The notes under the pieces are model-generated. The model saw nothing but the letters and a program-made list of their open reading frames with translations, was not told the DNA's origin and made no database searches. 64,000 bases of DNA, taken from Sulfobacillus thermosulfidooxidans DSM 9293. Lineage in GTDB: Bacteria > Bacillota > Sulfobacillia > Sulfobacillales > Sulfobacillaceae. Made by a program: the position numbers and the translations under genes. The stretch lies in the NCBI RefSeq assembly GCF_900176145.1, contig NZ_FWWY01000001.1, positions 2,369,595 through 2,433,594 on the forward strand, read 5' to 3'. Positions 1 through 64,000 of this stretch are shown here, in pieces (within the stretch, counting starts at the first letter, position 1; each line of letters starts with the position of its first letter).

Positions 1-350
1 CGGTGCCAGAAGTGGCTTTAGATATTGGTTACTTGGCGAAATTGATTGGTGCACAGCGAGCGGATTCCTCGGCTCTTCTGACATTTCGGACCCAATATCC
101 GGGGCCGGAAGGAGATTTGGTCGCCACGATGATGGCGTACGGCTATCAAAACGGTCTTCAAGCCGAAGATGCAATTTCTCAGGCCTGGGATATGGAAGAA
201 CAACTCGCGTTAGAAGAGGCCCTAAAAAAGCAGTCGGATCCGTTATGGTTGACCCTTTTACCCGCATTATTGCTGCTCAATGTTCTGATGATGTTTGTGG
301 GCCCGATGATTGTCATGGCGATCAAAAATTGGTCCGTCTTAGCCCATTAA
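1..350 (+). CDS. C-terminal part of a membrane protein, possibly TadC/GspF-like (5' end outside window)
   Basis: The frame is open from the left edge to the TAA at 348-350, and the GTG at 3 has no upstream context, so this is probably the 3' end of a longer gene. About 80 soluble, helix-rich residues with an acidic stretch are followed by one strong hydrophobic segment (about residues 80-106) and a short tail. A helical bundle followed by a final membrane span resembles the C-terminus of type II secretion F / TadC proteins. That is only a structural resemblance, and the family cannot be confirmed from this fragment. Confidence 0.5.
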   Translation, partial: VPEVALDIGYLAKLIGAQRADSSALLTFRTQYPGPEGDLVATMMAYGYQNGLQAEDAISQAWDMEEQLALEEALKKQSDPLWLTLLPALLLLNVLMMFVGPMIVMAIKNWSVLAH

Positions 351-525
351 AGTCTCCTAATGTCTATGTGTCTTGTAGAAAAAAGGACTGAACCGAGAAA
401 AACTGTGAAATATCCGACCGAAAAAAACCTCTGTGAAAGTCATCAGTTCTTTCCCTCGTAGCTTCCTGTTCTTTTCATTTCACTCGGTATGGTGGTGACC
501 GTGCACGTTTTAGCGGTACCAACGT

Positions 526-1536
526 ATGTGTAAAGCACGCACCGAGGAATCGGCCTGGGAAAGGGGAATGACATTGATTGCGGAATGGGCATTAATGGAA
601 CAAGACTTTTACATTGATGCGGTCTTGTATGCCGTGGTTGCATCGGGACTCTATCAGGCATTACAGCGGGGAGCTAGACGCGAGGATTTAGATAGATTGC
701 AGGACAATCTCACAATCTCTTGGAAATCCCTGCTTTCTATTCTCAAAGATTTAGGATATGTTAGACAATTAGCAGATAGGTGGTATTGGGCTGGCGTATC
801 ACTGCCTGCCCGCCGTATCCACCGAATGGATATGATGAGACGATGGCTAAACTTGGCGGCCAATTATTCACCTACCGAACTCACGTTGTGTATTCAATCC
901 TCAGAAGATGACCGTTTACGAGAATCGAGCTTGCCAATCAATACTTATGTTTTGAAGTATGTGCCCATATCCCAACCTATGCGGTGGATGGATGTTGGGG
1001 GTGGCAGTGGAACATTAGCGTTGACTTTAGCGACTTCTGGGGTCGAAGTGACTATGGTCGATACGTCTTATACTATTGCGCGCGTTTCCAAGCATTTACA
1101 ACATCCTCAGATCAGATTATGGGCTGGCGATATTTTACAGTCCTTGCCGGATGGAAGATTTGATGTCATCAGTCTTATCCGGTTGATTGAAAATTTTCCG
1201 ATTGAAACCACCTTGCTCCTTTTGAAGCGGTTAACGCGCGCGAGTCACGAATCCACCCGGCTGGTTTTGGTGACAACTGACGCCGATTTAGATCTCTGGG
1301 CCCAGTTATTTGCCATTGAAGTCCAGTTGACAACGCATCAAGGACGATTATATAGCTTGCGTCTGTTGAAAATCCTAGCTACTAAAGCAGGTTGGCGCAT
1401 TAAACAAGTGCATCATGTTGATTTATTCTGTATTACGATTTTGGAACCTATTCCTGTACTAAAACTGTCCCATAGAAGACGTGCCATACCAGCGCACTCA
1501 AAAATCCAATCCACCAAAGTCCTGCAATTACTGTGA
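526..1536 (+). CDS. SAM-dependent O-methyltransferase-like protein
   Basis: The predicted protein has 336 residues. The N-terminal 120 residues look like the winged-helix dimerisation domain of plant-type O-methyltransferases. A class I Rossmann methyltransferase domain follows, with the glycine-rich SAM motif MDVGGGSGT near residue 157, an acidic strand end (VTMVD) and a GD motif after it. The substrate is unknown. The ATG at 526 lacks a good ribosome site; ATGs at 568 and 595 are alternatives. The 3' end runs 89 bases into the convergent MFS gene, and the last 20 or so residues are basic and unlike the family, suggesting the native stop was lost. Confidence 0.75.
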   Translation: MCKARTEESAWERGMTLIAEWALMEQDFYIDAVLYAVVASGLYQALQRGARREDLDRLQDNLTISWKSLLSILKDLGYVRQLADRWYWAGVSLPARRIHRMDMMRRWLNLAANYSPTELTLCIQSSEDDRLRESSLPINTYVLKYVPISQPMRWMDVGGGSGTLALTLATSGVEVTMVDTSYTIARVSKHLQHPQIRLWAGDILQSLPDGRFDVISLIRLIENFPIETTLLLLKRLTRASHESTRLVLVTTDADLDLWAQLFAIEVQLTTHQGRLYSLRLLKILATKAGWRIKQVHHVDLFCITILEPIPVLKLSHRRRAIPAHSKIQSTKVLQLL

Positions 1537-2593
1537 GAAAGGTGTTAAAGGGTTGGCGGTTTAAAGCCCATAGAATGAGGATATAGCCGATGAGGCCGAT
1601 GATACGAGAGATAGCGGTAAAGCGGCTCCGATAAAAATCGGGCCAATGGGCAGATTTAAAGGTGTCCTCTCCGAGATAACTCAAAGACGTTCCCGCGCTT
1701 AAGGTTATGATGAAGAGCCAAAAGTGCCTGCCTTGAGGATTAGGATGAAGACGCACGGCAGTGGCGGACACCGCAGCTAATAGGTAGGCATAGACGAGAA
1801 ACCGGTTCACGGGCCATTTGGCAACAATCGGTGCACTAAGGCCAATCATAACCGCGGTACCTGTACTGATGAGAAGGAAGACAGGAAAAATGCGCGGAAA
1901 AAACACCGTGCCAAACGCATAAGTCAAGAGGGAAAAACCTGACGTGTTGGTGAGGGAAAACACCGATGACACGAGCAGGCGAGGAAAAAATTTAAGGAAT
2001 TGGGGATAGGTCATATTTTGGCCTCGGTGACATTCCCACGACGCGGATTCGACGAGTTGAGATCGCACAACCCAAGAGAGTACAGACAACAACAGCGGCA
2101 CAATGGCTACGGCATTTTGACGGAACGGCGCAGGCAATTTGGGCGCAATCCAGGTATAAATGGCGAGCACAAATCCTCCCAAATTGACGAAATTGAGCTC
2201 CGTGTATAAGGCCTGGACGCGTAAGCTGGGGGTGATCAATTCCTGGGCATAAGTTAACAGCGTGTTACTTTCAATGCCTCCAGCAATTAGAAGGAGCGCG
2301 GATCCGATCAAAAGACCGAGAATATGGGGACGCCACAAAATTAGTAAAGATCCACTGATATACAGGACGGGTGTTCCCATTAACAGTTTTAAGCGGCCTA
2401 GATAGTCAGCTAACACGCCTCCTAGGCCAATACCCAATGCGAGAAGAAGCGGACCCCATGCTAAAAGCAGGACGGTGTGGCCTTTAAGCCATACCGCTTG
2501 GGAGGCAGCCACACCGTAAATATAGGAATTGAGAAAAAGACCAAGGGATAATGCCCAAAACGGCGTCGACTGCCAAAGTTTTGACTGTGTCAT
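1448..2593 (-). CDS. MFS transporter in the SAM-riboswitch operon
   Basis: Polytopic protein of about 381 residues with roughly 12 hydrophobic segments and an MFS loop 2-3 signature (GGVLADYLGRLKLL). The frame is open from 2665, but the first 24 residues are hydrophilic and overlap metY, so the ATG at 2593 (MTQSKLW) is preferred. The gene starts 30 bases after the metY stop on the same strand, so it is probably cotranscribed under the SAM-I riboswitch. This suggests transport linked to methionine or sulfur metabolism, though the substrate is not readable from sequence. Its 3' end overlaps the converging methyltransferase gene. Confidence 0.8.
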   Translation of the reverse strand: MTQSKLWQSTPFWALSLGLFLNSYIYGVAASQAVWLKGHTVLLLAWGPLLLALGIGLGGVLADYLGRLKLLMGTPVLYISGSLLILWRPHILGLLIGSALLLIAGGIESNTLLTYAQELITPSLRVQALYTELNFVNLGGFVLAIYTWIAPKLPAPFRQNAVAIVPLLLSVLSWVVRSQLVESASWECHRGQNMTYPQFLKFFPRLLVSSVFSLTNTSGFSLLTYAFGTVFFPRIFPVFLLISTGTAVMIGLSAPIVAKWPVNRFLVYAYLLAAVSATAVRLHPNPQGRHFWLFIITLSAGTSLSYLGEDTFKSAHWPDFYRSRFTAISRIIGLIGYILILWALNRQPFNTFLTVIAGLWWIGFLSALVWHVFYGTVLVQE

Positions 2594-2622
2594 GCCGTTA
2601 TTCTCGTGCCGAATCCTATAAC

Positions 2623-3930
2623 TTATGCGTGAGGGATGGGGTTTGCAGGAACTTGAATAGAGCACAGAGCTTGATCAAGGTCATGCCATAAATCTTCGGC
2701 ACTTTCTAACCCGACAGATAGACGAATAAGATCACCACCCGCCCCAGCGAGTTCCTGCTCCTCAGCAGATAACTGTTGATGGGTGGTCGAAGCAGGATGG
2801 ATGGCCATGGAACGGACATCGTCGACGTTGGCGACAAGGAGCCACAATTTAAGGGCGTTGATGACGGCTTCAGCATTTGGCCGTCCGCCGACTACACCAA
2901 AATTTAGCATAGTCCCGAAATAACCAGGGCGAAGGTATTTTTGCGCTCGTGGGTAGGACGGGTTATCAGGTAAACCGGGATAGTTGACCCAACTCACCAT
3001 GGGATGTTTTTGCAGTTGGGTGGCCAAATAATAAGCGGATTGCGATGCCGCTTTCATCCGAACGGGAAGGGTTTCCAGACCCACTAATATCAAAAATGCG
3101 CTAAGTGGGGAAAGCGCTGCGCCCGTATCCCGAAGTAATTTGGTCCGTAGTCGTGTTGCGTAGCTATTAGGCTGTTCTCCAAAGACAAGCCCATGATAAC
3201 TTTGGTCCGGGCGCGAAAACTGCGGAAATTTCTCGGTGTTGAAATCAAAGCGGCCGCCGTCCACCACAATGCCCCCAAGAGATGTGCCGTGTCCTCCAAT
3301 CCATTTGGTTAAAGAATGGATAACAATGTCTGCCCCATGATCGAGTGGACGCTCTAAAAAGGGGGTAGCGAAGGTATTATCAACCAGTAAAGGGATATTG
3401 TGCCGATGGGCGAATTCTGCCCATGCTTTGATATCTGTGACATTCAACGCTGGATTACCTATAGATTCCACATAGACTCCACGGGTTCGGTCGTTAATTA
3501 GGCGATCGGCGTCCGGTAACTCGTCCTCCGAAATAAAGTGTACCGTTATGCCGAAGTCAACCAGAGTTGAGGTAAATAACGTCCAAGTGCCTCCATATAA
3601 TGACGGGGACGCAATCAGTTCATCGCCCGCGCGGCATAAATTGAGGACTGCCGCGGTAATGGCTGCCATTCCGGAGGAAAAAGCCACAGCCGCCTGGCCG
3701 CCCTCTAGCAGAGCAATGCGTTTTTCCAAGACATCAGTGGTGGGATTCATGATGCGGGTGTATATGTTGCCGGGCTCATCAAGGTTAAATAATCGTGCCG
3801 CGTGGGAAGCATCGTGAAAAGCATAGCCTACCGTTTGATAAATAGGCACTGCAATAGCGGAGGTCTCTTGGTCTGGGCGGTATCCTGCACGAATGGCCAT
3901 CGTTTCAATATCCCATTGCTGTTCATCCAT
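2623..3930 (-). CDS. metY: O-acetylhomocysteine sulfhydrylase (aminocarboxypropyltransferase)
   Basis: A 435-residue PLP enzyme of the Cys/Met metabolism family. It makes homocysteine from O-acetylhomocysteine and sulfide, or methionine from methanethiol, in the cytoplasm. Visible features are the SSGMAA phosphate-binding segment (about residues 85-90), VDNTFATP (about 183-190) and the PLP lysine in HSLTKWIGGHG (K209). The length fits MetY rather than the shorter MetB or MetC (about 380-400). The start has a GGGGG-type ribosome site. A SAM-I riboswitch with terminator lies directly upstream, as expected for this pathway. Confidence 0.93.
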   Translation of the reverse strand: MDEQQWDIETMAIRAGYRPDQETSAIAVPIYQTVGYAFHDASHAARLFNLDEPGNIYTRIMNPTTDVLEKRIALLEGGQAAVAFSSGMAAITAAVLNLCRAGDELIASPSLYGGTWTLFTSTLVDFGITVHFISEDELPDADRLINDRTRGVYVESIGNPALNVTDIKAWAEFAHRHNIPLLVDNTFATPFLERPLDHGADIVIHSLTKWIGGHGTSLGGIVVDGGRFDFNTEKFPQFSRPDQSYHGLVFGEQPNSYATRLRTKLLRDTGAALSPLSAFLILVGLETLPVRMKAASQSAYYLATQLQKHPMVSWVNYPGLPDNPSYPRAQKYLRPGYFGTMLNFGVVGGRPNAEAVINALKLWLLVANVDDVRSMAIHPASTTHQQLSAEEQELAGAGGDLIRLSVGLESAEDLWHDLDQALCSIQVPANPIPHA

Positions 3931-3982
3931 GTATTCTCTGTCCCCCTTAATGGTTAAAGAGTTGGGTAAATCCTTATGGTGT

Positions 3983-4121
3983 AAAAAAAATAGCCGGCAA
4001 AGCCGGCAATGCGTGTCGGCCTCTCATTTCTCAGCAAATTGCTGCAGGAATTGGCACCATAACCATTAAGGCCGGTTGCCGGGCATCATTGGGCCAGTCC
4101 CTCCGCCACTCTCCATAAGAG
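3983..4121 (-). promoter_or_regulatory. SAM-I (S-box) riboswitch with intrinsic terminator
   Basis: Read on the minus strand from 4121, the sequence shows CTCTTATGGAGAG, GGAGGGACTGGCCC, GATGCCCGGCAACC and GGTGCCAATTCCTGC in the canonical SAM-I order (P1, P2 with kink-turn, J3/4, P3). It ends in a GCCGGC-TTT-GCCGGC-type hairpin followed by a T run (4009-3983). The known logic of the family is that SAM binding favours the terminator and switches off the downstream metY and MFS genes. The metY start follows 53 bases after the terminator. Confidence 0.95.
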
Positions 4122-4169
4122 GTGAATAATTGATAATTAGAATAGGAAATATGAATAAATTAGTCAAGA

Positions 4170-4838
4170 TTAATTCGAATTTTGTTCGGTTGTTTCCTGA
4201 GCAATATAACGGGCATAATGAGCCGCGGCTTCAGAACGCCGGGTATATCCTAACTTGCTTAATATATTGCTCACATAGTGTTTTACGGTTTTGTCGCTGA
4301 GAAAGACTAATTGGCCGATTTCCTTGTTGGTTCGCCCTTGGGCAATCAATTCTAAAACCTTTTGTTCCTGGGCTGTAAGTGTGGCGACAGGATCGACAGT
4401 CGTTTTGGGATTACGGAGGCGGTCAAGCAATTGAGAAGTGACTTCCGGCCCAAATAATGCTCCCCCTTGAGCTACCGTGCGAATTCCATCTATAACCGCT
4501 CGGCCGCGGCTTTCTTTGAGCAAGTAACCCGAGGCTCCGGCATTGACTGCATCAACCACCAAATCCTGTCCGCCAAATGATGTCAGCATAATAATTTGCA
4601 GGTGCGGATCTTTGGTCTTAAGAATTCGGCAAACTTCCAACCCATTAACATCGGGTAACCGCACATCGAGCACGACGACATCGACCTGACCTGGAATTTG
4701 CTCAATCGCGTCCTTACCCGAGTCCCATTCTTGTACCAACTTCATATCGTCCTGGCGTTCAATCATATTGCGTAATCCAATGCGGACCACTTCATGGTCA
4801 TCGACAATTGCTACGCGTATGGCGTTATCATTGGCCAT
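4170..4838 (-). CDS. NarL/LuxR-family response regulator
   Basis: A 222-residue protein with an N-terminal receiver domain: acidic pair DD at 13-14, phospho-acceptor D58 in VVVLDVRLP and conserved K108 in YLLKES. The C-terminal LuxR-type helix-turn-helix spans about 155-215 (LTAQEQKVLELIAQGRTNKEI). It lies 49 bases downstream of a sensor kinase gene on the same strand and is its evident partner. Targets are unknown. The divergent position next to kdp makes that operon a candidate, although kdp is classically controlled by OmpR-type KdpE. Confidence 0.9.
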   Translation of the reverse strand: MANDNAIRVAIVDDHEVVRIGLRNMIERQDDMKLVQEWDSGKDAIEQIPGQVDVVVLDVRLPDVNGLEVCRILKTKDPHLQIIMLTSFGGQDLVVDAVNAGASGYLLKESRGRAVIDGIRTVAQGGALFGPEVTSQLLDRLRNPKTTVDPVATLTAQEQKVLELIAQGRTNKEIGQLVFLSDKTVKHYVSNILSKLGYTRRSEAAAHYARYIAQETTEQNSN

Positions 4839-4887
4839 AGGTAATGGGCCCCCTTTTAATCAATCATGAAACCCCAATTAATTATCA

Positions 4888-6255
4888 TTATAGCCATGGA
4901 ATCTGGAGGGTGACAGTCGTCCCAACATGCCGCTGACTATCAATGTGAACTTGTCCATGCCATCGCTCGATTCGTTTGGTCATATTGCGAATGCCAAAAT
5001 GCGTGTGGGTGGTATCTGGATGATAAACAAAACCTTCTCCATCATCTTTGATGGTAACCTGGTAGAATTCATCGGTACTAGTCCACTCAATCACAATGTG
5101 ATGGGAATGTCCGTGAATGCGGGCATTGGACACGGCTTCTTGGATGCTTAAGAGCAAATCATGAATTCTATCCGGATGTAATTCCAGGTAGCGTTCGTCG
5201 TTGAATGTCATGGTAATATCATCCATGGGTCCGAGTCGGCGTAGCATATCCGCGAGAGCAATGCGAAAGTCGATCGACGTGGATTCTAAACTTTGAATAA
5301 AGAAACGAATCTCTGTCATTAATAAGCCTAAGGTCTCGCTGATGCGATTTAATTCGGTAGCGGTATCCTGATCCAGGGTATCGTGGCTATCGACAAGATT
5401 GTCCAAAGACAGCGTAATCCCGTAGAGTGTTTGCAGGACGCCATCATGCAGATCCCGTCCAATACGTTCCCGTTCCTTGAGCGTTGCGAACACTTCTCGT
5501 TCCTGATAAAAACGGGCATTAGCAATAACGGCAGCAGCTTGTCTAGCAAATAACTCCACAATGGCCTGATCGTCAGCGGTGAAACCATCCGCCTTTTCCG
5601 TGAGATATAAATGCCCCATAACTTGACTTTGGTACAATAAGGGTAATCCCAAGAAGTTTTCCATATGAGGATGATGGGGAGGAAATCCGATGGATGCTGG
5701 ATGGTCTTGTAGACGCTGCAAACGAATAGGGCGCCGGTGGCGAATGACTTCTCCTAATAGCCCGCGGCCAGTAGGGTATTGTCCAATCTGGTGAATTTGA
5801 TCGGCGCTAACCCCGGATGTAAAAAATTGCCGGATTGTATAGGTCTCGTCATCTTCAAGAACGGCTAATGCCGCATATTTAGCCCCGGTCAGGCGTCGTG
5901 CCACATCCACCACATTTTGCACGATATCAGTCCAGTCACCCACGGTTGTCATGGCATAGGAGGCTTCCCGCAGCGCGTTAAGCCCATCCCGCTGTTTTTC
6001 TAACCGCTGATTAGCTTCCAGAACAGCTATCTGTTGCTGGGATAACATGCCAAACACTAAATACGAAAAAAATCCTGTCCCAATGAGCAGAATAATGGCT
6101 AAAGCTGGATCGTGCCATTTTGTCGGTAAATGCGGCGAGAGAAATTGGTGAAACAACAGGATAGTAATGGCAACACCAGCCATAGCAAACAGAGTTGCTG
6201 TCCATCGCCAAGGCCTCGGGGACAGACTCAATGTTCGATAAGATGATTTACGCAT
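4888..6255 (-). CDS. Sensor histidine kinase, HisKA_3 type with GAF domain
   Basis: A 455-residue membrane-anchored kinase. Two hydrophobic segments (about 20-38 and 52-72) are separated by a very short external loop. A coiled region and a GAF domain (about 105-250) follow. The HisKA_3 dimerisation box has H270 in RERIGRDLHDGVLQTL. The HATPase domain shows an N box (EAVSNARIHGH) and a G box (DDGEGF). With almost no periplasmic domain, the signal is probably intracellular or membrane-borne and read by the GAF domain. The start has a GAGG ribosome site. It forms an operon with the downstream response regulator and is divergent from kdp. Confidence 0.9.
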   Translation of the reverse strand: MRKSSYRTLSLSPRPWRWTATLFAMAGVAITILLFHQFLSPHLPTKWHDPALAIILLIGTGFFSYLVFGMLSQQQIAVLEANQRLEKQRDGLNALREASYAMTTVGDWTDIVQNVVDVARRLTGAKYAALAVLEDDETYTIRQFFTSGVSADQIHQIGQYPTGRGLLGEVIRHRRPIRLQRLQDHPASIGFPPHHPHMENFLGLPLLYQSQVMGHLYLTEKADGFTADDQAIVELFARQAAAVIANARFYQEREVFATLKERERIGRDLHDGVLQTLYGITLSLDNLVDSHDTLDQDTATELNRISETLGLLMTEIRFFIQSLESTSIDFRIALADMLRRLGPMDDITMTFNDERYLELHPDRIHDLLLSIQEAVSNARIHGHSHHIVIEWTSTDEFYQVTIKDDGEGFVYHPDTTHTHFGIRNMTKRIERWHGQVHIDSQRHVGTTVTLQIPWL

Positions 6256-6315
6256 ATTAGGACCTCTTAGATGTTCAGCTAGATATCTTTGACTATACCA
6301 TGGATATCAGCAATT

Positions 6316-6367
6316 TTTTTACGGATTTTTTATGCTGCGTCCCCGAGTTTTTACGGATTTCTTTATG
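6316..6367. promoter_or_regulatory. Direct-repeat operator-like element upstream of kdp
   Basis: Two near-identical T-rich copies, TTTTTACGGATTTTTTATG (6316-6334) and TTTTTACGGATTTCTTTATG (6348-6367), are offset by 32 bases, about three helical turns. They sit just upstream of a TATACT -10-like box (about 6376-6381) that precedes the kdp genes, and also lie within the divergent kinase promoter region. This arrangement suggests a tandem activator site. Which regulator binds is unknown. Confidence 0.55.
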
Positions 6368-6426
6368 AGGGGGCTGTTATACTAAGGCAACCCCAGCGCT
6401 GATAGCAAAGAAAGGGGGCATTTACG

Positions 6427-6510
6427 GTGTTGGACATCGAAATGGTCGGGCTAAGTATTCTCCTCTTTGCTGGGTTAGTATTGCTAACCCAATTTTTGAG
6501 CAAATTGTAA
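6427..6510 (+). CDS. 27-residue single-span membrane peptide at head of kdp operon
   Basis: A GTG start preceded by AAAGGGGGCA encodes MLDIEMVGLS and then a hydrophobic span, ending in LSKL. It is followed 16 bases later by the kdpF-like ORF. It resembles KdpF in size and topology but is a separate gene. Small-peptide duplication at the head of kdp operons is plausible, but I cannot verify homology by eye. Confidence 0.5.
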   Translation: MLDIEMVGLSILLFAGLVLLTQFLSKL

Positions 6511-6526
6511 GGTCAGGAGGATTTTT

Positions 6527-6607
6527 ATGGATTGGATTCTTTTGGGTATTTCAGTGGCGCTGATGATTTACTTGCTGTATGTCATTGTTCATCCCGAACG
6601 TTTTTAA
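6527..6607 (+). CDS. kdpF: KdpF-like small subunit of the potassium ATPase
   Basis: A 26-residue peptide (MDWILLGISV...HPERF) with one transmembrane span, behind a strong AGGAGG site and 27 bases before kdpA. Size, topology, the acidic/basic C-terminal end and position match KdpF, which stabilises the KdpABC complex in the membrane. Too short for a confident similarity call, so the assignment rests on position. Confidence 0.75.
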   Translation: MDWILLGISVALMIYLLYVIVHPERF

Positions 6608-6634
6608 TATGGTCATCATTTAGGAGGGTGTTTT

Positions 6635-8329
6635 GTGTCTATTCAGACAGTGATGACGTGGGTTGTGATTTTTGCGGTCTTTGCCCTTACGGTCAAACCC
6701 GTAGGAAACTATATTGTTAAAGTCTTTACTTTCGAACCGACACTCCTCGATAAACCCTTGAAACCCATTGAAAATGCGCTATTTCGCGTGATGGGAATTC
6801 AAAGAGATAGTACTATGACGGCAAAGTCCTATGCTATTGCGTTATTATTGACGAACTTTGCCTGGTTGATTGGCGCATATTTTTTGTTACGCGTCCAAGG
6901 CGCGTTACCGTTTAATCCTCAACATTTTCCCGATATCAATCCTCAATTGGCCTTTAACACCGCCGCGAGTTTTACAACCAATACCAACTGGCAGGCCTAT
7001 TCCGGTGAAAATACCATGTCCTATTTTTCGCAATTCGCGGTGTTATCTTATTTACAATTTGTCACGCCCGCAACCGGTGGAGCGGCTGGCATTGCCTTTA
7101 TTCGCATGCTGAGCGGACGAAAGATTGGGAATTTTTTTGTCGATCTCACTTTAATGGTGACTCGCCTGTTATTGCCCTTATCGGTGATAGTGACTTTAAT
7201 ACTCGTTGGTCAAGGAGTACCGGAATCCCTAGGACCCTATCTCCATATCCACACGATTACCGGCCAAACTCAAACGGTTCCCCAAGGGCCGATTGCATCA
7301 TGGGAAGCTATTGAACATCTAGGCCAAAATGGTGGGGGATATACCAATGCCAACAGCGCGAATCCGTTGGAAAATCCGACCGCTTTTTCTAATGTCATCG
7401 AAGTCATTTCGATGGGTCTTTTGCCTATTGGATTCTTTTATGCGTTTGGCGCAATGACCAGAAGGAAGCGGCTCGCCTGGACATTAATTGGGGTATCTGC
7501 CAGTTTTTATGTCATCATGTTGGCGCTGATTTATTTTCCGGAAATGGCTGGAAACCCGGTGATTAATGCCCTGGGCCTTCATTCGCATGCGAACATGGTT
7601 GGCAAAGAGTTACGATTTGGTATTGGAGGAACCAGTATTTTTGAAACATCGACCATGGCTTTTACCACCGGATCGGTCGCTAGTGCCCACGATAGTTATT
7701 TGCCTTTGTCCTCGCTGAGCTTCTTTTTGGGGATGTTTCTCAATATGGTTTTTGGTGGCAAAGGTGTTGGCCTTCTGAATATGTTGATGTTTGTCATTAT
7801 TACCATTTTCTTAATGGGATTGATGGTGGGACGTACCCCTGAGTTCTTAGGTAAAAAAATTGAAACCCGGGAAGTATCGTTGGCATCGATCGCGTTTTTG
7901 CTGCATCCCTTACTCATTTTGGTGGGCAGTGCCATTGCGGTGGCAACCCCGCAAGGATTGCAAGGAATTTTTAATCCCGGTCCCCAAGGATTATCAGAAA
8001 TTCTTTATGGATTTACCTCAGCGGCAGCCAATAATGGATCGGCTTTTGGGGGATTAGGGGCCTCCTTGCCCTTTTACGAAGTGGCGCTAGGCATTGTTGT
8101 GATTATTGGCCGTTACGCCTCTGTCGTTGCAATGCTTCTTATCGGCGAATCCTTACTAAACAAACGCTCAGTTCCAGAAACGTCGGGTACCATGCATACG
8201 GATACCCCGTTGTTTGGTGGCATTTTATTTGGGGCCATTATTGTTTTGAATGCCCTGACGTTCTTTCCCGTCATGGCACTCGGTCCGATCGCCGAACAAT
8301 ATCTCATGTTAGCCCATCATTTATTTTGA
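6635..8329 (+). CDS. kdpA: Potassium-transporting ATPase subunit A
   Basis: The 564-residue K+-selective pore subunit of the high-affinity Kdp pump. The selectivity-filter repeats are visible: TTNTNWQAYSGE (about 113-124), GQNGGGYTNANSANP (about 230-244), GGTSIFETS (about 330-338) and the fourth ANNGSAFGG (about 466-474). Length matches the family (about 557-570). The GTG start follows AGGAGGG by six bases. It is the third gene of kdp and is followed by kdpB. Confidence 0.97.
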   Translation: MSIQTVMTWVVIFAVFALTVKPVGNYIVKVFTFEPTLLDKPLKPIENALFRVMGIQRDSTMTAKSYAIALLLTNFAWLIGAYFLLRVQGALPFNPQHFPDINPQLAFNTAASFTTNTNWQAYSGENTMSYFSQFAVLSYLQFVTPATGGAAGIAFIRMLSGRKIGNFFVDLTLMVTRLLLPLSVIVTLILVGQGVPESLGPYLHIHTITGQTQTVPQGPIASWEAIEHLGQNGGGYTNANSANPLENPTAFSNVIEVISMGLLPIGFFYAFGAMTRRKRLAWTLIGVSASFYVIMLALIYFPEMAGNPVINALGLHSHANMVGKELRFGIGGTSIFETSTMAFTTGSVASAHDSYLPLSSLSFFLGMFLNMVFGGKGVGLLNMLMFVIITIFLMGLMVGRTPEFLGKKIETREVSLASIAFLLHPLLILVGSAIAVATPQGLQGIFNPGPQGLSEILYGFTSAAANNGSAFGGLGASLPFYEVALGIVVIIGRYASVVAMLLIGESLLNKRSVPETSGTMHTDTPLFGGILFGAIIVLNALTFFPVMALGPIAEQYLMLAHHLF

Positions 8330-8357
8330 GCGTGTGTGAAGAGAGGAGTTTGATATC

Positions 8358-10370
8358 TTGGCAGTTCAAGACGACCCGGTTTCCCAGAATTATGTGGGCA
8401 GTGTTCTCAAAGACACATTTCGGAAACTTGACCCGCGGGAAATGATTCACAATCCCGTAATGTTTGTGGTTGAAGTGGGGACAGCAGTTGTGATCTGGCT
8501 CGATATTGTGGCTAAAAGCGCCTCAGGTCGGAGTTATGACACTCTGGTGGCTGTGATTTTGTTGATGACAATTCTCTTTGCAACCTTTGCCGAAGCCTAT
8601 GCGGAGGCGCGGGGACGTGCGCAAGCTGACTTCTTGCGACGAACAAAATCTTCGACTCGGGCCAAAGTATTACAGCCTGATGGGAGTACGACCATGGTCG
8701 ATTCCTCGCAGTTGACGAGAGGTAGTAGAGTTATAGTAGAAGCTGGGGATATGATTCCTGGTGATGGAGTGGTGTTGGAAGGTGTGGGATCAGTTGATGA
8801 ATCGGCCATTACAGGTGAATCCGCTCCGGTAGTCAAAGCCAAGGAGGATGCGGTGACTGGCGGAACGGTCCTGTTATCCGATCGGCTCGTACTGGAAATT
8901 ACCGTTAATCCCGGAGAGACATTTTTAGATCGCATGATTGCTTTGGTCGAGGGAGCAGAACGACAAAAAACTCCTAATGAGATCGCCTTATCGGCATTAC
9001 TTGGTGTGCTCACATTGATTTTCGTTCTGGTGGTTGTGACATTGGTTCCTATTGCCCGATATTTCGGACCGCATGCGGCCAATATTACCACCATGGTCGC
9101 TTTACTGGTTTGCTTAATTCCTACAACTATTGGTGCGTTACTCTCGGCGATTGGAATTGCTGGGATGAATCGTGTTTCATTGGTGAACGTTGTAGCAAAA
9201 AGTGGCCGCGCCGTCGAAGCGGCAGGGGATATTGATACCATTATTCTTGATAAGACAGGTACGATTACCATTGGTAATCGTATGGCAACCGAATTTTTGC
9301 CGGTACCAGGAGTCAGTGTGGAAGAATTAGCTGAGGCCTCATTGATCTCCTCTTTAGCGGATACGACGCCAGAAGGTCGATCGGTGGTCGAATTGGCTCA
9401 AAAAATTCTTCATTTGGATACTTTGCCCGAATACACTGGAGAACCTGTGCCATTTTCTGCGCACACGCGGATGAGCGGGATTGATTTAGCGGATGGTCGC
9501 CAAGTGCGTAAGGGTGCGGTCAGCGCGATTCGTGCCATTGTCCAAGATGCACCCCATGAGTTAGAGGTCAATGCGGAACTGGTGGCTAAAGATGGCGGAA
9601 CGCCGTTGGCGGTAGAAGTTGATGGGCGAGCGCTAGGCATTATCCGTCTTAAAGACATTGTGAAATCGGGATTAAAGGAACGCTTTGCGGATTTCCGTGC
9701 CATGGGAATTCGCACCGTCATGGCAACAGGCGATAACCGAATTACGGCTGCCGTAATTGCTCAAGAGGCTGGAGTTGACGACTTTATCGCGGAGGCGAAA
9801 CCGGAGGATAAGATTGCCCTTATCAAAAAGGAACAGGCGGAAGGGAAGCTCGTCGCGATGACGGGAGATGGGACAAATGATGCACCCGCTTTGGCTCAGG
9901 CCGACGTGGGGCTGGCTATGAATAGCGGAACTATGGCGGCAAAAGAAGCCGGTAATATGATTGATTTGGATTCGAATCCCACTAAATTACTGGATGTGGT
10001 TATGGTCGGGAAGCAGCTTTTGATTACGCGAGGAGCCTTGACGACATTTTCGATTGCCAATGACGTCGCAAAATACTTTGCGATTATTCCTGCGATGTTT
10101 GCTGCCGTACCTGAACTTTCGGGCTTACGAGCCTTAAACATCATGGGACTGAAGACGCCCCATGGAGCCATTTTATCGGCATTGATTTTTAATGCGCTGA
10201 TTATTCCCGCACTCATTCCCTTTGCGATTAAAGGAGTAAAATACCGCGCGGAAAGTGCGGACAAAATGTTGGCGAGAAATATTTTTAACTGGGGAATTCT
10301 TGGCGTGATTATCCCCTTTATTGGAATTTGGGGCATTGACCGAATCTTGGGCTTATTTGGATTGGCGTAA
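8358..10370 (+). CDS. kdpB: Potassium-transporting P-type ATPase subunit B
   Basis: The 670-residue catalytic P-type ATPase subunit of Kdp, which hydrolyses ATP to drive K+ uptake. The actuator TGES motif is near residues 153-156, the phosphorylated aspartate in DKTGTIT is D298, and the hinge motif is [16 protein letters not shown]. The translation starts at TTG 8358 after GAGAGGAG with nine-base spacing. It lies 28 bases after kdpA and five bases before the kdpC frame. Confidence 0.97.
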
Positions 10371-10381
10371 AGGAGATGCGT

Positions 10382-10972
10382 GTGATGAAATGGTTGCGAC
10401 CGATTGTTGGCGTGACATTGGGAACCTGGTTACTGGTAGGATTAGGATATCCACTGGTGATGACTGGAATAAGTCAGATTCTCTTTCCTTATCAGGCCAA
10501 TGGTTCTCAAATTCGGGTGAATGGCCAAGTGGTGGCATCGCAGCATGTGGGGCAGTATTTTAATCAACCACAATATTTTTGGGGCAGGCCATCGGCGACC
10601 ACGCCGCCCTATAATCCGGAAGCTTCTAGCCCCAGTAATTTAGGTCCCACCAATAAATTACTCGTGGAACATGTCAAGGCACGCATCAAGGCCTTGCAAG
10701 CGAGTATTCCGGGGCTTAAAGTGTCTCAAATTCCGATTAGTTTGGTCGAGAGCTCAGGGTCCGGATTAGACCCCGATATTACAGTCCAGTCCGCTCTCAT
10801 TCAAATTCCACGGGTGGCCAAAGCCACAGGATTGAGTGAAGGATTTTTGACCCGACTGGTCGATCAACATGTTCTGGGACCCCAGTTCGGCATTTTCGGA
10901 AAAGATCGGGTTAATGTCGTGGAATTAAATTTAGCAGTTTACGAAGCATTGCACCCTCATCAGTCCAGTTAG
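10382..10972 (+). CDS. kdpC: Potassium-transporting ATPase subunit C
   Basis: About 196 residues, with one N-terminal membrane span followed by a soluble extracytoplasmic domain. It carries the family signatures YFWGRPSAT (about 61-69), NLGPTN (about 85-90) and the GPQFGIFGKDRVNVVELN C-terminal block. KdpC assembles with KdpA and KdpB and assists ATP binding. The frame opens at 10376, but that ATG lies against the AGGAG site. GTG 10382 or ATG 10385, six to nine bases away, is the better start. It ends the kdp operon. Confidence 0.95.
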   Translation: MMKWLRPIVGVTLGTWLLVGLGYPLVMTGISQILFPYQANGSQIRVNGQVVASQHVGQYFNQPQYFWGRPSATTPPYNPEASSPSNLGPTNKLLVEHVKARIKALQASIPGLKVSQIPISLVESSGSGLDPDITVQSALIQIPRVAKATGLSEGFLTRLVDQHVLGPQFGIFGKDRVNVVELNLAVYEALHPHQSS

Positions 10973-10986
10973 CTGTAACCGGTGAA

Positions 10987-11028
10987 CAAGACAAAGCGGC
11001 TAGAGGTTGATCTAGCCGCTTTGTCTTG
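10987..11028. terminator. Bidirectional hairpin terminator between kdpC and rhodanese gene
   Basis: A perfect 18-base-pair inverted repeat (10987-11004 with 11011-11028) with a six-base loop, CAAGACAAAGCGGCTAGA and its complement. It begins 14 bases after the kdpC stop and ends 14 bases before the convergent rhodanese stop, so it can serve both transcripts. There is no long T run, but the ends are A/T-containing (TTGTCTTG). Confidence 0.8.
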
Positions 11029-11042
11029 AACCTGGTATGCGC

Positions 11043-11663
11043 TTATGGACGCTCTACCGGGTGCCCTCCACCGAGCCACAATGACATTCCACCGACGACA
11101 TTGGCCACGTTGTAACCTTGTTGTGACATCCACGCGGCAACAGATGAGCTTCGACCACCCGATGCGCAAACGATAGCATAAGTCTTGTCTTTATCGAGTT
11201 CATTGATACGATTTTGAATTTGACCCATGGGAATGTGCAAGGCTCCGGGAATCTTGCCCGTACGCAATTCGTAGGCTTCACGTACATCGATAACGACGTA
11301 CTTGTCGAGATTTTGGCGCAATTCATCGACAGTGAGATCAATGACCCGTTCGACCGGCAATTTGGCATCTTGCCACGCTTGAAGCCCCTTATCCCACGTA
11401 AATACGACATTTAAACCAGCCTGTTCCAAACTTTCGACGGCGGCCTGAATAACAGCAGGATTGTCGGCGTAAAGACCAATAGGCGGATTTTGGCCATTTA
11501 AGGCTCGTTTGACCTCTTCACCCCAAGCACGGCGGTGAAACGGAAAGTTATAGGTGCCAGCTGGGTGACCCTTGCTGTAAATTTGGGGCGGATTAATGTC
11601 CAAGAATAGCGCCATGCCCCGTTCGACCTGAGACACAAATTCTTCTGCGGTTAAAATTGCCAT
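11043..11663 (-). CDS. Tandem rhodanese-domain sulfurtransferase
   Basis: A 206-residue cytoplasmic protein with two rhodanese folds. The N-terminal half (about 1-95) has a LFLDINPP strand but no catalytic cysteine at the usual place. The C-terminal half (about 108-206) has VIDVREAYELRTGKIPGA and the active loop VCASGGRSSS, whose cysteine would carry persulfide. Such proteins move sulfane sulfur from thiosulfate or persulfides. The start has a GGAG ribosome site. The leader contains CsoR/CstR-like palindromes, fitting a gene switched on by reactive sulfur species. Confidence 0.88.
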   Translation of the reverse strand: MAILTAEEFVSQVERGMALFLDINPPQIYSKGHPAGTYNFPFHRRAWGEEVKRALNGQNPPIGLYADNPAVIQAAVESLEQAGLNVVFTWDKGLQAWQDAKLPVERVIDLTVDELRQNLDKYVVIDVREAYELRTGKIPGALHIPMGQIQNRINELDKDKTYAIVCASGGRSSSVAAWMSQQGYNVANVVGGMSLWLGGGHPVERP

Positions 11664-11767
11664 GGTCGATCACTCCTTGAAAAATTGATTTGATACCCTG
11701 CCCGTGCACAAGAAAGGGTCCGAAAGCTAGCATGAAACGGCTTACTTGCATTGTCACAGGGCACAAC

Positions 11768-11827
11768 ATACCTCATAGGGTATATTGTGAAGGATTTTAT
11801 GACAATGTCAACCATACCCTGGGACAA
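11768..11827 (-). promoter_or_regulatory. CsoR/CstR-like operator pair in the rhodanese promoter
   Basis: ATACCTCATAGGGTAT (11768-11783) is an imperfect palindrome with outer ATACC/GGTAT arms. A related half-degenerate copy, ATACCCTGGGACA, lies at 11814-11826. On the minus strand a TTGACA -35 box (near 11807-11812) lies between them. The ATACCC-N-GGGTAT pattern is typical of the CsoR/CstR repressor family, which controls copper or persulfide responses. Binding is inferred from pattern only. Confidence 0.45.
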
Positions 11828-12247
11828 TTTATCCTGAACTTTTTGGCCGTTCTGTCCTATTTCGTAGCATGCCCAGCTGGTTGTAAGAAAATCGACGAGA
11901 GCCAAAGATTACATGGGCGGCAACTAAAGAATTCGGAGAGGCATTAGAATTCTCCGATCTACTGTCCGCATCTGAAATCCATCTGCTCACTAATGGGATC
12001 ATTGTGGGGCATTCTGCATATTGAGTGCGATCTGCGATCTCTACAGACTTTTCTCTGTCATTTAAGGGATGGTTCATTTTTGACGGTGTTTTGCGATTGG
12101 CTCACGCATTTTTTTATTGACTAGTTTTATCGACAAGATGTGGCATTCTATTTAACGTTTTAGTCTTCAAAAAAGAATACTATCGGACTTTCTACCCTCT
12201 TGACTAGTGGAAAAGATGTGTTATCAGCATTTTCAGTTTTTCTCGTT
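11828..12247. other. Intergenic region with no supported gene
   Basis: AT-rich DNA upstream of the rhodanese promoter. It contains short open frames on both strands without ribosome sites or recognisable similarity, and a weak CGGAG...CTCCG inverted repeat near 11935-11958. I see no convincing gene or RNA. Confidence 0.5.
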
Positions 12248-12505
12248 CTACGGAAATGCTAAGCTATGCCCTTGGAAAACAATCCAGAACGTAGCCTCCG
12301 CTACTAATAAATATAAAAATAAAAATTGCAGTATAAGAAAGAGTGTGCGATTTCGATTAGCATAGTACGTACCGGAAATGATACCTAAAACGGGAAATGC
12401 TACGAGGGAAATAATGTGGGCGGCATGTTCATAAACTATCGTGACAAGAGCCAAAAGGATTAATAGGATATCGATAGCGCGGCTCAGAGATTTTAGGGTG
12501 AGCAT
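12248..12505 (-). CDS. Small hypothetical membrane protein
   Basis: The ATG at 12505 follows GGAGG with eight bases spacing, giving an 85-residue protein. The frame is open from 12523, but that start lies upstream of the ribosome site. Three hydrophobic segments (roughly residues 10-28, 33-50 and 56-80) separated by short polar turns suggest a three-span inner membrane protein. No family is recognised. It is isolated between the rhodanese leader and a GC-rich accessory block. Confidence 0.6.
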   Translation of the reverse strand: MLTLKSLSRAIDILLILLALVTIVYEHAAHIISLVAFPVLGIISGTYYANRNRTLFLILQFLFLYLLVAEATFWIVFQGHSLAFP

Positions 12506-12523
12506 ATTGTATTCCTCCACCAT

Positions 12524-12994
12524 AGTTGGCTGGAGCCCCCCATACCAGAAATCACCTCATAACGTCGTGTAGGTGGCTCTTTGTTTCCCAATACCTTCTT
12601 CCAGCAGCATCGATGGCAGAAAGTGGAACGATCCCTAACGGGGATCTGTCACACAAGCGAGTCCGGTATGCCGAAGCGCACGTTCATATAAAATCCCGAG
12701 ACATCCCTCCACGCAGTATCGTCGGGGAAGCTTGTGGATTCGACAGGAGTACGGCAAGTCCTGCCGAACGGGGAGGGGGATTGCTTCCCATCATACTGCT
12801 AGATTTGATTCCGACAGACCTCAGCATATTTTATTACATTATATACATTGAGGAGAACTAGGGTAATTCATACAATATTGGGAAGTTAGAGACAATCCAT
12901 AGGATTAGTAGGCGTTCGGCGGCTTATCTCGATTGTTGGGTTAACATGTCATCAATACCTTGTGTAACGCGTACACGAGTGGAGGAATCGACCG
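12524..12994. other. Intergenic region, possible transposon debris
   Basis: A 111-codon open frame (12526-12861, plus strand) has mixed composition, no good ribosome site and no convincing family match. GATCCCTAACGGGGATC (12630-12646) is a perfect short hairpin. The base composition changes from AT-rich to GC-rich near 12970, just before the next gene. No supported gene. Confidence 0.4.
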
Positions 12995-14239
12995 ATGCAA
13001 TTACTACCAATTGATGCCTTTATCGCGCATCTTCGGGCGTCTATCCAGGCGGCATTTGGGAACGCAGAAGAGCTGAGACTGGGCACATCTCGGTTCGGAC
13101 ATCCGATTCCGGCGTTCAAAATTCCCGGTCAATCCCGGCGGGCCGTGTTCCTGGGCTTTTCCCATCCGAATGAGCCGCTGGGGGAACTGATTTTAGAAGC
13201 GGTGGTTCGGGAGGCTATTGATCGCTATTCTCCCAACCAGAGAGCATGTTGGTATCTCGTGCCTGTCTGGGACCTGGATGGCGCGCGGGAAAATGAAGCG
13301 TGGTGGTCTGGTATCGTCACGGTGGAGCGGATGATTGACCATTGGTATCGTCCCGCGCCGTCGGAGCAAGTGGAGTGGACCTTTCCACTGGATTATGGTG
13401 ACGTGCGCTTCGACCAGCCGAAGCCCGAAACGGAGGCAGTGCAGCGATTATTGGATGTTGTACAACCCGAGGTACTCATGTCGTTGCACAATAGCGTCTT
13501 TCCAGGCGCCTACACCCTGATTTCGCCCCAAGGTGCCTCGCTCGCCCCACGTATCAGTGAGACCTTGTGCACCCATGGTTTGCGACCATTGTCGCCATGT
13601 CCCATTCCGTATGTGGAGACTTATGCCGACGGCGTGTTTGGGCTCCCGCACGCCCGCTTGGAAATCGACTACTTGCGGAAGCTCGATCCACGTGGGTCCC
13701 TAAGTTTTTATGATAATGGCGCCGCCAGCTTCGATTATGTGGGCTCGTCCTGCCTCTCCTTCGTCATGGAACTGCCCTTGTTTGACTGGGCATCCCACCC
13801 GGACGATGGGCACCTTCGTCGACGGGACCTGGGGGCGCGTCACCTGGCAGCGTGGGAACAGTTGTGGGAGGATTTGGAGGCAGCCTTTGCGGATGAAGAC
13901 TTGGCGCAAAGCGACGATCCGCTCCTGTCATCGCCGCGCTATTTCTACCAGCGACGGGATGCAGACCGCGCTACCATCCGGCACCGCTTGGCCAAAGTCC
14001 TGCGGAGTTTGGATCCGGTCCAATCGGTAGATTGGGAGAATTACATGGCGGATCTTCTGACGATTGCTACGCAGTATTCCCAGCTCCACCGGGGCGGGGG
14101 ACCCGTGCTACCCACCGCCATGAACGTTCGGCAGGAATTGGGGCAGTTAGCTCGAGATCGTCTCTGCGTCCTGGATCCGGCAACGATCTACGATGCCGGA
14201 CGGACCCTAGTCGGGTTAGTCCTGAATGAGATCCGGTAA
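12995..14239 (+). CDS. M14-type zinc carboxypeptidase-like protein
   Basis: A 414-residue cytoplasmic protein with the M14 metallopeptidase layout. The HPNE zinc motif (H57, E60) follows a VFLGFSHPNEP strand, a third zinc histidine sits in SLHNS (H165), and the presumed catalytic glutamate is in FVMELPLFD (E259). The ATG follows GGAGG with eight-base spacing. No signal peptide is visible. The DNA is clearly GC-richer than the kdp region or the following ABC genes, suggesting recent acquisition. The substrate, peptide or amide, cannot be read from sequence. Confidence 0.8.
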   Translation: MQLLPIDAFIAHLRASIQAAFGNAEELRLGTSRFGHPIPAFKIPGQSRRAVFLGFSHPNEPLGELILEAVVREAIDRYSPNQRACWYLVPVWDLDGARENEAWWSGIVTVERMIDHWYRPAPSEQVEWTFPLDYGDVRFDQPKPETEAVQRLLDVVQPEVLMSLHNSVFPGAYTLISPQGASLAPRISETLCTHGLRPLSPCPIPYVETYADGVFGLPHARLEIDYLRKLDPRGSLSFYDNGAASFDYVGSSCLSFVMELPLFDWASHPDDGHLRRRDLGARHLAAWEQLWEDLEAAFADEDLAQSDDPLLSSPRYFYQRRDADRATIRHRLAKVLRSLDPVQSVDWENYMADLLTIATQYSQLHRGGGPVLPTAMNVRQELGQLARDRLCVLDPATIYDAGRTLVGLVLNEIR

Positions 14240-14516
14240 TGGACATTTCGATCGCGGCCCTCGCTCAAAGCGGTGAAGCTTTTTCGCGCAAGATGCGATT
14301 CCGCCCCCCAAATTTGGACATTTGCGATCTCTTTCACGCGGATACGCATTGGGACATCATATCAGCCCTACGGGCTGGGACTGGGGGACAGGGCCAGGGC
14401 GTCACCTCGCCCCTGTCCCCCAGTGCAAAAGTCTCGCTTTTCTACACTTTGACGGGCATCCAGGTCGCTTGCCCTCCAGCGACTCGTTGTCGCATCGTCG
14501 CCGGGGACCAAAATTC
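14240..14516. other. Non-coding stretch with a 14-bp perfect hairpin
   Basis: The arms at 14380-14393 and 14411-14424 form a perfect stem (ACTGGGGGACAGGG and complement) with a 17-base loop. A smaller AGCCC/GGGCT hairpin lies just upstream (about 14364-14376). There is no T run, so it is not a standard terminator. It lies between the carboxypeptidase gene and the 3' end of an IS3-like transposase and may be part of a mobile-element end. No gene is supported. Confidence 0.45.
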
Positions 14517-15391
14517 TCAGCTCCCATGCAGCCGATCTTGGTTATAAAAGGCAATCCATCGCGTTATGGCCGCATAGGCCTCGCCATATGTGGCAAATTC
14601 TTGAGTGAGACACTCGCGCTCCAACTGAGCATGCCACGACTCCATCAAGGCGTTTTTATTCGGCGTGGCCACCGGAATGCGTTCATGTTCCAGACCATAG
14701 GTGGCACAAGCCGTTTCGAATGCCTCGGCGATAAACTGGGGGCCATTGTCGGTCCGCAGAACGGGAGGCGTCTGCCATTCCGATTGACGCTGGATCACCG
14801 CGTGTTTTAGGGCTCGCACAACATCCGTCGCCTGACAATGGAGTCCCATGTGGTAGGCAATAATCATGCGGTCACACACATCGATAATGGCTTGGAGATA
14901 TAAAACCGATCCTCACCCGCAATATACACATAGGTAATGTCCGTTTGCCAGAGCTGATTGGGAGCCGTAATGATGCGGTTCCGCGCCAGCCGACGCGGAT
15001 GCCGGATGCGGCGTTTTCGCTGAGGCCATAATAAGTGCCACTGTCGAAGGAGGCGATACACCTTTTTGAAACTAATCTGTAGATGATAGCGTCGTCGCAA
15101 GACCCATGTGATTTTATGATACCCATAGGCCGCATTTTCCGTCGTCAGAATATCGGTAATCCAGTCCATAATCTGGCCATCGGCGATTTTCTGGCCATTT
15201 TGTGTGACGCTGTATCCTCGCGGAGGTCGACCCGGCGCCTGATGGCGCCGATCCGGTTCCCGATGGCGTTGGCGATGACGCCACGCATAAAAGGTAGCCC
15301 GTGAAAGGCGAATCGTCGCACACCATCGGCGAAGGGGCACCTGAGGAGCGCGGTGATGCCAATCCATCACGTGTTCACACAATTCTGTCAC
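14517..15391 (-). pseudogene. IS3-family transposase OrfB, frameshifted (copy A)
   Basis: The DDE integrase subunit of an IS3-family element is broken by a one-base deletion. The 5' part (15391 to about 14890) has an HTH_21-like region and the first catalytic D in WQTDITYVY. The 3' part (from about 14900 to 14517) has the second D in RTDNGPQF and the E in NALMESWHAQLE. At 14898-14902 this copy reads four A where copy B reads five; restoring one base rejoins the frames. The C-terminus stops at DRLHGS, roughly 15 residues earlier than usual for the family. It is unlikely to be active as it stands. Confidence 0.85.
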
Positions 15392-15666
15392 GGACGGATC
15401 CCCTTTTTTTGCAGCAGATCTTGAAGCATAGCAATCTGCAGATCTTTTTCCCCGAGTAATTTCTTTAATCGTTCATTTTCGTCTACCAGACTCATGAGAT
15501 CGTGGGGATGGTGGGCCGCCTTCATCGCCTCACGCACCCAGCGACGCACCATGGATGGACTCAGCTGATGACGACGAGCGACTAATGTCGCATTTTGCGT
15601 GTCTTGAGCTTCTTGAACAATCTGTTGCTTGAATTCCGGTGAATAGGTTTGACTCATCGTGCACAC
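15388..15666 (-). CDS. IS3-family transposase OrfA (copy A)
   Basis: A 92-residue helix-turn-helix subunit (YSPEFKQQIVQEAQ, then ARRHQLSPSMVRRWV) with a C-terminal leucine-zipper-like coiled coil. It overlaps orfB at GTGA. The slippery run A-AAA-AAG just before the orfA stop (about 15402-15411 on the plus strand) is the classic -1 programmed frameshift site of IS3 elements, which would give an OrfAB fusion. This copy is intact. Confidence 0.88.
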   Translation of the reverse strand: MCTMSQTYSPEFKQQIVQEAQDTQNATLVARRHQLSPSMVRRWVREAMKAAHHPHDLMSLVDENERLKKLLGEKDLQIAMLQDLLQKKGIRP

Positions 15667-15739
15667 TCTCTCCTCTGAACTGATAATTATCCTACCAGGA
15701 GAGATCGCGATTGTCTCGTCTTCTTAAGGGGCTTAAAAG

Positions 15740-16608
15740 GTCACACACATCGATAATGGCTTGGAGATATAAAAACCGATCCTCACCCGCAATATACACA
15801 TAGGTAATGTCCGTTTGCCCGAGTGGATTGGGAGCCGTAATGATGCGGTTCCGCGCCAGCCGGCGCGGATGCCGGATGCGGCGTTTTCGCTGAGGCCATA
15901 ATCAGGGTCCCTGTCGAAGGAGGCGATACACCTTTTTGACACGAATCTGTAGATGATAGCGTCGTCGCAAGACCCATGTGATTTTGTGATACCCATAAGC
16001 CGCATTCTCCGTCGTCAGAATATCGGTCATCCCGTCCATCATCGGGCCATCGGCGATTTTCTGGCCATTTTGTGTGACGCTGTATCCTCGCGGAGGTCGA
16101 CCCGGCGCCTGATGGCGCCGATCCGGTTCAGCATGGCGTTGGCGATGACGCCACGCATAACAGGGGGCCCGTGAAAGGCGAGTCGTCGCACACCATCGGC
16201 GAAGGGACACCTGGGGAGCGCGGTGATGCCAGTCCATCACGTGTTCACACCATGCTGTCACGGACGGATCCCCTTTTTTGCAGCAGATCTTGAAGCATGG
16301 CAATCTGCAGATCTTTTTCCCCGAGTAATTTTTTAACCGTTCATTTTCGTCTACCAGACTCATGAGATCGTGGGGATGGTGCGCTGCTTTGACAGCCTCA
16401 CGCACCACACGACGCACCATGGATGGACTCAGCTGATGACGACGAGCGACTCATGGCGCATTTTGCGTGTCTTGAGCTTCTTGAACAATCTGTTGCTTGA
16501 ATTCCGGTGAATAGGTTTGACTCATCGTGCACACTCTCTCCTCTGAACTGATAATTATCCTACCAGGAGAGATCGCGATTGTCTCGTCTTCTTAAGGGGC
16601 TTAAAAGA
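15740..16608 (-). mobile_element. IS3-family insertion sequence, copy B (truncated and decayed)
   Basis: A second copy of orfA plus the first half of orfB in direct repeat with copy A. It carries a nonsense mutation in orfA (GCG CCA TGA where copy A has GCG ACA TTA), loss of one A in the slippery run (six instead of seven), another small deletion and many substitutions. Together these fuse the orfA and orfB remnants into one frame (16420-15902). The orfB 3' half is missing. Its outer end, CTTAAAAG at 16601-16608, is fused into the GPH transporter gene and supplies that gene's stop codon. Confidence 0.85.
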
Positions 16609-17125
16609 TGGCACCCATGACCGTCCATCCCCAATGCCCATAGAGTAATGGTGGGGAGGCGACGCCAATCAATAAGGCAATAACCCCTACGATTTGGCGG
16701 GGAGACTGGGCGCGGGTGCGTTCTCCAATAGTCTGGAACATTTCGGGGAACAAGCTCGTCCAATTCAGAACGACGGTGAGATAGGTCAAGTCAAACAACA
16801 AAACCATGATCAGAAAATACAGGGAGAGTTCCTTCTGCGACACGAGGGGATGCCAAAGCAGGAAGAAAATCAGGCCTAAGGGGATACTCATTCCTGCAAT
16901 ATAAGGAATCCGGCGACCATAACGGCTTTTCGTGCGATCGGAAATTTGTCCAATGAGCGGATTAAGAACCGCATGCCAGACACTTTGAATGGTCATGGCC
17001 AGGGTGATCCCAGTTAGAGGGGCATGTAAATGGTCAATGTAGAAAAAGAGAATAAAGGTCGCAAAGGTTTGACTAAAAATATTGCTACCTAAATTTCCTA
17101 GCGCGTACCATGTGGGGCGGATCAC
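16601..17125 (-). pseudogene. GPH-family sugar:cation symporter, truncated by IS insertion
   Basis: Only the first 174 codons of a protein normally about 450 residues long remain. The N-terminal membrane region matches the glycoside-pentoside-hexuronide symporters: YALGNLGSNIF, then DRTKSRYGRRIPYI, the conserved loop 2-3. The TAA comes from the IS end. The GTG start has a GAGG ribosome site and lies 32 bases after the GH31 stop on the same strand, so the two were one operon. GPH transporters include YihO/YihP, associated with sulfoquinovose uptake, which fits the neighbour's predicted activity. Confidence 0.85.
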
Positions 17126-17157
17126 CCTCTATCACCTCAATTCCACCATTTGGGACG

Positions 17158-19578
17158 TTATCCCCAGCGTACGATATATTGACGTCTTCGACTATCAGCT
17201 GACGGGTGTAATGTTAAAATTCCTTCCGTCAGTTGAATCGTCTCGGTCATGTCTGGTGCCACGGTGATAGCCTTTGCAAAAGTGTAATGCTTAGGGAAAT
17301 GACTGGCAAAATGGGGAGGCGATAAAAGAGGACCGGGCCTGGCCTCTTTACTGAGGGGCTGATATTGTAAGTCAAGGATTCCGCCGTCGGGTAAAGTAAT
17401 CTGTTGTTGCCACGATGTTTTCGAGACAAAGACATACAGCGCAAGATAATCGAGTGCTTGATGTAAATCGACTCCAGGTCCCGTGGTAATCCGGGCCAGC
17501 GAGTCGACAATACCCTCCATTTGCCACGACCCTCTCTCTGAAGGTGAGGAAAAGGTATCTTCGGTTGGGACGGAATCTGTCAGAGGAACACCTTCCAATA
17601 AAGGGACCACAAAGGGATGGCGGATAAATAATGGTAGTCGGTCTAAAGGCACGGAGCGCTCCACCCACTTTGGTCCTTCGATAATTTCTCCACTCCACCA
17701 ACAACGCCATCGCCCTTCCGGAAGATAAAAGCGGTGGTGTGAAGATTTTCGGGTAAGGACCGGAGCAACGAGTATCCCCTCACCCAACATGAATTGCCGG
17801 TCTAGTCCCCAGCAAATACGATCTGCAGGAAATTCGAGATACATAGGCCGGATGAGGGGAAGCCCTTGATCCGTAGCCACTTTGCTTAGATGATAAAAAT
17901 AAGGATACAAGGAAGTATGGAGGCGCGCGTATTGGGCATAAATAGCCAAGGTTTCAGCATCGCTGTCAAAATGCCAATTTCTCGGGGCGGCTGTTCCATG
18001 ATGCGTTCGCATAACTGGCAACAGGCTGGCCACTTCGAGCCAGCGGAGAAATAACGCTCGGCTGCGCGGCCGTGTCAATCCGAACGTCATATAACCGCCA
18101 ATATCTGTGGCCCAATAGAAGAACCCGGAAATTTGTGCGGATAAGGCCTCAGGAATGACGGTGGGCAAACCATCGGCTTCGCTGAAATCCGTGTCCGAGT
18201 CACCGCCCCAGATTACGGGAGCTAACAGGTGGCTGCCAATCCACCCCGAGCGGACAAAAAAGACAAAGTTCCCGTCTGGACGCTGTTGTTCCCAAAACGC
18301 GCGGTGAATTTTTTGCCATAAGAGCGGGTAACGGTTATGAGATATATGCCCACTAGTCCCATCGGCCAATTGGGCCTCAAGCGGCAGATATTCCCCAAAA
18401 TCGACCATCCATCCATCAAACCCTAGGGCTAAAGCTGGCGATAATAAATAGCGGTGGGTCCATGCCATGGCATTTTCATGCGTGACATCGATTTGCCCAT
18501 GCCGAATGCCCAAAATATTGATGGCCATGACCTCAGCCTTGCTATCTTTAACAAGGATGTCGTCATTAAGGGCTTGACGGTATAAATCGGTGCCATAGGT
18601 AATTTCTGGACAAAAATATCCTAAGAGTCGAAAGCCTTGTTCGTGCAAGGTCCGGGCCAATTGGGGAAGATGAGGATATAGCTCGGTATCGACCGTGTGT
18701 TTTAACGGCCGCATCCAAAATCGGCGACGGTTCTCGTTGGATCCCATCCAGTCCTCAATCCAGATAACGCTAGAGGGAATGCGGTGGCTCCTGAGAAAAT
18801 GAGCGAGGCGTGTAGCCCGTGCCTGACCACGAATACTGTCATTCCATGGAGCTAAGGCCCATGAGGGTACAGAAGCGGGAGGTCCCAATACCGAAAATTG
18901 CCGGGAAAAAATGTCTTTGGGCGTTTGGCCAGTGATAATATGTAGCGTGGTCATAGTGCTCCAAATCGTGGCCTGCCTTTTTGTGTGCGTGAGATTCCAG
19001 CGTATGCGCTCGAAAGACGTAAACCAGGCACTATAGCCAGCTGAACTGAGCCACAGGGGCATAGAGGCATAAGAAGGATAAGGGCCTTTGGGAAAGGGCA
19101 CGAATGGAGCTTTTTTAAGCCATCCTGAGAGCCAACCAAGTCCCACCGGACCTTCTTCGACCCAGCTGTCAAATTGCGCAGGAGGACGGATGCTATGAGT
19201 ATGTTCGCCAAATCCCTGCCATAGTTCTTCAGATGGCGTATGCCATGTGATCCGTAGAAAACCGGCCGCTGAGGTTGTGATTTCGAGTTCTAGATGCCAG
19301 GGATTGATCAGGGTAAGTTTGAAACTCATGGAGTACCTTGTGTCTTGGTGGTATAGATAGATGATTTCCTGTCCAGTTGATTTGCCAGACCTTGTCCATG
19401 AATTCATATCATGAATCTGGGCAAAAGGCATTCGAACAATGTCCCATGCCATAATGTGTTTAATCGAAAGAGGCCCTGGGGTAATATGAGCGCATTCGTT
19501 GAGAGCTAAACACATAATGGGTTCCTGACCGTAGCGGATTTCTAAAGTCGAGTCCTTGACATCCCAGTCAATGGTCAT
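17158..19578 (-). CDS. yihQ: GH31 glycosidase, probable sulfoquinovosidase (YihQ-like)
   Basis: An 806-residue cytoplasmic glycoside hydrolase family 31 enzyme. The nucleophile is D393 in DGWMVDFGEYLP and the acid/base D460 in VIWGGD; their 67-residue spacing equals D405-D472 of E. coli YihQ. The sulfonate-binding signature also aligns: E275 in WIEDW, R285-x-x-W288 and Y496 in TDIGGY. R250 replaces the Gln or Lys of known enzymes, giving R-E-R-W-Y. YihQ-type enzymes release sulfoquinovose from plant and algal sulfolipid headgroups. The start has an AAGGA site. It is cotranscribed with a GPH transporter now broken by an IS. General alpha-glucosidase or alpha-xylosidase activity is the alternative. 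Confidence 0.8.
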   Translation of the reverse strand: MTIDWDVKDSTLEIRYGQEPIMCLALNECAHITPGPLSIKHIMAWDIVRMPFAQIHDMNSWTRSGKSTGQEIIYLYHQDTRYSMSFKLTLINPWHLELEITTSAAGFLRITWHTPSEELWQGFGEHTHSIRPPAQFDSWVEEGPVGLGWLSGWLKKAPFVPFPKGPYPSYASMPLWLSSAGYSAWFTSFERIRWNLTHTKRQATIWSTMTTLHIITGQTPKDIFSRQFSVLGPPASVPSWALAPWNDSIRGQARATRLAHFLRSHRIPSSVIWIEDWMGSNENRRRFWMRPLKHTVDTELYPHLPQLARTLHEQGFRLLGYFCPEITYGTDLYRQALNDDILVKDSKAEVMAINILGIRHGQIDVTHENAMAWTHRYLLSPALALGFDGWMVDFGEYLPLEAQLADGTSGHISHNRYPLLWQKIHRAFWEQQRPDGNFVFFVRSGWIGSHLLAPVIWGGDSDTDFSEADGLPTVIPEALSAQISGFFYWATDIGGYMTFGLTRPRSRALFLRWLEVASLLPVMRTHHGTAAPRNWHFDSDAETLAIYAQYARLHTSLYPYFYHLSKVATDQGLPLIRPMYLEFPADRICWGLDRQFMLGEGILVAPVLTRKSSHHRFYLPEGRWRCWWSGEIIEGPKWVERSVPLDRLPLFIRHPFVVPLLEGVPLTDSVPTEDTFSSPSERGSWQMEGIVDSLARITTGPGVDLHQALDYLALYVFVSKTSWQQQITLPDGGILDLQYQPLSKEARPGPLLSPPHFASHFPKHYTFAKAITVAPDMTETIQLTEGILTLHPSADSRRRQYIVRWG

Positions 19579-19681
19579 CGCATCCAGTCCTTAAACAAAT
19601 TAATAGACCTTTGGAATATGGGAATTATAGCATGTTAGCTGATAGGGCAACGTTAACAACATCCATGAAATCTCTAATTAA

Positions 19682-19719
19682 GGGGTTTCTGTAGTAATGG
19701 AACGAAAATGGCAATAATA
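19682..19719 (+). repeat. Left terminal inverted repeat of the Tn3-like element
   Basis: It starts with GGGG and includes TGGAACGAAAA, the conserved interior of Tn3 ends. The outer part pairs with the right end at 23547-23584. It lies 103 bases upstream of the GH31 start codon, so the insertion may have separated that gene from its original promoter region. Confidence 0.65.
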
Positions 19720-20032
19720 GAAAACCTCTTCTACGTTTGAATCCCGAATGCACCAATCTTGACGAAGTATCTACCGTTACATTAGACATCGCCCGAAAAT
19801 TGAACCGCGCGATGTATTTTCCCATTTCGGCGGGAACCGAACTATCTACACGATACGATCCCAGTGATGGCTCCGGCCATCCGCAACCGTGGGAGGGATG
19901 AATTGTGAGAATTTGGATAGCCGTTGGGCGCAGAATCGACGGGCGCCGTGATACATATGAAGAAGCAACGCGACAGCGGGAGTTGGTGCTATGCAGAGGC
20001 CGCCATGGGTCAGGCACAAGGAGGCGAAACGC
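19720..20032. other. Left arm of the Tn3-like element, no recognised gene
   Basis: A plus-strand frame is open from about 19699 to the TGA at 19899 (66 codons; includes LDEVSTVTLDIARKLNRAM) and looks protein-like, but it has no clear start or family. An antisense frame (19625-20044) is less convincing. The alkA ribosome site is at the right end. Confidence 0.35.
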
Positions 20033-21001
20033 GTGAATCGGCACACCGTGAGTCTTACCCCCTGTGGCGCCTATGGCTTCGGCCTGGTGCTCGCTTATCT
20101 CCGTACATCACCGTCAGCGATTGTAGAGCGCCTACATGAACACGGATTCCAACGAGCGTTGGATATCAGCTCCGGCGTCGTCGTGGAGGTTGCGCGGGAG
20201 AATCTGCTGTCTGAGGAACCTCTCACCCTGACCATCTGGGGAGAGACGCTCAGCTCAAGCTTGGTTAAGGTCGTCGTCGCGCACATGCGCCGCATGCTCG
20301 TCCTCGACGTTGATGGGGCCGGGGTCGAAACACATCTTAGCACACGGGATCCCGCACTCGGATCCTATGTGCAGCGGCATCGCGGGTTTCGACCCATTCT
20401 CCTCGGGTCGCCATGGGAAGCTCTGCTCTGGGCCGTAGCAGGGCAACTCATTGGAGTCGAACAAGCGCGGGTTATCAAACAGCGACTCGTCGACCGCGGT
20501 GGGCGGACCGTGACAGTGGGAGGAGAGTTGGGGCGTTCTTTTCCTCTTCCTCCGGAACCGTCGTGGGTGATTACGCAGGGGATTGATGCCTTGCGCGCCA
20601 TAGGTTTCAGCCAGACGAAAGCCCGGGCGATCTACGCGGCCGCGGATGCCATCCATGACGGGACCTTAGACCTGAAGCCTACCTTGTCCGCAGCGGATGC
20701 GGCTGCGGCCTTGGCCCAACTGGAGGCAATTCCGGGGATTGGACCATGGACCACGGCTATCGTGGCGTTACGCGGGTTTGGCCATCTTGAGGTACTCCCG
20801 GATGGGGATTCGGGATTGCAAAGCTTCGTTGGCCGCCACGCCAATCCGCGCCGCCGCCTAACGCGCGACGAACTTCGGGCCTGGGGTGAGCGTTGGGTTC
20901 CCTATGGGGGCTGGGCCACCTACTTCTGGTGGCTTCAATTACAGGCGGAGGCCATGGTTCGACGAGCGGTGGCCCTTGATGAAGGGAGGGACTCTGTATG
21001 A
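20033..21001 (+). CDS. alkA: DNA-3-methyladenine glycosylase II, AlkA-like
   Basis: About 322 residues from GTG 20033, which follows AAGGAGG with good spacing. The frame extends upstream to 19991 without a ribosome site. An AlkA N-terminal domain (about 1-110) precedes a HhH-GPD domain with the hairpin LEAIPGIGPWTTAIVALRG and the catalytic aspartate in PDGDSGLQ (about D259). It would excise alkylated bases in base-excision repair. No Ada domain is present. The stop overlaps the next start (ATGA), so it is cotranscribed with the MFS gene. It is cargo of the Tn3-like element. Confidence 0.85.
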   Translation: MNRHTVSLTPCGAYGFGLVLAYLRTSPSAIVERLHEHGFQRALDISSGVVVEVARENLLSEEPLTLTIWGETLSSSLVKVVVAHMRRMLVLDVDGAGVETHLSTRDPALGSYVQRHRGFRPILLGSPWEALLWAVAGQLIGVEQARVIKQRLVDRGGRTVTVGGELGRSFPLPPEPSWVITQGIDALRAIGFSQTKARAIYAAADAIHDGTLDLKPTLSAADAAAALAQLEAIPGIGPWTTAIVALRGFGHLEVLPDGDSGLQSFVGRHANPRRRLTRDELRAWGERWVPYGGWATYFWWLQLQAEAMVRRAVALDEGRDSV

Positions 21002-22182
21002 ACCATCCCCATCGGGAATTTGGGATCGTGGGTTTTGTGTTGGCATGGGTCATGGTAGGTGCCAATGTTCCCGATCCGCTTTACGCCGTGTACGCAGCGC
21101 GTTGGCACTTTGGGACAGCGACGATTACCGCCATTTTTGCGGTGTATGTGGCGTTCCTGATCCCCACTTTGTTGGTGGGAGGCCAATGGTCCGACCAACG
21201 GGGTCGAAAACCAGTAATCACCGCTGGACTCGGATTGGCCCTCGTCGGCGCGCTGGCGTTTCTGGGCGCCCAGGGGGCTGCCTGGCTGTTCTTGGCCCGG
21301 GCGGCCCAAGGCGCCGGGGCTGGCCTTATCTCGGGTGCGGCCACCGCCCATTTAGCGGAATTAGAGGGACCCCGCGGACGGGCGTCACTCGTGGCCACTC
21401 TGGCCACTGGCGGGGGCACGGCAATCGGTCCCTTGTTGGGAGGACTGCTCGCCCAATACGGACCGGAACCCTTGCGCCTGGCCTATCTCATTGTCGTGGT
21501 GGGGTTGGTGGGCGGCGGGCTGGCGTTCGTCCTGCACGTGCGGGAAACGCGGTCACGGGCCTCCGAAACCTTACACTGGATTTGGCCCCGCATTCCCTCT
21601 GGGATCCGTCCGATTTTCTGGTTGGCGGGGGGGACCGCTTTCGCTGTATGGTCCGTGACGGCCTTTTTTATGTCGTTGGCTCCGAGCTACGTGACAGGGC
21701 TCTTGCACGTGTCGAACTGGGCGGTGGCGGGTAGCGTGGTGTTTCTCATGCTCGCCTCGGCTTCGATAACCCAACTCCTCACGCGTGTCATGGATCCTAC
21801 CGTTGCGATGTCGGTGGGGCTTGTTATGATCGTCATGGCGGTCGGCGGCATTGTGCTGGCGGTGCCCGCGCATGCCTTGTGGATGGTTCTCGTTAGTACT
21901 GTGGTGGCAGGCGTCGGGCAGGGTACGGCATTCCTCGGGAGCATGGCCACAGTGACACGCATCGCACCTTCGGATGTCAAAGGCCAAGTGATGTCGAGCT
22001 TCTATGTCGTCATCTATTGCGGTGTCGGAGCACCGGTGCTCGGCATCGGCCTGGCCGCCCAGCAGGTGGGATTATATGACGCGATGTTGTATTATTGGGC
22101 CTTTATTGCTATTGTCGCCTTAGCAGTGCTGGGAGGTCTCTGGGCTCGCCGTCATTGGGTGGCGACGCTAAGGAATCCTTGA
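20998..22182 (+). CDS. MFS drug/metabolite exporter
   Basis: A 394-residue, 12-span MFS protein with the loop 2-3 motif GGQWSDQRGRKPVI and a motif C-like segment (GGGTAIGPLLGGLL) typical of drug-efflux antiporters. The ATG overlaps the alkA stop and follows GAAGGGAGGG. An ArsR-type regulator gene follows 14 bases later, suggesting a regulated resistance module. The substrate is not predictable. Confidence 0.85.
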   Translation: MNHPHREFGIVGFVLAWVMVGANVPDPLYAVYAARWHFGTATITAIFAVYVAFLIPTLLVGGQWSDQRGRKPVITAGLGLALVGALAFLGAQGAAWLFLARAAQGAGAGLISGAATAHLAELEGPRGRASLVATLATGGGTAIGPLLGGLLAQYGPEPLRLAYLIVVVGLVGGGLAFVLHVRETRSRASETLHWIWPRIPSGIRPIFWLAGGTAFAVWSVTAFFMSLAPSYVTGLLHVSNWAVAGSVVFLMLASASITQLLTRVMDPTVAMSVGLVMIVMAVGGIVLAVPAHALWMVLVSTVVAGVGQGTAFLGSMATVTRIAPSDVKGQVMSSFYVVIYCGVGAPVLGIGLAAQQVGLYDAMLYYWAFIAIVALAVLGGLWARRHWVATLRNP

Positions 22183-22196
22183 GGAGGACATAATCC

Positions 22197-22931
22197 GTGA
22201 GCGATCCGGAATTGCATACGGTGGCAGCTCTTATGGGTGACGCATCGCGGGCCACCATGTTGGTCCACCTGATGAGCGGTCGTCAACTCCCCGCTTCGGA
22301 GTTGGCCCGGGCGGCGCGGATCAGCCCGGCCACAGCGAGCGAGCATTTAGCGAAGCTGGTGGCTGGGGGGCTCGTGCAAGTTCGGCGTCACGGACGGCAC
22401 CGTTATTATGCGCTGGCCAGTCCCGAAGTCGCCAAAGTGGTAGAAGGGTTGATGAGTTTGGCCCCGCCGGAACCCGTGCGTTCGCTCAGGACATCGACGC
22501 ACCAAGCTCAATTGCGGGCGGCGCGGACCTGCTACAACCACTTGGCCGGGACACTCGGCACGAATCTGACCGAGGCTATGGTGGTCAAGGGGTGGCTCAC
22601 TTTTGATCCCGTGTATGACGTGTTGGCGCTTACGTCGCGCGGCGAGCAGCAGGCGGCCCAGTGGGGGTGGACACTGGATTTGCACCAGCGCACCCCGCTG
22701 GTGCGCCCGTGCCTGGATTGGAGTGAGCGCCGGTATCACGCAGCCGGCCAAGTCGGCCGAGAATTGGCCGGATGGCTGTTCGCTCAGGGCTGGGTGAGAC
22801 GCACGACGGCGGACCGCATCGTGTGGGTCACAGATGACGGATGTCGTGCCCTGAAAGAGTGGTTTGGGTTGTCCTGGCCTCCCATCACCCACCAAGGTGG
22901 TCAGCTACCGGTCGAGGACCAGGAGGGCTAA
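22197..22931 (+). CDS. ArsR-family winged-helix regulator with C-terminal domain
   Basis: The GTG at 22197 follows GAGGAGG. The N-terminal 85 residues form an ArsR/SmtB-type winged helix (ARISPATASEHLAKLVAGGLVQVRRHGRHRYYAL), without the metal-binding CxC of ArsR or CadC. The remaining 160 residues form an extension found in some ArsR-like regulators, ending in a second winged-helix-like segment. It is the third gene of the alkA-MFS operon and probably represses it in response to a ligand. Confidence 0.82.
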   Translation: MSDPELHTVAALMGDASRATMLVHLMSGRQLPASELARAARISPATASEHLAKLVAGGLVQVRRHGRHRYYALASPEVAKVVEGLMSLAPPEPVRSLRTSTHQAQLRAARTCYNHLAGTLGTNLTEAMVVKGWLTFDPVYDVLALTSRGEQQAAQWGWTLDLHQRTPLVRPCLDWSERRYHAAGQVGRELAGWLFAQGWVRRTTADRIVWVTDDGCRALKEWFGLSWPPITHQGGQLPVEDQEG

Positions 22932-22932
22932 C

Positions 22933-23082
22933 GTGCTGGTCACATTTGGTGTGTTGCATGGCAGTACCGGACCATTGGTTCTTCCGAATGCGTGGGACGT
23001 CGTGAGTGCTGAAATTTTTGAGAAAGCGAGTTCTCCGTTGTGGGAACGACCAGTGACGGCATTGCGGAAAGTTGGATGTTAG
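22933..23082 (+). pseudogene. N-terminal fragment of an isocitrate lyase/PEP mutase family protein
   Basis: The GTG immediately after the ArsR gene opens a 49-codon frame whose first 32 residues contain LHGSTGPLVLPNAWDVVSA, the N-terminal signature of the PEP phosphomutase/isocitrate lyase superfamily (usually about 250-290 residues). The similarity ends near 23030 and the frame stops at 23082, so the gene was cut, presumably by rearrangement in the transposon. Confidence 0.7.
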
Positions 23083-23229
23083 TCTATTTCAAGGGAATCT
23101 GAAAGACGTCAAAGGAGCGGAAATCCGCGGCACTGCCCACCAGGTGGACGGGAACGGTTTAGCCATAAATATCTAGACAATGGTCCTCTTCGCATGATCA
23201 TCCGCGCAATAACGATGAGCCGGTTCAAA

Positions 23230-23548
23230 TTACCAGACTGCTCGGTTGGCATTCCTCGCTTCGCTCGCAGCCCCGGGTATACCGCCCGGGCAGTGTTCTA
23301 CAGGAGACGTCGCGAATTGCATAAAGCCTACCGCGAAGGTTTAGAGGTGAGGTTGGTCGTCAATGCCGTTGTGATGCGGAATACGCGATACATGGAACAG
23401 GCGATTGCATTGATGCGCCAGAGCAACCGCGGTGCGTCTCTCACCCCTCGGGCATGACCACATTACCATGTTGGAACACTACTTCTTCGAGGTCCCGGAA
23501 ATCGTCTGGCAAGGTCATCTCCGGCCACTATCGCCGTCGGATGAGTAG
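23230..23548 (+). pseudogene. Tn3-family transposase C-terminal remnant
   Basis: One frame encodes ARAVFYRRRRELHKAYREG followed by LVVNAVVMRNTRYMEQA. A second frame, after a frameshift near 23428, encodes RLSPLGHDHITMLEHY and VWQGHLRPL before the TAG at 23546. These are the conserved last blocks of Tn3-type TnpA. The upstream catalytic domain is missing. The stop lies within the right terminal repeat, as is usual for these elements. Confidence 0.82.
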
Positions 23549-23584
23549 GTACCTAATCTATTGTTCCGTTTTAACCGAAACCCC
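23547..23584 (-). repeat. Right terminal inverted repeat of the Tn3-like element
   Basis: Read inward on the minus strand it begins GGGGTTTCGGTTAAAACGGA and continues ACAATAGATTAGG. It matches the left repeat best over the outer 22 bases and abuts the transposase remnant stop codon. Confidence 0.68.
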
Positions 23585-23676
23585 AATAAGCAAAATTAAT
23601 TGTGAATCAAATAACTTAAACTATTGTGTAGTGGTAATATATAATCAAGTTGCGCAGGTGAAAGGAGTGGTGTACT

Positions 23677-23832
23677 ATGGCGCAACAAAATTTACACTTT
23701 GATGAATCTGATTCGAAAACATTCATTGATAAGGCGGTCATCTTGGTATTGGCAGGACTGGGATTAGTAGGAGGCTGGTCCGTATTAGGATTGATTTTTG
23801 CCGGACTTCATAATCTTGCTCATGTCCTTTAA
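23677..23832 (+). CDS. 51-residue single-span membrane protein
   Basis: The ATG follows AAAGGAG with nine bases spacing. A polar acidic N-terminus (MAQQNLHFDESDSK) precedes one long hydrophobic segment (about 22-46) and a short HNLAHVL tail. It is followed 53 bases later by the DsrE-like gene and probably cotranscribed with it. No family is recognised. Confidence 0.65.
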   Translation: MAQQNLHFDESDSKTFIDKAVILVLAGLGLVGGWSVLGLIFAGLHNLAHVL

Positions 23833-23885
23833 ACATCGATCGGAGTGGACTCGAGGGGAGCTTATCACAATGGAGGTGACATTCG

Positions 23886-24230
23886 ATGCGTTCGGCTTTG
23901 ATAGTGCTTTCCCGCTTTACCTCTGAACCCTATAGCGTTCGGGGAATTTTGCACATGGCTCGTGAAATGGCCAAGCATGGTGTCAATGTGGAAGTATTAG
24001 CTTTAAGCACCGGCATTGAAGTCTTCCGCAAGAATGGTGAATACGCAGACCTTTTTGGTCCGTTATTGCGAGAACTACAGGGCCTTGGAATTCGGTTAGC
24101 TGCCTGTACGAACGCCATGAAAACCGCAGAACTGACCAAAGATGACATGTTCCCCGCTGATCTTTATGTCATTGGTGGTCAAGAAGTAATTGCACGCTCT
24201 CGCTATGGTTATCAAATTTTAACATTTTAG
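23886..24230 (+). CDS. DsrE/DsrF-like small sulfur-relay protein
   Basis: A 114-residue alpha/beta protein of the DsrE/F/H superfamily. It has the N-terminal strand ALIVLSRF, the helix HMAREMAKHGVNVEVLAL and a cysteine in LAACTNAM (about residue 78), the usual persulfide-carrying position. The family hands sulfane sulfur between enzymes in oxidisers of reduced sulfur. The ATG follows GGAGGTGA. It is paired with a small membrane protein and ends at a shared terminator. Confidence 0.82.
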   Translation: MRSALIVLSRFTSEPYSVRGILHMAREMAKHGVNVEVLALSTGIEVFRKNGEYADLFGPLLRELQGLGIRLAACTNAMKTAELTKDDMFPADLYVIGGQEVIARSRYGYQILTF

Positions 24231-24253
24231 ATTTCTAGTGATGATATCTCGTC

Positions 24254-24300
24254 AATCAATCCCTAATGCCCCTGGCTCTCAGAGTCGTTAGGGATTGATT
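24254..24300. terminator. Bidirectional terminator between DsrE-like and response regulator genes
   Basis: A 13-base-pair perfect inverted repeat, AATCAATCCCTAA (24254-24266) with TTAGGGATTGATT (24288-24300), with a 21-base loop. It lies 23 bases after the DsrE-like stop and includes the stop codon of the convergent response regulator. Confidence 0.7.
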
Positions 24301-24929
24301 AATCCTCGTCGTGATGCCACAATGAGTGCTTGAGTCCGGTCATACACACCAAATTTGGCAAAAATGTGAGACATGTGTACTTTAACAGTTTTTTCGGTAA
24401 TGCCTAGATAACTGGCAATCTCTTTATTGGACATTCCCTGTCCCAACGCTTTTAATACCTCAAATTCGCGGGACGTTAATGGAATATTGTCTTCTGGAGT
24501 CATAAGTCCTGCATAATCTAAGTTTCGATCCATAACATTTGCCGTTTTTCCCTCGACTACCTGATGAATTGTTGCGACAAGGCGATCGGGATCGACGCTC
24601 TTATCGAGATATGCTTTGGCACCTGCTTGGATTGCAGCGTGGATCCGTTCAACATTTTGATACGATGTCAGCACAATAATGGGGATATGGGGACTCACTT
24701 TATGAATTTGAAGAATGGCTTCAATGCCGCTCATCTCTCCAGCTAACACTAAATCCATGAGAATCACGTCAATCTGCTGAGAATACTGGTTGACGAAATC
24801 TAACGCCTTGTGCCCCGTATCCGCTTCCCAAATTTGCTTTACGTCAGGAGCTAAGTCGAGAAACGTGCGTAGTCCCTCGCGCACGACCGGATGATCATCG
24901 ACGATGAGAATGCTAAGGGTTCTTCTCAT
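24288..24929 (-). CDS. NarL/LuxR-family response regulator
   Basis: A 213-residue regulator with a receiver domain (DD at 11-12, phospho-acceptor D59 in ILMDLVLAGEM, K109 in YLDKS) and a LuxR-type HTH (about 150-205, LTSREFEVLKALGQGMSNKEI). Its start overlaps the end of the sensor kinase by 17 bases, so translation is probably coupled. It is the second NarL-type pair in this window. The targets may include the adjacent sulfur genes, which is inference. Confidence 0.9.
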   Translation of the reverse strand: MRRTLSILIVDDHPVVREGLRTFLDLAPDVKQIWEADTGHKALDFVNQYSQQIDVILMDLVLAGEMSGIEAILQIHKVSPHIPIIVLTSYQNVERIHAAIQAGAKAYLDKSVDPDRLVATIHQVVEGKTANVMDRNLDYAGLMTPEDNIPLTSREFEVLKALGQGMSNKEIASYLGITEKTVKVHMSHIFAKFGVYDRTQALIVASRRGLINP

Positions 24930-26541
24930 GATGAGATGTCTCCTTTGGCTCTTGTGGTGGAGATGAATAAAAATACGGCTGTAACGGCAGTGTAACCATA
25001 ATGCGGGTGCCGCTTTCCGGTTGACTGTGAATATAGATCTGGCCTCCTAAAGACAGCACCCGTTCGTGAATCGTACGGGATCCATATCCCGGTTCGGTAG
25101 CCGCGGGATCAAATCCCTTACCGTCGTCTTCGATATGCAGATAAAGGTTTTGATCATCATAACTTAAGTGTAACTGTACATGGTGGGCCTGACCGTGTTG
25201 CAAGGTATTATGAAGACTTTCATCAATAATGCCTTTTAAGATATAAAGCGCTTCCCGGTTCCACCATGTCGGAATCTGATCGGGTAAAGATATATCGAAA
25301 TGAAGACCGGTAGCCATGGTCAAATGGGACAGGTCATTTTTTAATTGGTTAATCCATTTGGCAGCTGAGGGAGGGCGCAAGGCGCCGATGAGCTGGCGCA
25401 TTTCAATTTGACTTTGCACGAGTTGGGTACTAATCCGTTGCAAAAATTCTTCAATTTTGGGATGTTCGGGCTCTGTCTTCCACAAGACCGCTGCACTGCG
25501 GGTTAATAATTGAGCCGAAAAGAGGCGTTGGTTCACGGAATCATGGAGTGTCGCCGCTAGCACGCGTCGTTCGCGTTGCTGGGCTTCTTGCCGGGACTTT
25601 TCATAAACACGCACATTTTCTAGTGCTGCCGCAATATGCCATGCCGCCGTGATGAGCAAATCACGGTCAAAGGGATGAAAGGCACGGATTTGTCGGCTTT
25701 CAGCGCGGATCCGGTAGGGTGTTTGGGGAATCTCTTGCCACAATCCCGATACGTCGTCCGATATTAACAGACCGGGAGGCGATGATAAATTTTTATCTGA
25801 ATCGTTCTGGTCATAACGATAGGCCATTTCATATGTGCTGTCACGAACACACTGGGCGACAAGAGTCATGGTATCATACGTGTTAAATATGGCGACCGCA
25901 TCATAATCCAAGATGTGGGCCAACTGTTGGCAGGCCTGATTCAAAATGTCGTTAGTATCCATGGTGAGAATGAGATGATTGGCCAAGTTGGCTAGAGCCC
26001 GGAGACGACCGGCATACCGGGATTGTTCTAACAATAGCGTTGACCGGTCTAAAGCTACGGCGACTTGGTAACCAATAATCCTTAATAGGCTTAAGGTATC
26101 TGCAGAAAACGGCTTTTTACCCGCGGATGCCACATTGAGAATACCTAGAGGTTTTTCGTGAGAACGTAAGGGCACGCTGGCATGAAAAACTAATCCTTGT
26201 TTGTCTCCAGAAGCATCCCGCAGGCGGCTACAGCGCACAATGTTGACAGCCGTATGAAGACGTCCACGCACAAAACGATCCTGACACTCGCACCAACCGA
26301 CTTTCAAGGCATGGGCGTCATTGTTGGCTAGCGCGGGCGGAAGCCCGCTCGCGCCCATTTCAACAAAATACAAGCGGGCAGGATCGTACCGAAAAATCCA
26401 TGCGGTTTGTAATCCTAATGAATGGACCGTAAGATTTAACAACCGGGTGACGGTGGTATCGATGTCCGTTGCTTCATTTAAGGCCTCCGCAATATTTTTC
26501 AAGAGGTGGATGCGTTCTGCACTCATGGACATGGCTGTCAC
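24913..26541 (-). CDS. Cytoplasmic GAF-domain sensor histidine kinase
   Basis: About 542 residues from GTG 26541, which follows AGGAG; the frame is open to 26610. No membrane spans are visible. Two GAF domains precede the HisKA_3 box (H in LAATLHDSVNQRLFSAQ, about residue 333) and a HATPase domain (GKGFDPAATEPGYGSRTI). The first GAF carries Cys residues in GWCECQDRF and VRCSRLRDA, an arrangement compatible with redox or metal sensing. It forms an operon with the overlapping response regulator and is divergent from the TauE/SafE gene. Confidence 0.88.
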   Translation of the reverse strand: MTAMSMSAERIHLLKNIAEALNEATDIDTTVTRLLNLTVHSLGLQTAWIFRYDPARLYFVEMGASGLPPALANNDAHALKVGWCECQDRFVRGRLHTAVNIVRCSRLRDASGDKQGLVFHASVPLRSHEKPLGILNVASAGKKPFSADTLSLLRIIGYQVAVALDRSTLLLEQSRYAGRLRALANLANHLILTMDTNDILNQACQQLAHILDYDAVAIFNTYDTMTLVAQCVRDSTYEMAYRYDQNDSDKNLSSPPGLLISDDVSGLWQEIPQTPYRIRAESRQIRAFHPFDRDLLITAAWHIAAALENVRVYEKSRQEAQQRERRVLAATLHDSVNQRLFSAQLLTRSAAVLWKTEPEHPKIEEFLQRISTQLVQSQIEMRQLIGALRPPSAAKWINQLKNDLSHLTMATGLHFDISLPDQIPTWWNREALYILKGIIDESLHNTLQHGQAHHVQLHLSYDDQNLYLHIEDDGKGFDPAATEPGYGSRTIHERVLSLGGQIYIHSQPESGTRIMVTLPLQPYFYSSPPQEPKETSHHEKNP

Positions 26542-26838
26542 CGAAACTCCTATCTGGTTGTCGTTTGATGGCTTGATTATACCGTGTTGACGCGTCCTTA
26601 ACCTGCTCAAATCGTCCCTTTACGACTAAAGTTCTATTTTGGATTTTCCCCGTTTGCCCGTCATTAGGACACAAGAATGTTTCTCAAGGTATCGTCAAGG
26701 GATTTTGACGGGTTGGGACCATATTCCGAAATATTGGCCAAAAGTCTAATTTTTGGTTCAGATCGGAATGGCGACTTGACAGATTCCTTGGGGTAATGAT
26801 TTGATCAAATTTGAATAACGTGATCGAATATTGTTGGT

Positions 26839-26864
26839 GACGGTTTGTCTTTGAGACAAGCCGT
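26839..26864. promoter_or_regulatory. Inverted repeat in the kinase/tauE divergent region
   Basis: ACGGTTTGTC and GACAAGCCGT form an almost perfect 10-base stem around a short central segment, about 80 bases upstream of the TauE/SafE start. It could be an operator or a terminator-like hairpin; no T run follows. Confidence 0.4.
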
Positions 26865-26943
26865 TATTTGCTTAGAATTCCCGGCACGATCCCGAAAGTC
26901 ATGGCCGGGATGGCCGAGAGGAAAGAAGGAATGAGCAAAGACG

Positions 26944-27684
26944 ATGGGAATTTTTCATAGCCTGAGTCTTTATAGTGTAGCGTTCTTTATCGTGGTCATT
27001 GCCTTTATTGTTCGCGGTACGATTGGGTTTGGATCCGGGTTAATTGCCGTGGCCAGCTTAATTTTACTAATGCCGGTAAAGTTGGCTGTGCCCCTGGTGT
27101 TTTTATTGGATTTGACGGCCGCCCTGGTTCTAGGGTCCTATGACGCGAAACAAGTGGTGTGGCGCGATGTATTGTGGGTGTTGCCCTTTGCTAGTGTAGG
27201 TGTTTTCATTGGCGGATTCATCCTCAAAAAGGCCTCACCGGGCAGCGTGACATTTATTTTGGGTTTATTCATCCTCGTCTATGTGCTCTATGCCTTATGG
27301 GTAAAATTAGATAAGTTACCCAAAATCCGCACGCTTTGGGCCATTCCGTTAGGATTATTAGGCGGATTAGCTGGCAGTCTCTATGGTGGAGGGGGTCCGC
27401 CCTTGGTAGCCTATTTGCAATTGCGGAAATTGGACAAGCGTCAATTTCGTGCCACGATGCAACTGGTTGCGGGGATGAATAATGTGCTGCGCGGCATTTT
27501 ATATGTGGCGTTGGGTTTGTTAACCCTTCCCATTGGTCTGGGGTATCTAGCCTTGTTACCCGCCATGTTATTGGGATTATGGATAGGCAACAAGGTCCAT
27601 TTGCGCATTAATGCAAAACTTTTTCAAGAAGTGGTATTGGTCGTGCTCACCTTGGTGGGTTTAAAATTAATGATTCCTGTGTAA
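26944..27684 (+). CDS. TauE/SafE family anion (sulfite/sulfonate) exporter
   Basis: A 246-residue TSUP family membrane protein with about eight spans. The signature FIVRGTIGFGSGLIAVASL is near residues 20-39 and the second repeat LLGGLAGSLYGGGGPPLVAY near 139-158. Characterised relatives export sulfite, sulfoacetate or related anions. The neighbouring sulfur genes and the SoeABC-like operon at 41-46 kb make sulfite a reasonable guess. It is transcribed away from the kinase pair. Confidence 0.85.
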   Translation: MGIFHSLSLYSVAFFIVVIAFIVRGTIGFGSGLIAVASLILLMPVKLAVPLVFLLDLTAALVLGSYDAKQVVWRDVLWVLPFASVGVFIGGFILKKASPGSVTFILGLFILVYVLYALWVKLDKLPKIRTLWAIPLGLLGGLAGSLYGGGGPPLVAYLQLRKLDKRQFRATMQLVAGMNNVLRGILYVALGLLTLPIGLGYLALLPAMLLGLWIGNKVHLRINAKLFQEVVLVVLTLVGLKLMIPV

Positions 27685-27971
27685 GAAACAAGCCCCGATA
27701 TTGGAAATAGGTTATGTGCCATCGCAAAAGGGATACCACTGGATATTGCCTCCCCTCCGACAATCCAATTACCGGCACGTAATAGACGATGTCAAACACC
27801 TCATAATCCGAATGCTGTGACAAAGCCCATAGCTGGCGTGACATGAACGCATTCACTGGTCGCGGGTTTTGGATGGGGTAAGAAGGCTAGTCGAGGAAAA
27901 TTCGGTCAAACACGGGATTTGCTTGACCGAACTTTCTTATTCAAATATCCTGTCTCCTTCTTGCTAAGGCA
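27685..27971. other. Intergenic region with terminator hairpin
   Basis: The arms TTCGGTCAA and TTGACCGAA (27903-27911 and 27928-27936) form a hairpin between the convergent TauE/SafE and AI-2E family genes. A minus-strand frame (27647-27856) reads like protein in places but lacks a ribosome site and overlaps the exporter's 3' end; it is left uncalled. Confidence 0.55.
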
Positions 27972-29066
27972 TTACAGGGCATCTTTAGGCGATGAGCTGG
28001 CATAAGCACGCCAAGCACCTGCTCCGGCGCGAATGCCTGCGACTGCAATGCCGGCTGCTGGTACGGCAAATAGAGCTCCCCAAATACCTAGCCATGTGGC
28101 ACCAATTAATAGCGCAATAATTGAAATGATGGGATGTAATCCTAATTGGTCGCGCATAATGCGCGGTCCGAGGACATCCGATTCGAGAAGATGAATGCCT
28201 AAGAGCATTATCAAGACTTCGGGGACGTGAAGAGAGGGGTGATCCAATAACGCGAAAATAAGGGGCAACAGTGATCCGATTACCGGACCAAGCAAAGGAA
28301 TCAGTTCTCCGACCGCGGCAATGACTCCGACAGTGACGGCATCGGGGAGACCGATGATGGACGTGCCGATACCAAAGGCCAATCCAATGAGGACAGATAA
28401 TAAGAGTTGTCCTCGCACATAGCCGCCGACCACGCGGGCAACAGTCTGTTCCACGGCAAGAACAGCGGGAAGGGGACCTGGAGGAATCAGGTGTTCTAAC
28501 GACGCTTCAATGCGTGGGGCATCCAGTAACATATAAACCGTGAGAATAATGATTAATACCGTATCCACCAGTCCTTTAACAATACTGGTTAAGACACGTA
28601 CGGTGTCATGAATCGCTGCTGAAGAGGCGGCTGAGGCATGCTGAAGCGCTGTGTGTTCGATTTGCTGGATGTTCAAATGGATACCGGCATTGCTGAGAAA
28701 GGTCAGGACGAGCGGAATGAGACGTTCCACATCACTAGGTAATTGCTTCGCTAAAACCTGTAACTGAATGACAATAATTGAGGATAGGCCGCCAATGCCG
28801 CCGAAAAATACCACAAGAGATCCTAAAACCACAATGAGAACTGCCAAGCCGCGTCGCATGCGGCGCGAGAGCAATCTCACGAGTGGATTTAACATGATGA
28901 CAATGGTCGCCGAAAGCACGAGGACAATGACGACTTCGTGTAACCGGCTTAAGATGCGTTCTGCGGCGAAAATAATGATGCCGGCTAAAATCACGACCAT
29001 TAAACTATCTTTGACGCGCACGAGGCGACTGTTTTTCATAGGGGCCAGAGGTGGAACCATATTCAT
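27972..29066 (-). CDS. AI-2E family transporter (PerM/YhhQ-type, DUF20)
   Basis: A 364-residue membrane protein with eight predicted spans and the family layout. An N-terminal hairpin pair is followed by a large loop and a C-terminal block with GELIPLLGPVIGSLLP and LIGATWLGIWGALFAVPAAG. Members export AI-2, sodium or other small solutes, so the substrate is uncertain. The ATG follows GGAGGG by six bases. Confidence 0.88.
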   Translation of the reverse strand: MNMVPPLAPMKNSRLVRVKDSLMVVILAGIIIFAAERILSRLHEVVIVLVLSATIVIMLNPLVRLLSRRMRRGLAVLIVVLGSLVVFFGGIGGLSSIIVIQLQVLAKQLPSDVERLIPLVLTFLSNAGIHLNIQQIEHTALQHASAASSAAIHDTVRVLTSIVKGLVDTVLIIILTVYMLLDAPRIEASLEHLIPPGPLPAVLAVEQTVARVVGGYVRGQLLLSVLIGLAFGIGTSIIGLPDAVTVGVIAAVGELIPLLGPVIGSLLPLIFALLDHPSLHVPEVLIMLLGIHLLESDVLGPRIMRDQLGLHPIISIIALLIGATWLGIWGALFAVPAAGIAVAGIRAGAGAWRAYASSSPKDAL

Positions 29067-29350
29067 GACAAACCCTCCATTGAATTCGGTTTTCGTCTGA
29101 ATTTGACGGAAATTCTACACGACGTTGATTCTTATTGTGCCATAGCCAAAACTTTATCCCCTATGAATGCGTCATAAATCTTGCCATGCTCTATGGCTTC
29201 CAGTCTTGTTATACTAGTGGATGCTTATTCCAAGGGTCCTGGTGGATAGGGAGAAATGTTACACAAGCGTACGGTTTTTGGCATTTACCTTAAACTCCTA
29301 TGGTATTGCGGCGTAGGGATATTAGAAAGAGGGGAGCTCGAGAAGGATTA

Positions 29351-30091
29351 ATGGGCCAAATCAAAGGACAAATTATTGCCACACAAGAGATGACGAGTGG
29401 AACAACTCATTTGATGTATCATGTCATTATGCGGCCTAATCGGCGCCGAGCGGCATTAAGAATTGAAGCGGATGGATCATTAACGGTACTGGTTCCACCC
29501 GGATATCCCCTCGAACGGGCAAAGAATTTTGTTCAGCAAAATATCCCATGGATTCTCAAACATTATCAAACTCTAAAGCAGTATGAGGCCAAAACTTTTC
29601 GCGAAGGCGAATTATTTTCATTCTACGGAGAACCATTGACCCTTTCTTTTCGTCATGATCAAATCTGGCCCATAGTGCGCAAGGAAAACGCCCAACTTAT
29701 CGTCGGTATAATGGGTGACACTGATCATCAGGATCAATCGCAATTGATACGCCACCATGTAATTGAGTGGTATTATCAACAAGCTGTGGCGACTTTAATA
29801 CCGCGTCTTCACTCATGGGCCAACCAACTTGGACGATTTCCTGAACATGTCAAAATTCACGAATATCGTAGTCGCTGGGGATATTGCCGTCAAGATGGCT
29901 TGATTGCCCTCAATTGGCGCATAGTGCAAGCCCCCGTTCGCGTTGTTGATTATGTGCTTGTGCATGAATTGACCCATTTAAATTATCCGCATCATCAGAA
30001 ACCGTTTTGGAATGCTGTCCGTCAAATTCTTCCGGATTATCATAATGATAAAAAGTGGCTCAAAGACTATGGCCATCAACTTCAATGGTAA
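29351..30091 (+). CDS. YgjP-like (DUF45) metal-dependent hydrolase
   Basis: About 246 residues from ATG 29351 after GAAGGA; the frame extends upstream to 29300 without a ribosome site. The C-terminus carries the zincin motif HELTHLNYPHHQKPFW, matching the YgjP/DUF45 family (HExxH plus a downstream His), preceded by YRSRWGYCRQDGLIALNWR. Relatives are often linked to type I restriction genes but none is seen here. The activity is unproven in the family. Confidence 0.85.
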   Translation: MGQIKGQIIATQEMTSGTTHLMYHVIMRPNRRRAALRIEADGSLTVLVPPGYPLERAKNFVQQNIPWILKHYQTLKQYEAKTFREGELFSFYGEPLTLSFRHDQIWPIVRKENAQLIVGIMGDTDHQDQSQLIRHHVIEWYYQQAVATLIPRLHSWANQLGRFPEHVKIHEYRSRWGYCRQDGLIALNWRIVQAPVRVVDYVLVHELTHLNYPHHQKPFWNAVRQILPDYHNDKKWLKDYGHQLQW

Positions 30092-30471
30092 AACAATGAA
30101 AATATTTTACCGTGGGGTGCACGTGATTATCCTCTTCAAATTGCTATAAGATCCTGTTGATGTCAGCAAAATGCTAGAGGTGTTCCTCGCCGAATTTGAA
30201 AACCAAGTGGCCTGTTTTGATGTTATGGCTTAAGAATTTTACGACGGGGGCGACACATCAATTGTTATCAAGATGCGTCTGATTTCTGCGTCGTTCATGG
30301 CGAAGAAATGAGATACTAGGCCGAGTAGGGGTTAATGGGAGGGTTCCCGATACGGACAACCGCAAAACAGGTGACGTTCGAGCAGATGCCTGCCCCTTGA
30401 AAAGCCTTGCAGTGATTTCCCACAGAAAATCACCCTTGGAAACAACACTTGATATGGTCATGGGCCCGTGT
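30092..30471. other. Intergenic region with no supported gene
   Basis: A weak hairpin GGTAAAA/TTTTACC (30087-30113) right after the YgjP-like stop may end that transcript. The rest has short open frames only, without ribosome sites or recognisable similarity. Confidence 0.5.
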
Positions 30472-30807
30472 CTACCTTAACTCCGTGGGAAACCAATCGG
30501 GCAGCGCATCGGGGGGGACTCTGCGGAGGGCATTGCCGCCCTGCCAGCGCGGGGTTTCGCGGGGCACACCATCGAGAACGAGAGTCCAAAACCGCTCCAT
30601 GGCAGGTGGAAGCATCCGCGCATGGAGTGGTTCTCGAATCCATTGCTGGAGGGTGTTCCATCCGTAGACATCAAAGAGCCAATCCCAATCCTCTAACGTC
30701 CCATCGGCCAAGACCGTGGGAATAATGATTAAGGCGTGTCGTGTGGTGTCTAACCTATCGGCATGATACCGGTAAAACAGACGTTGGAGTTTTTCGGGCA
30801 GTTTCAT
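30472..30807 (-). CDS. DUF6922-like protein paired with AbiEii toxin
   Basis: A 111-residue protein from ATG 30807, which overlaps the AbiEii stop as ATGA. The N-terminus MKLPEKLQRLFYRYHADRLD and the core DWLFDVYGWNTLQQWI plus LPPAMERFWTLVLD match the small DUF6922 proteins commonly encoded beside AbiEii nucleotidyltransferases. They are presumed antitoxin or accessory partners. Here the gene lies downstream of the toxin, the reverse of the order I usually expect. The C-terminal 25 residues are unlike the family. Confidence 0.75.
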   Translation of the reverse strand: MKLPEKLQRLFYRYHADRLDTTRHALIIIPTVLADGTLEDWDWLFDVYGWNTLQQWIREPLHARMLPPAMERFWTLVLDGVPRETPRWQGGNALRRVPPDALPDWFPTELR

Positions 30808-31583
30808 AGTCGTGGTCCTCGCGTTGGCGGTTGAAATCGTCGAGTGGCCCATGTTTGAACTTGGCGGATGAGATCCTCGGTGATTGTTTCAAAAGATTGT
30901 GGCGTTGTTAATAACGATAAAGCGGTATCACGGTCTGGAAGATCTTTGGTATAGGTCAATTGTTGGAGAAATAAACGGGCAGAAAAGGCTTCGCCGTAAG
31001 TCTCTTGAGCTATTTGGATGATATCATTAAAGGATATGACATTATGTGTTAACACGGCATGAATATCTAAGTAATCTCGAGCCTGCGCGCGGCGTCCTAT
31101 GGTGTAGGCTTTTTGTACAGCGACATCTCGGGCATCAGCGACAGCTAATCCACACCATACGTGATAGGGAAAATGGTGCGGAAATGGATAAGCCAGCAGT
31201 GTCACAGACACGTTATTGAGTCGAAACTGAATTTGATCGGCCGTTCGGAGTTCCCATTGGACCGAAGAAAACTGTTGAAGCATAGTATCCATTTTTGGAA
31301 GGGCTGGTAATGTTTCCCGCGGGTCTCGAGTAAAAAAGTCAAGATCTTTCGATTGACGGTGACCCAAATGTAATGCCAATGCAGTTCTTCCAGATAAATA
31401 GAATTGGTTCATAGCCGACCATGTTCGCAAAGCACTCGCCACGGCGAGGGTGCCCGCTGGAAGATTCTGCTCGTACAGTATTATCACCGCCTTATTGGTC
31501 ATGCCAATGCATTGAGGAGACGCTGATATGTTTGATGAGGTCTGCGTCACATAAAGTGCAAATTTAGGTACAACATATTTCAT
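30804..31583 (-). CDS. AbiEii/AbiGii-family nucleotidyltransferase toxin-like protein
   Basis: The nucleotidyltransferase fold is visible in FYLSGRTALALHLGHRQSKD followed by LDFF (GxxxLxxxxxHRxSxDLDF), then ARDVAVQKAYTIGRRAQARDYLD. This is the AbiEii layout; it uses nucleoside triphosphates to modify RNA targets such as tRNA ends. The frame is open to 31622, but the ATG at 31583 (GAGG six bases upstream) is preferred; M31502 would also keep the whole domain. A TATAAT box lies just upstream (about 31632). Confidence 0.82.
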   Translation of the reverse strand: MKYVVPKFALYVTQTSSNISASPQCIGMTNKAVIILYEQNLPAGTLAVASALRTWSAMNQFYLSGRTALALHLGHRQSKDLDFFTRDPRETLPALPKMDTMLQQFSSVQWELRTADQIQFRLNNVSVTLLAYPFPHHFPYHVWCGLAVADARDVAVQKAYTIGRRAQARDYLDIHAVLTHNVISFNDIIQIAQETYGEAFSARLFLQQLTYTKDLPDRDTALSLLTTPQSFETITEDLIRQVQTWATRRFQPPTRGPRL

Positions 31584-31694
31584 CGTCGGCCTCGTAGCCG
31601 TTTTTAAGAAGATCTTCCTCACTTAATTATATTATACCGAGAAGATTGCGACATATATCACGGGAGTAAGTGACAAACCGGACGGATATCGGAT

Positions 31695-31886
31695 TTATCG
31701 CTGCGCCACGGTACTGGCAAATAAATCCAAAATTCCTAATAATGTGGTGCGGTCTAAACCCTGAAATAGTCGTCAAGGTTCGGCGAAACGCAGGGGAAGC
31801 TCTTCTTCATCACGTGGATGAATGACTGCTGGAAAGTATTGTGATGGTGGTATGCTAGAGATAAAGGGTAAAGCCTGCTGCAACAT
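31695..31886 (-). pseudogene. Small broken gene with in-frame TGA
   Basis: From ATG 31886 the frame encodes a 37-residue stretch ending PRDEEELPLRFAEP. It meets a TGA (31773-31775) and continues in the same frame with RLFQGLDRTTLLGILDLFAS to a TAA at 31695. Both halves look like one protein interrupted by a single nonsense codon. No family is recognised. The surrounding 31623-32100 holds nothing else I can support. Confidence 0.4.
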
Positions 31887-32142
31887 AGTCTATTGCGGCC
31901 CATTGCCGTCAATTGGCCGGGAATCCGTGGTCACTCTCTCTGAAACCATGGTGATAACGTTAGAAGTGGCAGAGACCATTTAGTAATGGGTTTCAAGTTA
32001 TGAAATTATGAAAAACCCTCACGTGATTAGACTATTTGATAATTCCATGTGAGACATCTTGATTCTATGATTGAATATTTAAGAGGGAGCGGTGCACTAG
32101 GCGTGATTGAGTCGTGGTGAAGGACAAGGAGATGTGGCAAGG

Positions 32143-32985
32143 GTGAGTTCTTATGACGATTGGGAACGTACATTCCTGGAATATTTTGAGCAGAAATCCA
32201 TCGCGGAATCTATCATCATATTGAATGAAATGAAGTCGTCGCATAGGCCATCTCCGAATGCGAAAATCAAGGAGAGAGCGATTGACTTAATCGTACAACG
32301 GATAAAAAATCCCCGCCATATGCTTAAAGTCTGTATCGATCTCATCGATAGTCAAACACCAACAGGACGTGAAATGGCTTCGCAGCTATTGCCGACAATC
32401 CATACAGATTTTCCAATAGACGTGTCATCAATGCTCAAGGATCTTTGCAACGATAACAATTGGGAAGTGAGGGAATGGGCCGCAAGTGGTTGTGGTCAAA
32501 TATTGAGCCAAAATTTTGAGGGATTCTACCCTACTCTTAAGATGTGGACTCAGGACGACTCCGCGAAAGTCCGTCGGGCCGTAGCGATATCTGCCAAGAT
32601 GGCATCTCGTGCGCGAAAGCCGGAATGGTGCTCTCCCCTTCTATCCTTAATGGATGATCTCATTCGTGACAGCGACCCTTATGTTAGAAAGAATATGGGA
32701 CCATTTGCTATCGGTGATGGCACTCTTAGGTATTATCCCGAAGAGACCATCGCGCACATTAGTCAATGGGCTACCATGCCTGATATCTTTGCGCGGTGGA
32801 ACGCAGCTATGTCCTTTTCTGCGGCCGAGGGGGCTAAGTACCCAGAGATCGCAGAAGGGATATTGACCCAGTTGTCCGTCGACCCGATCTCCGTCGTCAG
32901 GCGCGCTGTGGACTCTGCCGTGAGACAGTTACAAAAACGGCTACCAGATTTTCGGCTCGGGGTTTCTTTTAATGATACGAAGTAG
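32143..32985 (+). CDS. HEAT-repeat / DNA alkylation repair-like protein
   Basis: About 281 residues from GTG 32143 after AAGGAG; the frame also opens at TTG 32107. It is almost entirely helical, with repeated alpha-alpha units such as DNNWEVREWAASGCGQILSQ, DDSAKVRRAVAISAKMA and DPISVVRRAVDSAV. This is typical of HEAT repeats and resembles the AlkD-type DNA alkylation repair superfamily (WEVREWA). Whether it binds damaged DNA or is a scaffold is unclear. It is monocistronic, 180 bases from the convergent ABC exporter. Confidence 0.7.
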   Translation: MSSYDDWERTFLEYFEQKSIAESIIILNEMKSSHRPSPNAKIKERAIDLIVQRIKNPRHMLKVCIDLIDSQTPTGREMASQLLPTIHTDFPIDVSSMLKDLCNDNNWEVREWAASGCGQILSQNFEGFYPTLKMWTQDDSAKVRRAVAISAKMASRARKPEWCSPLLSLMDDLIRDSDPYVRKNMGPFAIGDGTLRYYPEETIAHISQWATMPDIFARWNAAMSFSAAEGAKYPEIAEGILTQLSVDPISVVRRAVDSAVRQLQKRLPDFRLGVSFNDTK

Positions 32986-33151
32986 CGCTGTCCGTCTAGG
33001 TTGTTAACACGTAAGACCCGGTAATGATAAGAAATCCAGACTGCTGCAGGATTATGGTCGGCAGACGAGCCTTTCGTATCCCTGCAGGTTGTGGACATCA
33101 CAAACGAAAGCTTCTCGGCTTGTGCGATCTCATTTCGGTCCGGCGACCCTA

Positions 33152-34951
33152 TTACGCCGACCCCGTAGGTTCCAGCATCCACGCCGATTTGTGAATCATA
33201 TGCGCATAATACCCATTATGGGCGAGTAATTCATCATGGGTACCGGATTCCACGATACGCCCCTGATCTAGCACAAAGATGCGGTCAGCATAGCGCAGGG
33301 TTGATAAACGGTGGGCGATGACTATGGTGGTACGATTTTTAGCCACTTCCATTAAGCCCTTTTGTACTGCCATTTCACTGACGGCATCTAAATTGGCTGT
33401 CGCTTCATCAAGCACTAAAATCTTGGGATCGAGAAGAATGGTGCGAGCAAAGGCTAACAATTGTCGCTGACCCGTTGATAAGTTGGCACCATGGGGAGTC
33501 AGCCATGTGTCATAGCCTTGGCGGAGCCTCCGGATGAAGATATCGGCTCCGGTAATGCGACACGCCTCTTCGATTTGTTCTAAAGAAATGTCATCACGAA
33601 AAAGGCGAATATTATCGGCAATCGTCCCCGAATAGAGATTTACATCTTGCTGCACGACGGCCACAATCTTGTGCAAATCATCTTGCCGAATCTGGCGAAT
33701 ATCAATCCCATCGATGCGAATAGCTCCTTCACTCACATCGTAAAACCGGGCCAAAAGGCTGATTAACGTGCTTTTGCCAGCACCTGTTTCGCCAGCAATG
33801 CCAATAAATTGTCCAGGAGCAATATGCATGCTAATGTCCTGAAGAATAGGAGCTTCCGGCTTATATGCGAAAGACACATGATCAAAATCGACCTGGCCTA
33901 ACAGTGGGACTGAGGACGGATTTAAAGGATAAGGGGGATCGGGGTCTTTGAGGGTCGGCGAAGTTGCCAACACGGAACTGACCCGTTCGAATGAAATCAT
34001 GGACGATTGCAAGGTATTCCAGTTTTGAGTCAGGGAATTAATCGGTTCAAAAAACTGCTGTATGTAGGAAATAAAGGCATAAAGGACACCGATTTTGATG
34101 CTGTGGTGGAAGACAGCTAATCCTCCTGCCCACGCCATAAACGCGACGGCTAAATTGCCGAGCAAGTCAAAACTCCGGTTAAATAACACATCCCAGCGAA
34201 ACTCGTTGACGTTGGCGTTTTGATATGGCAAATTGAGCTGATTGAATGCATCGAGCTGTTTTTTTTCTTGATGAAAGATTTGAATAATGCGCATGCCCGA
34301 CAAATTTTCCGCGATAAAGCCAATTAACCGGGATTGCCGTGAACGGGTTGTGTTATAAATCTTATGCAAACGAGGTCGAAAAATCGCCGAAATCAGCACA
34401 ATTAAAGGAATCACGAGGGCACTTAATAAGCCTAAACGCCAGTTTAACAGTAGCATGGCGCCCATGACCAAAATAATGGTCAAACCATCTCGAATGACAC
34501 TCAACAGAAACTGTGTGAAAAACTGGCTGATGCGTGTGGTATCACTTGCCACATTAGTGATAAGACGGCCTGTATCATGCGTTTCAAAATAATCCATAGA
34601 TAGCGATTCAATGTGAGAAAACAAATCGATACGGATTTGCCTCACGATTTGCTGTCCTGCTGACGCGATGACGCGGGTTTGATACAAATTGGCTAACAAT
34701 CCCACCAATGTAATAGCGAGATAGAGAAACCCGATTTGGATTAAAGGGGATAAAACCGAATTTTTGACCAACAAATAGCGATCGATGGCGACCTTGACTA
34801 AATACGGTTGAATGACTTGAGTCAGGTTATACAAGATGACCAGGGCAATGACCCCAGCAAAAAGACGCGTATAGGGTATCGCATAAACAAGCAAGCCCTT
34901 TATCGGACTATGGGTAGGAACACGTGGCGTTTTCGAATCTTGATTAGGCAT
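33152..34951 (-). CDS. ABC exporter half-transporter, subunit 2
   Basis: About 599 residues from ATG 34951 (AAGGAAG site). An N-terminal six-span ABC_membrane domain (about 20-310) is followed by an ATPase with Walker A GETGAGKST, signature LSTGQRQLLAFAR and Walker B ILVLDEATANLD. It overlaps the end of subunit 1 by eight bases. Together the two form a heterodimeric multidrug-type exporter similar to BmrCD/LmrCD/YheHI. The consensus Glu after Walker B (DEATANLD) is intact in this subunit. Confidence 0.92.
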   Translation of the reverse strand: MPNQDSKTPRVPTHSPIKGLLVYAIPYTRLFAGVIALVILYNLTQVIQPYLVKVAIDRYLLVKNSVLSPLIQIGFLYLAITLVGLLANLYQTRVIASAGQQIVRQIRIDLFSHIESLSMDYFETHDTGRLITNVASDTTRISQFFTQFLLSVIRDGLTIILVMGAMLLLNWRLGLLSALVIPLIVLISAIFRPRLHKIYNTTRSRQSRLIGFIAENLSGMRIIQIFHQEKKQLDAFNQLNLPYQNANVNEFRWDVLFNRSFDLLGNLAVAFMAWAGGLAVFHHSIKIGVLYAFISYIQQFFEPINSLTQNWNTLQSSMISFERVSSVLATSPTLKDPDPPYPLNPSSVPLLGQVDFDHVSFAYKPEAPILQDISMHIAPGQFIGIAGETGAGKSTLISLLARFYDVSEGAIRIDGIDIRQIRQDDLHKIVAVVQQDVNLYSGTIADNIRLFRDDISLEQIEEACRITGADIFIRRLRQGYDTWLTPHGANLSTGQRQLLAFARTILLDPKILVLDEATANLDAVSEMAVQKGLMEVAKNRTTIVIAHRLSTLRYADRIFVLDQGRIVESGTHDELLAHNGYYAHMIHKSAWMLEPTGSA

Positions 34952-36686
34952 GCTGTTCACTTCCTTGCGACTGGATGGCATAGAGTCTTGCGTAAAAACC
35001 ATGCTGGGCTAAGAGTTGGGCGTGGGTACCATATTCGATGATCTCTCCATCGTCGAGAACCATAATGTGATCGGCCAATCTTAAGGCGGAAAGACGATGA
35101 CTGGTAATAATTAGTGTGCGACCTTGGTCATGCAACTTTTTTAACGTATCCAAAATAACGGATTCGGTGACGCTGTCGACAGCACTGAGAGAATCGTCGA
35201 GAATAATCACTTGCGATTGGGTTTTCATTAGGGCCCGCGCGATGGCGATTCGTTGACGTTGGCCCCCAGATAACGTCAAGCCGTGTTCGCCGACGATGGT
35301 GGAAAAGCCCTCGGGCATCGCTTGGATAGCCGCTAAAATATTCGCTTCAGATGCGGCTTGCTGGATTTTTTGCAGATCTGGCTCGGGCAGGGGAAACGCA
35401 ATATTTTGCCCGATACTCAGAGAAAACAGGAATCCATCTTGCGGAACATAGGCTATATAATCACGCAAGGACTCGCGGCTGACATCGCGGATATCGGTAT
35501 CTCCAATGAAAATGGTTCCGGGGGGCGGATCGATTTCCCTTAAGAGTAATCGTGCTAAGGTCGTTTTGCCTGCTCCGGTGCGTCCAACGATGCCAAGAAT
35601 GCTGCCTGGCGGAATGCGTAGACGGATATGTTGTAGCGCACAATGATCACTGTGATCATAGCAAAAGCTGAGATCACGAAATGTGATGGCGCCTTTTTGC
35701 GGCAGAACTCTTGGCATAAGGGGATCTTTGATTTGTGGTTCGGCTTCTAAGAGGACTTGGATTCGCAATAAAGATGCTGACGAATTTTGAAAGATATTGA
35801 TCACGTTACCGAATTGCATTAAGGGACGGACCATCATGCTCAAGTAAACCGTAAAAGCGACAAAAGCCCCAATCGAAATGTCATGGTGCAGCGTTAAATA
35901 TCCCCCATACATTAATGTAATCGCAAAACTAATCCCACTGAGCAACGGAATTAAAGCCTGAAAGGTGGTATTGAGGCGGACAAGTTGCATGGAATTGTCA
36001 TAGATCGTATCAACTTTGGTGGTAAAACGTCGGCGTTCAATGACCTCGTTCCCCGTAGACTTGATTAAACGGATGCTTTGCAGACTTTCCTCCGTTAAAT
36101 CGGACATCCGTGAAAGGGATTCCTGCACGACGCGGGACTGGTGACGGATCTTGGGACCCAATTTCACCACCACGACCGGAATCAATAAGAGAGGGATGAG
36201 GCTCACAAGCGTCAAGCCTAAATTAATATCCTTAATGGTCATCACGAGGGTCGCCGCAAACAGAAAAATGGCCTGCAGACTTTGGTTAATGCCTCCGGCT
36301 AACGCTTGCCGAATGGCCGGGACATCATTAAGAACATGGGACAGCAGATCGCCCACGGTGTGTTGGCTAAAATATTCTAATTCTAACGTTTCCCAATGCT
36401 GAAAGAGCCGCTGACGCAGATTTCCTTCAAATATTCTCGCTAATTTTCCGATAGTAAATTGCCCCACACCAAAAAGACCGACATACAGCGCCGATATCAC
36501 GGCCAGTTTTAAGGCGTAATGTTCTATGAGTATGGGGGTAATGCCCTGATGAAATTGGTCAATAAATTCCCCAATGATAAAAGGAATTTGGACTTGAATA
36601 ACCTTCGCGATCCCAATACTCGCGATAGCCAACAGATATTGACGGAGATGCTCACGAAAAAAATCGCGAACGAGACGGTGCCCCAT
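34944..36686 (-). CDS. ABC exporter half-transporter, subunit 1
   Basis: About 580 residues from ATG 36686 after GAGGAG; the frame opens at 36719. Six spans precede a nucleotide-binding domain with Walker A GRTGAGKTT, signature LSGGQRQRIAIAR and Walker B VIILDDSLSAVD. The residue after the Walker B aspartate is D, not the catalytic E, so this subunit carries the degenerate site typical of heterodimeric exporters (BmrC, LmrC, TM287). Its leader contains a long hairpin that may regulate expression. Confidence 0.92.
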   Translation of the reverse strand: MGHRLVRDFFREHLRQYLLAIASIGIAKVIQVQIPFIIGEFIDQFHQGITPILIEHYALKLAVISALYVGLFGVGQFTIGKLARIFEGNLRQRLFQHWETLELEYFSQHTVGDLLSHVLNDVPAIRQALAGGINQSLQAIFLFAATLVMTIKDINLGLTLVSLIPLLLIPVVVVKLGPKIRHQSRVVQESLSRMSDLTEESLQSIRLIKSTGNEVIERRRFTTKVDTIYDNSMQLVRLNTTFQALIPLLSGISFAITLMYGGYLTLHHDISIGAFVAFTVYLSMMVRPLMQFGNVINIFQNSSASLLRIQVLLEAEPQIKDPLMPRVLPQKGAITFRDLSFCYDHSDHCALQHIRLRIPPGSILGIVGRTGAGKTTLARLLLREIDPPPGTIFIGDTDIRDVSRESLRDYIAYVPQDGFLFSLSIGQNIAFPLPEPDLQKIQQAASEANILAAIQAMPEGFSTIVGEHGLTLSGGQRQRIAIARALMKTQSQVIILDDSLSAVDSVTESVILDTLKKLHDQGRTLIITSHRLSALRLADHIMVLDDGEIIEYGTHAQLLAQHGFYARLYAIQSQGSEQHA

Positions 36687-36806
36687 AATTGATTGCTCCT
36701 CAATTCCATGATTCCACAACTATTTACTGTCTAACGGTTTGCCAGTCACCATTTAGGAAATAGCGCCGAATTTTATGCCAAACGCCCCTGGCCAATAAAA
36801 GTCCTC

Positions 36807-36850
36807 TTCTTTGGTGTCATGGAACATCGTCATTCCAAAACACCAAAGAA
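36807..36850 (-). promoter_or_regulatory. Leader hairpin upstream of the ABC exporter operon
   Basis: TTCTTTGGTGT and ACACCAAAGAA pair over 11 bases (36807-36817 with 36840-36850), with an inner GGAA/TTCC stem. It lies about 120 bases upstream of the first exporter gene. Related exporters are controlled by leader-peptide attenuation, so this may be an attenuator or an operator. No leader ORF was confirmed. Confidence 0.45.
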
Positions 36851-37085
36851 CAGGCTAAAATCCATGTTACCACAAAGTATCCATAATCTTCGATAATTAT
36901 GGAATCGGTATACAAGCGATATCGGGATTGTCATCTCTCACTCCAGCTTGACATTGTGAACGGTTTAACAAATTTATCGATAAATTCTTTGTTAGGATTT
37001 GGCAACCTTGGGATCACAAAAGATAATAAAAAATAAATAGTGTCTATAGGGCACGAGAACCACTACCCGATCTTTCAAGGAGGTT

Positions 37086-37163
37086 ATGACGATTCATCTC
37101 TTAACCACTATTTTTACAGGATTCGCGATATTTGCCTCGGTTTTGTATGCTGTGACGCGTTGA
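37086..37163 (+). CDS. Possible 25-residue membrane peptide
   Basis: ATG immediately after AAGGAGGTT encodes MTIHLLTTIFTGFAIFASVL plus YAVTR, a single hydrophobic span with a basic end. The ribosome site is strong but only two to three bases from the ATG, so use of this start is uncertain. The rest of 36851-37417 shows no other supported gene. Confidence 0.4.
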   Translation: MTIHLLTTIFTGFAIFASVLYAVTR

Positions 37164-37423
37164 ACTCAATGGTCTAGCTGATCAACTATCACGCCGAAGA
37201 AATTTGGGGTATTCGATTTTATGAGGGATCCCTCATACACCCGGAACTTTTCAACTCACAATGCTGGCAAGTGTTGTGGCATGATCATGACATGTGATGC
37301 ATGACAGCGAATGGCTATATTGGATGCAAAACCCCGGAAAAATTATCGTTAGCACCCATAAGGCAAGGCTATAGTGTACGATAGATTTATGCTACAGCCA
37401 TTTGCGTTAGGGGGTTCATGGCA

Positions 37424-37798
37424 ATGGATCAGCAAGACAATGATATGACACGCCTGTTATCGGCTTTGTTGCCGGATGAAACGGTCGTCGGAAATCCTTA
37501 TTGGGCCCTGATGCAGTGGGAACAAGATCATTTGACGGGAACTTTATGGACGATTCCTTATCACGAGCATCAGGTCATTCCTTTATTCACATCACGGGAG
37601 CAGGCTGAACAGGTTCATCTTACCATCAATGAACCAGATCAGTATGTGGTCCGTGGTCTCTCACGGATGCATTTGCACTTTGTGGTGCGCACAGCATCCA
37701 AGGAAACGCACTTTGCTGTCGTCGATGAAATATTAGCGAATGGACAGTTTGCCTTAACCCTTATAACGCCACAAAACCTCTTAGGACGGGGCGTCTAA
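37424..37798 (+). CDS. Hypothetical protein, about 124 residues
   Basis: The start is ATG 37424 (GGGGG nine bases upstream) or ATG 37418. A soluble, acidic alpha/beta protein with segments TLWTIPYHEHQVIPLFTSRE and a C-terminal ILANGQFALTLITPQNLLG strand. It loosely resembles small SseB-like proteins but lacks a motif I can name. Monocistronic between two intergenic regions. Confidence 0.65.
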   Translation: MDQQDNDMTRLLSALLPDETVVGNPYWALMQWEQDHLTGTLWTIPYHEHQVIPLFTSREQAEQVHLTINEPDQYVVRGLSRMHLHFVVRTASKETHFAVVDEILANGQFALTLITPQNLLGRGV

Positions 37799-37862
37799 GA
37801 ACGAGCTGGATCATTAATAAAATAATAAAAATTCATTACATTGGACAAGAAAATTTGTCACG

Positions 37863-37882
37863 GTTTAAAGACGTTTAAAGAC
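37863..37882 (+). repeat. Tandem decamer upstream of the dehydrogenase gene
   Basis: GTTTAAAGAC occurs twice in immediate succession, followed by AAGGAG. The 10-base period equals about one helical turn, so two protein subunits could bind the same DNA face. A short GTG frame (37892-37969, 25 residues) follows the AAGGAG and could be a leader peptide, but its spacing is only three bases. Confidence 0.4.
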
Positions 37883-38018
37883 AAGGAGATTGTGAGTGAG
37901 ACAAAACAGACTCCAGTCCTTAAGGAAAAGCGAATGATAAACCTGCTCAGGACATCTTACACTGTCTGAACGATATCAAGACAAAAAAGAGAGAAAAAAG
38001 ACAGAAAGGGAGAAAAAA

Positions 38019-38957
38019 TTGGCACACCCCAGGATTATTGTCTACCGCAGTGGACACGAACGAATCGGTGAAATCCTGAAGGAAATGAACTGTCCCGGAG
38101 AGATCATTACGGCGAGAACCTCAGAAGAATTTGAAGAGCTTGTGCCATCTGCGGAGATTGTCTTTGGGTGGAAAATTCCTCCTCACCTGTTTCGTCACGC
38201 ACGCCAGTTACGATGGATTCAATCGATGGGAGCGGGCGTTGACGATTTGGTCAGCAACCCGGATTTGCCTCCCACGGTGATGATCACTCGAATTGTGGAT
38301 CAATTCGGGTCATCGATTGCCGAGTTCGTTTTTGCCGAACTGTTGGCTCATGTGCGCAGACTCGATCGTCTGCGCCAGCAACAACGAGACCATCGTTGGG
38401 AACCTTTGGCTGTAGGAACCTTAAGAAACCAGCGCATTGGCATTGCGGGACTGGGATCGATTGGACAAGAATTGGTGCGTAAGGCGCGGGCATTCGATAT
38501 GGTAGTTTACGGATTAAGCCGTGAGCCTAAACCCGAAATGGTAGATAAAGCATTTAGTTCAGACCAATGGATTTTGTTTGTGCAGTCATTGGATTATCTG
38601 GTGATTACCTTGCCCGTTACCGAGAAAACGCGTGGGGTTGTTGGTCAGCAAGTACTGCAAGCGATGAAACCCGACGCTTTGATAATCAATGTTGGCCGCG
38701 GTGAAGTGATCAATCAACAAGCGTTAGTTGATGCTTTGACAACGGGTCAAATTGCCGGAGCGGTGCTTGATGTGTTCGAAACCGAACCATTGCCGTCTGA
38801 CAATATTTTATGGGACTTGCCAGGAGTACGTATCTCACCACACATTGCGGGACCGAGTATCGATGAATATGTGGCTCACTATTTTGTGAACAACGTCGAG
38901 CGCTATATCAATCAAGAACCATTAAATGGGTGGGTCGACCGGCAACGGGGATATTAA
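38019..38957 (+). CDS. D-2-hydroxyacid dehydrogenase (GhrA/SerA superfamily)
   Basis: A 312-residue NAD(P)-dependent enzyme. The Rossmann motif is GIAGLGSIGQE (about 141-151). The catalytic Arg is in NVGRGEVIN (about 227), the Glu in VFETEPLP (about 256) and the His in ISPHIAGPS (about 275). It probably reduces glyoxylate, hydroxypyruvate or another 2-oxoacid. TTG start after GGGAG with six-base spacing. Followed 22 bases later by the nucleotidyltransferase-fold gene. Confidence 0.88.
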   Translation: MAHPRIIVYRSGHERIGEILKEMNCPGEIITARTSEEFEELVPSAEIVFGWKIPPHLFRHARQLRWIQSMGAGVDDLVSNPDLPPTVMITRIVDQFGSSIAEFVFAELLAHVRRLDRLRQQQRDHRWEPLAVGTLRNQRIGIAGLGSIGQELVRKARAFDMVVYGLSREPKPEMVDKAFSSDQWILFVQSLDYLVITLPVTEKTRGVVGQQVLQAMKPDALIINVGRGEVINQQALVDALTTGQIAGAVLDVFETEPLPSDNILWDLPGVRISPHIAGPSIDEYVAHYFVNNVERYINQEPLNGWVDRQRGY

Positions 38958-38979
38958 ATTAAAGGAATCTGCTGTCAAA

Positions 38980-39768
38980 ATGAGCGAACGGATGCGAGAC
39001 TTTTGTTGGAAGACATTGGGAATGGAAGGGCTTATGGATCAAGACGCCGTGATTGATTACGTCCTTAAAGCAATGACAAAAGAACTGGGAGATCATTTGC
39101 AAGGAATTCTTCTAACGGGCTCGCGAGCGATGGGCACCAGTGACAAGTATAGCGACTGGGATTTTTTTGTCGTGCATGATGGAAACTGGAGGCAGCGCCG
39201 TTTATTATCCTGGAACGGGGAGGAACTTGAACTCTTTTTGAATCCAGTTTCCCAGATTCTCCTAGAGTTTGACGAGGACAATTCGGCTACTGTGTGGATG
39301 TTTGTGTACGGAAAAATTATCGTGGATCACGCAGGGATTCTTACGCATTTAAGGGATATAGCACGTAAAAAATGGGAAAGCCCGAGAACGCCGTGGTCTA
39401 ATGAAGAGAGAGATCTATGGCGTTATCATCTCTGCGACTTGCTCAAAGATATCGTGGGGTGCGCCCAGACAGATGTGGCCGCAGCATCGTATCTGATTGG
39501 GCTTATTTTGCCCATGGCCTTGGAGGGCTATTACCGTTATCACGGATGGTGGCAACCTAAACCCAAATATCTTTTCGGCGATTTTGTAAAACGCGAACCC
39601 GACATCGCTAAATTCGCGGCAACCATTTTGGCGAACGGCTTACCGCTTGAGGAGCGTATAGGCCTATTAACAGACTTCGTCGGCGAAATAATGAGGCCCG
39701 TAGGAGGTTGCCTAGCCGAATGGCAAACCCCGCCGGAAATCGTTCAAAGTTCCCCAAAGAGCGTTTAA
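38980..39768 (+). CDS. Nucleotidyltransferase-domain protein
   Basis: About 262 residues from ATG 38980; the frame opens at 38926 inside the previous gene. The nucleotidyltransferase motif GSRAMGTSDKYSDWDFFVV (GSxAxGxxxxxSDxD, about residues 43-61) is followed by a helical C-terminal domain like that of aminoglycoside adenylyltransferases. Substrate unknown; resistance function is only one option. Probably cotranscribed with the dehydrogenase. Confidence 0.78.
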   Translation: MSERMRDFCWKTLGMEGLMDQDAVIDYVLKAMTKELGDHLQGILLTGSRAMGTSDKYSDWDFFVVHDGNWRQRRLLSWNGEELELFLNPVSQILLEFDEDNSATVWMFVYGKIIVDHAGILTHLRDIARKKWESPRTPWSNEERDLWRYHLCDLLKDIVGCAQTDVAAASYLIGLILPMALEGYYRYHGWWQPKPKYLFGDFVKREPDIAKFAATILANGLPLEERIGLLTDFVGEIMRPVGGCLAEWQTPPEIVQSSPKSV

Positions 39769-39775
39769 CCATGAC

Positions 39776-39991
39776 CTATTCGTGGTGATCATCATTGGGA
39801 TGGGCTTTGCGCGATGTAGGCGGATCCGGAAATAGCGGGATAACGGGTGCTAATTTGCTGTGCCGCGCTTTTTTGCCCAAAGTTGTGGATGATTTGGCTT
39901 CTTCTTGAGCACGGTGTTTTTGTCGTTGCCAAATGAGATAGAAGACCAGAGCCCAAAATAATGGCGTAATAAGCACGAGCAATCGCAGCAC
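39776..39991 (-). CDS. Small membrane-anchored hypothetical protein
   Basis: About 71 residues from GTG 39991 (AAGGAG eight bases upstream); the frame opens at GTG 40000, which overlaps the ribosome site. One N-terminal span (VLITPLFWALVFYLIW) is followed by a basic and proline-rich cytoplasmic tail ending DDHHE. It is convergent with the nucleotidyltransferase gene, seven bases apart. No family recognised. Confidence 0.6.
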   Translation of the reverse strand: MLRLLVLITPLFWALVFYLIWQRQKHRAQEEAKSSTTLGKKARHSKLAPVIPLFPDPPTSRKAHPNDDHHE

Positions 39992-40000
39992 AGTATTCAC

Positions 40001-40406
40001 TCCTTACTAATAACTGATAACTGACTGAAATGATTAACGTCTACTTCTTTATTATTTTACTGCATGTGTAATCACTTAAGTTGTCAATCCCTCAAAAATT
40101 CTTTTCGACGGTTGATGAGAAACTTGTTGCATCTTGACCTATGTGATGAGGATTTTTTGTTGGACACGGCTCATGGTATAAGATCCCTATTTCCAACACA
40201 AAGAATAAGTCTTCGACTGATGAACATCTTGTTATAAACGACATTAAGTAGTATAACAAAACTGTTGAGAATCACAATTCCCCAAGAGCTCTCGAACCAA
40301 AGAATAATTCCTAATATTTTTGAAACCAACTATTTGGGAAACGTCGAGTTTCCAAAATTAAGGTCTCATAAAGATCAGTCGAAGATCCGAGAAAGGATGA
40401 CTTTTT
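40001..40406. other. AT-rich divergent intergenic region
   Basis: It separates the small membrane protein gene (minus) from the cupredoxin-like gene (plus) and must hold both promoters. It is A/T-rich with several candidate -10 boxes, such as TATAAG near 40176 and TATAACA near 40252. No gene or structured RNA was recognised. Confidence 0.5.
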
Positions 40407-40808
40407 ATGGCACATATCCGTTATCTATTACCCGCTCTGGCGCTCTCTGTCATTATTGCAGGGTGTGGTGCCCAAGCATCATCTTCCCAAGCTATGTCTT
40501 CATCTTCGTCATCGTCATCGATGACGTCCCCATCATCGACGCAAGGAGCATCCACACAAGTGGTATTATCCAATGGAAAATTTCATCCCTCTCATATTCA
40601 TATCGCGCAAGGACAAACACTGACATTTGTATTTGATGGCATGGGACAAGATCATTTAGATCTCTTGCATCAAGGACATTTAGTGGCTCGGTCACCAGAT
40701 TTAAACCAAGGCGGCAAATGGGAGTATACGTTTAAAACATCTGGAACATTTATTATCGAATCCGAAACCATGACCTACATCCATGGAACCATTTCGGTTC
40801 ACTCATAA
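40407..40808 (+). CDS. Cupredoxin-like lipoprotein
   Basis: A 133-residue secreted lipoprotein. The signal peptide has a lipobox IIAGC (Cys20), followed by a serine-rich linker (about 25-48) and a cupredoxin-type beta domain (about 50-133: LSNGKFHPSHIHIAQGQTLT, ... GTFIIESETMTYIHGTISV). The usual copper loop Cys is absent (ESETMTYIH), leaving only His and Met candidates. Copper binding may therefore be atypical or lost. AAAGGATG site eight bases before the ATG. Confidence 0.75.
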   Translation: MAHIRYLLPALALSVIIAGCGAQASSSQAMSSSSSSSSMTSPSSTQGASTQVVLSNGKFHPSHIHIAQGQTLTFVFDGMGQDHLDLLHQGHLVARSPDLNQGGKWEYTFKTSGTFIIESETMTYIHGTISVHS

Positions 40809-40821
40809 GACAGCCGGAAAA

Positions 40822-41115
40822 TGCATAGACGCACTTACCAAGAGCGAACGAGCACGCATTCAACTGACCAAAGTTAATGAAGCGCACACGTCCTAAACGT
40901 GTCCGCATCGTGGCCATCTCAACCATGTGGGGGGCCGCACCGACCATTGTCAAACCTGTGACTATCAGGCGAACCGTCTCGAGGTCGGTGCGGTAAACAT
41001 TCTCGAGAAAGAGATGTACGGGGCAATTCGTCCCGGAACGATCTTCGTGCCCCATCGGAGCGCCTATCGCCGTCGCGTTTTCCTCCAGGGAACGTCAAGG
41101 CGTAGTGGCGGCTGA
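40822..41115 (+). pseudogene. TnpB/IS605 OrfB C-terminal remnant
   Basis: One frame reads LTKVNEAHTS, stop, TCPHRGHLNHVGGRTDHCQT and CDYQANRLEVGAVNIL. This is the zinc-ribbon end of TnpB (VNPxYTSQTCPxCG...CxxCGY...D...GAxNI). The stop replaces the Gln after TS (TAA for CAA), and the second Cys of the first pair is Arg. The catalytic RuvC part is missing. The remnant begins directly after the cupredoxin gene. Confidence 0.7.
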
Positions 41116-41549
41116 ACCCCGCCTGTTGCTAGACGGTTCAGGATTCAGTTCGGAGGAAGACTTCCAAGGGTCCCATGATCCGCCGACGCAGCGATAATGA
41201 TTCCGCCAAAATCTTCGGCCTTCAAACCCGAGAGATTCCATCTGTGGAGACTTGGAGACTGGGCTTTCCTGTTAGGGGAAAGCCTTCTTTGGTGTAGAAA
41301 TAGAGGCTGGGGTCTCGTTTGAGGTCGATATCCATTCTTAAGGCCGATGACTCCATGAATACCTAATGCATGAGGACTAGTTATTTTTGTTTTTCAGTAT
41401 AAAAAATATTATACCTGACGTGGTGATTGCCATTTTATTGAGCTATCAGAAATGACGAGAAGAGCCATTAATGATTCTGTACGCCAAGGTTAAAAAGGAC
41501 TAGTTACAATGAACCTAAGAATTTATGTTTCCATGGAGGGGGCGTAGTT
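41116..41549. other. TnpB downstream region with hairpins, then Soe promoter region
   Basis: GGCTTTCC and GGAAAGCC form a hairpin at about 41263-41285 followed by TTCTTT. A TGAACC/GGTTCA pair lies at about 41113-41142. These may be part of an IS605 right end. The last 150 bases are AT-rich and presumably carry the promoter of the molybdoenzyme operon. Confidence 0.4.
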
Positions 41550-44420
41550 ATGGCGGTAGATGCCGAGAATGTGCAAACTGCTGAAGAACTTAACGTGATC
41601 CCGCAACCGACGCCGGCATCAACGCGCAGGGTGCATACGACATGTTACATGTGTGCATGTCGATGTGGCATCGAAGTGACGGTTGAAGATGAGCGTATTC
41701 GCTTTATTTCGGGTATACCCGAATCGCCTGTGAATCACGGTGTATGGTGTGCCAAAGGTGGAGCGGGCATCATGACTCAATATTCCCCGGCCCGATTGAC
41801 CAGCCCGCTCATGCGGGCGCCGGGTAGTGAACGAGGCGAAGGGGAGCTTGTACCAGTCGACTGGGAAACAGCCTTGTCCACCGTGGAAGGATGGTTAAGG
41901 GAGATTCGGAATACGGACCCGGCCAAGCTTGCCTATTTCACGGGCCGCGACCAGATGCAAGCCTTTAATGGTTACTGGGCGAAACAATTTGGCACCCCTA
42001 ACTGGGCCGCGCATGGGGGATTTTGCTCGGTGAATATGGCAGCAGGGGGCATGTACTCGATTGGCGGGAGTTTTTGGGAGTTTGGCTGGCCAGATGTGGA
42101 GCATGCGCGTCTTTTTATACTGATTGGGGTGGCGGAAGATCATCCTTCGAATCCGCTAAAATTGGCCATTGCCAAGTTAAAAGACCGTGGAGGACGTTTT
42201 GTCGTGGTCAATCCCGTACGCAGCGGCTATGGGGCCTTAGCCGATGAATGGGTTCCCATTCATCCAGGCACTGACGGGGCGTTACTGATGGCCTTTATGC
42301 ACGTCCTTGTCCAACAAGGATTATATGACGCGGAATTTCTACGTCGTTATACCAATGCCGCCGCATTAGTGGAACAAGCCCCAGGGACCGAACGTGATGG
42401 CCGGATTTGGCAAGCTGAGAACGGCGATATGATGGTGGTGATGCCTTCAGGTCAATTTGTCCCATTTAAAGAGGCCCAAGGTCAGGGACAATTGGAAGGA
42501 ACCTACACATTTGAGGGCCGAACCTTTATGCCGGCATTTCAAATTCTTAAAGACCGGTTGCGCACATGCACCCCGAGCTGGGCAGAACAGATTACCCATG
42601 TCCCGCGTAAAACCATAGTGCGTTTAGCTTTAGAGATGGGCCAAACGGCCATGAAACACCCGGTGATTTTACCTGAACCCTGGACAGATTTTTACGGAAC
42701 ACATCATAGTCACACAGTCGGTCGACCCGTGGCTTTTCATGCGATGCGGGGATTAGCGGCGCATACCAATGGATTTCAGACTATTCGGGCATTGTTTGAT
42801 TTGATGATGATGTTAGGGACGATAGATACCCCAGGGGGCTTTCGTTACAAGAGTCCGTATCCGAAAGCATCACCGCCCCCAGTTAGCCCAGCTCCCAATC
42901 GGGAGGACTATCAGCCCAATCAGGCTGCCCCCAAACCTCTTTTGGGATATCCCACCTCGCCTGACGATTTGCTTGTTGAAGGTGATACGCCGATTCGTAT
43001 TGATGAGGCCTATTCATGGAAATATCCTTTGGCCGCGCACGGTGTGATTCAAAACGTTATCCGCAATGCGCATGATCAAAGGCCCTATGGCATCGATACT
43101 CTGATGATTTATATGGCCAACATTGCTTGGAATTCGAGCTGGAACACACTCGAAACCCGACAAATGTTAACAGCTAAAGACGAACAGGGGAACTATAAAA
43201 TTCCTCATGTCGTGGTCATTGATGCCTATGACTCGGAAACGGTAGCATTTGCCGATATTGTTTTTCCGGATACGACCTATCTCGAAAGGTGGGACGCCTC
43301 GTCTTTGCAAGACCGGCCGATTTCGGAACCGGAAGGACCCGCAGATTCCATTCGTCAACCCGTTGTTCCTCCTCCGCGTGAAGTGCGTCCTGCAGCCGAT
43401 ACCTTAATCGAATTGGCCAACCGTTTGCAGTTGCCCGGCTTCGTGGAAAATGGGAAACCACGCTACAAGACTTATAAAGACTTTATCCAGTTATGGGAAA
43501 CTCAACCCGGATCGGGTGTGGGGATTTTGGCTGGATTTCGTGGTCGCGATGGTAAATCTCAGTTGGTCGGGGAACCCAACCCGCGTCAATTGGAGGCCTA
43601 CGCCAAAAACAAAGCGTTTTGGTTCCAGCCGCTACCGGAAGGCCGGAAGTATTATCGTATGGCGAATGTGGAGTACCTCAACTGGTCCAAAGAAGTCAAA
43701 TTTAATCCGACTAGTGATCCCATCATTTTGAATTTTTACTCGGATGCGTTGCAGACCTTCCGACTGGCAGGTCAAGGGTTGTGGCCAGGAAAGAAACCCA
43801 CCGATCCAGCCTTACGGGAACGCCTCGTGACCTACTTTGATCCCTTGCCATTTTGGCATCCGCCGCTCGAGATGGTGATGGCTCCGGTTGAGGACTATCC
43901 ATTGGTGATGATTACGCAACGGCCCATGACCCACTACCACTCGTGGGGATCCCAAAATGCGTGGTTACGGCAATTGCTGCATGAAAATCCTTTGTTTGTC
44001 AATCCGCAAACAGCTGCCAAACTGGGGTTAAAAGATGGGCAATGGGTTTGGATGGAATCCCGCCAGGGACGGATGACGGCCACCTTGCGTTTTTCCGACG
44101 CGGTCGAACCCGGTACGGTATGGACGTGGAATGCGATTGCCAAGGCCCCAGGATCTTGGGGGCTCGATCCCAAGGCACCCGAAAGTCAACGCGCTATTCT
44201 TGTTAACCATATTGTTCCCGATACCTTGCCCAGTGAGTCGGGAGTCTTGTTTAACAATGATCCTATCACTGGTCAAGCCGGTTGGTATGACACCCGGGTG
44301 CGGATTTATCCATCCGAACTTCATGAGGTCTGGCCGAAAGTGGCAGCAAGAAAGCCCAAGCAGGTTGAGATGACCCAATTGACCCACTTACGTTATTCCA
44401 CCCGGAAAGGAGCCCGTTAA
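41550..44420 (+). CDS. soeA: Molybdopterin oxidoreductase catalytic subunit, probable sulfite dehydrogenase SoeA
   Basis: A 956-residue Mo-bisMGD enzyme. The N-terminal [4Fe-4S] motif is C32-x2-C35-x3-C39-x27-C67 (TCYMCACRCG ... GVWCAKG), and the likely molybdenum ligand is C159 in GGFCSVNMAAGG. No Tat or Sec signal is present, so the enzyme is cytoplasmic. This, the length and the soeBC-like partners point to SoeABC, which oxidises sulfite to sulfate and reduces quinone, rather than to periplasmic Phs/Psr/Ttr reductases, which carry Tat signals. GGAGGGGG site upstream. Confidence 0.82.
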   Translation: MAVDAENVQTAEELNVIPQPTPASTRRVHTTCYMCACRCGIEVTVEDERIRFISGIPESPVNHGVWCAKGGAGIMTQYSPARLTSPLMRAPGSERGEGELVPVDWETALSTVEGWLREIRNTDPAKLAYFTGRDQMQAFNGYWAKQFGTPNWAAHGGFCSVNMAAGGMYSIGGSFWEFGWPDVEHARLFILIGVAEDHPSNPLKLAIAKLKDRGGRFVVVNPVRSGYGALADEWVPIHPGTDGALLMAFMHVLVQQGLYDAEFLRRYTNAAALVEQAPGTERDGRIWQAENGDMMVVMPSGQFVPFKEAQGQGQLEGTYTFEGRTFMPAFQILKDRLRTCTPSWAEQITHVPRKTIVRLALEMGQTAMKHPVILPEPWTDFYGTHHSHTVGRPVAFHAMRGLAAHTNGFQTIRALFDLMMMLGTIDTPGGFRYKSPYPKASPPPVSPAPNREDYQPNQAAPKPLLGYPTSPDDLLVEGDTPIRIDEAYSWKYPLAAHGVIQNVIRNAHDQRPYGIDTLMIYMANIAWNSSWNTLETRQMLTAKDEQGNYKIPHVVVIDAYDSETVAFADIVFPDTTYLERWDASSLQDRPISEPEGPADSIRQPVVPPPREVRPAADTLIELANRLQLPGFVENGKPRYKTYKDFIQLWETQPGSGVGILAGFRGRDGKSQLVGEPNPRQLEAYAKNKAFWFQPLPEGRKYYRMANVEYLNWSKEVKFNPTSDPIILNFYSDALQTFRLAGQGLWPGKKPTDPALRERLVTYFDPLPFWHPPLEMVMAPVEDYPLVMITQRPMTHYHSWGSQNAWLRQLLHENPLFVNPQTAAKLGLKDGQWVWMESRQGRMTATLRFSDAVEPGTVWTWNAIAKAPGSWGLDPKAPESQRAILVNHIVPDTLPSESGVLFNNDPITGQAGWYDTRVRIYPSELHEVWPKVAARKPKQVEMTQLTHLRYSTRKGAR

Positions 44421-44423
44421 ACG

Positions 44424-45089
44424 ATGCAGCTTACGATTATTACCGACCTCAATAAATGTGTGGGGTGCAAAAGTTGTCAAGTATCGTGTAAAGAGCATAA
44501 TACGTCAGGAGAATTTGGGCCTGTCCCGGACCACGAACCTTACCGCGAAGTCGATGGGATGTGGTGGAATCGTGTACTGTCCGTGGAAGCGGGAGAATAT
44601 CCTATGGCTTCGGTGATGTACCTGCCTAAAGCCTGTATGCACTGCTATGATGCTCCTTGCGTCCCTGTTTGTCCCACCGGGGCATCTTATAAGCGGGCAG
44701 ATAACGGAGTGGTATTAATTGATTACGATGCTTGTATTGGTTGCCAGCTTTGCATGTGGGCTTGCCCCTATGGGGTGCGGGAGTTCGACGAGCATGAAGG
44801 CGTGGTCAAGAAATGCACGTTATGCATTGACCGTATTGAAGATGAAACCCTGCCAGCGAATGAACGGCAACCGGCCTGTGTCCAAAGTTGTCCGACACAC
44901 GCGAGAACTTTTGGAGATTTAGACGATCCCGATTCTGAAGTGTCCAAATTAGTGGCCCAACGCCAAGGTTTTACTCTATTGCCCGAACTCGGTGCACGGC
45001 CTTCCGTTCATTATCTGCCGAGACGACCCATTCCCCACCAGGTCACCAATGATGAGATCGAACGGGTACTGGAGGCGAGCGAATTATGA
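44424..45089 (+). CDS. soeB: Ferredoxin-like electron transfer subunit, probable SoeB
   Basis: A 221-residue iron-sulfur subunit of the DmsB/NrfC/PsrB type with four cysteine clusters: CVGCKSCQVSCKE (near 12-24), CMHCYDAPCVPVCP (about 71-84), CIGCQLCMWACPYG (about 104-117) and CTLCID...CVQSCP. These would hold four [4Fe-4S] centres, carrying electrons from the molybdenum subunit to the membrane anchor. AAAGGAG site; three bases after soeA and overlapping soeC (ATGA). Confidence 0.9.
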   Translation: MQLTIITDLNKCVGCKSCQVSCKEHNTSGEFGPVPDHEPYREVDGMWWNRVLSVEAGEYPMASVMYLPKACMHCYDAPCVPVCPTGASYKRADNGVVLIDYDACIGCQLCMWACPYGVREFDEHEGVVKKCTLCIDRIEDETLPANERQPACVQSCPTHARTFGDLDDPDSEVSKLVAQRQGFTLLPELGARPSVHYLPRRPIPHQVTNDEIERVLEASEL

Positions 45090-46030
45090 GACCAACCTGG
45101 CCGCTTTTAGCTTTAACGTTACTGCAGGGATTATCGGTGGGCCTTATGAGTATAGCTGCCATACTTCTGTTTACCCAGCCTCATGATCCTAAGATGATTT
45201 TTATTCTTCAAGGGACAGCCTTCATTACGGGCGGTATTGGTGGGCTATCTTCGATTTTCCACATGCACCGGCTTCAGGGAGCTAAATACGTCTTGCGCCG
45301 GCTTAAAACCTCATGGCTCAGCCGGGAAGCCCTCAGTACGGGATTGTACATGATGGTGGTGGCCTTAACCGTTTTGGTACATTTGGTCGCTTTGCCGCTT
45401 TCAGGATTGTGGCAGACACTGAGCGTTATCGCCGCGGTTTTTGGCGTCGCGGCCGTCTATATCACGGCGATGCTCTATGCGACGATCCGGGCGATGCGAA
45501 GCTGGCACTCTCCACTGACGGTGCTGATGTTCTTTGGCGCAGCGGCCTTAAGTGGAACCTTGTGGGCATGGGGCATCAGTGGAATGCTTCATGAGAATAT
45601 CCCGGGATTGCCCATGGCGCTTATGGTGGTACTGGTGATTACGGCTGTGTTAAAAGCACTGCAAATTCGCAATTTCCGCGAAGCAGAGCATATGGTGATG
45701 TCTAGCACGGGCACAGGTCTATCTCAAAAGCCCTACCGGGTGATGGACACGGGTACCACTAAACCCCCTTATCGCCATCAGACTCAAATTTGGCCAGCCT
45801 TGACGCCTGCACAGCGTGCATGGGGCTATGGGCTTATGGGTCTTTTATTGTGGGGTATTCCGGCGATCTTGTTAGTGGCCGTTCCGGGATTTGACCTAGC
45901 GGTGGTGGCCTTGGTCAGCGGGAGCTTGGGATTAATGGTTGAACGCTGGATGTTTTTTGGAGATGCCACACATAGTTCTCGAGTTTGGTTTGCCGACGAG
46001 CCGAAAAGACCTTCCCAAGTGGCTCGTTAA
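45086..46030 (+). CDS. soeC: DmsC/NrfD-type membrane anchor, probable SoeC
   Basis: A 314-residue polytopic protein with about eight spans. The family block FHMHRLQGAKYVLRRLKTSW followed by LSREAL (about 53-78) is the DmsC-type signature. It would bind quinone and anchor the soluble subunits at the cytoplasmic face. The start overlaps the soeB stop (ATGA), so the three genes are translationally coupled. Confidence 0.87.
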   Translation: MRPTWPLLALTLLQGLSVGLMSIAAILLFTQPHDPKMIFILQGTAFITGGIGGLSSIFHMHRLQGAKYVLRRLKTSWLSREALSTGLYMMVVALTVLVHLVALPLSGLWQTLSVIAAVFGVAAVYITAMLYATIRAMRSWHSPLTVLMFFGAAALSGTLWAWGISGMLHENIPGLPMALMVVLVITAVLKALQIRNFREAEHMVMSSTGTGLSQKPYRVMDTGTTKPPYRHQTQIWPALTPAQRAWGYGLMGLLLWGIPAILLVAVPGFDLAVVALVSGSLGLMVERWMFFGDATHSSRVWFADEPKRPSQVAR

Positions 46031-46067
46031 CGGATAGGATTAAATACAACCTCGGAGGTGTAGCCGC

Positions 46068-47558
46068 GTGGCTAAGGCAACAGGTATTCGCAGTATTTGG
46101 CATTCCATGCCTCTGACACGATTTACCACACGCGAGAACTATATTTGGTTAGTCGTGTCAACTGTCTGTATTGGCGCTTTTATGGCCGCGTTGGATGCGA
46201 GCATTGTCAATGTGGCTTTACCCGACATGAGCACCTATTTTAACGCCAGTGCCTCCTTAGTGAGCTGGGTACTCATTGCCTATTTATTAACGTTGACCAC
46301 CTTGTTAACTTTATTTGGGCGTTTAGCGGATATGCTAGGACGCCGACCCCTTTACACCTTTGGATTTTTAGTGTTTATTGTCGGATCTGCAGCATGTGGT
46401 GCGGCTGTTAATTTACCTATGCTCATTGTATCCCGGGTCTTTCAAGCGGCTGGCGCCGCCATGCTTCAGGCGAATTCGGTGGCCATTATTACAGCGACGG
46501 TACCTCCCTCTGTTCGAGGGCGGGCCATTGGATTTCAAGGTTCGGCGCAGGCGATTGGTTTGTCTTTAGGCCCAGCTATTGGTGGCGGGTTGATTGCCTT
46601 ATTTGGTTGGCGGGCAATATTTTATGTGAACGTACCCGTTGGTCTAATTGGCACGGCCATGGCTGCGATGATTTTACCAAAAGACAAATTAAGCGGGAAA
46701 AAGACCACGTTTGATTGGTGGGGCACTTTGTTTATGACCCCGTTTTTAGTGTTGGTCATGATGGCATTGACCGAAGGCATGTCGTGGGGATGGGGATCGC
46801 CACGAATTCTCGGAATGTTTGCTGGAGCCTTGTTCTTTTTGCTCGCCTTTATTTGGCGGGAATTAAAATTCCGCGCACCTTTAGTCGATATGCGTCTGTT
46901 TAAAATCCCGGTATTTAGCATCGGGAATTTTACCGGACTGCTGTCATATCTGGCCATGTTCGGGGTTCTCTTTTTAATGCCTTTCTATTTTGAGCGGGTA
47001 CTAAACTTTGACTCGGCCGTATCAGGGCTTATTTTAACGGCGGTCCCCCTTGGAATGACAGTCGCTGCGCCTAAAGCGGGGGCATTAGCCGATCGCTATG
47101 GACCGCGGCTTCTGACGACCGGAGGCATGGCACTTACGGGCTTAGCTATTGTGGGATTAGCTTGGACCGTAGCCATCCATGCCAGTTTAGTGCCTATGAT
47201 TATTGAATTGATTTTAGTCGGAGCAGGCCTTGGGATCTTCACGCCGCCAAACAATTCATCGGTCATGGGGAGTTTACCTAGTTCACGTTTAGGCGTAGGC
47301 GGCGGTATTTTAAACATGGCCCGTTCCTTAGGAATGGCGATGGGCACTGCGATTTCGGGCACCATTATGGCCACCTTCCTGGCCTTAAATGGCGGGGTTG
47401 AGCGGGCTGGGGGACCTAAAGGACCATGGATTCCCGCAACCCGGTATGCTCTTTATGTCCTCGTGGCGCTCTCTTTGCTAGCTTCCTTACTCTCTGTGTT
47501 TCGGGTAGCCGCCGGAGAAAAATCGACAACCGTGGAGAAAATGCCGCTGGAATGGTAG
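46068..47558 (+). CDS. DHA2-family MFS exporter (EmrB/QacA type)
   Basis: A 496-residue transporter with 14 predicted spans. N-terminal signature ALDASIVNVALPDMS (about 41-55), loop motif GRLADMLGRRPLY and motif C-like FQGSAQAIGLSLGPAIGG. GTG start after GGAGGTG. It follows soeC by 37 bases, so it may belong to the same transcript. A link to sulfur anion export is possible, but DHA2 proteins mostly export drugs. Confidence 0.87.
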   Translation: MAKATGIRSIWHSMPLTRFTTRENYIWLVVSTVCIGAFMAALDASIVNVALPDMSTYFNASASLVSWVLIAYLLTLTTLLTLFGRLADMLGRRPLYTFGFLVFIVGSAACGAAVNLPMLIVSRVFQAAGAAMLQANSVAIITATVPPSVRGRAIGFQGSAQAIGLSLGPAIGGGLIALFGWRAIFYVNVPVGLIGTAMAAMILPKDKLSGKKTTFDWWGTLFMTPFLVLVMMALTEGMSWGWGSPRILGMFAGALFFLLAFIWRELKFRAPLVDMRLFKIPVFSIGNFTGLLSYLAMFGVLFLMPFYFERVLNFDSAVSGLILTAVPLGMTVAAPKAGALADRYGPRLLTTGGMALTGLAIVGLAWTVAIHASLVPMIIELILVGAGLGIFTPPNNSSVMGSLPSSRLGVGGGILNMARSLGMAMGTAISGTIMATFLALNGGVERAGGPKGPWIPATRYALYVLVALSLLASLLSVFRVAAGEKSTTVEKMPLEW

Positions 47559-47630
47559 TCACATCAACCATCCCAGATCTAAAGGCTCCAATCTCTGCTG
47601 CGCATTCAGGATGGAGAATGCTTATCTTTG

Positions 47631-47672
47631 GGCGGTGCTTCTGCTAGTGAAGAGGCACCGCCAATATTTTTT
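47631..47672 (+). terminator. Terminator of the soe-MFS operon
   Basis: GGCGGTGCTTC and GAAGAGGCACCGCC form a hairpin with a TGCTAGT loop, followed by AATATTTTTT. It begins about 70 bases after the DHA2 gene stop. Confidence 0.8.
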
Positions 47673-47761
47673 ACCGAGGAGAAGAAAAGCGACTGACACA
47701 TGAGTGGTGTGTCATGCACGAGGACTTCTCGAATGCGGTTCGAGGAAAGAGCCACATGGAA

Positions 47762-49006
47762 TTATGACAAAGGCTGTTTAAGAGCCCAGGCTTCAATATC
47801 GTGTGTTGTCATGGTGCGAACGCCATGACAAGTGAGAGGCGCTAGAGCTGTGATGAGAAACAGGAAACCCGCGGTTCTTTCCACAGTATAAAGACCGAAC
47901 GTGTGGGCAATGGGCACGGAGATGATTTCGGCCAAAGGGATGAAAACAAATGCGCCCATATCATCAAAGGCCATAATCCGGGAAATTTTGTCACGGGGAA
48001 CTCCTTGTTGCAATGCGCTGTCCCATAGGGTCGTGGATATCCCAAGTCCTAAGCCCGCTACCATAGCCGCTGTAAGAAGAGACGGCACGCTCTGTTCCAG
48101 CCCTAAAATAATCATGGGCACGCCACCCACAGCCGCGGTCAACATGGTGGTACGTAAAGGATGCGAAAACCGGAGCCGAGTGAGAACAAGACCGGCAATA
48201 AGAATGCCAGCGGCTTTAAAGCTGAGTATCAGTCCCCATCCTGTCGATCTGAAGCTTTGCTGGGCAATAATGGGACCAAGAACTTGCCAAGCCCCCATTT
48301 GTAAGGCATTGAGAAAGGCCCAGGCGAGGGTAATAGGCCAAATCCACTGGCTCTCGCGAAAATATACCCATCCTTGTCGCATCTCGTGGACAATGGACGG
48401 GGCTGTGCTCTTCCAAGCACGAGGAATGTGAATGCGGATGATCAAGAGGCTAGCGACAAAAGAGCTGAATGCATTGACAGCAATGGCCCAGCCCCCGCCC
48501 CAAGTGGCGACGAGAAATCCCGCTGCTGCGGGCCCGACAATACGAGCGAAACCGCGCGCGGCGCTCAAAAGAGCATTAGCATGTTGAAGATGTGCGGTAT
48601 CAACCATTTCGGGGACAATGCCGCGCAGTGCGGGTTCCGAAAATGCTGTCAAAATCCCCTGGATGATCGCCCAGGGGAGAATCCATGTGGAATTTGTCCC
48701 TGTGAGCACAATAATGGCAATACAGAGTTGAGATAATCCGAATCCCAGAGTTGTCCACAAGAGGATCCTGTCTCGCCGGTAACGGTCGGCGAGATGTCCT
48801 CCAATGAGGAGCATGATGATATGGGCAAGAAGCTCACCGGCCAAGATATCTCCTAACAGGCGTTGCCCATGAGGAGCCTGAAGTACAGCAAACGCTAGAG
48901 CAACGGGAGTCATGGCATTACCGAACAGTAAAATGCTCCGTGCGAAAAAGAACCGGCGAAACGGTGAATAACGGAGGGATCCGCGGGTTATGAAAGATTT
49001 TATCAT
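47762..49006 (-). CDS. MFS exporter, EntS-like (MFS_3 family)
   Basis: A 414-residue, 12-span transporter. Characteristic segments are RFFFARSILLFGNAMTPVAL at the N-terminus, GGHLADRYRRDRILLWTT and SEPALRGIVPEMVDTAHLQH ANALLSAARGFARIVGPAAAG, matching the EntS/MFS_3 efflux branch. The ATG is six bases after AAAGG. It is convergent with the soe operon and isolated upstream. Confidence 0.85.
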   Translation of the reverse strand: MIKSFITRGSLRYSPFRRFFFARSILLFGNAMTPVALAFAVLQAPHGQRLLGDILAGELLAHIIMLLIGGHLADRYRRDRILLWTTLGFGLSQLCIAIIVLTGTNSTWILPWAIIQGILTAFSEPALRGIVPEMVDTAHLQHANALLSAARGFARIVGPAAAGFLVATWGGGWAIAVNAFSSFVASLLIIRIHIPRAWKSTAPSIVHEMRQGWVYFRESQWIWPITLAWAFLNALQMGAWQVLGPIIAQQSFRSTGWGLILSFKAAGILIAGLVLTRLRFSHPLRTTMLTAAVGGVPMIILGLEQSVPSLLTAAMVAGLGLGISTTLWDSALQQGVPRDKISRIMAFDDMGAFVFIPLAEIISVPIAHTFGLYTVERTAGFLFLITALAPLTCHGVRTMTTHDIEAWALKQPLS

Positions 49007-49977
49007 CCATAGCCTTTCCTTTCCTAAGAATCCTAAGAAATAAAGCGGAAACCATACCCCGGGGTTGGCTTATCATAGAAAAAAATTCGTGGAATGTGTA
49101 GACTGATAATTTTTCAGGATTTATACTCATAATATGGATCCGTGGTGAAGCCATGATGTATTTCTTGATCCCTTTTTGCTGTTTGATTGGAAAGTTTTCT
49201 GCCCAGGTTGAGATCATGATGAACTTCCTTAGTTAACCTGGTTGCGAACAGGGTGGTGTGACTAATGGGAGTCACTCATGAGACTATCATCCCGTAAAAG
49301 GGAGAAAAAGGGCTTAAACGCGACCGTATTGGAAGGAATGCCTTTTTATTCTCGTCATGGCGACAGCCATTCGCACTCCTTATAAAACCCACTCGATTAT
49401 TCCACAAACCTATCGCCGTATGAACACAAAGACGCTCTAACTTTTGCTTCTTGCGGTTTATGGCTATTGGAGTATACCCGTCTTCGCCTGCTCGATTGCT
49501 GGTTTGATTTTGCAGAAGGGTTGGGGCGGTTGCATTCTGCTGCGTCGCACTGGCCCCTGGGTAAGCGATTTAAATTGGAGCGTTGTGCCTCTTGACGAAT
49601 TCCAACACAAAGCGCCGACATTGCACGATCCTAGGCCACAAGGGGAAGGATCAAGGCACCCAGGCGCAGCCCGATCGAGGTTTTTTGTCGGTCGTGAAGA
49701 CCTGCGTCCGGAGAACCACGTCGCATGTGATCTCCAAAAACGTCTACAGGGCCTTCTTTCCGCGATAAAATCTTACGACTATCGAATATGTTGGAGTGGT
49801 CCCTGCAAGAGGGAAGGTATTTCAAATTACTTTGGCTCAGAAAAAATACCGAGCAGCTCTTGGCGAAACTACTCGGCTTTTTAATTAGTTTAATTGAGAT
49901 TCTAATCCAGTTGCTGAGTCGGAATGTCAACTTGGAATACCAATGTTAATCAATTTGGACGACATCCTATAAAGTCC
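49007..49977. other. Gene-poor region with degenerate coding remnants
   Basis: No gene is supported. A plus-strand frame near 49750-49940 reads MLEWSLQEGRYFKLLWLRKN followed by hydrophobic, protein-like sequence, but it has no start context and the upstream frames are broken. It may be a decayed mobile-element or host gene. The left 250 bases include the promoter of the EntS-like gene. Confidence 0.4.
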
Positions 49978-50202
49978 TCAGAGCGCATGGTCCCAGGCAA
50001 TCGTCATGGTGCGTGACGCGACGCTAGGATATAATCCACCGACCCAGTCTAAAAATGCGTTGCTCGTGTCATTGTCTCGATGCTCATGATGGTGGCCATT
50101 AAGGTCGGCCCCCAGATCGGCAATTTGAATGCCTTCTTCGACGTGGGCCATGAAAAAGAAGGCGGTTGCGACGAGTGAGGTCAATGAACGTTCTTGGATC
50201 AA
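49978..50202 (-). CDS. Possible small ORF after the acetyl-CoA synthetase-like gene
   Basis: A 74-codon frame from a TTG start, 17 bases after the preceding gene's stop. It has a His/Asp-rich centre (LNGHHHEHRDNDTSN) and no ribosome site or family. Could be spurious. Confidence 0.25.
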   Translation of the reverse strand: MIQERSLTSLVATAFFFMAHVEEGIQIADLGADLNGHHHEHRDNDTSNAFLDWVGGLYPSVASRTMTIAWDHAL

Positions 50203-50219
50203 CCGAAAGAGATAATGGT

Positions 50220-51809
50220 TTATTTAGCGTGATCGTGATGCCACAGGTCTGTTAATGCCGTAATGGCGTTGGGATCTTCGATGGTCGAGACGTCTCCCGG
50301 ATTCTCCTGGCGAACTACAGCACGCAATACTCGACGCATAATTTTTCCGCTACGCGTCTTTGGCAAGATCTTGACGAATTCGATGGTGCCGATTACGGCG
50401 ACCGCTCCCAGTTCGCGGCGCACCGTGTGGCGGATTTCATCGGCCAGTTGCGGCGAGGATTCACACCCCGGACGCAAGACGACGAACGCAGCGATCACAT
50501 CCCCTCGCAAGGGGTCAGGGACTCCTGTAACACCCACTTCTGCCACTGCAGGATGTCGCAAAATGGCCGTTTCCACTTCACTCGTGCCAATGCGATGTCC
50601 CGCAATCTTCAAGATTTCGTCCGCTCGGCCACTCACCCACACATAGCCGTCCTCGTCGATGGTGGCGGCATCTCCTGTCACGTAAACGCCAGGCATTTGC
50701 TCCCAGTATGAGGTGCGGTAGCGTTCGGAATCGTTCCATAATTCTTGAGTGAGTCCGGGAAATGGATGAGTGATGACCAGACTGCCGGGCTCGTTGGGGC
50801 CCGCTATGGTACCGTCGGGCTGTCTTATGTCAACGCCGTAACCTGGGAGGGGAATTCCCGCAGAGCCTGGTTTAATCGGCAATAGACCCAATGGATAGGG
50901 ATTGCCGATGACGGGTCCTCCCGTTTCAGTTTGCCACCAGTGGTCAATGACGGGAACCCGGTTGTCAAAAACGTCATGTTGAAGCCATTCCCAAGCCGGC
51001 GCGTTCAGTGGTTCCCCGGCGGAGAATACACGGGTCACACTTGACACATCGTGTTTGCGTGCGACATCGGTTCCGTATTGCATTAACAAGCGAACGGCCG
51101 TGGGCGCAGTCAAAATCGCACTGACTTGATGTTCGGCAATAATACGGTAAAAGTGTTCAGGGGAGGGGAAATCCAGTGCACCTTCATAGCTGATAGTGGT
51201 CGCACCGACGAGAAGGGGTGCGTAAACAATAAAACTATGTCCAACAATCCATCCGATATCTGAGGTCGACCACCACACATCGTGATGGGACAAGCCATAT
51301 AAAATCGCGGAGGCGTGAAGAATACCGACTTGATAAGGACCATGCATGTGGACGACTAATTTTGGGCGTGCGGTGGTTCCTGAGGTTGCGAGAATAAAAG
51401 CCGGCGTGTTCGATTCCAGCGGAATCGCTTCCGACGTGTGGCCTGGGGCGGCTTGTAGCAGATCGTTCCACAGAACTGTACGTGCTGGTACGGCGGGGAG
51501 CGCCTTGTCCGTCCTTCGCTGCCAGATGAGAGTGTGGATAGGCGAATGGGGAGTGTTTAAGGCTTCGGCGACTATGGAATAGAGGGGAATAACTTTTCCG
51601 CGGCGATAGGAGACATCACTGGCGATTAATACGGTGGCTTGAGCTAACTGAATTCGCTGGGCTAAGGCCGCAGCTCCGAATCCAGCAAAGACGACTATGT
51701 GAATGGCGCCAATTCGGGAAAGAGCGAGCATGGAAAAAATGGCTTCGGGTCCGGTGGGTAAACCTTTTCGAAGTGAACGCACAATGTGGCGGGACATGCG
51801 TGAAGCCAA
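50220..51809 (-). pseudogene. Acetyl-CoA synthetase-like adenylate-forming enzyme, 5'-truncated
   Basis: About 520 residues match acetyl/propionyl-CoA synthetases: LPTGPEAIFSMLALSRIGAI, the P-loop ATSGTTARPKLVVHMHG, WWSTSDIGWIVGHS, WWQTETGG and the catalytic lysine in PKTRSGKIMRR. Family members are about 630-650 residues. Here similarity begins abruptly near 51770, and the roughly 110 N-terminal residues are missing. The only upstream start is a poor TTG at 51809, 28 bases from the DUF2268 stop. A deletion fused the two loci, so the product is probably inactive. Confidence 0.8.
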
Positions 51810-51837
51810 TACCGTATTGACGAAGCTTTTAGATGCC

Positions 51838-52731
51838 TTAAAGACCCCTTATTATCCTGGCATTCAAGCGGCCTTGCATGATCTGTGGACCCAAACCAAC
51901 GAGTGGGGAAGACCATCCGCGGTCCCCGAAAGAATTGGCCAGTTCCAGAAAGGCGGTTGCACACTGTGTGGTTAGCCTCTGCCACGGGATCAAAGGATGC
52001 TTTTGACGGTATGATTCAATGATCTGGTATCCCAAGGCATATCCTGTCCATAAGGGGAGATGGAGTTCTGGGGAGCCAAAAAGCCACTGGCTGGCATCCT
52101 TCCCTTGTACAAAGAGGTGTTGACGATATAAAGGCCATAAATTTTCGGCATCTTGTAAGGTTAACAAGCGAGTCCACGGAACGGGCGCAGGTTTGGACAA
52201 CACATGTTCTGCAAAATGATCGGCGAGCCCTTCTAAAATCATGCGTTCGAGCAATGTTTCGTGTGCTTCGCTAAGGGTGAGGGCGTGAATGCGCCAATGA
52301 TGATGATATTCATGCGCGATGGTGGATTCGACAATGGGCAGAGAACAGGATTGGGGATAGATGACGAGCGAAATTTCGCCTTGATAGGTCGTAAATGCCG
52401 ACACGCCTTGCAGTTTATCCCGGCCAAATTCATCACCAGGATCCATGGGCCACAGTTTAATGGTTAAGGGATGAATTAACGGATATTGCCTGGTGATGTG
52501 ATGAAGACGTGCAGTCACAAAGTCTTGAATGCGGAGCGTGTTCAAGGCATCCAAAAGGGACTGAAGGGTGTCACCATCCGTGTCTAAAGACACACACCCA
52601 AACGCGGTTAACTCTTCCCATTGTAACGTCGAAACATTCAATGCCTGCAGCAATGATGACGGGGTCTTATAGGTTTTATGGCACCAATCTTCAAGAATAC
52701 TAAGAGTTGGATAAATGACAAAGGGATGCAT
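51838..52731 (-). CDS. DUF2268-like putative zinc protease
   Basis: A 297-residue protein with the zincin motif HEYHHHW (about 136-142) in STIAHEYHHHWRIH and a downstream ERMILEGLADHFAE helix, the layout of the DUF2268 predicted Zn-dependent proteases. ATG after AAAGGAACC. No signal peptide. The C-terminus (RLNARIIRGL) ends right at the deletion junction with the next gene and may not be native. Confidence 0.8.
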   Translation of the reverse strand: MHPFVIYPTLSILEDWCHKTYKTPSSLLQALNVSTLQWEELTAFGCVSLDTDGDTLQSLLDALNTLRIQDFVTARLHHITRQYPLIHPLTIKLWPMDPGDEFGRDKLQGVSAFTTYQGEISLVIYPQSCSLPIVESTIAHEYHHHWRIHALTLSEAHETLLERMILEGLADHFAEHVLSKPAPVPWTRLLTLQDAENLWPLYRQHLFVQGKDASQWLFGSPELHLPLWTGYALGYQIIESYRQKHPLIPWQRLTTQCATAFLELANSFGDRGWSSPLVGLGPQIMQGRLNARIIRGL

Positions 52732-52892
52732 AAATAGGTTCCTTTCTTTAGATCTTTAGACACAAAACAAAAGAGACAAAAATGAAACATTAGACCCGTC
52801 TTGCGACTGCCACGACATTCCGAAAATTCTTCATGACTTCTTGGCTACCTTGTGTTAGACTGAATCAAACGTAAAAGAGGTGTAGCAGAATT

Positions 52893-53762
52893 ATGGGTTT
52901 TCTCAATAGCACCCTGGATACCTTGTACCAGCGGCATTTGGAACTTAGCAACAAGGTCGACTGGGGTTATCATCGTTTATTGCCGTGGGAACGAGGACGC
53001 AATTTTATCGATGAACCATGGAATGAAAATCAAGGCACAATCTCCCCGGAATTGACGATGGCTGTTGAGACAGCCATGCTTACCGAGATCAATTTACCAT
53101 GGTTTACCACAGGATTGCAAGCAGTATTTGCTGACGCTCCCTCCGCTCTCAAGCATTTTATTCACACCTGGACGCGGGAAGAGGACCAACACGCTCGCAT
53201 TTTGGATGTCTATCTTCTTCTCAGTCGCAATGGGGATCCCGATATGCGTGATCACATTCGAAAAAATGTGATTCAGGCCGGGTGGCAAGCAGAAGCCACG
53301 GATCCTTTTGCGATGATGATTTATACGAGTTTGCAAGAACTGGCTACCCGTGTTTTTTATTTGAACTTAGCTCGAGCGGCCGAGGCGCAAGATCCGGTAT
53401 TGACGACGATATTGCGTGCGGTGGCCAAAGACGAGACCTTGCATTATGCCTTTTACCGTGATGCGGCAAAAGCCTACATTGAAGAGGATCCATCGCGCAT
53501 TGCCACGGTGTGCCGAGTGATTCCGCGCTTTGTGATGCCCGGATTCGGGATGCCAAATTTCCGCCAACGACTCAAAGTGATTGCGCAATATGCCAACTAT
53601 GGGGTGAAAGATTACTATCACAGCGTTTTGCGAGTCGTTTTAGAATTCTGGGGCATTTTGCAATATGACGTGTCAAGTAGTACGAAAGATGCTCGGCAAA
53701 CCTTGGATCGATATTTGTCTAAACTCGGGCGTGTCGCGCAACGAGAAACGGCACAAGCGTAA
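52893..53762 (+). CDS. Acyl-ACP desaturase-like diiron protein
   Basis: A 289-residue ferritin-like protein. Diiron ligands are visible as E65 (LTEINLPW), EEDQH (96-100), E149 (LQELATR) and the second pair DETLH (180-184). This matches the acyl-ACP desaturase (FA_desaturase_2) family rather than membrane desaturases. It would insert a double bond in acyl chains, relevant for membrane fluidity. ATG after AAAGAGGTG. Divergent from the DUF2268 gene. Confidence 0.87.
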   Translation: MGFLNSTLDTLYQRHLELSNKVDWGYHRLLPWERGRNFIDEPWNENQGTISPELTMAVETAMLTEINLPWFTTGLQAVFADAPSALKHFIHTWTREEDQHARILDVYLLLSRNGDPDMRDHIRKNVIQAGWQAEATDPFAMMIYTSLQELATRVFYLNLARAAEAQDPVLTTILRAVAKDETLHYAFYRDAAKAYIEEDPSRIATVCRVIPRFVMPGFGMPNFRQRLKVIAQYANYGVKDYYHSVLRVVLEFWGILQYDVSSSTKDARQTLDRYLSKLGRVAQRETAQA

Positions 53763-54100
53763 AGAATCCCGTTGCATCAAAGATATTCAGGCTCTCACGG
53801 ATGACATTTATTTGTGCATTGGCTGATGGGGTTGTCAGTTAATGTTCTTCAATGTTTGCACACCACGAGATTATCCTTCCATCGATTTGGTGCGCCGGTT
53901 CAGATCGTTGATTTTGCAATGGCTTCACCGAAAACCTAGGGTTCCCTAGGTATTTTTTTATATAATTCGTTATGTGAGAATCACGCGATGTACCTTCTTC
54001 CAAAAGTCAACAGTTTAAGCCGGGAATAAAAATCGTGAAATTTTCCTATAGTGTTGGGAATTTCTCTACAGCTCGAGGAAAAGGACGGTTCGAGGCGATG

Positions 54101-54589
54101 ATGGTCATTCAAAAAGCGAACGAACACGATGTCCTAGGGATTTGCCGTGTGTGCCAAGAATCCTATTGGGAAACGTACAGGGGGCTGCTGCCGTCATCTT
54201 ATATCACTCGGATTATCAACCAATTTTACCAACCGCCACGCATTCTGAGCGAAGTGAGGCGTCACGAATGGTGGGTCGCCAAGGACAATGATACCGTTCT
54301 TGGTGCAGGATCAGGAGGAATGACAGGAGCGGGTGTATGCGAGTTGTTTGTCCTTTATGTCGATATTTCGTGGCGCTATCACGGAATCGGATCCCGGTTG
54401 TTAGATGCCATTACAGAAGAATGCCGGGCTCAGGGAGCAAAAACTCAGTGGGTGTCCGTGACTCCTGGTAATCTCAAAGGTATTCCCTTCTACGAATCTC
54501 GGGGTTTTGTTTTTCAGGAAGTCATCCCGGCTTATGCTCAAATCGACGGAGAAAACTTGGTGTCCCTACGGTACATGCGCCGTATTTAA
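54101..54589 (+). CDS. GNAT-family N-acetyltransferase
   Basis: About 162 residues from ATG 54101 after GAGG; the frame extends to GTG 54035 without a good ribosome site. The GNAT core is visible: ELFVLYVDISWRYHGIGSRL followed by LDAITEECRAQGA, with the acetyl-CoA loop WRYHGIGSR, then a SVTPGNLKGIPFYESRGFV beta-bulge block. Substrate unknown. Confidence 0.82.
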   Translation: MVIQKANEHDVLGICRVCQESYWETYRGLLPSSYITRIINQFYQPPRILSEVRRHEWWVAKDNDTVLGAGSGGMTGAGVCELFVLYVDISWRYHGIGSRLLDAITEECRAQGAKTQWVSVTPGNLKGIPFYESRGFVFQEVIPAYAQIDGENLVSLRYMRRI

Positions 54590-54645
54590 GTTGCCGCTGG
54601 GAACTATCTAGCCCCTCATATACTTTTGTCTAAAGGGAGAGAACT

Positions 54646-54825
54646 ATGCCAGATAACGCATCACGGCCGGTGACGTGGCGACAGATCGTTTACAAAAGCC
54701 AACAAATGCATAGTCTTTTTGCCACCACCGTAACATTTGCCTGGTTTGCGATCTTGTGGATTTGGGGATCCGCTCTTCACCAGTCCCGCCATCTACGCCG
54801 ATTATTTCATAGACATCCCGAATAA
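54646..54825 (+). pseudogene. N-terminal fragment of a membrane protein
   Basis: ATG after AAAGGGAGAG encodes MPDNASRPVTWRQIVYKSQQ and one hydrophobic span, then stops after 59 residues. Near 54780 another frame continues with protein-like FTSPAIYADYFIDI, suggesting a frameshifted remnant of a larger membrane protein. Family not identified. Confidence 0.4.
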
Positions 54826-54911
54826 TTTTGAGAATAAGAATATCCGCGTAAACCCGTATTATTTAACAAGAATTGGAATGGCGTTGGAGCAGTTTACGCG
54901 GATGAGCCCAA

Positions 54912-56654
54912 TTATTCGACATGGCCTAATGTCGACGATTTATGATTGATGAGGGAAACTGCACGGTCTCGTAAGATGAATTTTTGTATCTTTCCTGAGC
55001 CTGTTAACGGCCAATCTTCTGCATTAACGAAAAAGATATATCGAGGGATTTTGAACCGGGCAAGAGAGTTCTGACACCAATTCCATAAATCTCGCCGACT
55101 CACGTCTGCTCCTTCATGGAGTTCAATAAATGCTGCGCCGATTTCAGTTGTCAACGGATCCGGGACGCCCACAACATAGGCTTGTTTGACAGCTGGATGC
55201 TGACTAAGAATTTCTTCGACTTCTTTGGGGGCTACATTTTCTCCAGATACTTTGAAGAGATCCTTACTGCGTCCTAAAAATTCAATATAGCCATGTTCAT
55301 CGATCCGTCCTAAATCTCCACTGCGAAACCAGCCGTCTTTGTCGAAAGCGGCCAAAGTTTCTTCTGATTTATTGTAATAACCGCGACTTACAATATTTCC
55401 TCGCACGGTCAATTCCCCAATACTGCCGGGAGGGAGGTCTTGGCCAGTGTCAGGATCAATGACTTTATATTCCACATTGGCACCGTCAAATTCTGGCAAC
55501 CCCGATACTCCGCCCGGTTTTATGCGGCCCACTCGGGTGACAACGACACTGATGGGATCACCGACCTCCGTATGCGTGGTGGAAGCGGTGACTTCTGTTC
55601 CACCGTAGCCTGTACAAATTTCAGTTAAGCCAAAAATGTCAACGGCTTTTTGCCAAACGGGTACAGGAGCAGGCGCTGCCGCACACATTAACGCATAAAG
55701 ATGAGACCAATCATAGCGATCCGCATCGGGGTGATTAACCAAACTAATGAGCATCGAGGGCACGCATAACACGTCGTGTACCTGGTATTGCGCCATCAAA
55801 GCAAGAGCTTGCGTGGGCTGAAATTGAGGTTGGAGAATGAGAGTTCCTCCAACAAATGAGGATGCTAAGACGCCTTCTTCGAGAGCAAAAACATGGTAAA
55901 GTGGTAAAGGTGTAAAAATTCGTCGGCCGTCTTCGAATGCTCGACTCAAACATGTACTGTATGCACAGCGAAGGAAGTTATCATGGGTTAACATGACTCC
56001 TTTAGGGTGCCCAGTTGATCCTGACGTATAGATAATTGCAGCGACTTCATCCGGGTAGCGACTCTGTCGCCATCGAGTTTCCAATTCGTCATCCGCAATC
56101 TTATTTCCTTCCGAAACAAAACGTTCCCAAGGCATAAACGGTGTGGCGTGGTTTATTTTGCTTGGTGTTGAAGACATCATGATGATGTGTTCGAGAGTTA
56201 GAGGACTGTGGGTATGGCGTGAGGCGTGCCACAATTCTTCGATTATGTGTTCGTGATCGATCCGGCCTATGTTGTCTTGAAAGATGAGGATGCGTACATC
56301 AGCTTGTTGAATAATGTAGTTTAGTTCATGCTGCAAGAGCATGGTATTCAGTGGGACGGCTACCGCTCCAACAATGTCGATGGCTATCCACAAAGTCATA
56401 AATTCAGGTTCATTGGGTAGTAATAAAGCGATGTGATCTCGCCTTCTTACCCCAAGAGCAAGCAATGCCTTGGCCAAGATCCACGCTTCATCCCATGTTT
56501 CTTGGTACGTCAGATTGCGCCTGGGGGAAACAAGAAAGGGGCGCTGCGAATACAGCTGCGTAACAGCATGCAAATGACGTGCAATGGTGCGGCGGGTCCA
56601 TGAGGGCACAAGGTTCATGAGATACCGCCGCCGGTCCTCTACAGGATGCACCAT
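54912..56654 (-). CDS. Fatty acid / acyl-CoA ligase (AMP-forming)
   Basis: A 580-residue class I adenylate-forming enzyme. Motif A8-type P-loop IIYTSGSTGHPKGVMLTHDN (about 209-228), YGGTEVTASTT, and FRSGDLGRIDEHGYIEFLGR (about 444-463), ending with the catalytic lysine in PLTGSGKIQKF. Substrate probably a medium- or long-chain fatty acid. GAAAGGA site eight bases before the ATG. The acyl-ACP desaturase gene nearby hints at lipid remodelling. Confidence 0.9.
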   Translation of the reverse strand: MVHPVEDRRRYLMNLVPSWTRRTIARHLHAVTQLYSQRPFLVSPRRNLTYQETWDEAWILAKALLALGVRRRDHIALLLPNEPEFMTLWIAIDIVGAVAVPLNTMLLQHELNYIIQQADVRILIFQDNIGRIDHEHIIEELWHASRHTHSPLTLEHIIMMSSTPSKINHATPFMPWERFVSEGNKIADDELETRWRQSRYPDEVAAIIYTSGSTGHPKGVMLTHDNFLRCAYSTCLSRAFEDGRRIFTPLPLYHVFALEEGVLASSFVGGTLILQPQFQPTQALALMAQYQVHDVLCVPSMLISLVNHPDADRYDWSHLYALMCAAAPAPVPVWQKAVDIFGLTEICTGYGGTEVTASTTHTEVGDPISVVVTRVGRIKPGGVSGLPEFDGANVEYKVIDPDTGQDLPPGSIGELTVRGNIVSRGYYNKSEETLAAFDKDGWFRSGDLGRIDEHGYIEFLGRSKDLFKVSGENVAPKEVEEILSQHPAVKQAYVVGVPDPLTTEIGAAFIELHEGADVSRRDLWNWCQNSLARFKIPRYIFFVNAEDWPLTGSGKIQKFILRDRAVSLINHKSSTLGHVE

Positions 56655-56835
56655 TCAAACCATCCTTTCCGCAAAAAGAATTCATTTCGCCATTTCCTTC
56701 CTGATTAGTTAAGTTCATGATGAATCGATTTGAATTATTTTTCAATATTACGATTTAGCACGACCTTGGCAGGAAATCGACAGGCCATCGCGAATTAAGT
56801 CTTAAATTATTTTTCTGTCGTGAGAGAGGATAAAA

Positions 56836-57159
56836 ATGCCACAATATAACAAATTGGTACGTGATAATATTCCCGAGATCATCAAAGCCACGGGGAAATC
56901 CTTCCGGACTCGCATACTTGATCCAGAAGAGAAAAAAGACATGCTGCAAGCCAAACTGCAAGAAGAATTACAAGAATATCTCACCGCAAGTACCGATGAA
57001 GCGGCTTTAGAAGAATTGGCGGATTTATTAGAAGTCATTGATGCATTAGCGGTAGTTCACGGGCGAACGTGGCAACAACTTCGACAAATTCAAGACGCAA
57101 AGCGTCAACATCGGGGAGGATTTTACCAGGGCATCTTTCTAATCGATGTCGATGATTAA
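56836..57159 (+). CDS. MazG-like / phosphoribosyl-ATP pyrophosphohydrolase-like NTPase
   Basis: A 107-residue all-helical protein beginning QYNKLVRDNIPEIIKATGKS. The metal-binding pattern EELQEYL followed by EELADLLEVIDAL (ExxE-12+-ExxD) is typical of the MazG superfamily. Proposed role: hydrolysis of non-canonical nucleoside triphosphates. Monocistronic. Confidence 0.85.
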   Translation: MPQYNKLVRDNIPEIIKATGKSFRTRILDPEEKKDMLQAKLQEELQEYLTASTDEAALEELADLLEVIDALAVVHGRTWQQLRQIQDAKRQHRGGFYQGIFLIDVDD

Positions 57160-57230
57160 TGGCACACGGGTCATGAAGGCTTCGATGATCTAAAAGATAA
57201 ATGCTAAATTGGGTTTTGAAAGCTTGAAAC

Positions 57231-57272
57231 GGCGAGAGGATCGCTGTCTTGTATGACAACGATCCTCTCGCC
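57231..57272. terminator. Perfect 13-bp hairpin after the MazG-like gene
   Basis: GGCGAGAGGATCG (57231-57243) and CGATCCTCTCGCC (57260-57272), with an inner TTGT/ACAA pairing. No T run; likely a processing or termination hairpin. Confidence 0.6.
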
Positions 57273-57274
57273 AT

Positions 57275-57306
57275 CCTCTATATGGGGAATCCTCTATATG
57301 GGGAAT
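57275..57306 (+). repeat. Perfect 16-bp tandem duplication
   Basis: CCTCTATATGGGGAAT occurs twice head to tail, directly after the hairpin. Probably a replication slippage product. No function inferred. Confidence 0.7.
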
Positions 57307-57560
57307 GCTACAAATATTACCTGTTTTCGCTGCTCGCTAGAGCGTTTTAACATATGTAGAATCTTTCTTTTATCTCCCATTATGAAACGCCACGAGACGT
57401 AACTTTAATCCGTGCGGAGCAATGGCGAGTAGGCCCCTTTATCCTACCTCGCTAAATTCCACTTACGTAGTGATGTCCAAAAAAGTTACTCAAAAACTTG
57501 TTAACATCCAGGACTTTTTCTTGTGTTTGCGATAACGTTACTGGTAAGTCCAAAAACTTC

Positions 57561-57578
57561 CATATGAGTTTTCATATG
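57561..57578. promoter_or_regulatory. CATATG repeat upstream of the paralogous pair
   Basis: CATATG occurs twice, 12 bases apart (57561-57566 and 57573-57578), forming an inverted and direct symmetric element 30 bases before the first gene. CAAAAACTT also occurs twice upstream (about 57494 and 57551). A possible operator; the remaining 57307-57560 shows nothing else. Confidence 0.35.
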
Positions 57579-57607
57579 ATGCGGTTTAATAAGGAGGAGA
57601 GATTTCG

Positions 57608-58234
57608 ATGGCTGATGAAACAGCGCGCCAACTTGATTATGAATTAGCGCGACTCATTGCCCGGCGCATAGCCTTCGACGAGGTATCCTTTCCTTCGCGG
57701 GATGTCATAAAAGCGTGGACAGAAGAACTCGAAATTCCCCATCACATTTTGTTCGCTGTTTTTGCCACCCTCGAAAGGAGTCAGAATAAAATTCCCCCAC
57801 CGGAAAAACGACCGGTAACAACCATTCATAACGTGGAGAATCAGGAAAATCCCATCGACGTATGGCCATTGATGTGGTCTGCATCGTGGTCGGAAGCGAC
57901 CTGTCTGTTAACGGTATCCTTTCAATATGCGACTCATTCGTTGGTTGAAGCCGTGATCTATTCTCTTAAGCCCTCATCATTTATCAAATTGGGTGCGGAG
58001 CTTAAGATTTCTGGAGGGGATCAAACTTATCAGGTCGTTCCCTTTCTGGGAAATCATAGACGCAACGACATCTATCACTGGATGGTCAGTCCTGCATTAC
58101 CCGCTAACTGGTTTGAATTAACGTGGACACTGAGTCCTGCTGAACCGGTAGAGTTTTTTCCGGAGCCACCACGTAATCGTTCCATTATCGCTATTGATGT
58201 GCCCAAACGCTTTCACCCGCGGGATCTTGCCTAA
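57608..58234 (+). CDS. Unknown protein, paralogue of the following gene
   Basis: A 208-residue soluble protein with a helical N-terminus (about 1-65) and a beta-rich C-terminal half with the blocks IYHWMVSPALPANWFELTWT and AEPVEFFP. The same blocks in similar order occur in the next gene (EWLIRPALPQRAKNLTWSV), so the two are diverged duplicates. ATG after AAGGAGGAG. No known family is recognised. Confidence 0.75.
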   Translation: MADETARQLDYELARLIARRIAFDEVSFPSRDVIKAWTEELEIPHHILFAVFATLERSQNKIPPPEKRPVTTIHNVENQENPIDVWPLMWSASWSEATCLLTVSFQYATHSLVEAVIYSLKPSSFIKLGAELKISGGDQTYQVVPFLGNHRRNDIYHWMVSPALPANWFELTWTLSPAEPVEFFPEPPRNRSIIAIDVPKRFHPRDLA

Positions 58235-58298
58235 AGCACAATCATCATAAAGACCGTGAAACATTGTGACAACCTTGGGAAGAAAGAAGGGAAATCTT

Positions 58299-58937
58299 AT
58301 GTGGATTGTCCGGCCTGGTGATACACCTTATGAACCGAGTGATGAATTACGCCAAATCGATCAGCAACTCGTTCAGCTAATCCAACGACGAAAGACCTGT
58401 CAAGATTTTGAGAATATACCCAATGTCAAAACACTCCGTCAATGGCTTGGAGAGGACAATGACGCTGTGGCGAGAAGTTTATGGATTTTTCGCATGCTAG
58501 GAAATCCCGATTTGGAGAAGGCTCCCGAAATATTAGAACCGGAACTTCCTGTGGACGCGGAATCCTTAATGTTGGAAGTCGAATGGGATCACTATCGCCT
58601 GCTCTTGACCCATACCATCCGTTATCAAGAATATAGTTTGGTGTTAAGCTACTTAACGAGTCAACAGGCCATAGAACAAGGACTCCTTCAAGTCACCCTA
58701 CAGATTGCTGGAGACAGTAGAAATTACCACGTAAAGGGACAATCGATGACATCCAATAATCAGTTCCTGTTCATTGAATGGCTTATAAGACCCGCCCTGC
58801 CACAGCGGGCTAAGAACTTGACATGGTCTGTTGTTCCATCCGAAAAGCCTATCTTTAACATTCGTTTTCCTGAAATGACCGTCCTAAGACCTTCTAGCCC
58901 GTTAAACTTTGTGCCATATTTGGCACCCGGTCTCTAA
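58299..58937 (+). CDS. Unknown protein, paralogue of the preceding gene
   Basis: About 212 residues from ATG 58299 (AAGGG seven bases upstream); the frame opens at GTG 58266. An N-terminal helix LRQIDQQLVQLIQRRKTC resembles the first helix of chorismate mutases but the rest does not. The C-terminal half parallels its neighbour. It follows the first gene by 64 bases and ends at a strong terminator. Function unknown. Confidence 0.75.
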   Translation: MWIVRPGDTPYEPSDELRQIDQQLVQLIQRRKTCQDFENIPNVKTLRQWLGEDNDAVARSLWIFRMLGNPDLEKAPEILEPELPVDAESLMLEVEWDHYRLLLTHTIRYQEYSLVLSYLTSQQAIEQGLLQVTLQIAGDSRNYHVKGQSMTSNNQFLFIEWLIRPALPQRAKNLTWSVVPSEKPIFNIRFPEMTVLRPSSPLNFVPYLAPGL

Positions 58938-58964
58938 ACCTCGAAATCTTTCATGGCGATCCAT

Positions 58965-59008
58965 AATAAAGAGAGTCGGCGGGTTACGGCTGAGTCTCTT
59001 TATTTTTT
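58965..59008 (+). terminator. Intrinsic terminator after the paralogous pair
   Basis: AATAAAGAGA (58965-58974) pairs with TCTCTTTATT (58995-59004), with further inner pairing, followed by TTTT. Located about 28 bases after the second gene. Confidence 0.85.
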
Positions 59009-59285
59009 CGCTCTTTTGAAAGTATTGACCGACTTATTATAGCCTATACCGGTCCCAAAACTCGATACCTTCCTTGTTCATTCTCGTCATGAGGATAGGC
59101 ATCGTGAGTTTTGCGATATTTTTCCTGTTGTGTGACATAGCTCAGTTTAGTGCTAAACTTTTTAACGAGAAATTGCACTGATGCTTATAGGATTTAGGAT
59201 GAATCATCTAGCGCGGGAGCATGAGTTCTAATAGCCCATGTTCTTGATATCGTCATTTTTAAGGGAATTGGGAGGGGATTGAACG

Positions 59286-60359
59286 GTGAATATGGGCAAT
59301 CCACTACCCCCGCCGGTGGCGGAGGCAGATTTTTATCGGTTATTTTGGATTCTTGCAATCATCACATTGACTATTGTTGTTGTCGCTTTATTTAGACGGC
59401 TACGCCTTCATCGTGAACACGACGGGGTCTCGTCATTCCCAGTGGCTTACGAATGGCTCGCCCGAGGACTGGGCGCGTTGTGGCTGTTAGATGGATTATT
59501 ACAAGCCCAACCACTCATGATCACTCGATTTATCGGGGGATTTTTAGCCCCATTAATTCAAGGACAACCCGCGTTGTTACGCAGTCTCATTGAGATTGGT
59601 GTACGCCTGTGGGGCATTAACCCAGTCATGTGGAATGAATTTGCCACTTGGATTCAAATCGACATCGGGTTATTGATTCTGTTAGGAAGTGTGGATAGCT
59701 GGCGACGTGTTGGCTTATGGCTCTCGGTGGCGTGGGGGCTGGTGGTGTGGATTGGCGGAGAAGCCATGGGAAGTCTCTTTAGTGGCGGATCGTGGTTAAG
59801 CGGCAGTCCGGGATCGGTCATTTTGTATGTCCTCCTCGCCTTCTTACTCTTGCTCTCTCCAAGCTTTTGGCAATCTTCTCGACCCACCAAAATTTTTCAG
59901 TATGGTTTGGCGGGCTTATGGGGCTTATCCGCGTTATTGCAAGCATGGCCGGCCTCGGGATTTTGGCAAGGTCAAAGTATGTCAGCTTATGTCTTGAGTA
60001 TGGCGGAAATGCCGCAACCGGGAATTTTTTCGGAACCTCTGTATGCCTGGGCAAATTCCTTAGCCGCTCATCCTGCCCTTTGGAATGCCGTGCTGGTGAT
60101 CACCTTCAGCATCCTAGCCATTTTATGGCTCATCCGGCCCAAATCGGTCGTTACGTGGTGGTTGACCGCGGTGGTGACCTTTGCCACGTGGTGGCTTGGG
60201 CAAGATTTTGGGGTTTTAGGGGGCATGGGGACCGATCCCAATAGCGGCGTGCTGGTGTTATTGTCTTTGGCTGTTTATGCACGCCTGGCAACGGTGCCCA
60301 TTTTCGGTCGAAGTCTTTTCATGGATTCGACGCCAGCGAAAGGGCGGACAATGTCATGA
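59286..60359 (+). CDS. Polytopic membrane protein with internal duplication (unknown family)
   Basis: A 357-residue protein with about nine to ten hydrophobic segments. Two related halves each begin with a similar pattern: GLGALWLLDGLLQAQP (about 59-74) and GLWGLSALLQAWPASGFWQG (about 210-229). A glycine/serine loop SGGSWLSGSPGSVILYVLL lies between. It is paralogous to the third gene of this operon. The arrangement is reminiscent of DoxX-like proteins, but I do not recognise a family. The stop overlaps the next start (ATGA). Confidence 0.8.
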   Translation: MNMGNPLPPPVAEADFYRLFWILAIITLTIVVVALFRRLRLHREHDGVSSFPVAYEWLARGLGALWLLDGLLQAQPLMITRFIGGFLAPLIQGQPALLRSLIEIGVRLWGINPVMWNEFATWIQIDIGLLILLGSVDSWRRVGLWLSVAWGLVVWIGGEAMGSLFSGGSWLSGSPGSVILYVLLAFLLLLSPSFWQSSRPTKIFQYGLAGLWGLSALLQAWPASGFWQGQSMSAYVLSMAEMPQPGIFSEPLYAWANSLAAHPALWNAVLVITFSILAILWLIRPKSVVTWWLTAVVTFATWWLGQDFGVLGGMGTDPNSGVLVLLSLAVYARLATVPIFGRSLFMDSTPAKGRTMS

Positions 60360-62044
60360 AAAAATCACAACGAAAATGGATTGTTTTTGGTTTATTGCCC
60401 GTGGCAGCCTTTGCAGGCTGGGGGCTATCCCGGGTCTATCAGAACGCGCCCAGTACGCAGTTGACGGCGGCTGCGACAGAAGCCTTAGCTGCTGATGGCA
60501 TGACGTACGTGAATAAACCGGCTCCTAATTTTCAGTTGCTGAATGCCCAGGGACAGCCAGTCAGCTTAACCCAATACCGAGGCAAAGTTGTCGTCCTGAC
60601 CTTTTTTGATCCCGTCTGTTGGTGGGATTGCCCGCTCGAAGCGCAAGAGTTAGTCGATATGAACCATGTTCTGGGTCCTTTAGCGTCGCACGTCCAAATT
60701 ATTGCGGTAGATGCGAATCCTGAATTTCATAGTTTAAAGGACATTCAAGCGTTTGATACCGAACATGGGCTAAATTCCGTACCCAACTTCACGTATTTGA
60801 CCTCGCCTTCGGTCTCGACGTTGTCCCGGGTATGGCACAATTATTATGAATATGTGCATGTCCCCAAATACGGAATGGTCCAGCATGCGGATGTATTTTG
60901 GCTAATTAGTCCTAAAGGCCGTGAAGTTTGGTTGAGTAACCCTGAGGCTCAGACGAAATATATCGGCGGGACCGCACAATTGTTGGCCACCTACGTGGCC
61001 AAAATATTGCATCAACCTTTGCCTGACGTATCAAATCCCAGCAATAACCTAGGGCAAGGAGTCTGGCAAAGCATTGGACCATCCTATGCATTAGTCGGCA
61101 ATGGCCTGAGCACCTGGTCGATCAGTCCCTATCAAGGTTACCGCACGGTGGAGCGATCCCTTAGTGGAGGTAATACCTGGCAGATTGTCACGCCAGAAGC
61201 CATGACGCAAAGGGGCGGCATTGAGGTTGAGCCGACAGGTGCCAACTCAGCGTGGGCGCTGGTGGGCGCTTATGGATATCAGGTCGATCCCGTCCTTCGC
61301 ACGACCACTAATAGTGGTCAAACGTGGAGTGCGCCTTTGGTGATCCCAGGCCCCTTACCGCCTCGCGCTTTACATCCCTTGGTGGCTTCGTCACAAGAGA
61401 CCGCATGGGTCATCAGCGATCACGAACTCTTAAGAACCACCACCGGCGGTCAAACATGGACAACACTGGCCCATAATGTGCCGTGGATGCCTGAAGCGTC
61501 TTTAAGTCAACAACCTCAGCAAGGTCTTTGGATGGGAGGACAGATTCACAGTGGTTCAAAGGCCTATTTATGGTCGTGGACCGGCAAGACGTTTACTCAG
61601 GTGCCATTGCCTGTGCCCACCTCGTGGGCTCATCAGAGCCTATTAGTGATGGCGCCCACATGGCAAAGTGCTAGCCAAGGCGAAGTTGCCGTGGTATGGA
61701 CGCATCACGGTCAAGAATGGTTGATATGGGATAGGACAAGCAATGACGGGAAAACCTGGCAACGAGCGACGGTTCCCTTACAGATTCAGGGCAATCCTTA
61801 TGCTGCCGTCAGCGTGAACGGCGATGTGGGATATGCGTTAACCGCGTCGGGTCATATTAACGCCTGGACGTGGAGCCAAAATACATGGCATGAGGAGATT
61901 ATGCATTTGCCAGCGGGTACGCCGGTGGCCTTGGATGTCGCGAATAATGGCCATGTCATGGTGATGACGCGCCAAGATCAGATGACGATCCTTTGGGATA
62001 GCCAAAATAATGGCACGACGTGGACTCCGCATCATTTACCCTAA
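60356..62044 (+). CDS. Sco1/thioredoxin-like protein fused to a C-terminal beta-propeller-like domain
   Basis: A 562-residue exported or membrane-anchored protein (N-terminal span about 8-25). The Sco1/SenC-type domain (about 50-215) has the copper/redox motif C88-x3-C92 in DPVCWWDCPLE and the ligand H177 in MVQHADVFWLISPKGR. The remaining 340 residues contain repeated SGGNTWQIV, NSGQTWSAP, TTGGQTWTTL, NDGKTWQRA and NNGTTWTP blocks of the BNR/Ycf48 type, predicted to form a propeller. Sco proteins deliver copper to cytochrome oxidase CuA; the fusion is unusual. It overlaps the preceding gene and is followed 21 bases later by a paralogue of it. Confidence 0.85.
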   Translation: MKKSQRKWIVFGLLPVAAFAGWGLSRVYQNAPSTQLTAAATEALAADGMTYVNKPAPNFQLLNAQGQPVSLTQYRGKVVVLTFFDPVCWWDCPLEAQELVDMNHVLGPLASHVQIIAVDANPEFHSLKDIQAFDTEHGLNSVPNFTYLTSPSVSTLSRVWHNYYEYVHVPKYGMVQHADVFWLISPKGREVWLSNPEAQTKYIGGTAQLLATYVAKILHQPLPDVSNPSNNLGQGVWQSIGPSYALVGNGLSTWSISPYQGYRTVERSLSGGNTWQIVTPEAMTQRGGIEVEPTGANSAWALVGAYGYQVDPVLRTTTNSGQTWSAPLVIPGPLPPRALHPLVASSQETAWVISDHELLRTTTGGQTWTTLAHNVPWMPEASLSQQPQQGLWMGGQIHSGSKAYLWSWTGKTFTQVPLPVPTSWAHQSLLVMAPTWQSASQGEVAVVWTHHGQEWLIWDRTSNDGKTWQRATVPLQIQGNPYAAVSVNGDVGYALTASGHINAWTWSQNTWHEEIMHLPAGTPVALDVANNGHVMVMTRQDQMTILWDSQNNGTTWTPHHLP

Positions 62045-62065
62045 TGCCTTGGGAGGTCTCATGAG

Positions 62066-62992
62066 ATGGATAGCGCGTTCTCGTCGGTCTCATTACGCAC
62101 CAAGATCCGGATGGCGGTTGCTCTCATGTGGGCCCTTTCTGGACTCATGATGCTGCAACCCAAGATCCATAGCCCGCTGTTCGTGAGTGATATTTTGGCG
62201 CCTCCTGCTGAAGCCTGGCAGCCCTTGGGAATTCAAAGGCTGTTGCAAGCGGCCGATACGCTGTGGCTTAAGGCACCCATGATATGGCCTGATGTTATCG
62301 CCGCCCTCGAGATAGGGGGAGCTCTTGTCATTGCATGGGGTCACAACACGGGGCGCACTGTGGCATCATTTGTGCTTGTGATCTGGTCGGTTATTGTCTG
62401 GGGCGTGGCAGAAGGCTTTGGCAACTTGTTTAATGGGACGGGGAGCCTTCTGACAGGGACGCCGGGTACAGCATTTCTTTATGCGATGGCTACCCTTTTG
62501 GTGATTATGCCCTCAGCTTGGTGGGAGAATCATCAGCTTGTCTACCGTGTGCGGCAAGGGCTTGGGTGGTTGTGGATTATGATGGCGGGGCTACAAGGGC
62601 TGCCAGGAGCTGGGTTTTGGCATGGTCCGCGTCTCGCTGAAGTGTTTGGCTTAGTGACGATGGATGGCTCCGAACCTTCATGGCTTCAAGCCAGTATCAA
62701 TGATGGTGTGATGCTGAGCTTTCATCACCCATTGATGACCAATTTGTTTCTCGTGCTGATTATGCTGGCTGTAGGAATCGCCTGGTTAAAACGGTGGCGC
62801 TATGCCTTTGGGCTGTCTTTGGTGGTGATGGCCATCATTTGGATTGTGCCCCAAGCATGTGGCGGTATATGGACGGGCATTGCTCCCACACCGGGGATGA
62901 TCCTGCCTCTGCTCATTTTCATCGCTATGGCCCGGGACGATCTCATGGGACAACAGCCTCTTTCTGAAAGGATTCAGGTGAAACCCTCATGA
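62066..62992 (+). CDS. Polytopic membrane protein, paralogue of the operon's first gene
   Basis: A 308-residue membrane protein. It shares with the first gene the blocks LMWALSGLMMLQPKIHSP, FGNLFNGTGSLLTGTPGTAF and GLGWLWIMMAGLQGLPGAGF followed by WHG. Topology is about eight spans. Function unknown. The ATG follows GGAGG-containing DNA and the stop overlaps the fourth gene (ATGA). Confidence 0.8.
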   Translation: MDSAFSSVSLRTKIRMAVALMWALSGLMMLQPKIHSPLFVSDILAPPAEAWQPLGIQRLLQAADTLWLKAPMIWPDVIAALEIGGALVIAWGHNTGRTVASFVLVIWSVIVWGVAEGFGNLFNGTGSLLTGTPGTAFLYAMATLLVIMPSAWWENHQLVYRVRQGLGWLWIMMAGLQGLPGAGFWHGPRLAEVFGLVTMDGSEPSWLQASINDGVMLSFHHPLMTNLFLVLIMLAVGIAWLKRWRYAFGLSLVVMAIIWIVPQACGGIWTGIAPTPGMILPLLIFIAMARDDLMGQQPLSERIQVKPS

Positions 62993-63534
62993 TAGCGGGA
63001 CGATCTGAGAGTTCCCAGGCACTGGGGTTGCGCTGGCTGGTGATGCTGATTTTAATGGGCGTCTATCTCGCCCTGATGTCTTCTCCCTTGTTTGAGATCA
63101 TTCAGGCGGCCGACAAGAAGGGATGTATTGGCTGGCATGTTCTTTTGACATGGGCATTAACCGTGTTGGGGATGATTGCGACGCTTACCCTATTCGTGCA
63201 AGCCGATGTCTTGGTGGAACGACTCGTCGGGATCTTTTTGCCTCACAAGTCGTTAGAGGTGCACCAAAAAGTGGCCCGATATGGGGCGATGATGATTTTG
63301 GTGGGCAATGCTCTCGTTGGACTCATCTGGACGAACGGTGCCGTGAATGTGTTCGTTGACGCCCATAAACCGCTTTATGTGGAAACGGATTTATCCATTT
63401 TGGCTATGGGGTTATTAGGGGGCTTAGCCTGGCGCCTTTTATGGAAGAACTGGGCATGGCTAGGGCTCATCGTCACGGTGCTCATGTCCTATGGTGTCGT
63501 GGCCAATGTGTTAAGCCGCCACGGTTGGTGCTAA
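62989..63534 (+). CDS. Small four- to five-span membrane protein, last gene of operon
   Basis: A 181-residue membrane protein with hydrophobic segments at about 17-35, 48-68, 95-115, 130-147 and 155-172, and a central VERLVGIFLPHKSLEVHQKV loop. It starts on the ATGA of the preceding gene, so it is translationally coupled. No family recognised. Confidence 0.75.
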   Translation: MIAGRSESSQALGLRWLVMLILMGVYLALMSSPLFEIIQAADKKGCIGWHVLLTWALTVLGMIATLTLFVQADVLVERLVGIFLPHKSLEVHQKVARYGAMMILVGNALVGLIWTNGAVNVFVDAHKPLYVETDLSILAMGLLGGLAWRLLWKNWAWLGLIVTVLMSYGVVANVLSRHGWC

Positions 63535-63556
63535 AAAAAGTCTCTGGCTTATCTCA

Positions 63557-63586
63557 ACTCCTCGCTGCGGCGGGGAGGCTTTTTAT
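63557..63586 (+). terminator. Terminator of the Sco-membrane protein operon
   Basis: CTCCTCGC-TGC-GGCGGGGAG hairpin followed by GCTTTTTATT, starting about 22 bases after the last stop codon. Confidence 0.82.
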
Positions 63587-63812
63587 TATGGTTATTTACC
63601 AAGAATTCTCACAATGCACCGCCGTTCAAACAGGTTTATCCTGACAGCATTCGTCAAAATCCAACAAATAGTCCATCCGAACAGGCCATATGGCCCTACC
63701 GAATTGTCATCAACTTGCCTACATTTATTAACATCTATCCCTAGGAAAATAAACGGCATAGCAATGGCCATCAGATCAAAGGGACAATGCCGAAGGAAAG
63801 GATGCCAATAAG

Positions 63813-64000
63813 ATGGGACATGGATGGTCAATCAAGGATTCTTGGGATGATCCCAATGCCAATCATGAATATCGTCTGTACTCGGACCCGCAATTGTTTG
63901 GGGTAGTCGATGATGTTCTAGGGTTTGCCGATCTGCTCGGCTGGGATCATCATGATCAGCAGGTATTTAATGCCCTCCCCTGGGATACGATTGCCAACGA
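63813..64000 (+). CDS. 5' part of a hypothetical Asp/His-rich protein (runs off the window)
   Basis: ATG 63813 opens a frame that continues without a stop for 62 codons to the window edge. The start follows a purine-rich AAGGAAAGGA segment, about 12 bases away. The residues seen are acidic and His-rich (KDSWDDPNANHEYRLYSD, GWDHHDQQ). No family can be assigned from the fragment. Confidence 0.5.
   Translation, partial: MGHGWSIKDSWDDPNANHEYRLYSDPQLFGVVDDVLGFADLLGWDHHDQQVFNALPWDTIAN

Follow-up and report, generated by a model that had tools for sequence, protein, structure and literature searches.

A predicted GH31 glycosidase of Sulfobacillus thermosulfidooxidans placed in a sister clade of the sulfoquinovosidases

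Sulfoquinovosidases (SQases) are used as genome and metagenome markers for the utilization of sulfolipids. In Sulfobacillus thermosulfidooxidans, a gene for a GH31 enzyme located at positions 17158–19578 on the minus strand was proposed by a first-pass annotation to carry a complete SQase signature, and it raises the question of whether this enzyme is indeed an SQase or a relative of some other specificity. The stretch of DNA that was analysed (64,000 nucleotides; referred to here as the window) corresponds to G000:C1:2369595–2433594 of a 3.86-Mb genome that is assembled in two contigs, and positions are those of the window unless a contig is named. The acidophilic, sulfur-oxidizing setting of this gene is consistent with what is known of the genus (PMC4062416), and our literature search yielded no relevant paper connecting Sulfobacillus with sulfoquinovose (SQ).

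The reading frame of this gene is uninterrupted over 806 codons and all of the catalytic residues are present in it. The encoded protein of 806 aa matched the GH31 barrel (PF01055; E value 2.1e-48, 165.8 bits against a cut-off of 23.5) and also the C-terminal domain PF21365, and its N terminus is without a hydrophobic signal. Among solved structures, its top match was YihQ (E value 5.4e-75), followed by other SQases (viz. the Agrobacterium SQase, 8r56 and 6pnr) and then by YicI. An AlphaFold2 model built from an input of four sequences had a mean pLDDT of 48.6, which is too poor for arguments concerning the pocket.

Placement of the protein relative to the SQases

Strong orthologues of this protein, showing 43–62% identity, were detected in 27 further Sulfobacillaceae genomes and in two from a related family among the 61 genomes that were searched, and its clade consists of 30 members from these two families. 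In a careful maximum-likelihood tree, 15 representatives of this clade branched together and 14 rows of the SQase clade formed a separate group, each of them with 100/100 support. The two groups were jointly opposite to YicI and the haloarchaeal sequences in this unrooted tree, again with 100/100 support, and a quick tree based upon all 30 members concurs with these results. Placement outside of the SQase clade, which had been named beforehand as an outcome speaking against SQase identity, is thus what the GH31 phylogeny gave, and the protein falls instead in the adjacent sister clade.

Scores based upon sequence profiles lead to the same placement. With the equivalog model for YihQ/SQase (NF007746) the protein scored 391 bits, which is below the cut-off of 553; three full-length SQases scored 948–986 bits and YicI-like proteins at most 268. 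When family profiles were compared using hhalign, the clade scored 776 to the SQases versus 489 to YicI. In tblastn searches, some haloarchaeal GH31 genes annotated as alpha-xylosidases (from Haloarcula and Halomarina plasmids, with about 31–33% identity in the catalytic domain) scored about as well as the SQases, but a closer kinship with these or with the YicI rows was rejected by both the tree and the profile comparison; unlike members of the clade, the haloarchaeal proteins group with YicI and have an ABC transporter gene alongside. Hence, of the proposed SQase identity, the part that holds is that the SQases (viz. YihQ, 5aed/5oht; the Agrobacterium enzyme, 5ohs/5ohy; and Eubacterium rectale SftG, 6pnr) are the nearest characterized GH31 relatives of this protein. 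The sequence comparisons support its assignment to an uncharacterized sister clade of the SQases rather than to the SQases themselves.

A further GH31 protein, from a genome of the same order (L100; G035:C1:932098–933903), is a deep-branching member of the SQase clade with the motif EQQWY; its N terminus contains a hydrophobic segment resembling a signal or anchor, and it is possibly an exported SQase-like enzyme. Another SQase-like GH31 gene, on plasmid p98 of Entomospira culicis (L145:4004–6007), has an Arg in place of the acid/base Asp and a Ser at the position of Tyr508, and its product may be catalytically inactive.

Catalytic and signature residues

The catalytic pair was correctly recognized in the first-pass annotation. 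The predicted nucleophile D393 (18400–18402) and the predicted acid/base D460 (18199–18201), both like the other codons given here on the minus strand, align with D405 and D472 of YihQ and are constant in all 30 members of the clade, which together with the barrel establishes the GH31 membership of the protein. The spacing of 67 residues between them, identical to that in YihQ, is found in 30/30 clade members and in 13/14 SQase-clade rows; it is informative because most of the GH31 rows outside of these two clades, including YicI, have a spacing of 66.

The residues R250 (18829–18831), E275 (18754–18756), R285, W288 and Y496 (18091–18093) are likewise all present and aligned, as had been claimed, with Q262, Q288, R301, W304 and Y508 of YihQ, the positions of which were checked on the MG1655 record sequence; the first two correspond to the SQase positions Q262/K245 and Q288/E270. 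R285 and W288 are part of a loop, R285-R286-F287-W288-M289-R290-P291-L292-K293-H294 (18697–18726), and the register at R285 requires a 3-residue gap just upstream. Since MAFFT and an hhalign alignment of the two family profiles gave identical registers, a chance misregister behind R285 and W288 was rejected. The three positions that presumably contact the sulfonate are therefore occupied by Arg, Trp and Tyr as in the SQases.

The description of this signature as complete, however, could not be confirmed, as it varies within the clade to which the protein belongs. Position 250 is occupied by R in 14, Q in 10 and G in six of the 30 members; position 285 by R in 25, Q in three and K in two; and position 288 by W in 28, with one I and one V. 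W288 is moreover general to GH31, a Trp being present at this position in 34 of the 38 non-SQase rows. E275 and Y496, on the other hand, are constant in all 30 members, and a Tyr at the latter position is common to the clade and the SQases, whereas most other GH31 rows have a Phe. The variation at R285 is not decisive, because YihQ position 301 is a Gln even in L036, a family member whose score exceeds the cut-off for SQases. As judged from these alignments, the five-residue motif is real in this protein, yet its clade does not conserve the motif as a signature. The Arg, Trp and Tyr residues are nevertheless kept jointly in the protein and in 23 of the 30 members, which is more than would be expected if anionic recognition had been lost.

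Other features of the sequence both link the clade to the SQases and separate it from them. An EDW-G insert is present in both groups but not in YicI. In the 13 SQases that were compared, the first two positions of the motif are only Q-Q or K-E and an FG precedes R301, whereas this protein has R-E, and R, Q or G followed by E are found across the clade. In place of the FG-x-R loop of the SQases, the clade has its own RRFWMRPL-H loop, in which R286, F287, R290, P291, L292 and H294 are constant and clade-specific; S280 is also constant in the clade. Further, most clade members have about 776–860 residues compared with 657–686 for the SQases (measured from stop to stop).

Could the protein then be a true SQase with Arg in the first position, which cleaves algal sulfoquinovosyl glycerol, the SQ released either entering an unrecognized route or being exported? 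Its sister position to the SQases, the residues E275, R285, W288 and Y496, and the catalytic spacing all accord with this, as does the motif QERWY in seven of its relatives, which is one step away from both known motifs. However, the protein branches outside of the SQase clade, six members of its own clade have Gly at the first position and the FG that invariably precedes R301 in the SQases is missing. Together with the genomic evidence considered below, these observations make it an improbable explanation, and we regard SQase activity of this enzyme as unlikely.

The neighbouring symporter gene

A GPH-family transporter had also been noted in the operon, and this observation could be confirmed only in part. 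Immediately downstream of the GH31 gene, on the same strand, only the 5′ part of a gene for a GPH-type symporter is left (16604–17125, minus strand; residues 1–173 of about 425). This fragment, in an ORF of 174 aa at 16601–17125, is truncated at 16607 by an insertion sequence. Abutting this fragment is a partial copy of an IS3-type element (15739–16607, minus strand; HTH_21 match and 95% identity by blastn to 14870–15739), which is in tandem with an IS3-type element containing orfA and orfB (14517–15739, minus strand; rve and HTH_21 matches). The remaining half of the symporter (residues 172–422) was found 2.09 Mb away on the opposite strand (G000:C1:297427–298182), adjoining sequence that matches the same IS3-type element. 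Copies of this element flank both halves, at 14290–16607 of the window and at G000:C1:295674–297434 (L113). The sequence GCCATCTT is present at the break in both halves, and these repeats are consistent with a duplication of the target site and subsequent recombination of two copies of the element, although the order of these events is our inference. The location of the halves on opposite strands and 2.09 Mb apart is as would be expected from a large IS-mediated rearrangement (or from a misassembly).

In 16 of the relatives, a GPH gene encoding 387–485 aa follows the enzyme gene. Based upon these comparisons the GH31–GPH pair is real across the relatives but broken in this strain, where no intact symporter gene adjoins the enzyme gene. 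Upstream, AlkA-like, MFS and ArsR-like genes (19991–22931) lie between the GH31 gene and genes for a response regulator and a kinase; the latter two genes directly precede the GH31 gene in three relatives (L065–L067).

The split symporter gene leaves the enzyme without its linked importer, and it could indicate that the GH31 gene is heading for loss in this lineage, the enzyme being stranded and selection upon it gone. In another genome of the same genus (G003; L085, G003:C2 near 41653) all that is left of the GH31 gene is a remnant of 43 residues, some neighbours of which are also found beside the intact gene in relatives. Against such decay, the 806-codon frame is intact with every catalytic residue kept, and another transporter might serve in place of the one that was lost, and we consider it doubtful that the gene is on its way out.

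GPH symporters are also known from Escherichia coli. YihO, like the clade-associated transporters, is a GPH transporter, which is in favour of an SQase, but when those of the clade are aligned with YihO, the identity is only 20–24% in long alignments, and most of them give a higher score with YicJ. The arrangement yicI–yicJ resembles that of the clade, and the FWM motif is common to YicI and the clade. The enzyme may be a conventional alpha-glucosidase or alpha-xylosidase of the YicI/YicJ type, which splits neutral disaccharides inside the cell and in which the SQase-like residues are inherited leftovers. The product of such an enzyme would enter central metabolism without requiring any extra genes, as in this neighbourhood, and the similar scores of the haloarchaeal genes annotated as alpha-xylosidases agree with it. 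In contrast, the tree and the profile comparison set the protein apart from YicI, as do its spacing of 67 rather than 66, the Tyr rather than Phe at 496, the EDW-G insert and a loop rich in invariant cationic residues. A neutral glycosidase is a possibility to be taken seriously, but the balance of the evidence is against it.

Genomic context and possible function

Sulfolipid salvage is possible, but the proposal finds no backing in the surrounding genes. A search of the window's genome covered four families of enzymes by which SQ enters its known pathways, viz. the SQ isomerase families PF07221 (YihS type) and SftI, PF00296 (SmoC type, a luciferase-like monooxygenase) and PF02668 (TauD, dioxygenase type). 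None of the four was present, although a sulfo-ED or sulfo-TK pathway, or a route located elsewhere in the genome, could have escaped this search. Among the annotated neighbours of the clade genes, no SQ-catabolic genes were recognized, and ten neighbour proteins from relatives matched unrelated Pfam families; the other neighbour proteins were clustered, so that the Pfam annotation covers part of these neighbourhoods. By contrast, the locus of an SQase (L097) has genes for an SftI-family isomerase, a PFK-like kinase and a class II aldolase, and a sulfolactaldehyde reductase-like gene. The SQ pathways as such have been described (PMC10755693, PMC12890257, PMC11968277).

SftI-like isomerases were detected in eight of the relatives with scores of 285–320 bits (cut-off 700), and strong matches to the GlcNAc-epimerase family in four relatives only. 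The former were rejected as evidence of an SQ pathway, as four of their loci (L117–L120) look like other sugar clusters and none adjoins the GH31 gene. By their translated starts, these four Sulfobacillaceae clusters contain sulfatase-like and rhamnosidase-like genes, and they possibly serve in the use of a sulfated deoxysugar polymer. With the four entry-enzyme families absent from the genome and the transporter gene broken, catabolism of sulfoquinovose by the GH31 enzyme is not supported by its genomic context.

The explanation that we favour, with a probability of roughly 0.65, is that the gene encodes a cytoplasmic retaining alpha-glycosidase of the SQase sister clade, perhaps acting on an anionic glycoside, whose importer gene has been split. 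The enzyme, which is probably cytoplasmic in view of its N terminus, would cleave the terminal sugar off a small alpha-glycoside through a two-step retaining mechanism with D393 as the nucleophile and D460 as the acid/base. In the usual arrangement, import of the glycoside would fall to the GPH symporter whose gene follows that of the enzyme. Here, the halves of the symporter gene were presumably separated by the arrival of an insertion sequence and a rearrangement after it. The predicted pocket would combine the Arg, Trp and Tyr residues found where SQases presumably bind the sulfonate with an added cationic loop of the invariant residues R286, R290 and H294. An anionic sugar is a plausible substrate because the Arg, Trp and Tyr residues are mostly kept and many of the invariant residues in this loop are cationic. 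More tentatively, the clade may represent, in extreme acidophiles, either a new GH31 specificity for anionic glycosides or a lineage of SQases that supplies an SQ route not yet described, with R286, R290 and H294 forming an anion-binding site.

The results presented here bear upon the use of SQases as molecular markers. As this case shows, an individual member of a sister group can display the five-residue SQase signature, and marker calls should therefore also demand placement within the SQase clade. The clade of 30 sequences provides a ready set for examining the origin of sulfonate recognition in GH31, and should its members prove to act on SQ, acidophiles would join the organisms capable of sulfolipid salvage.
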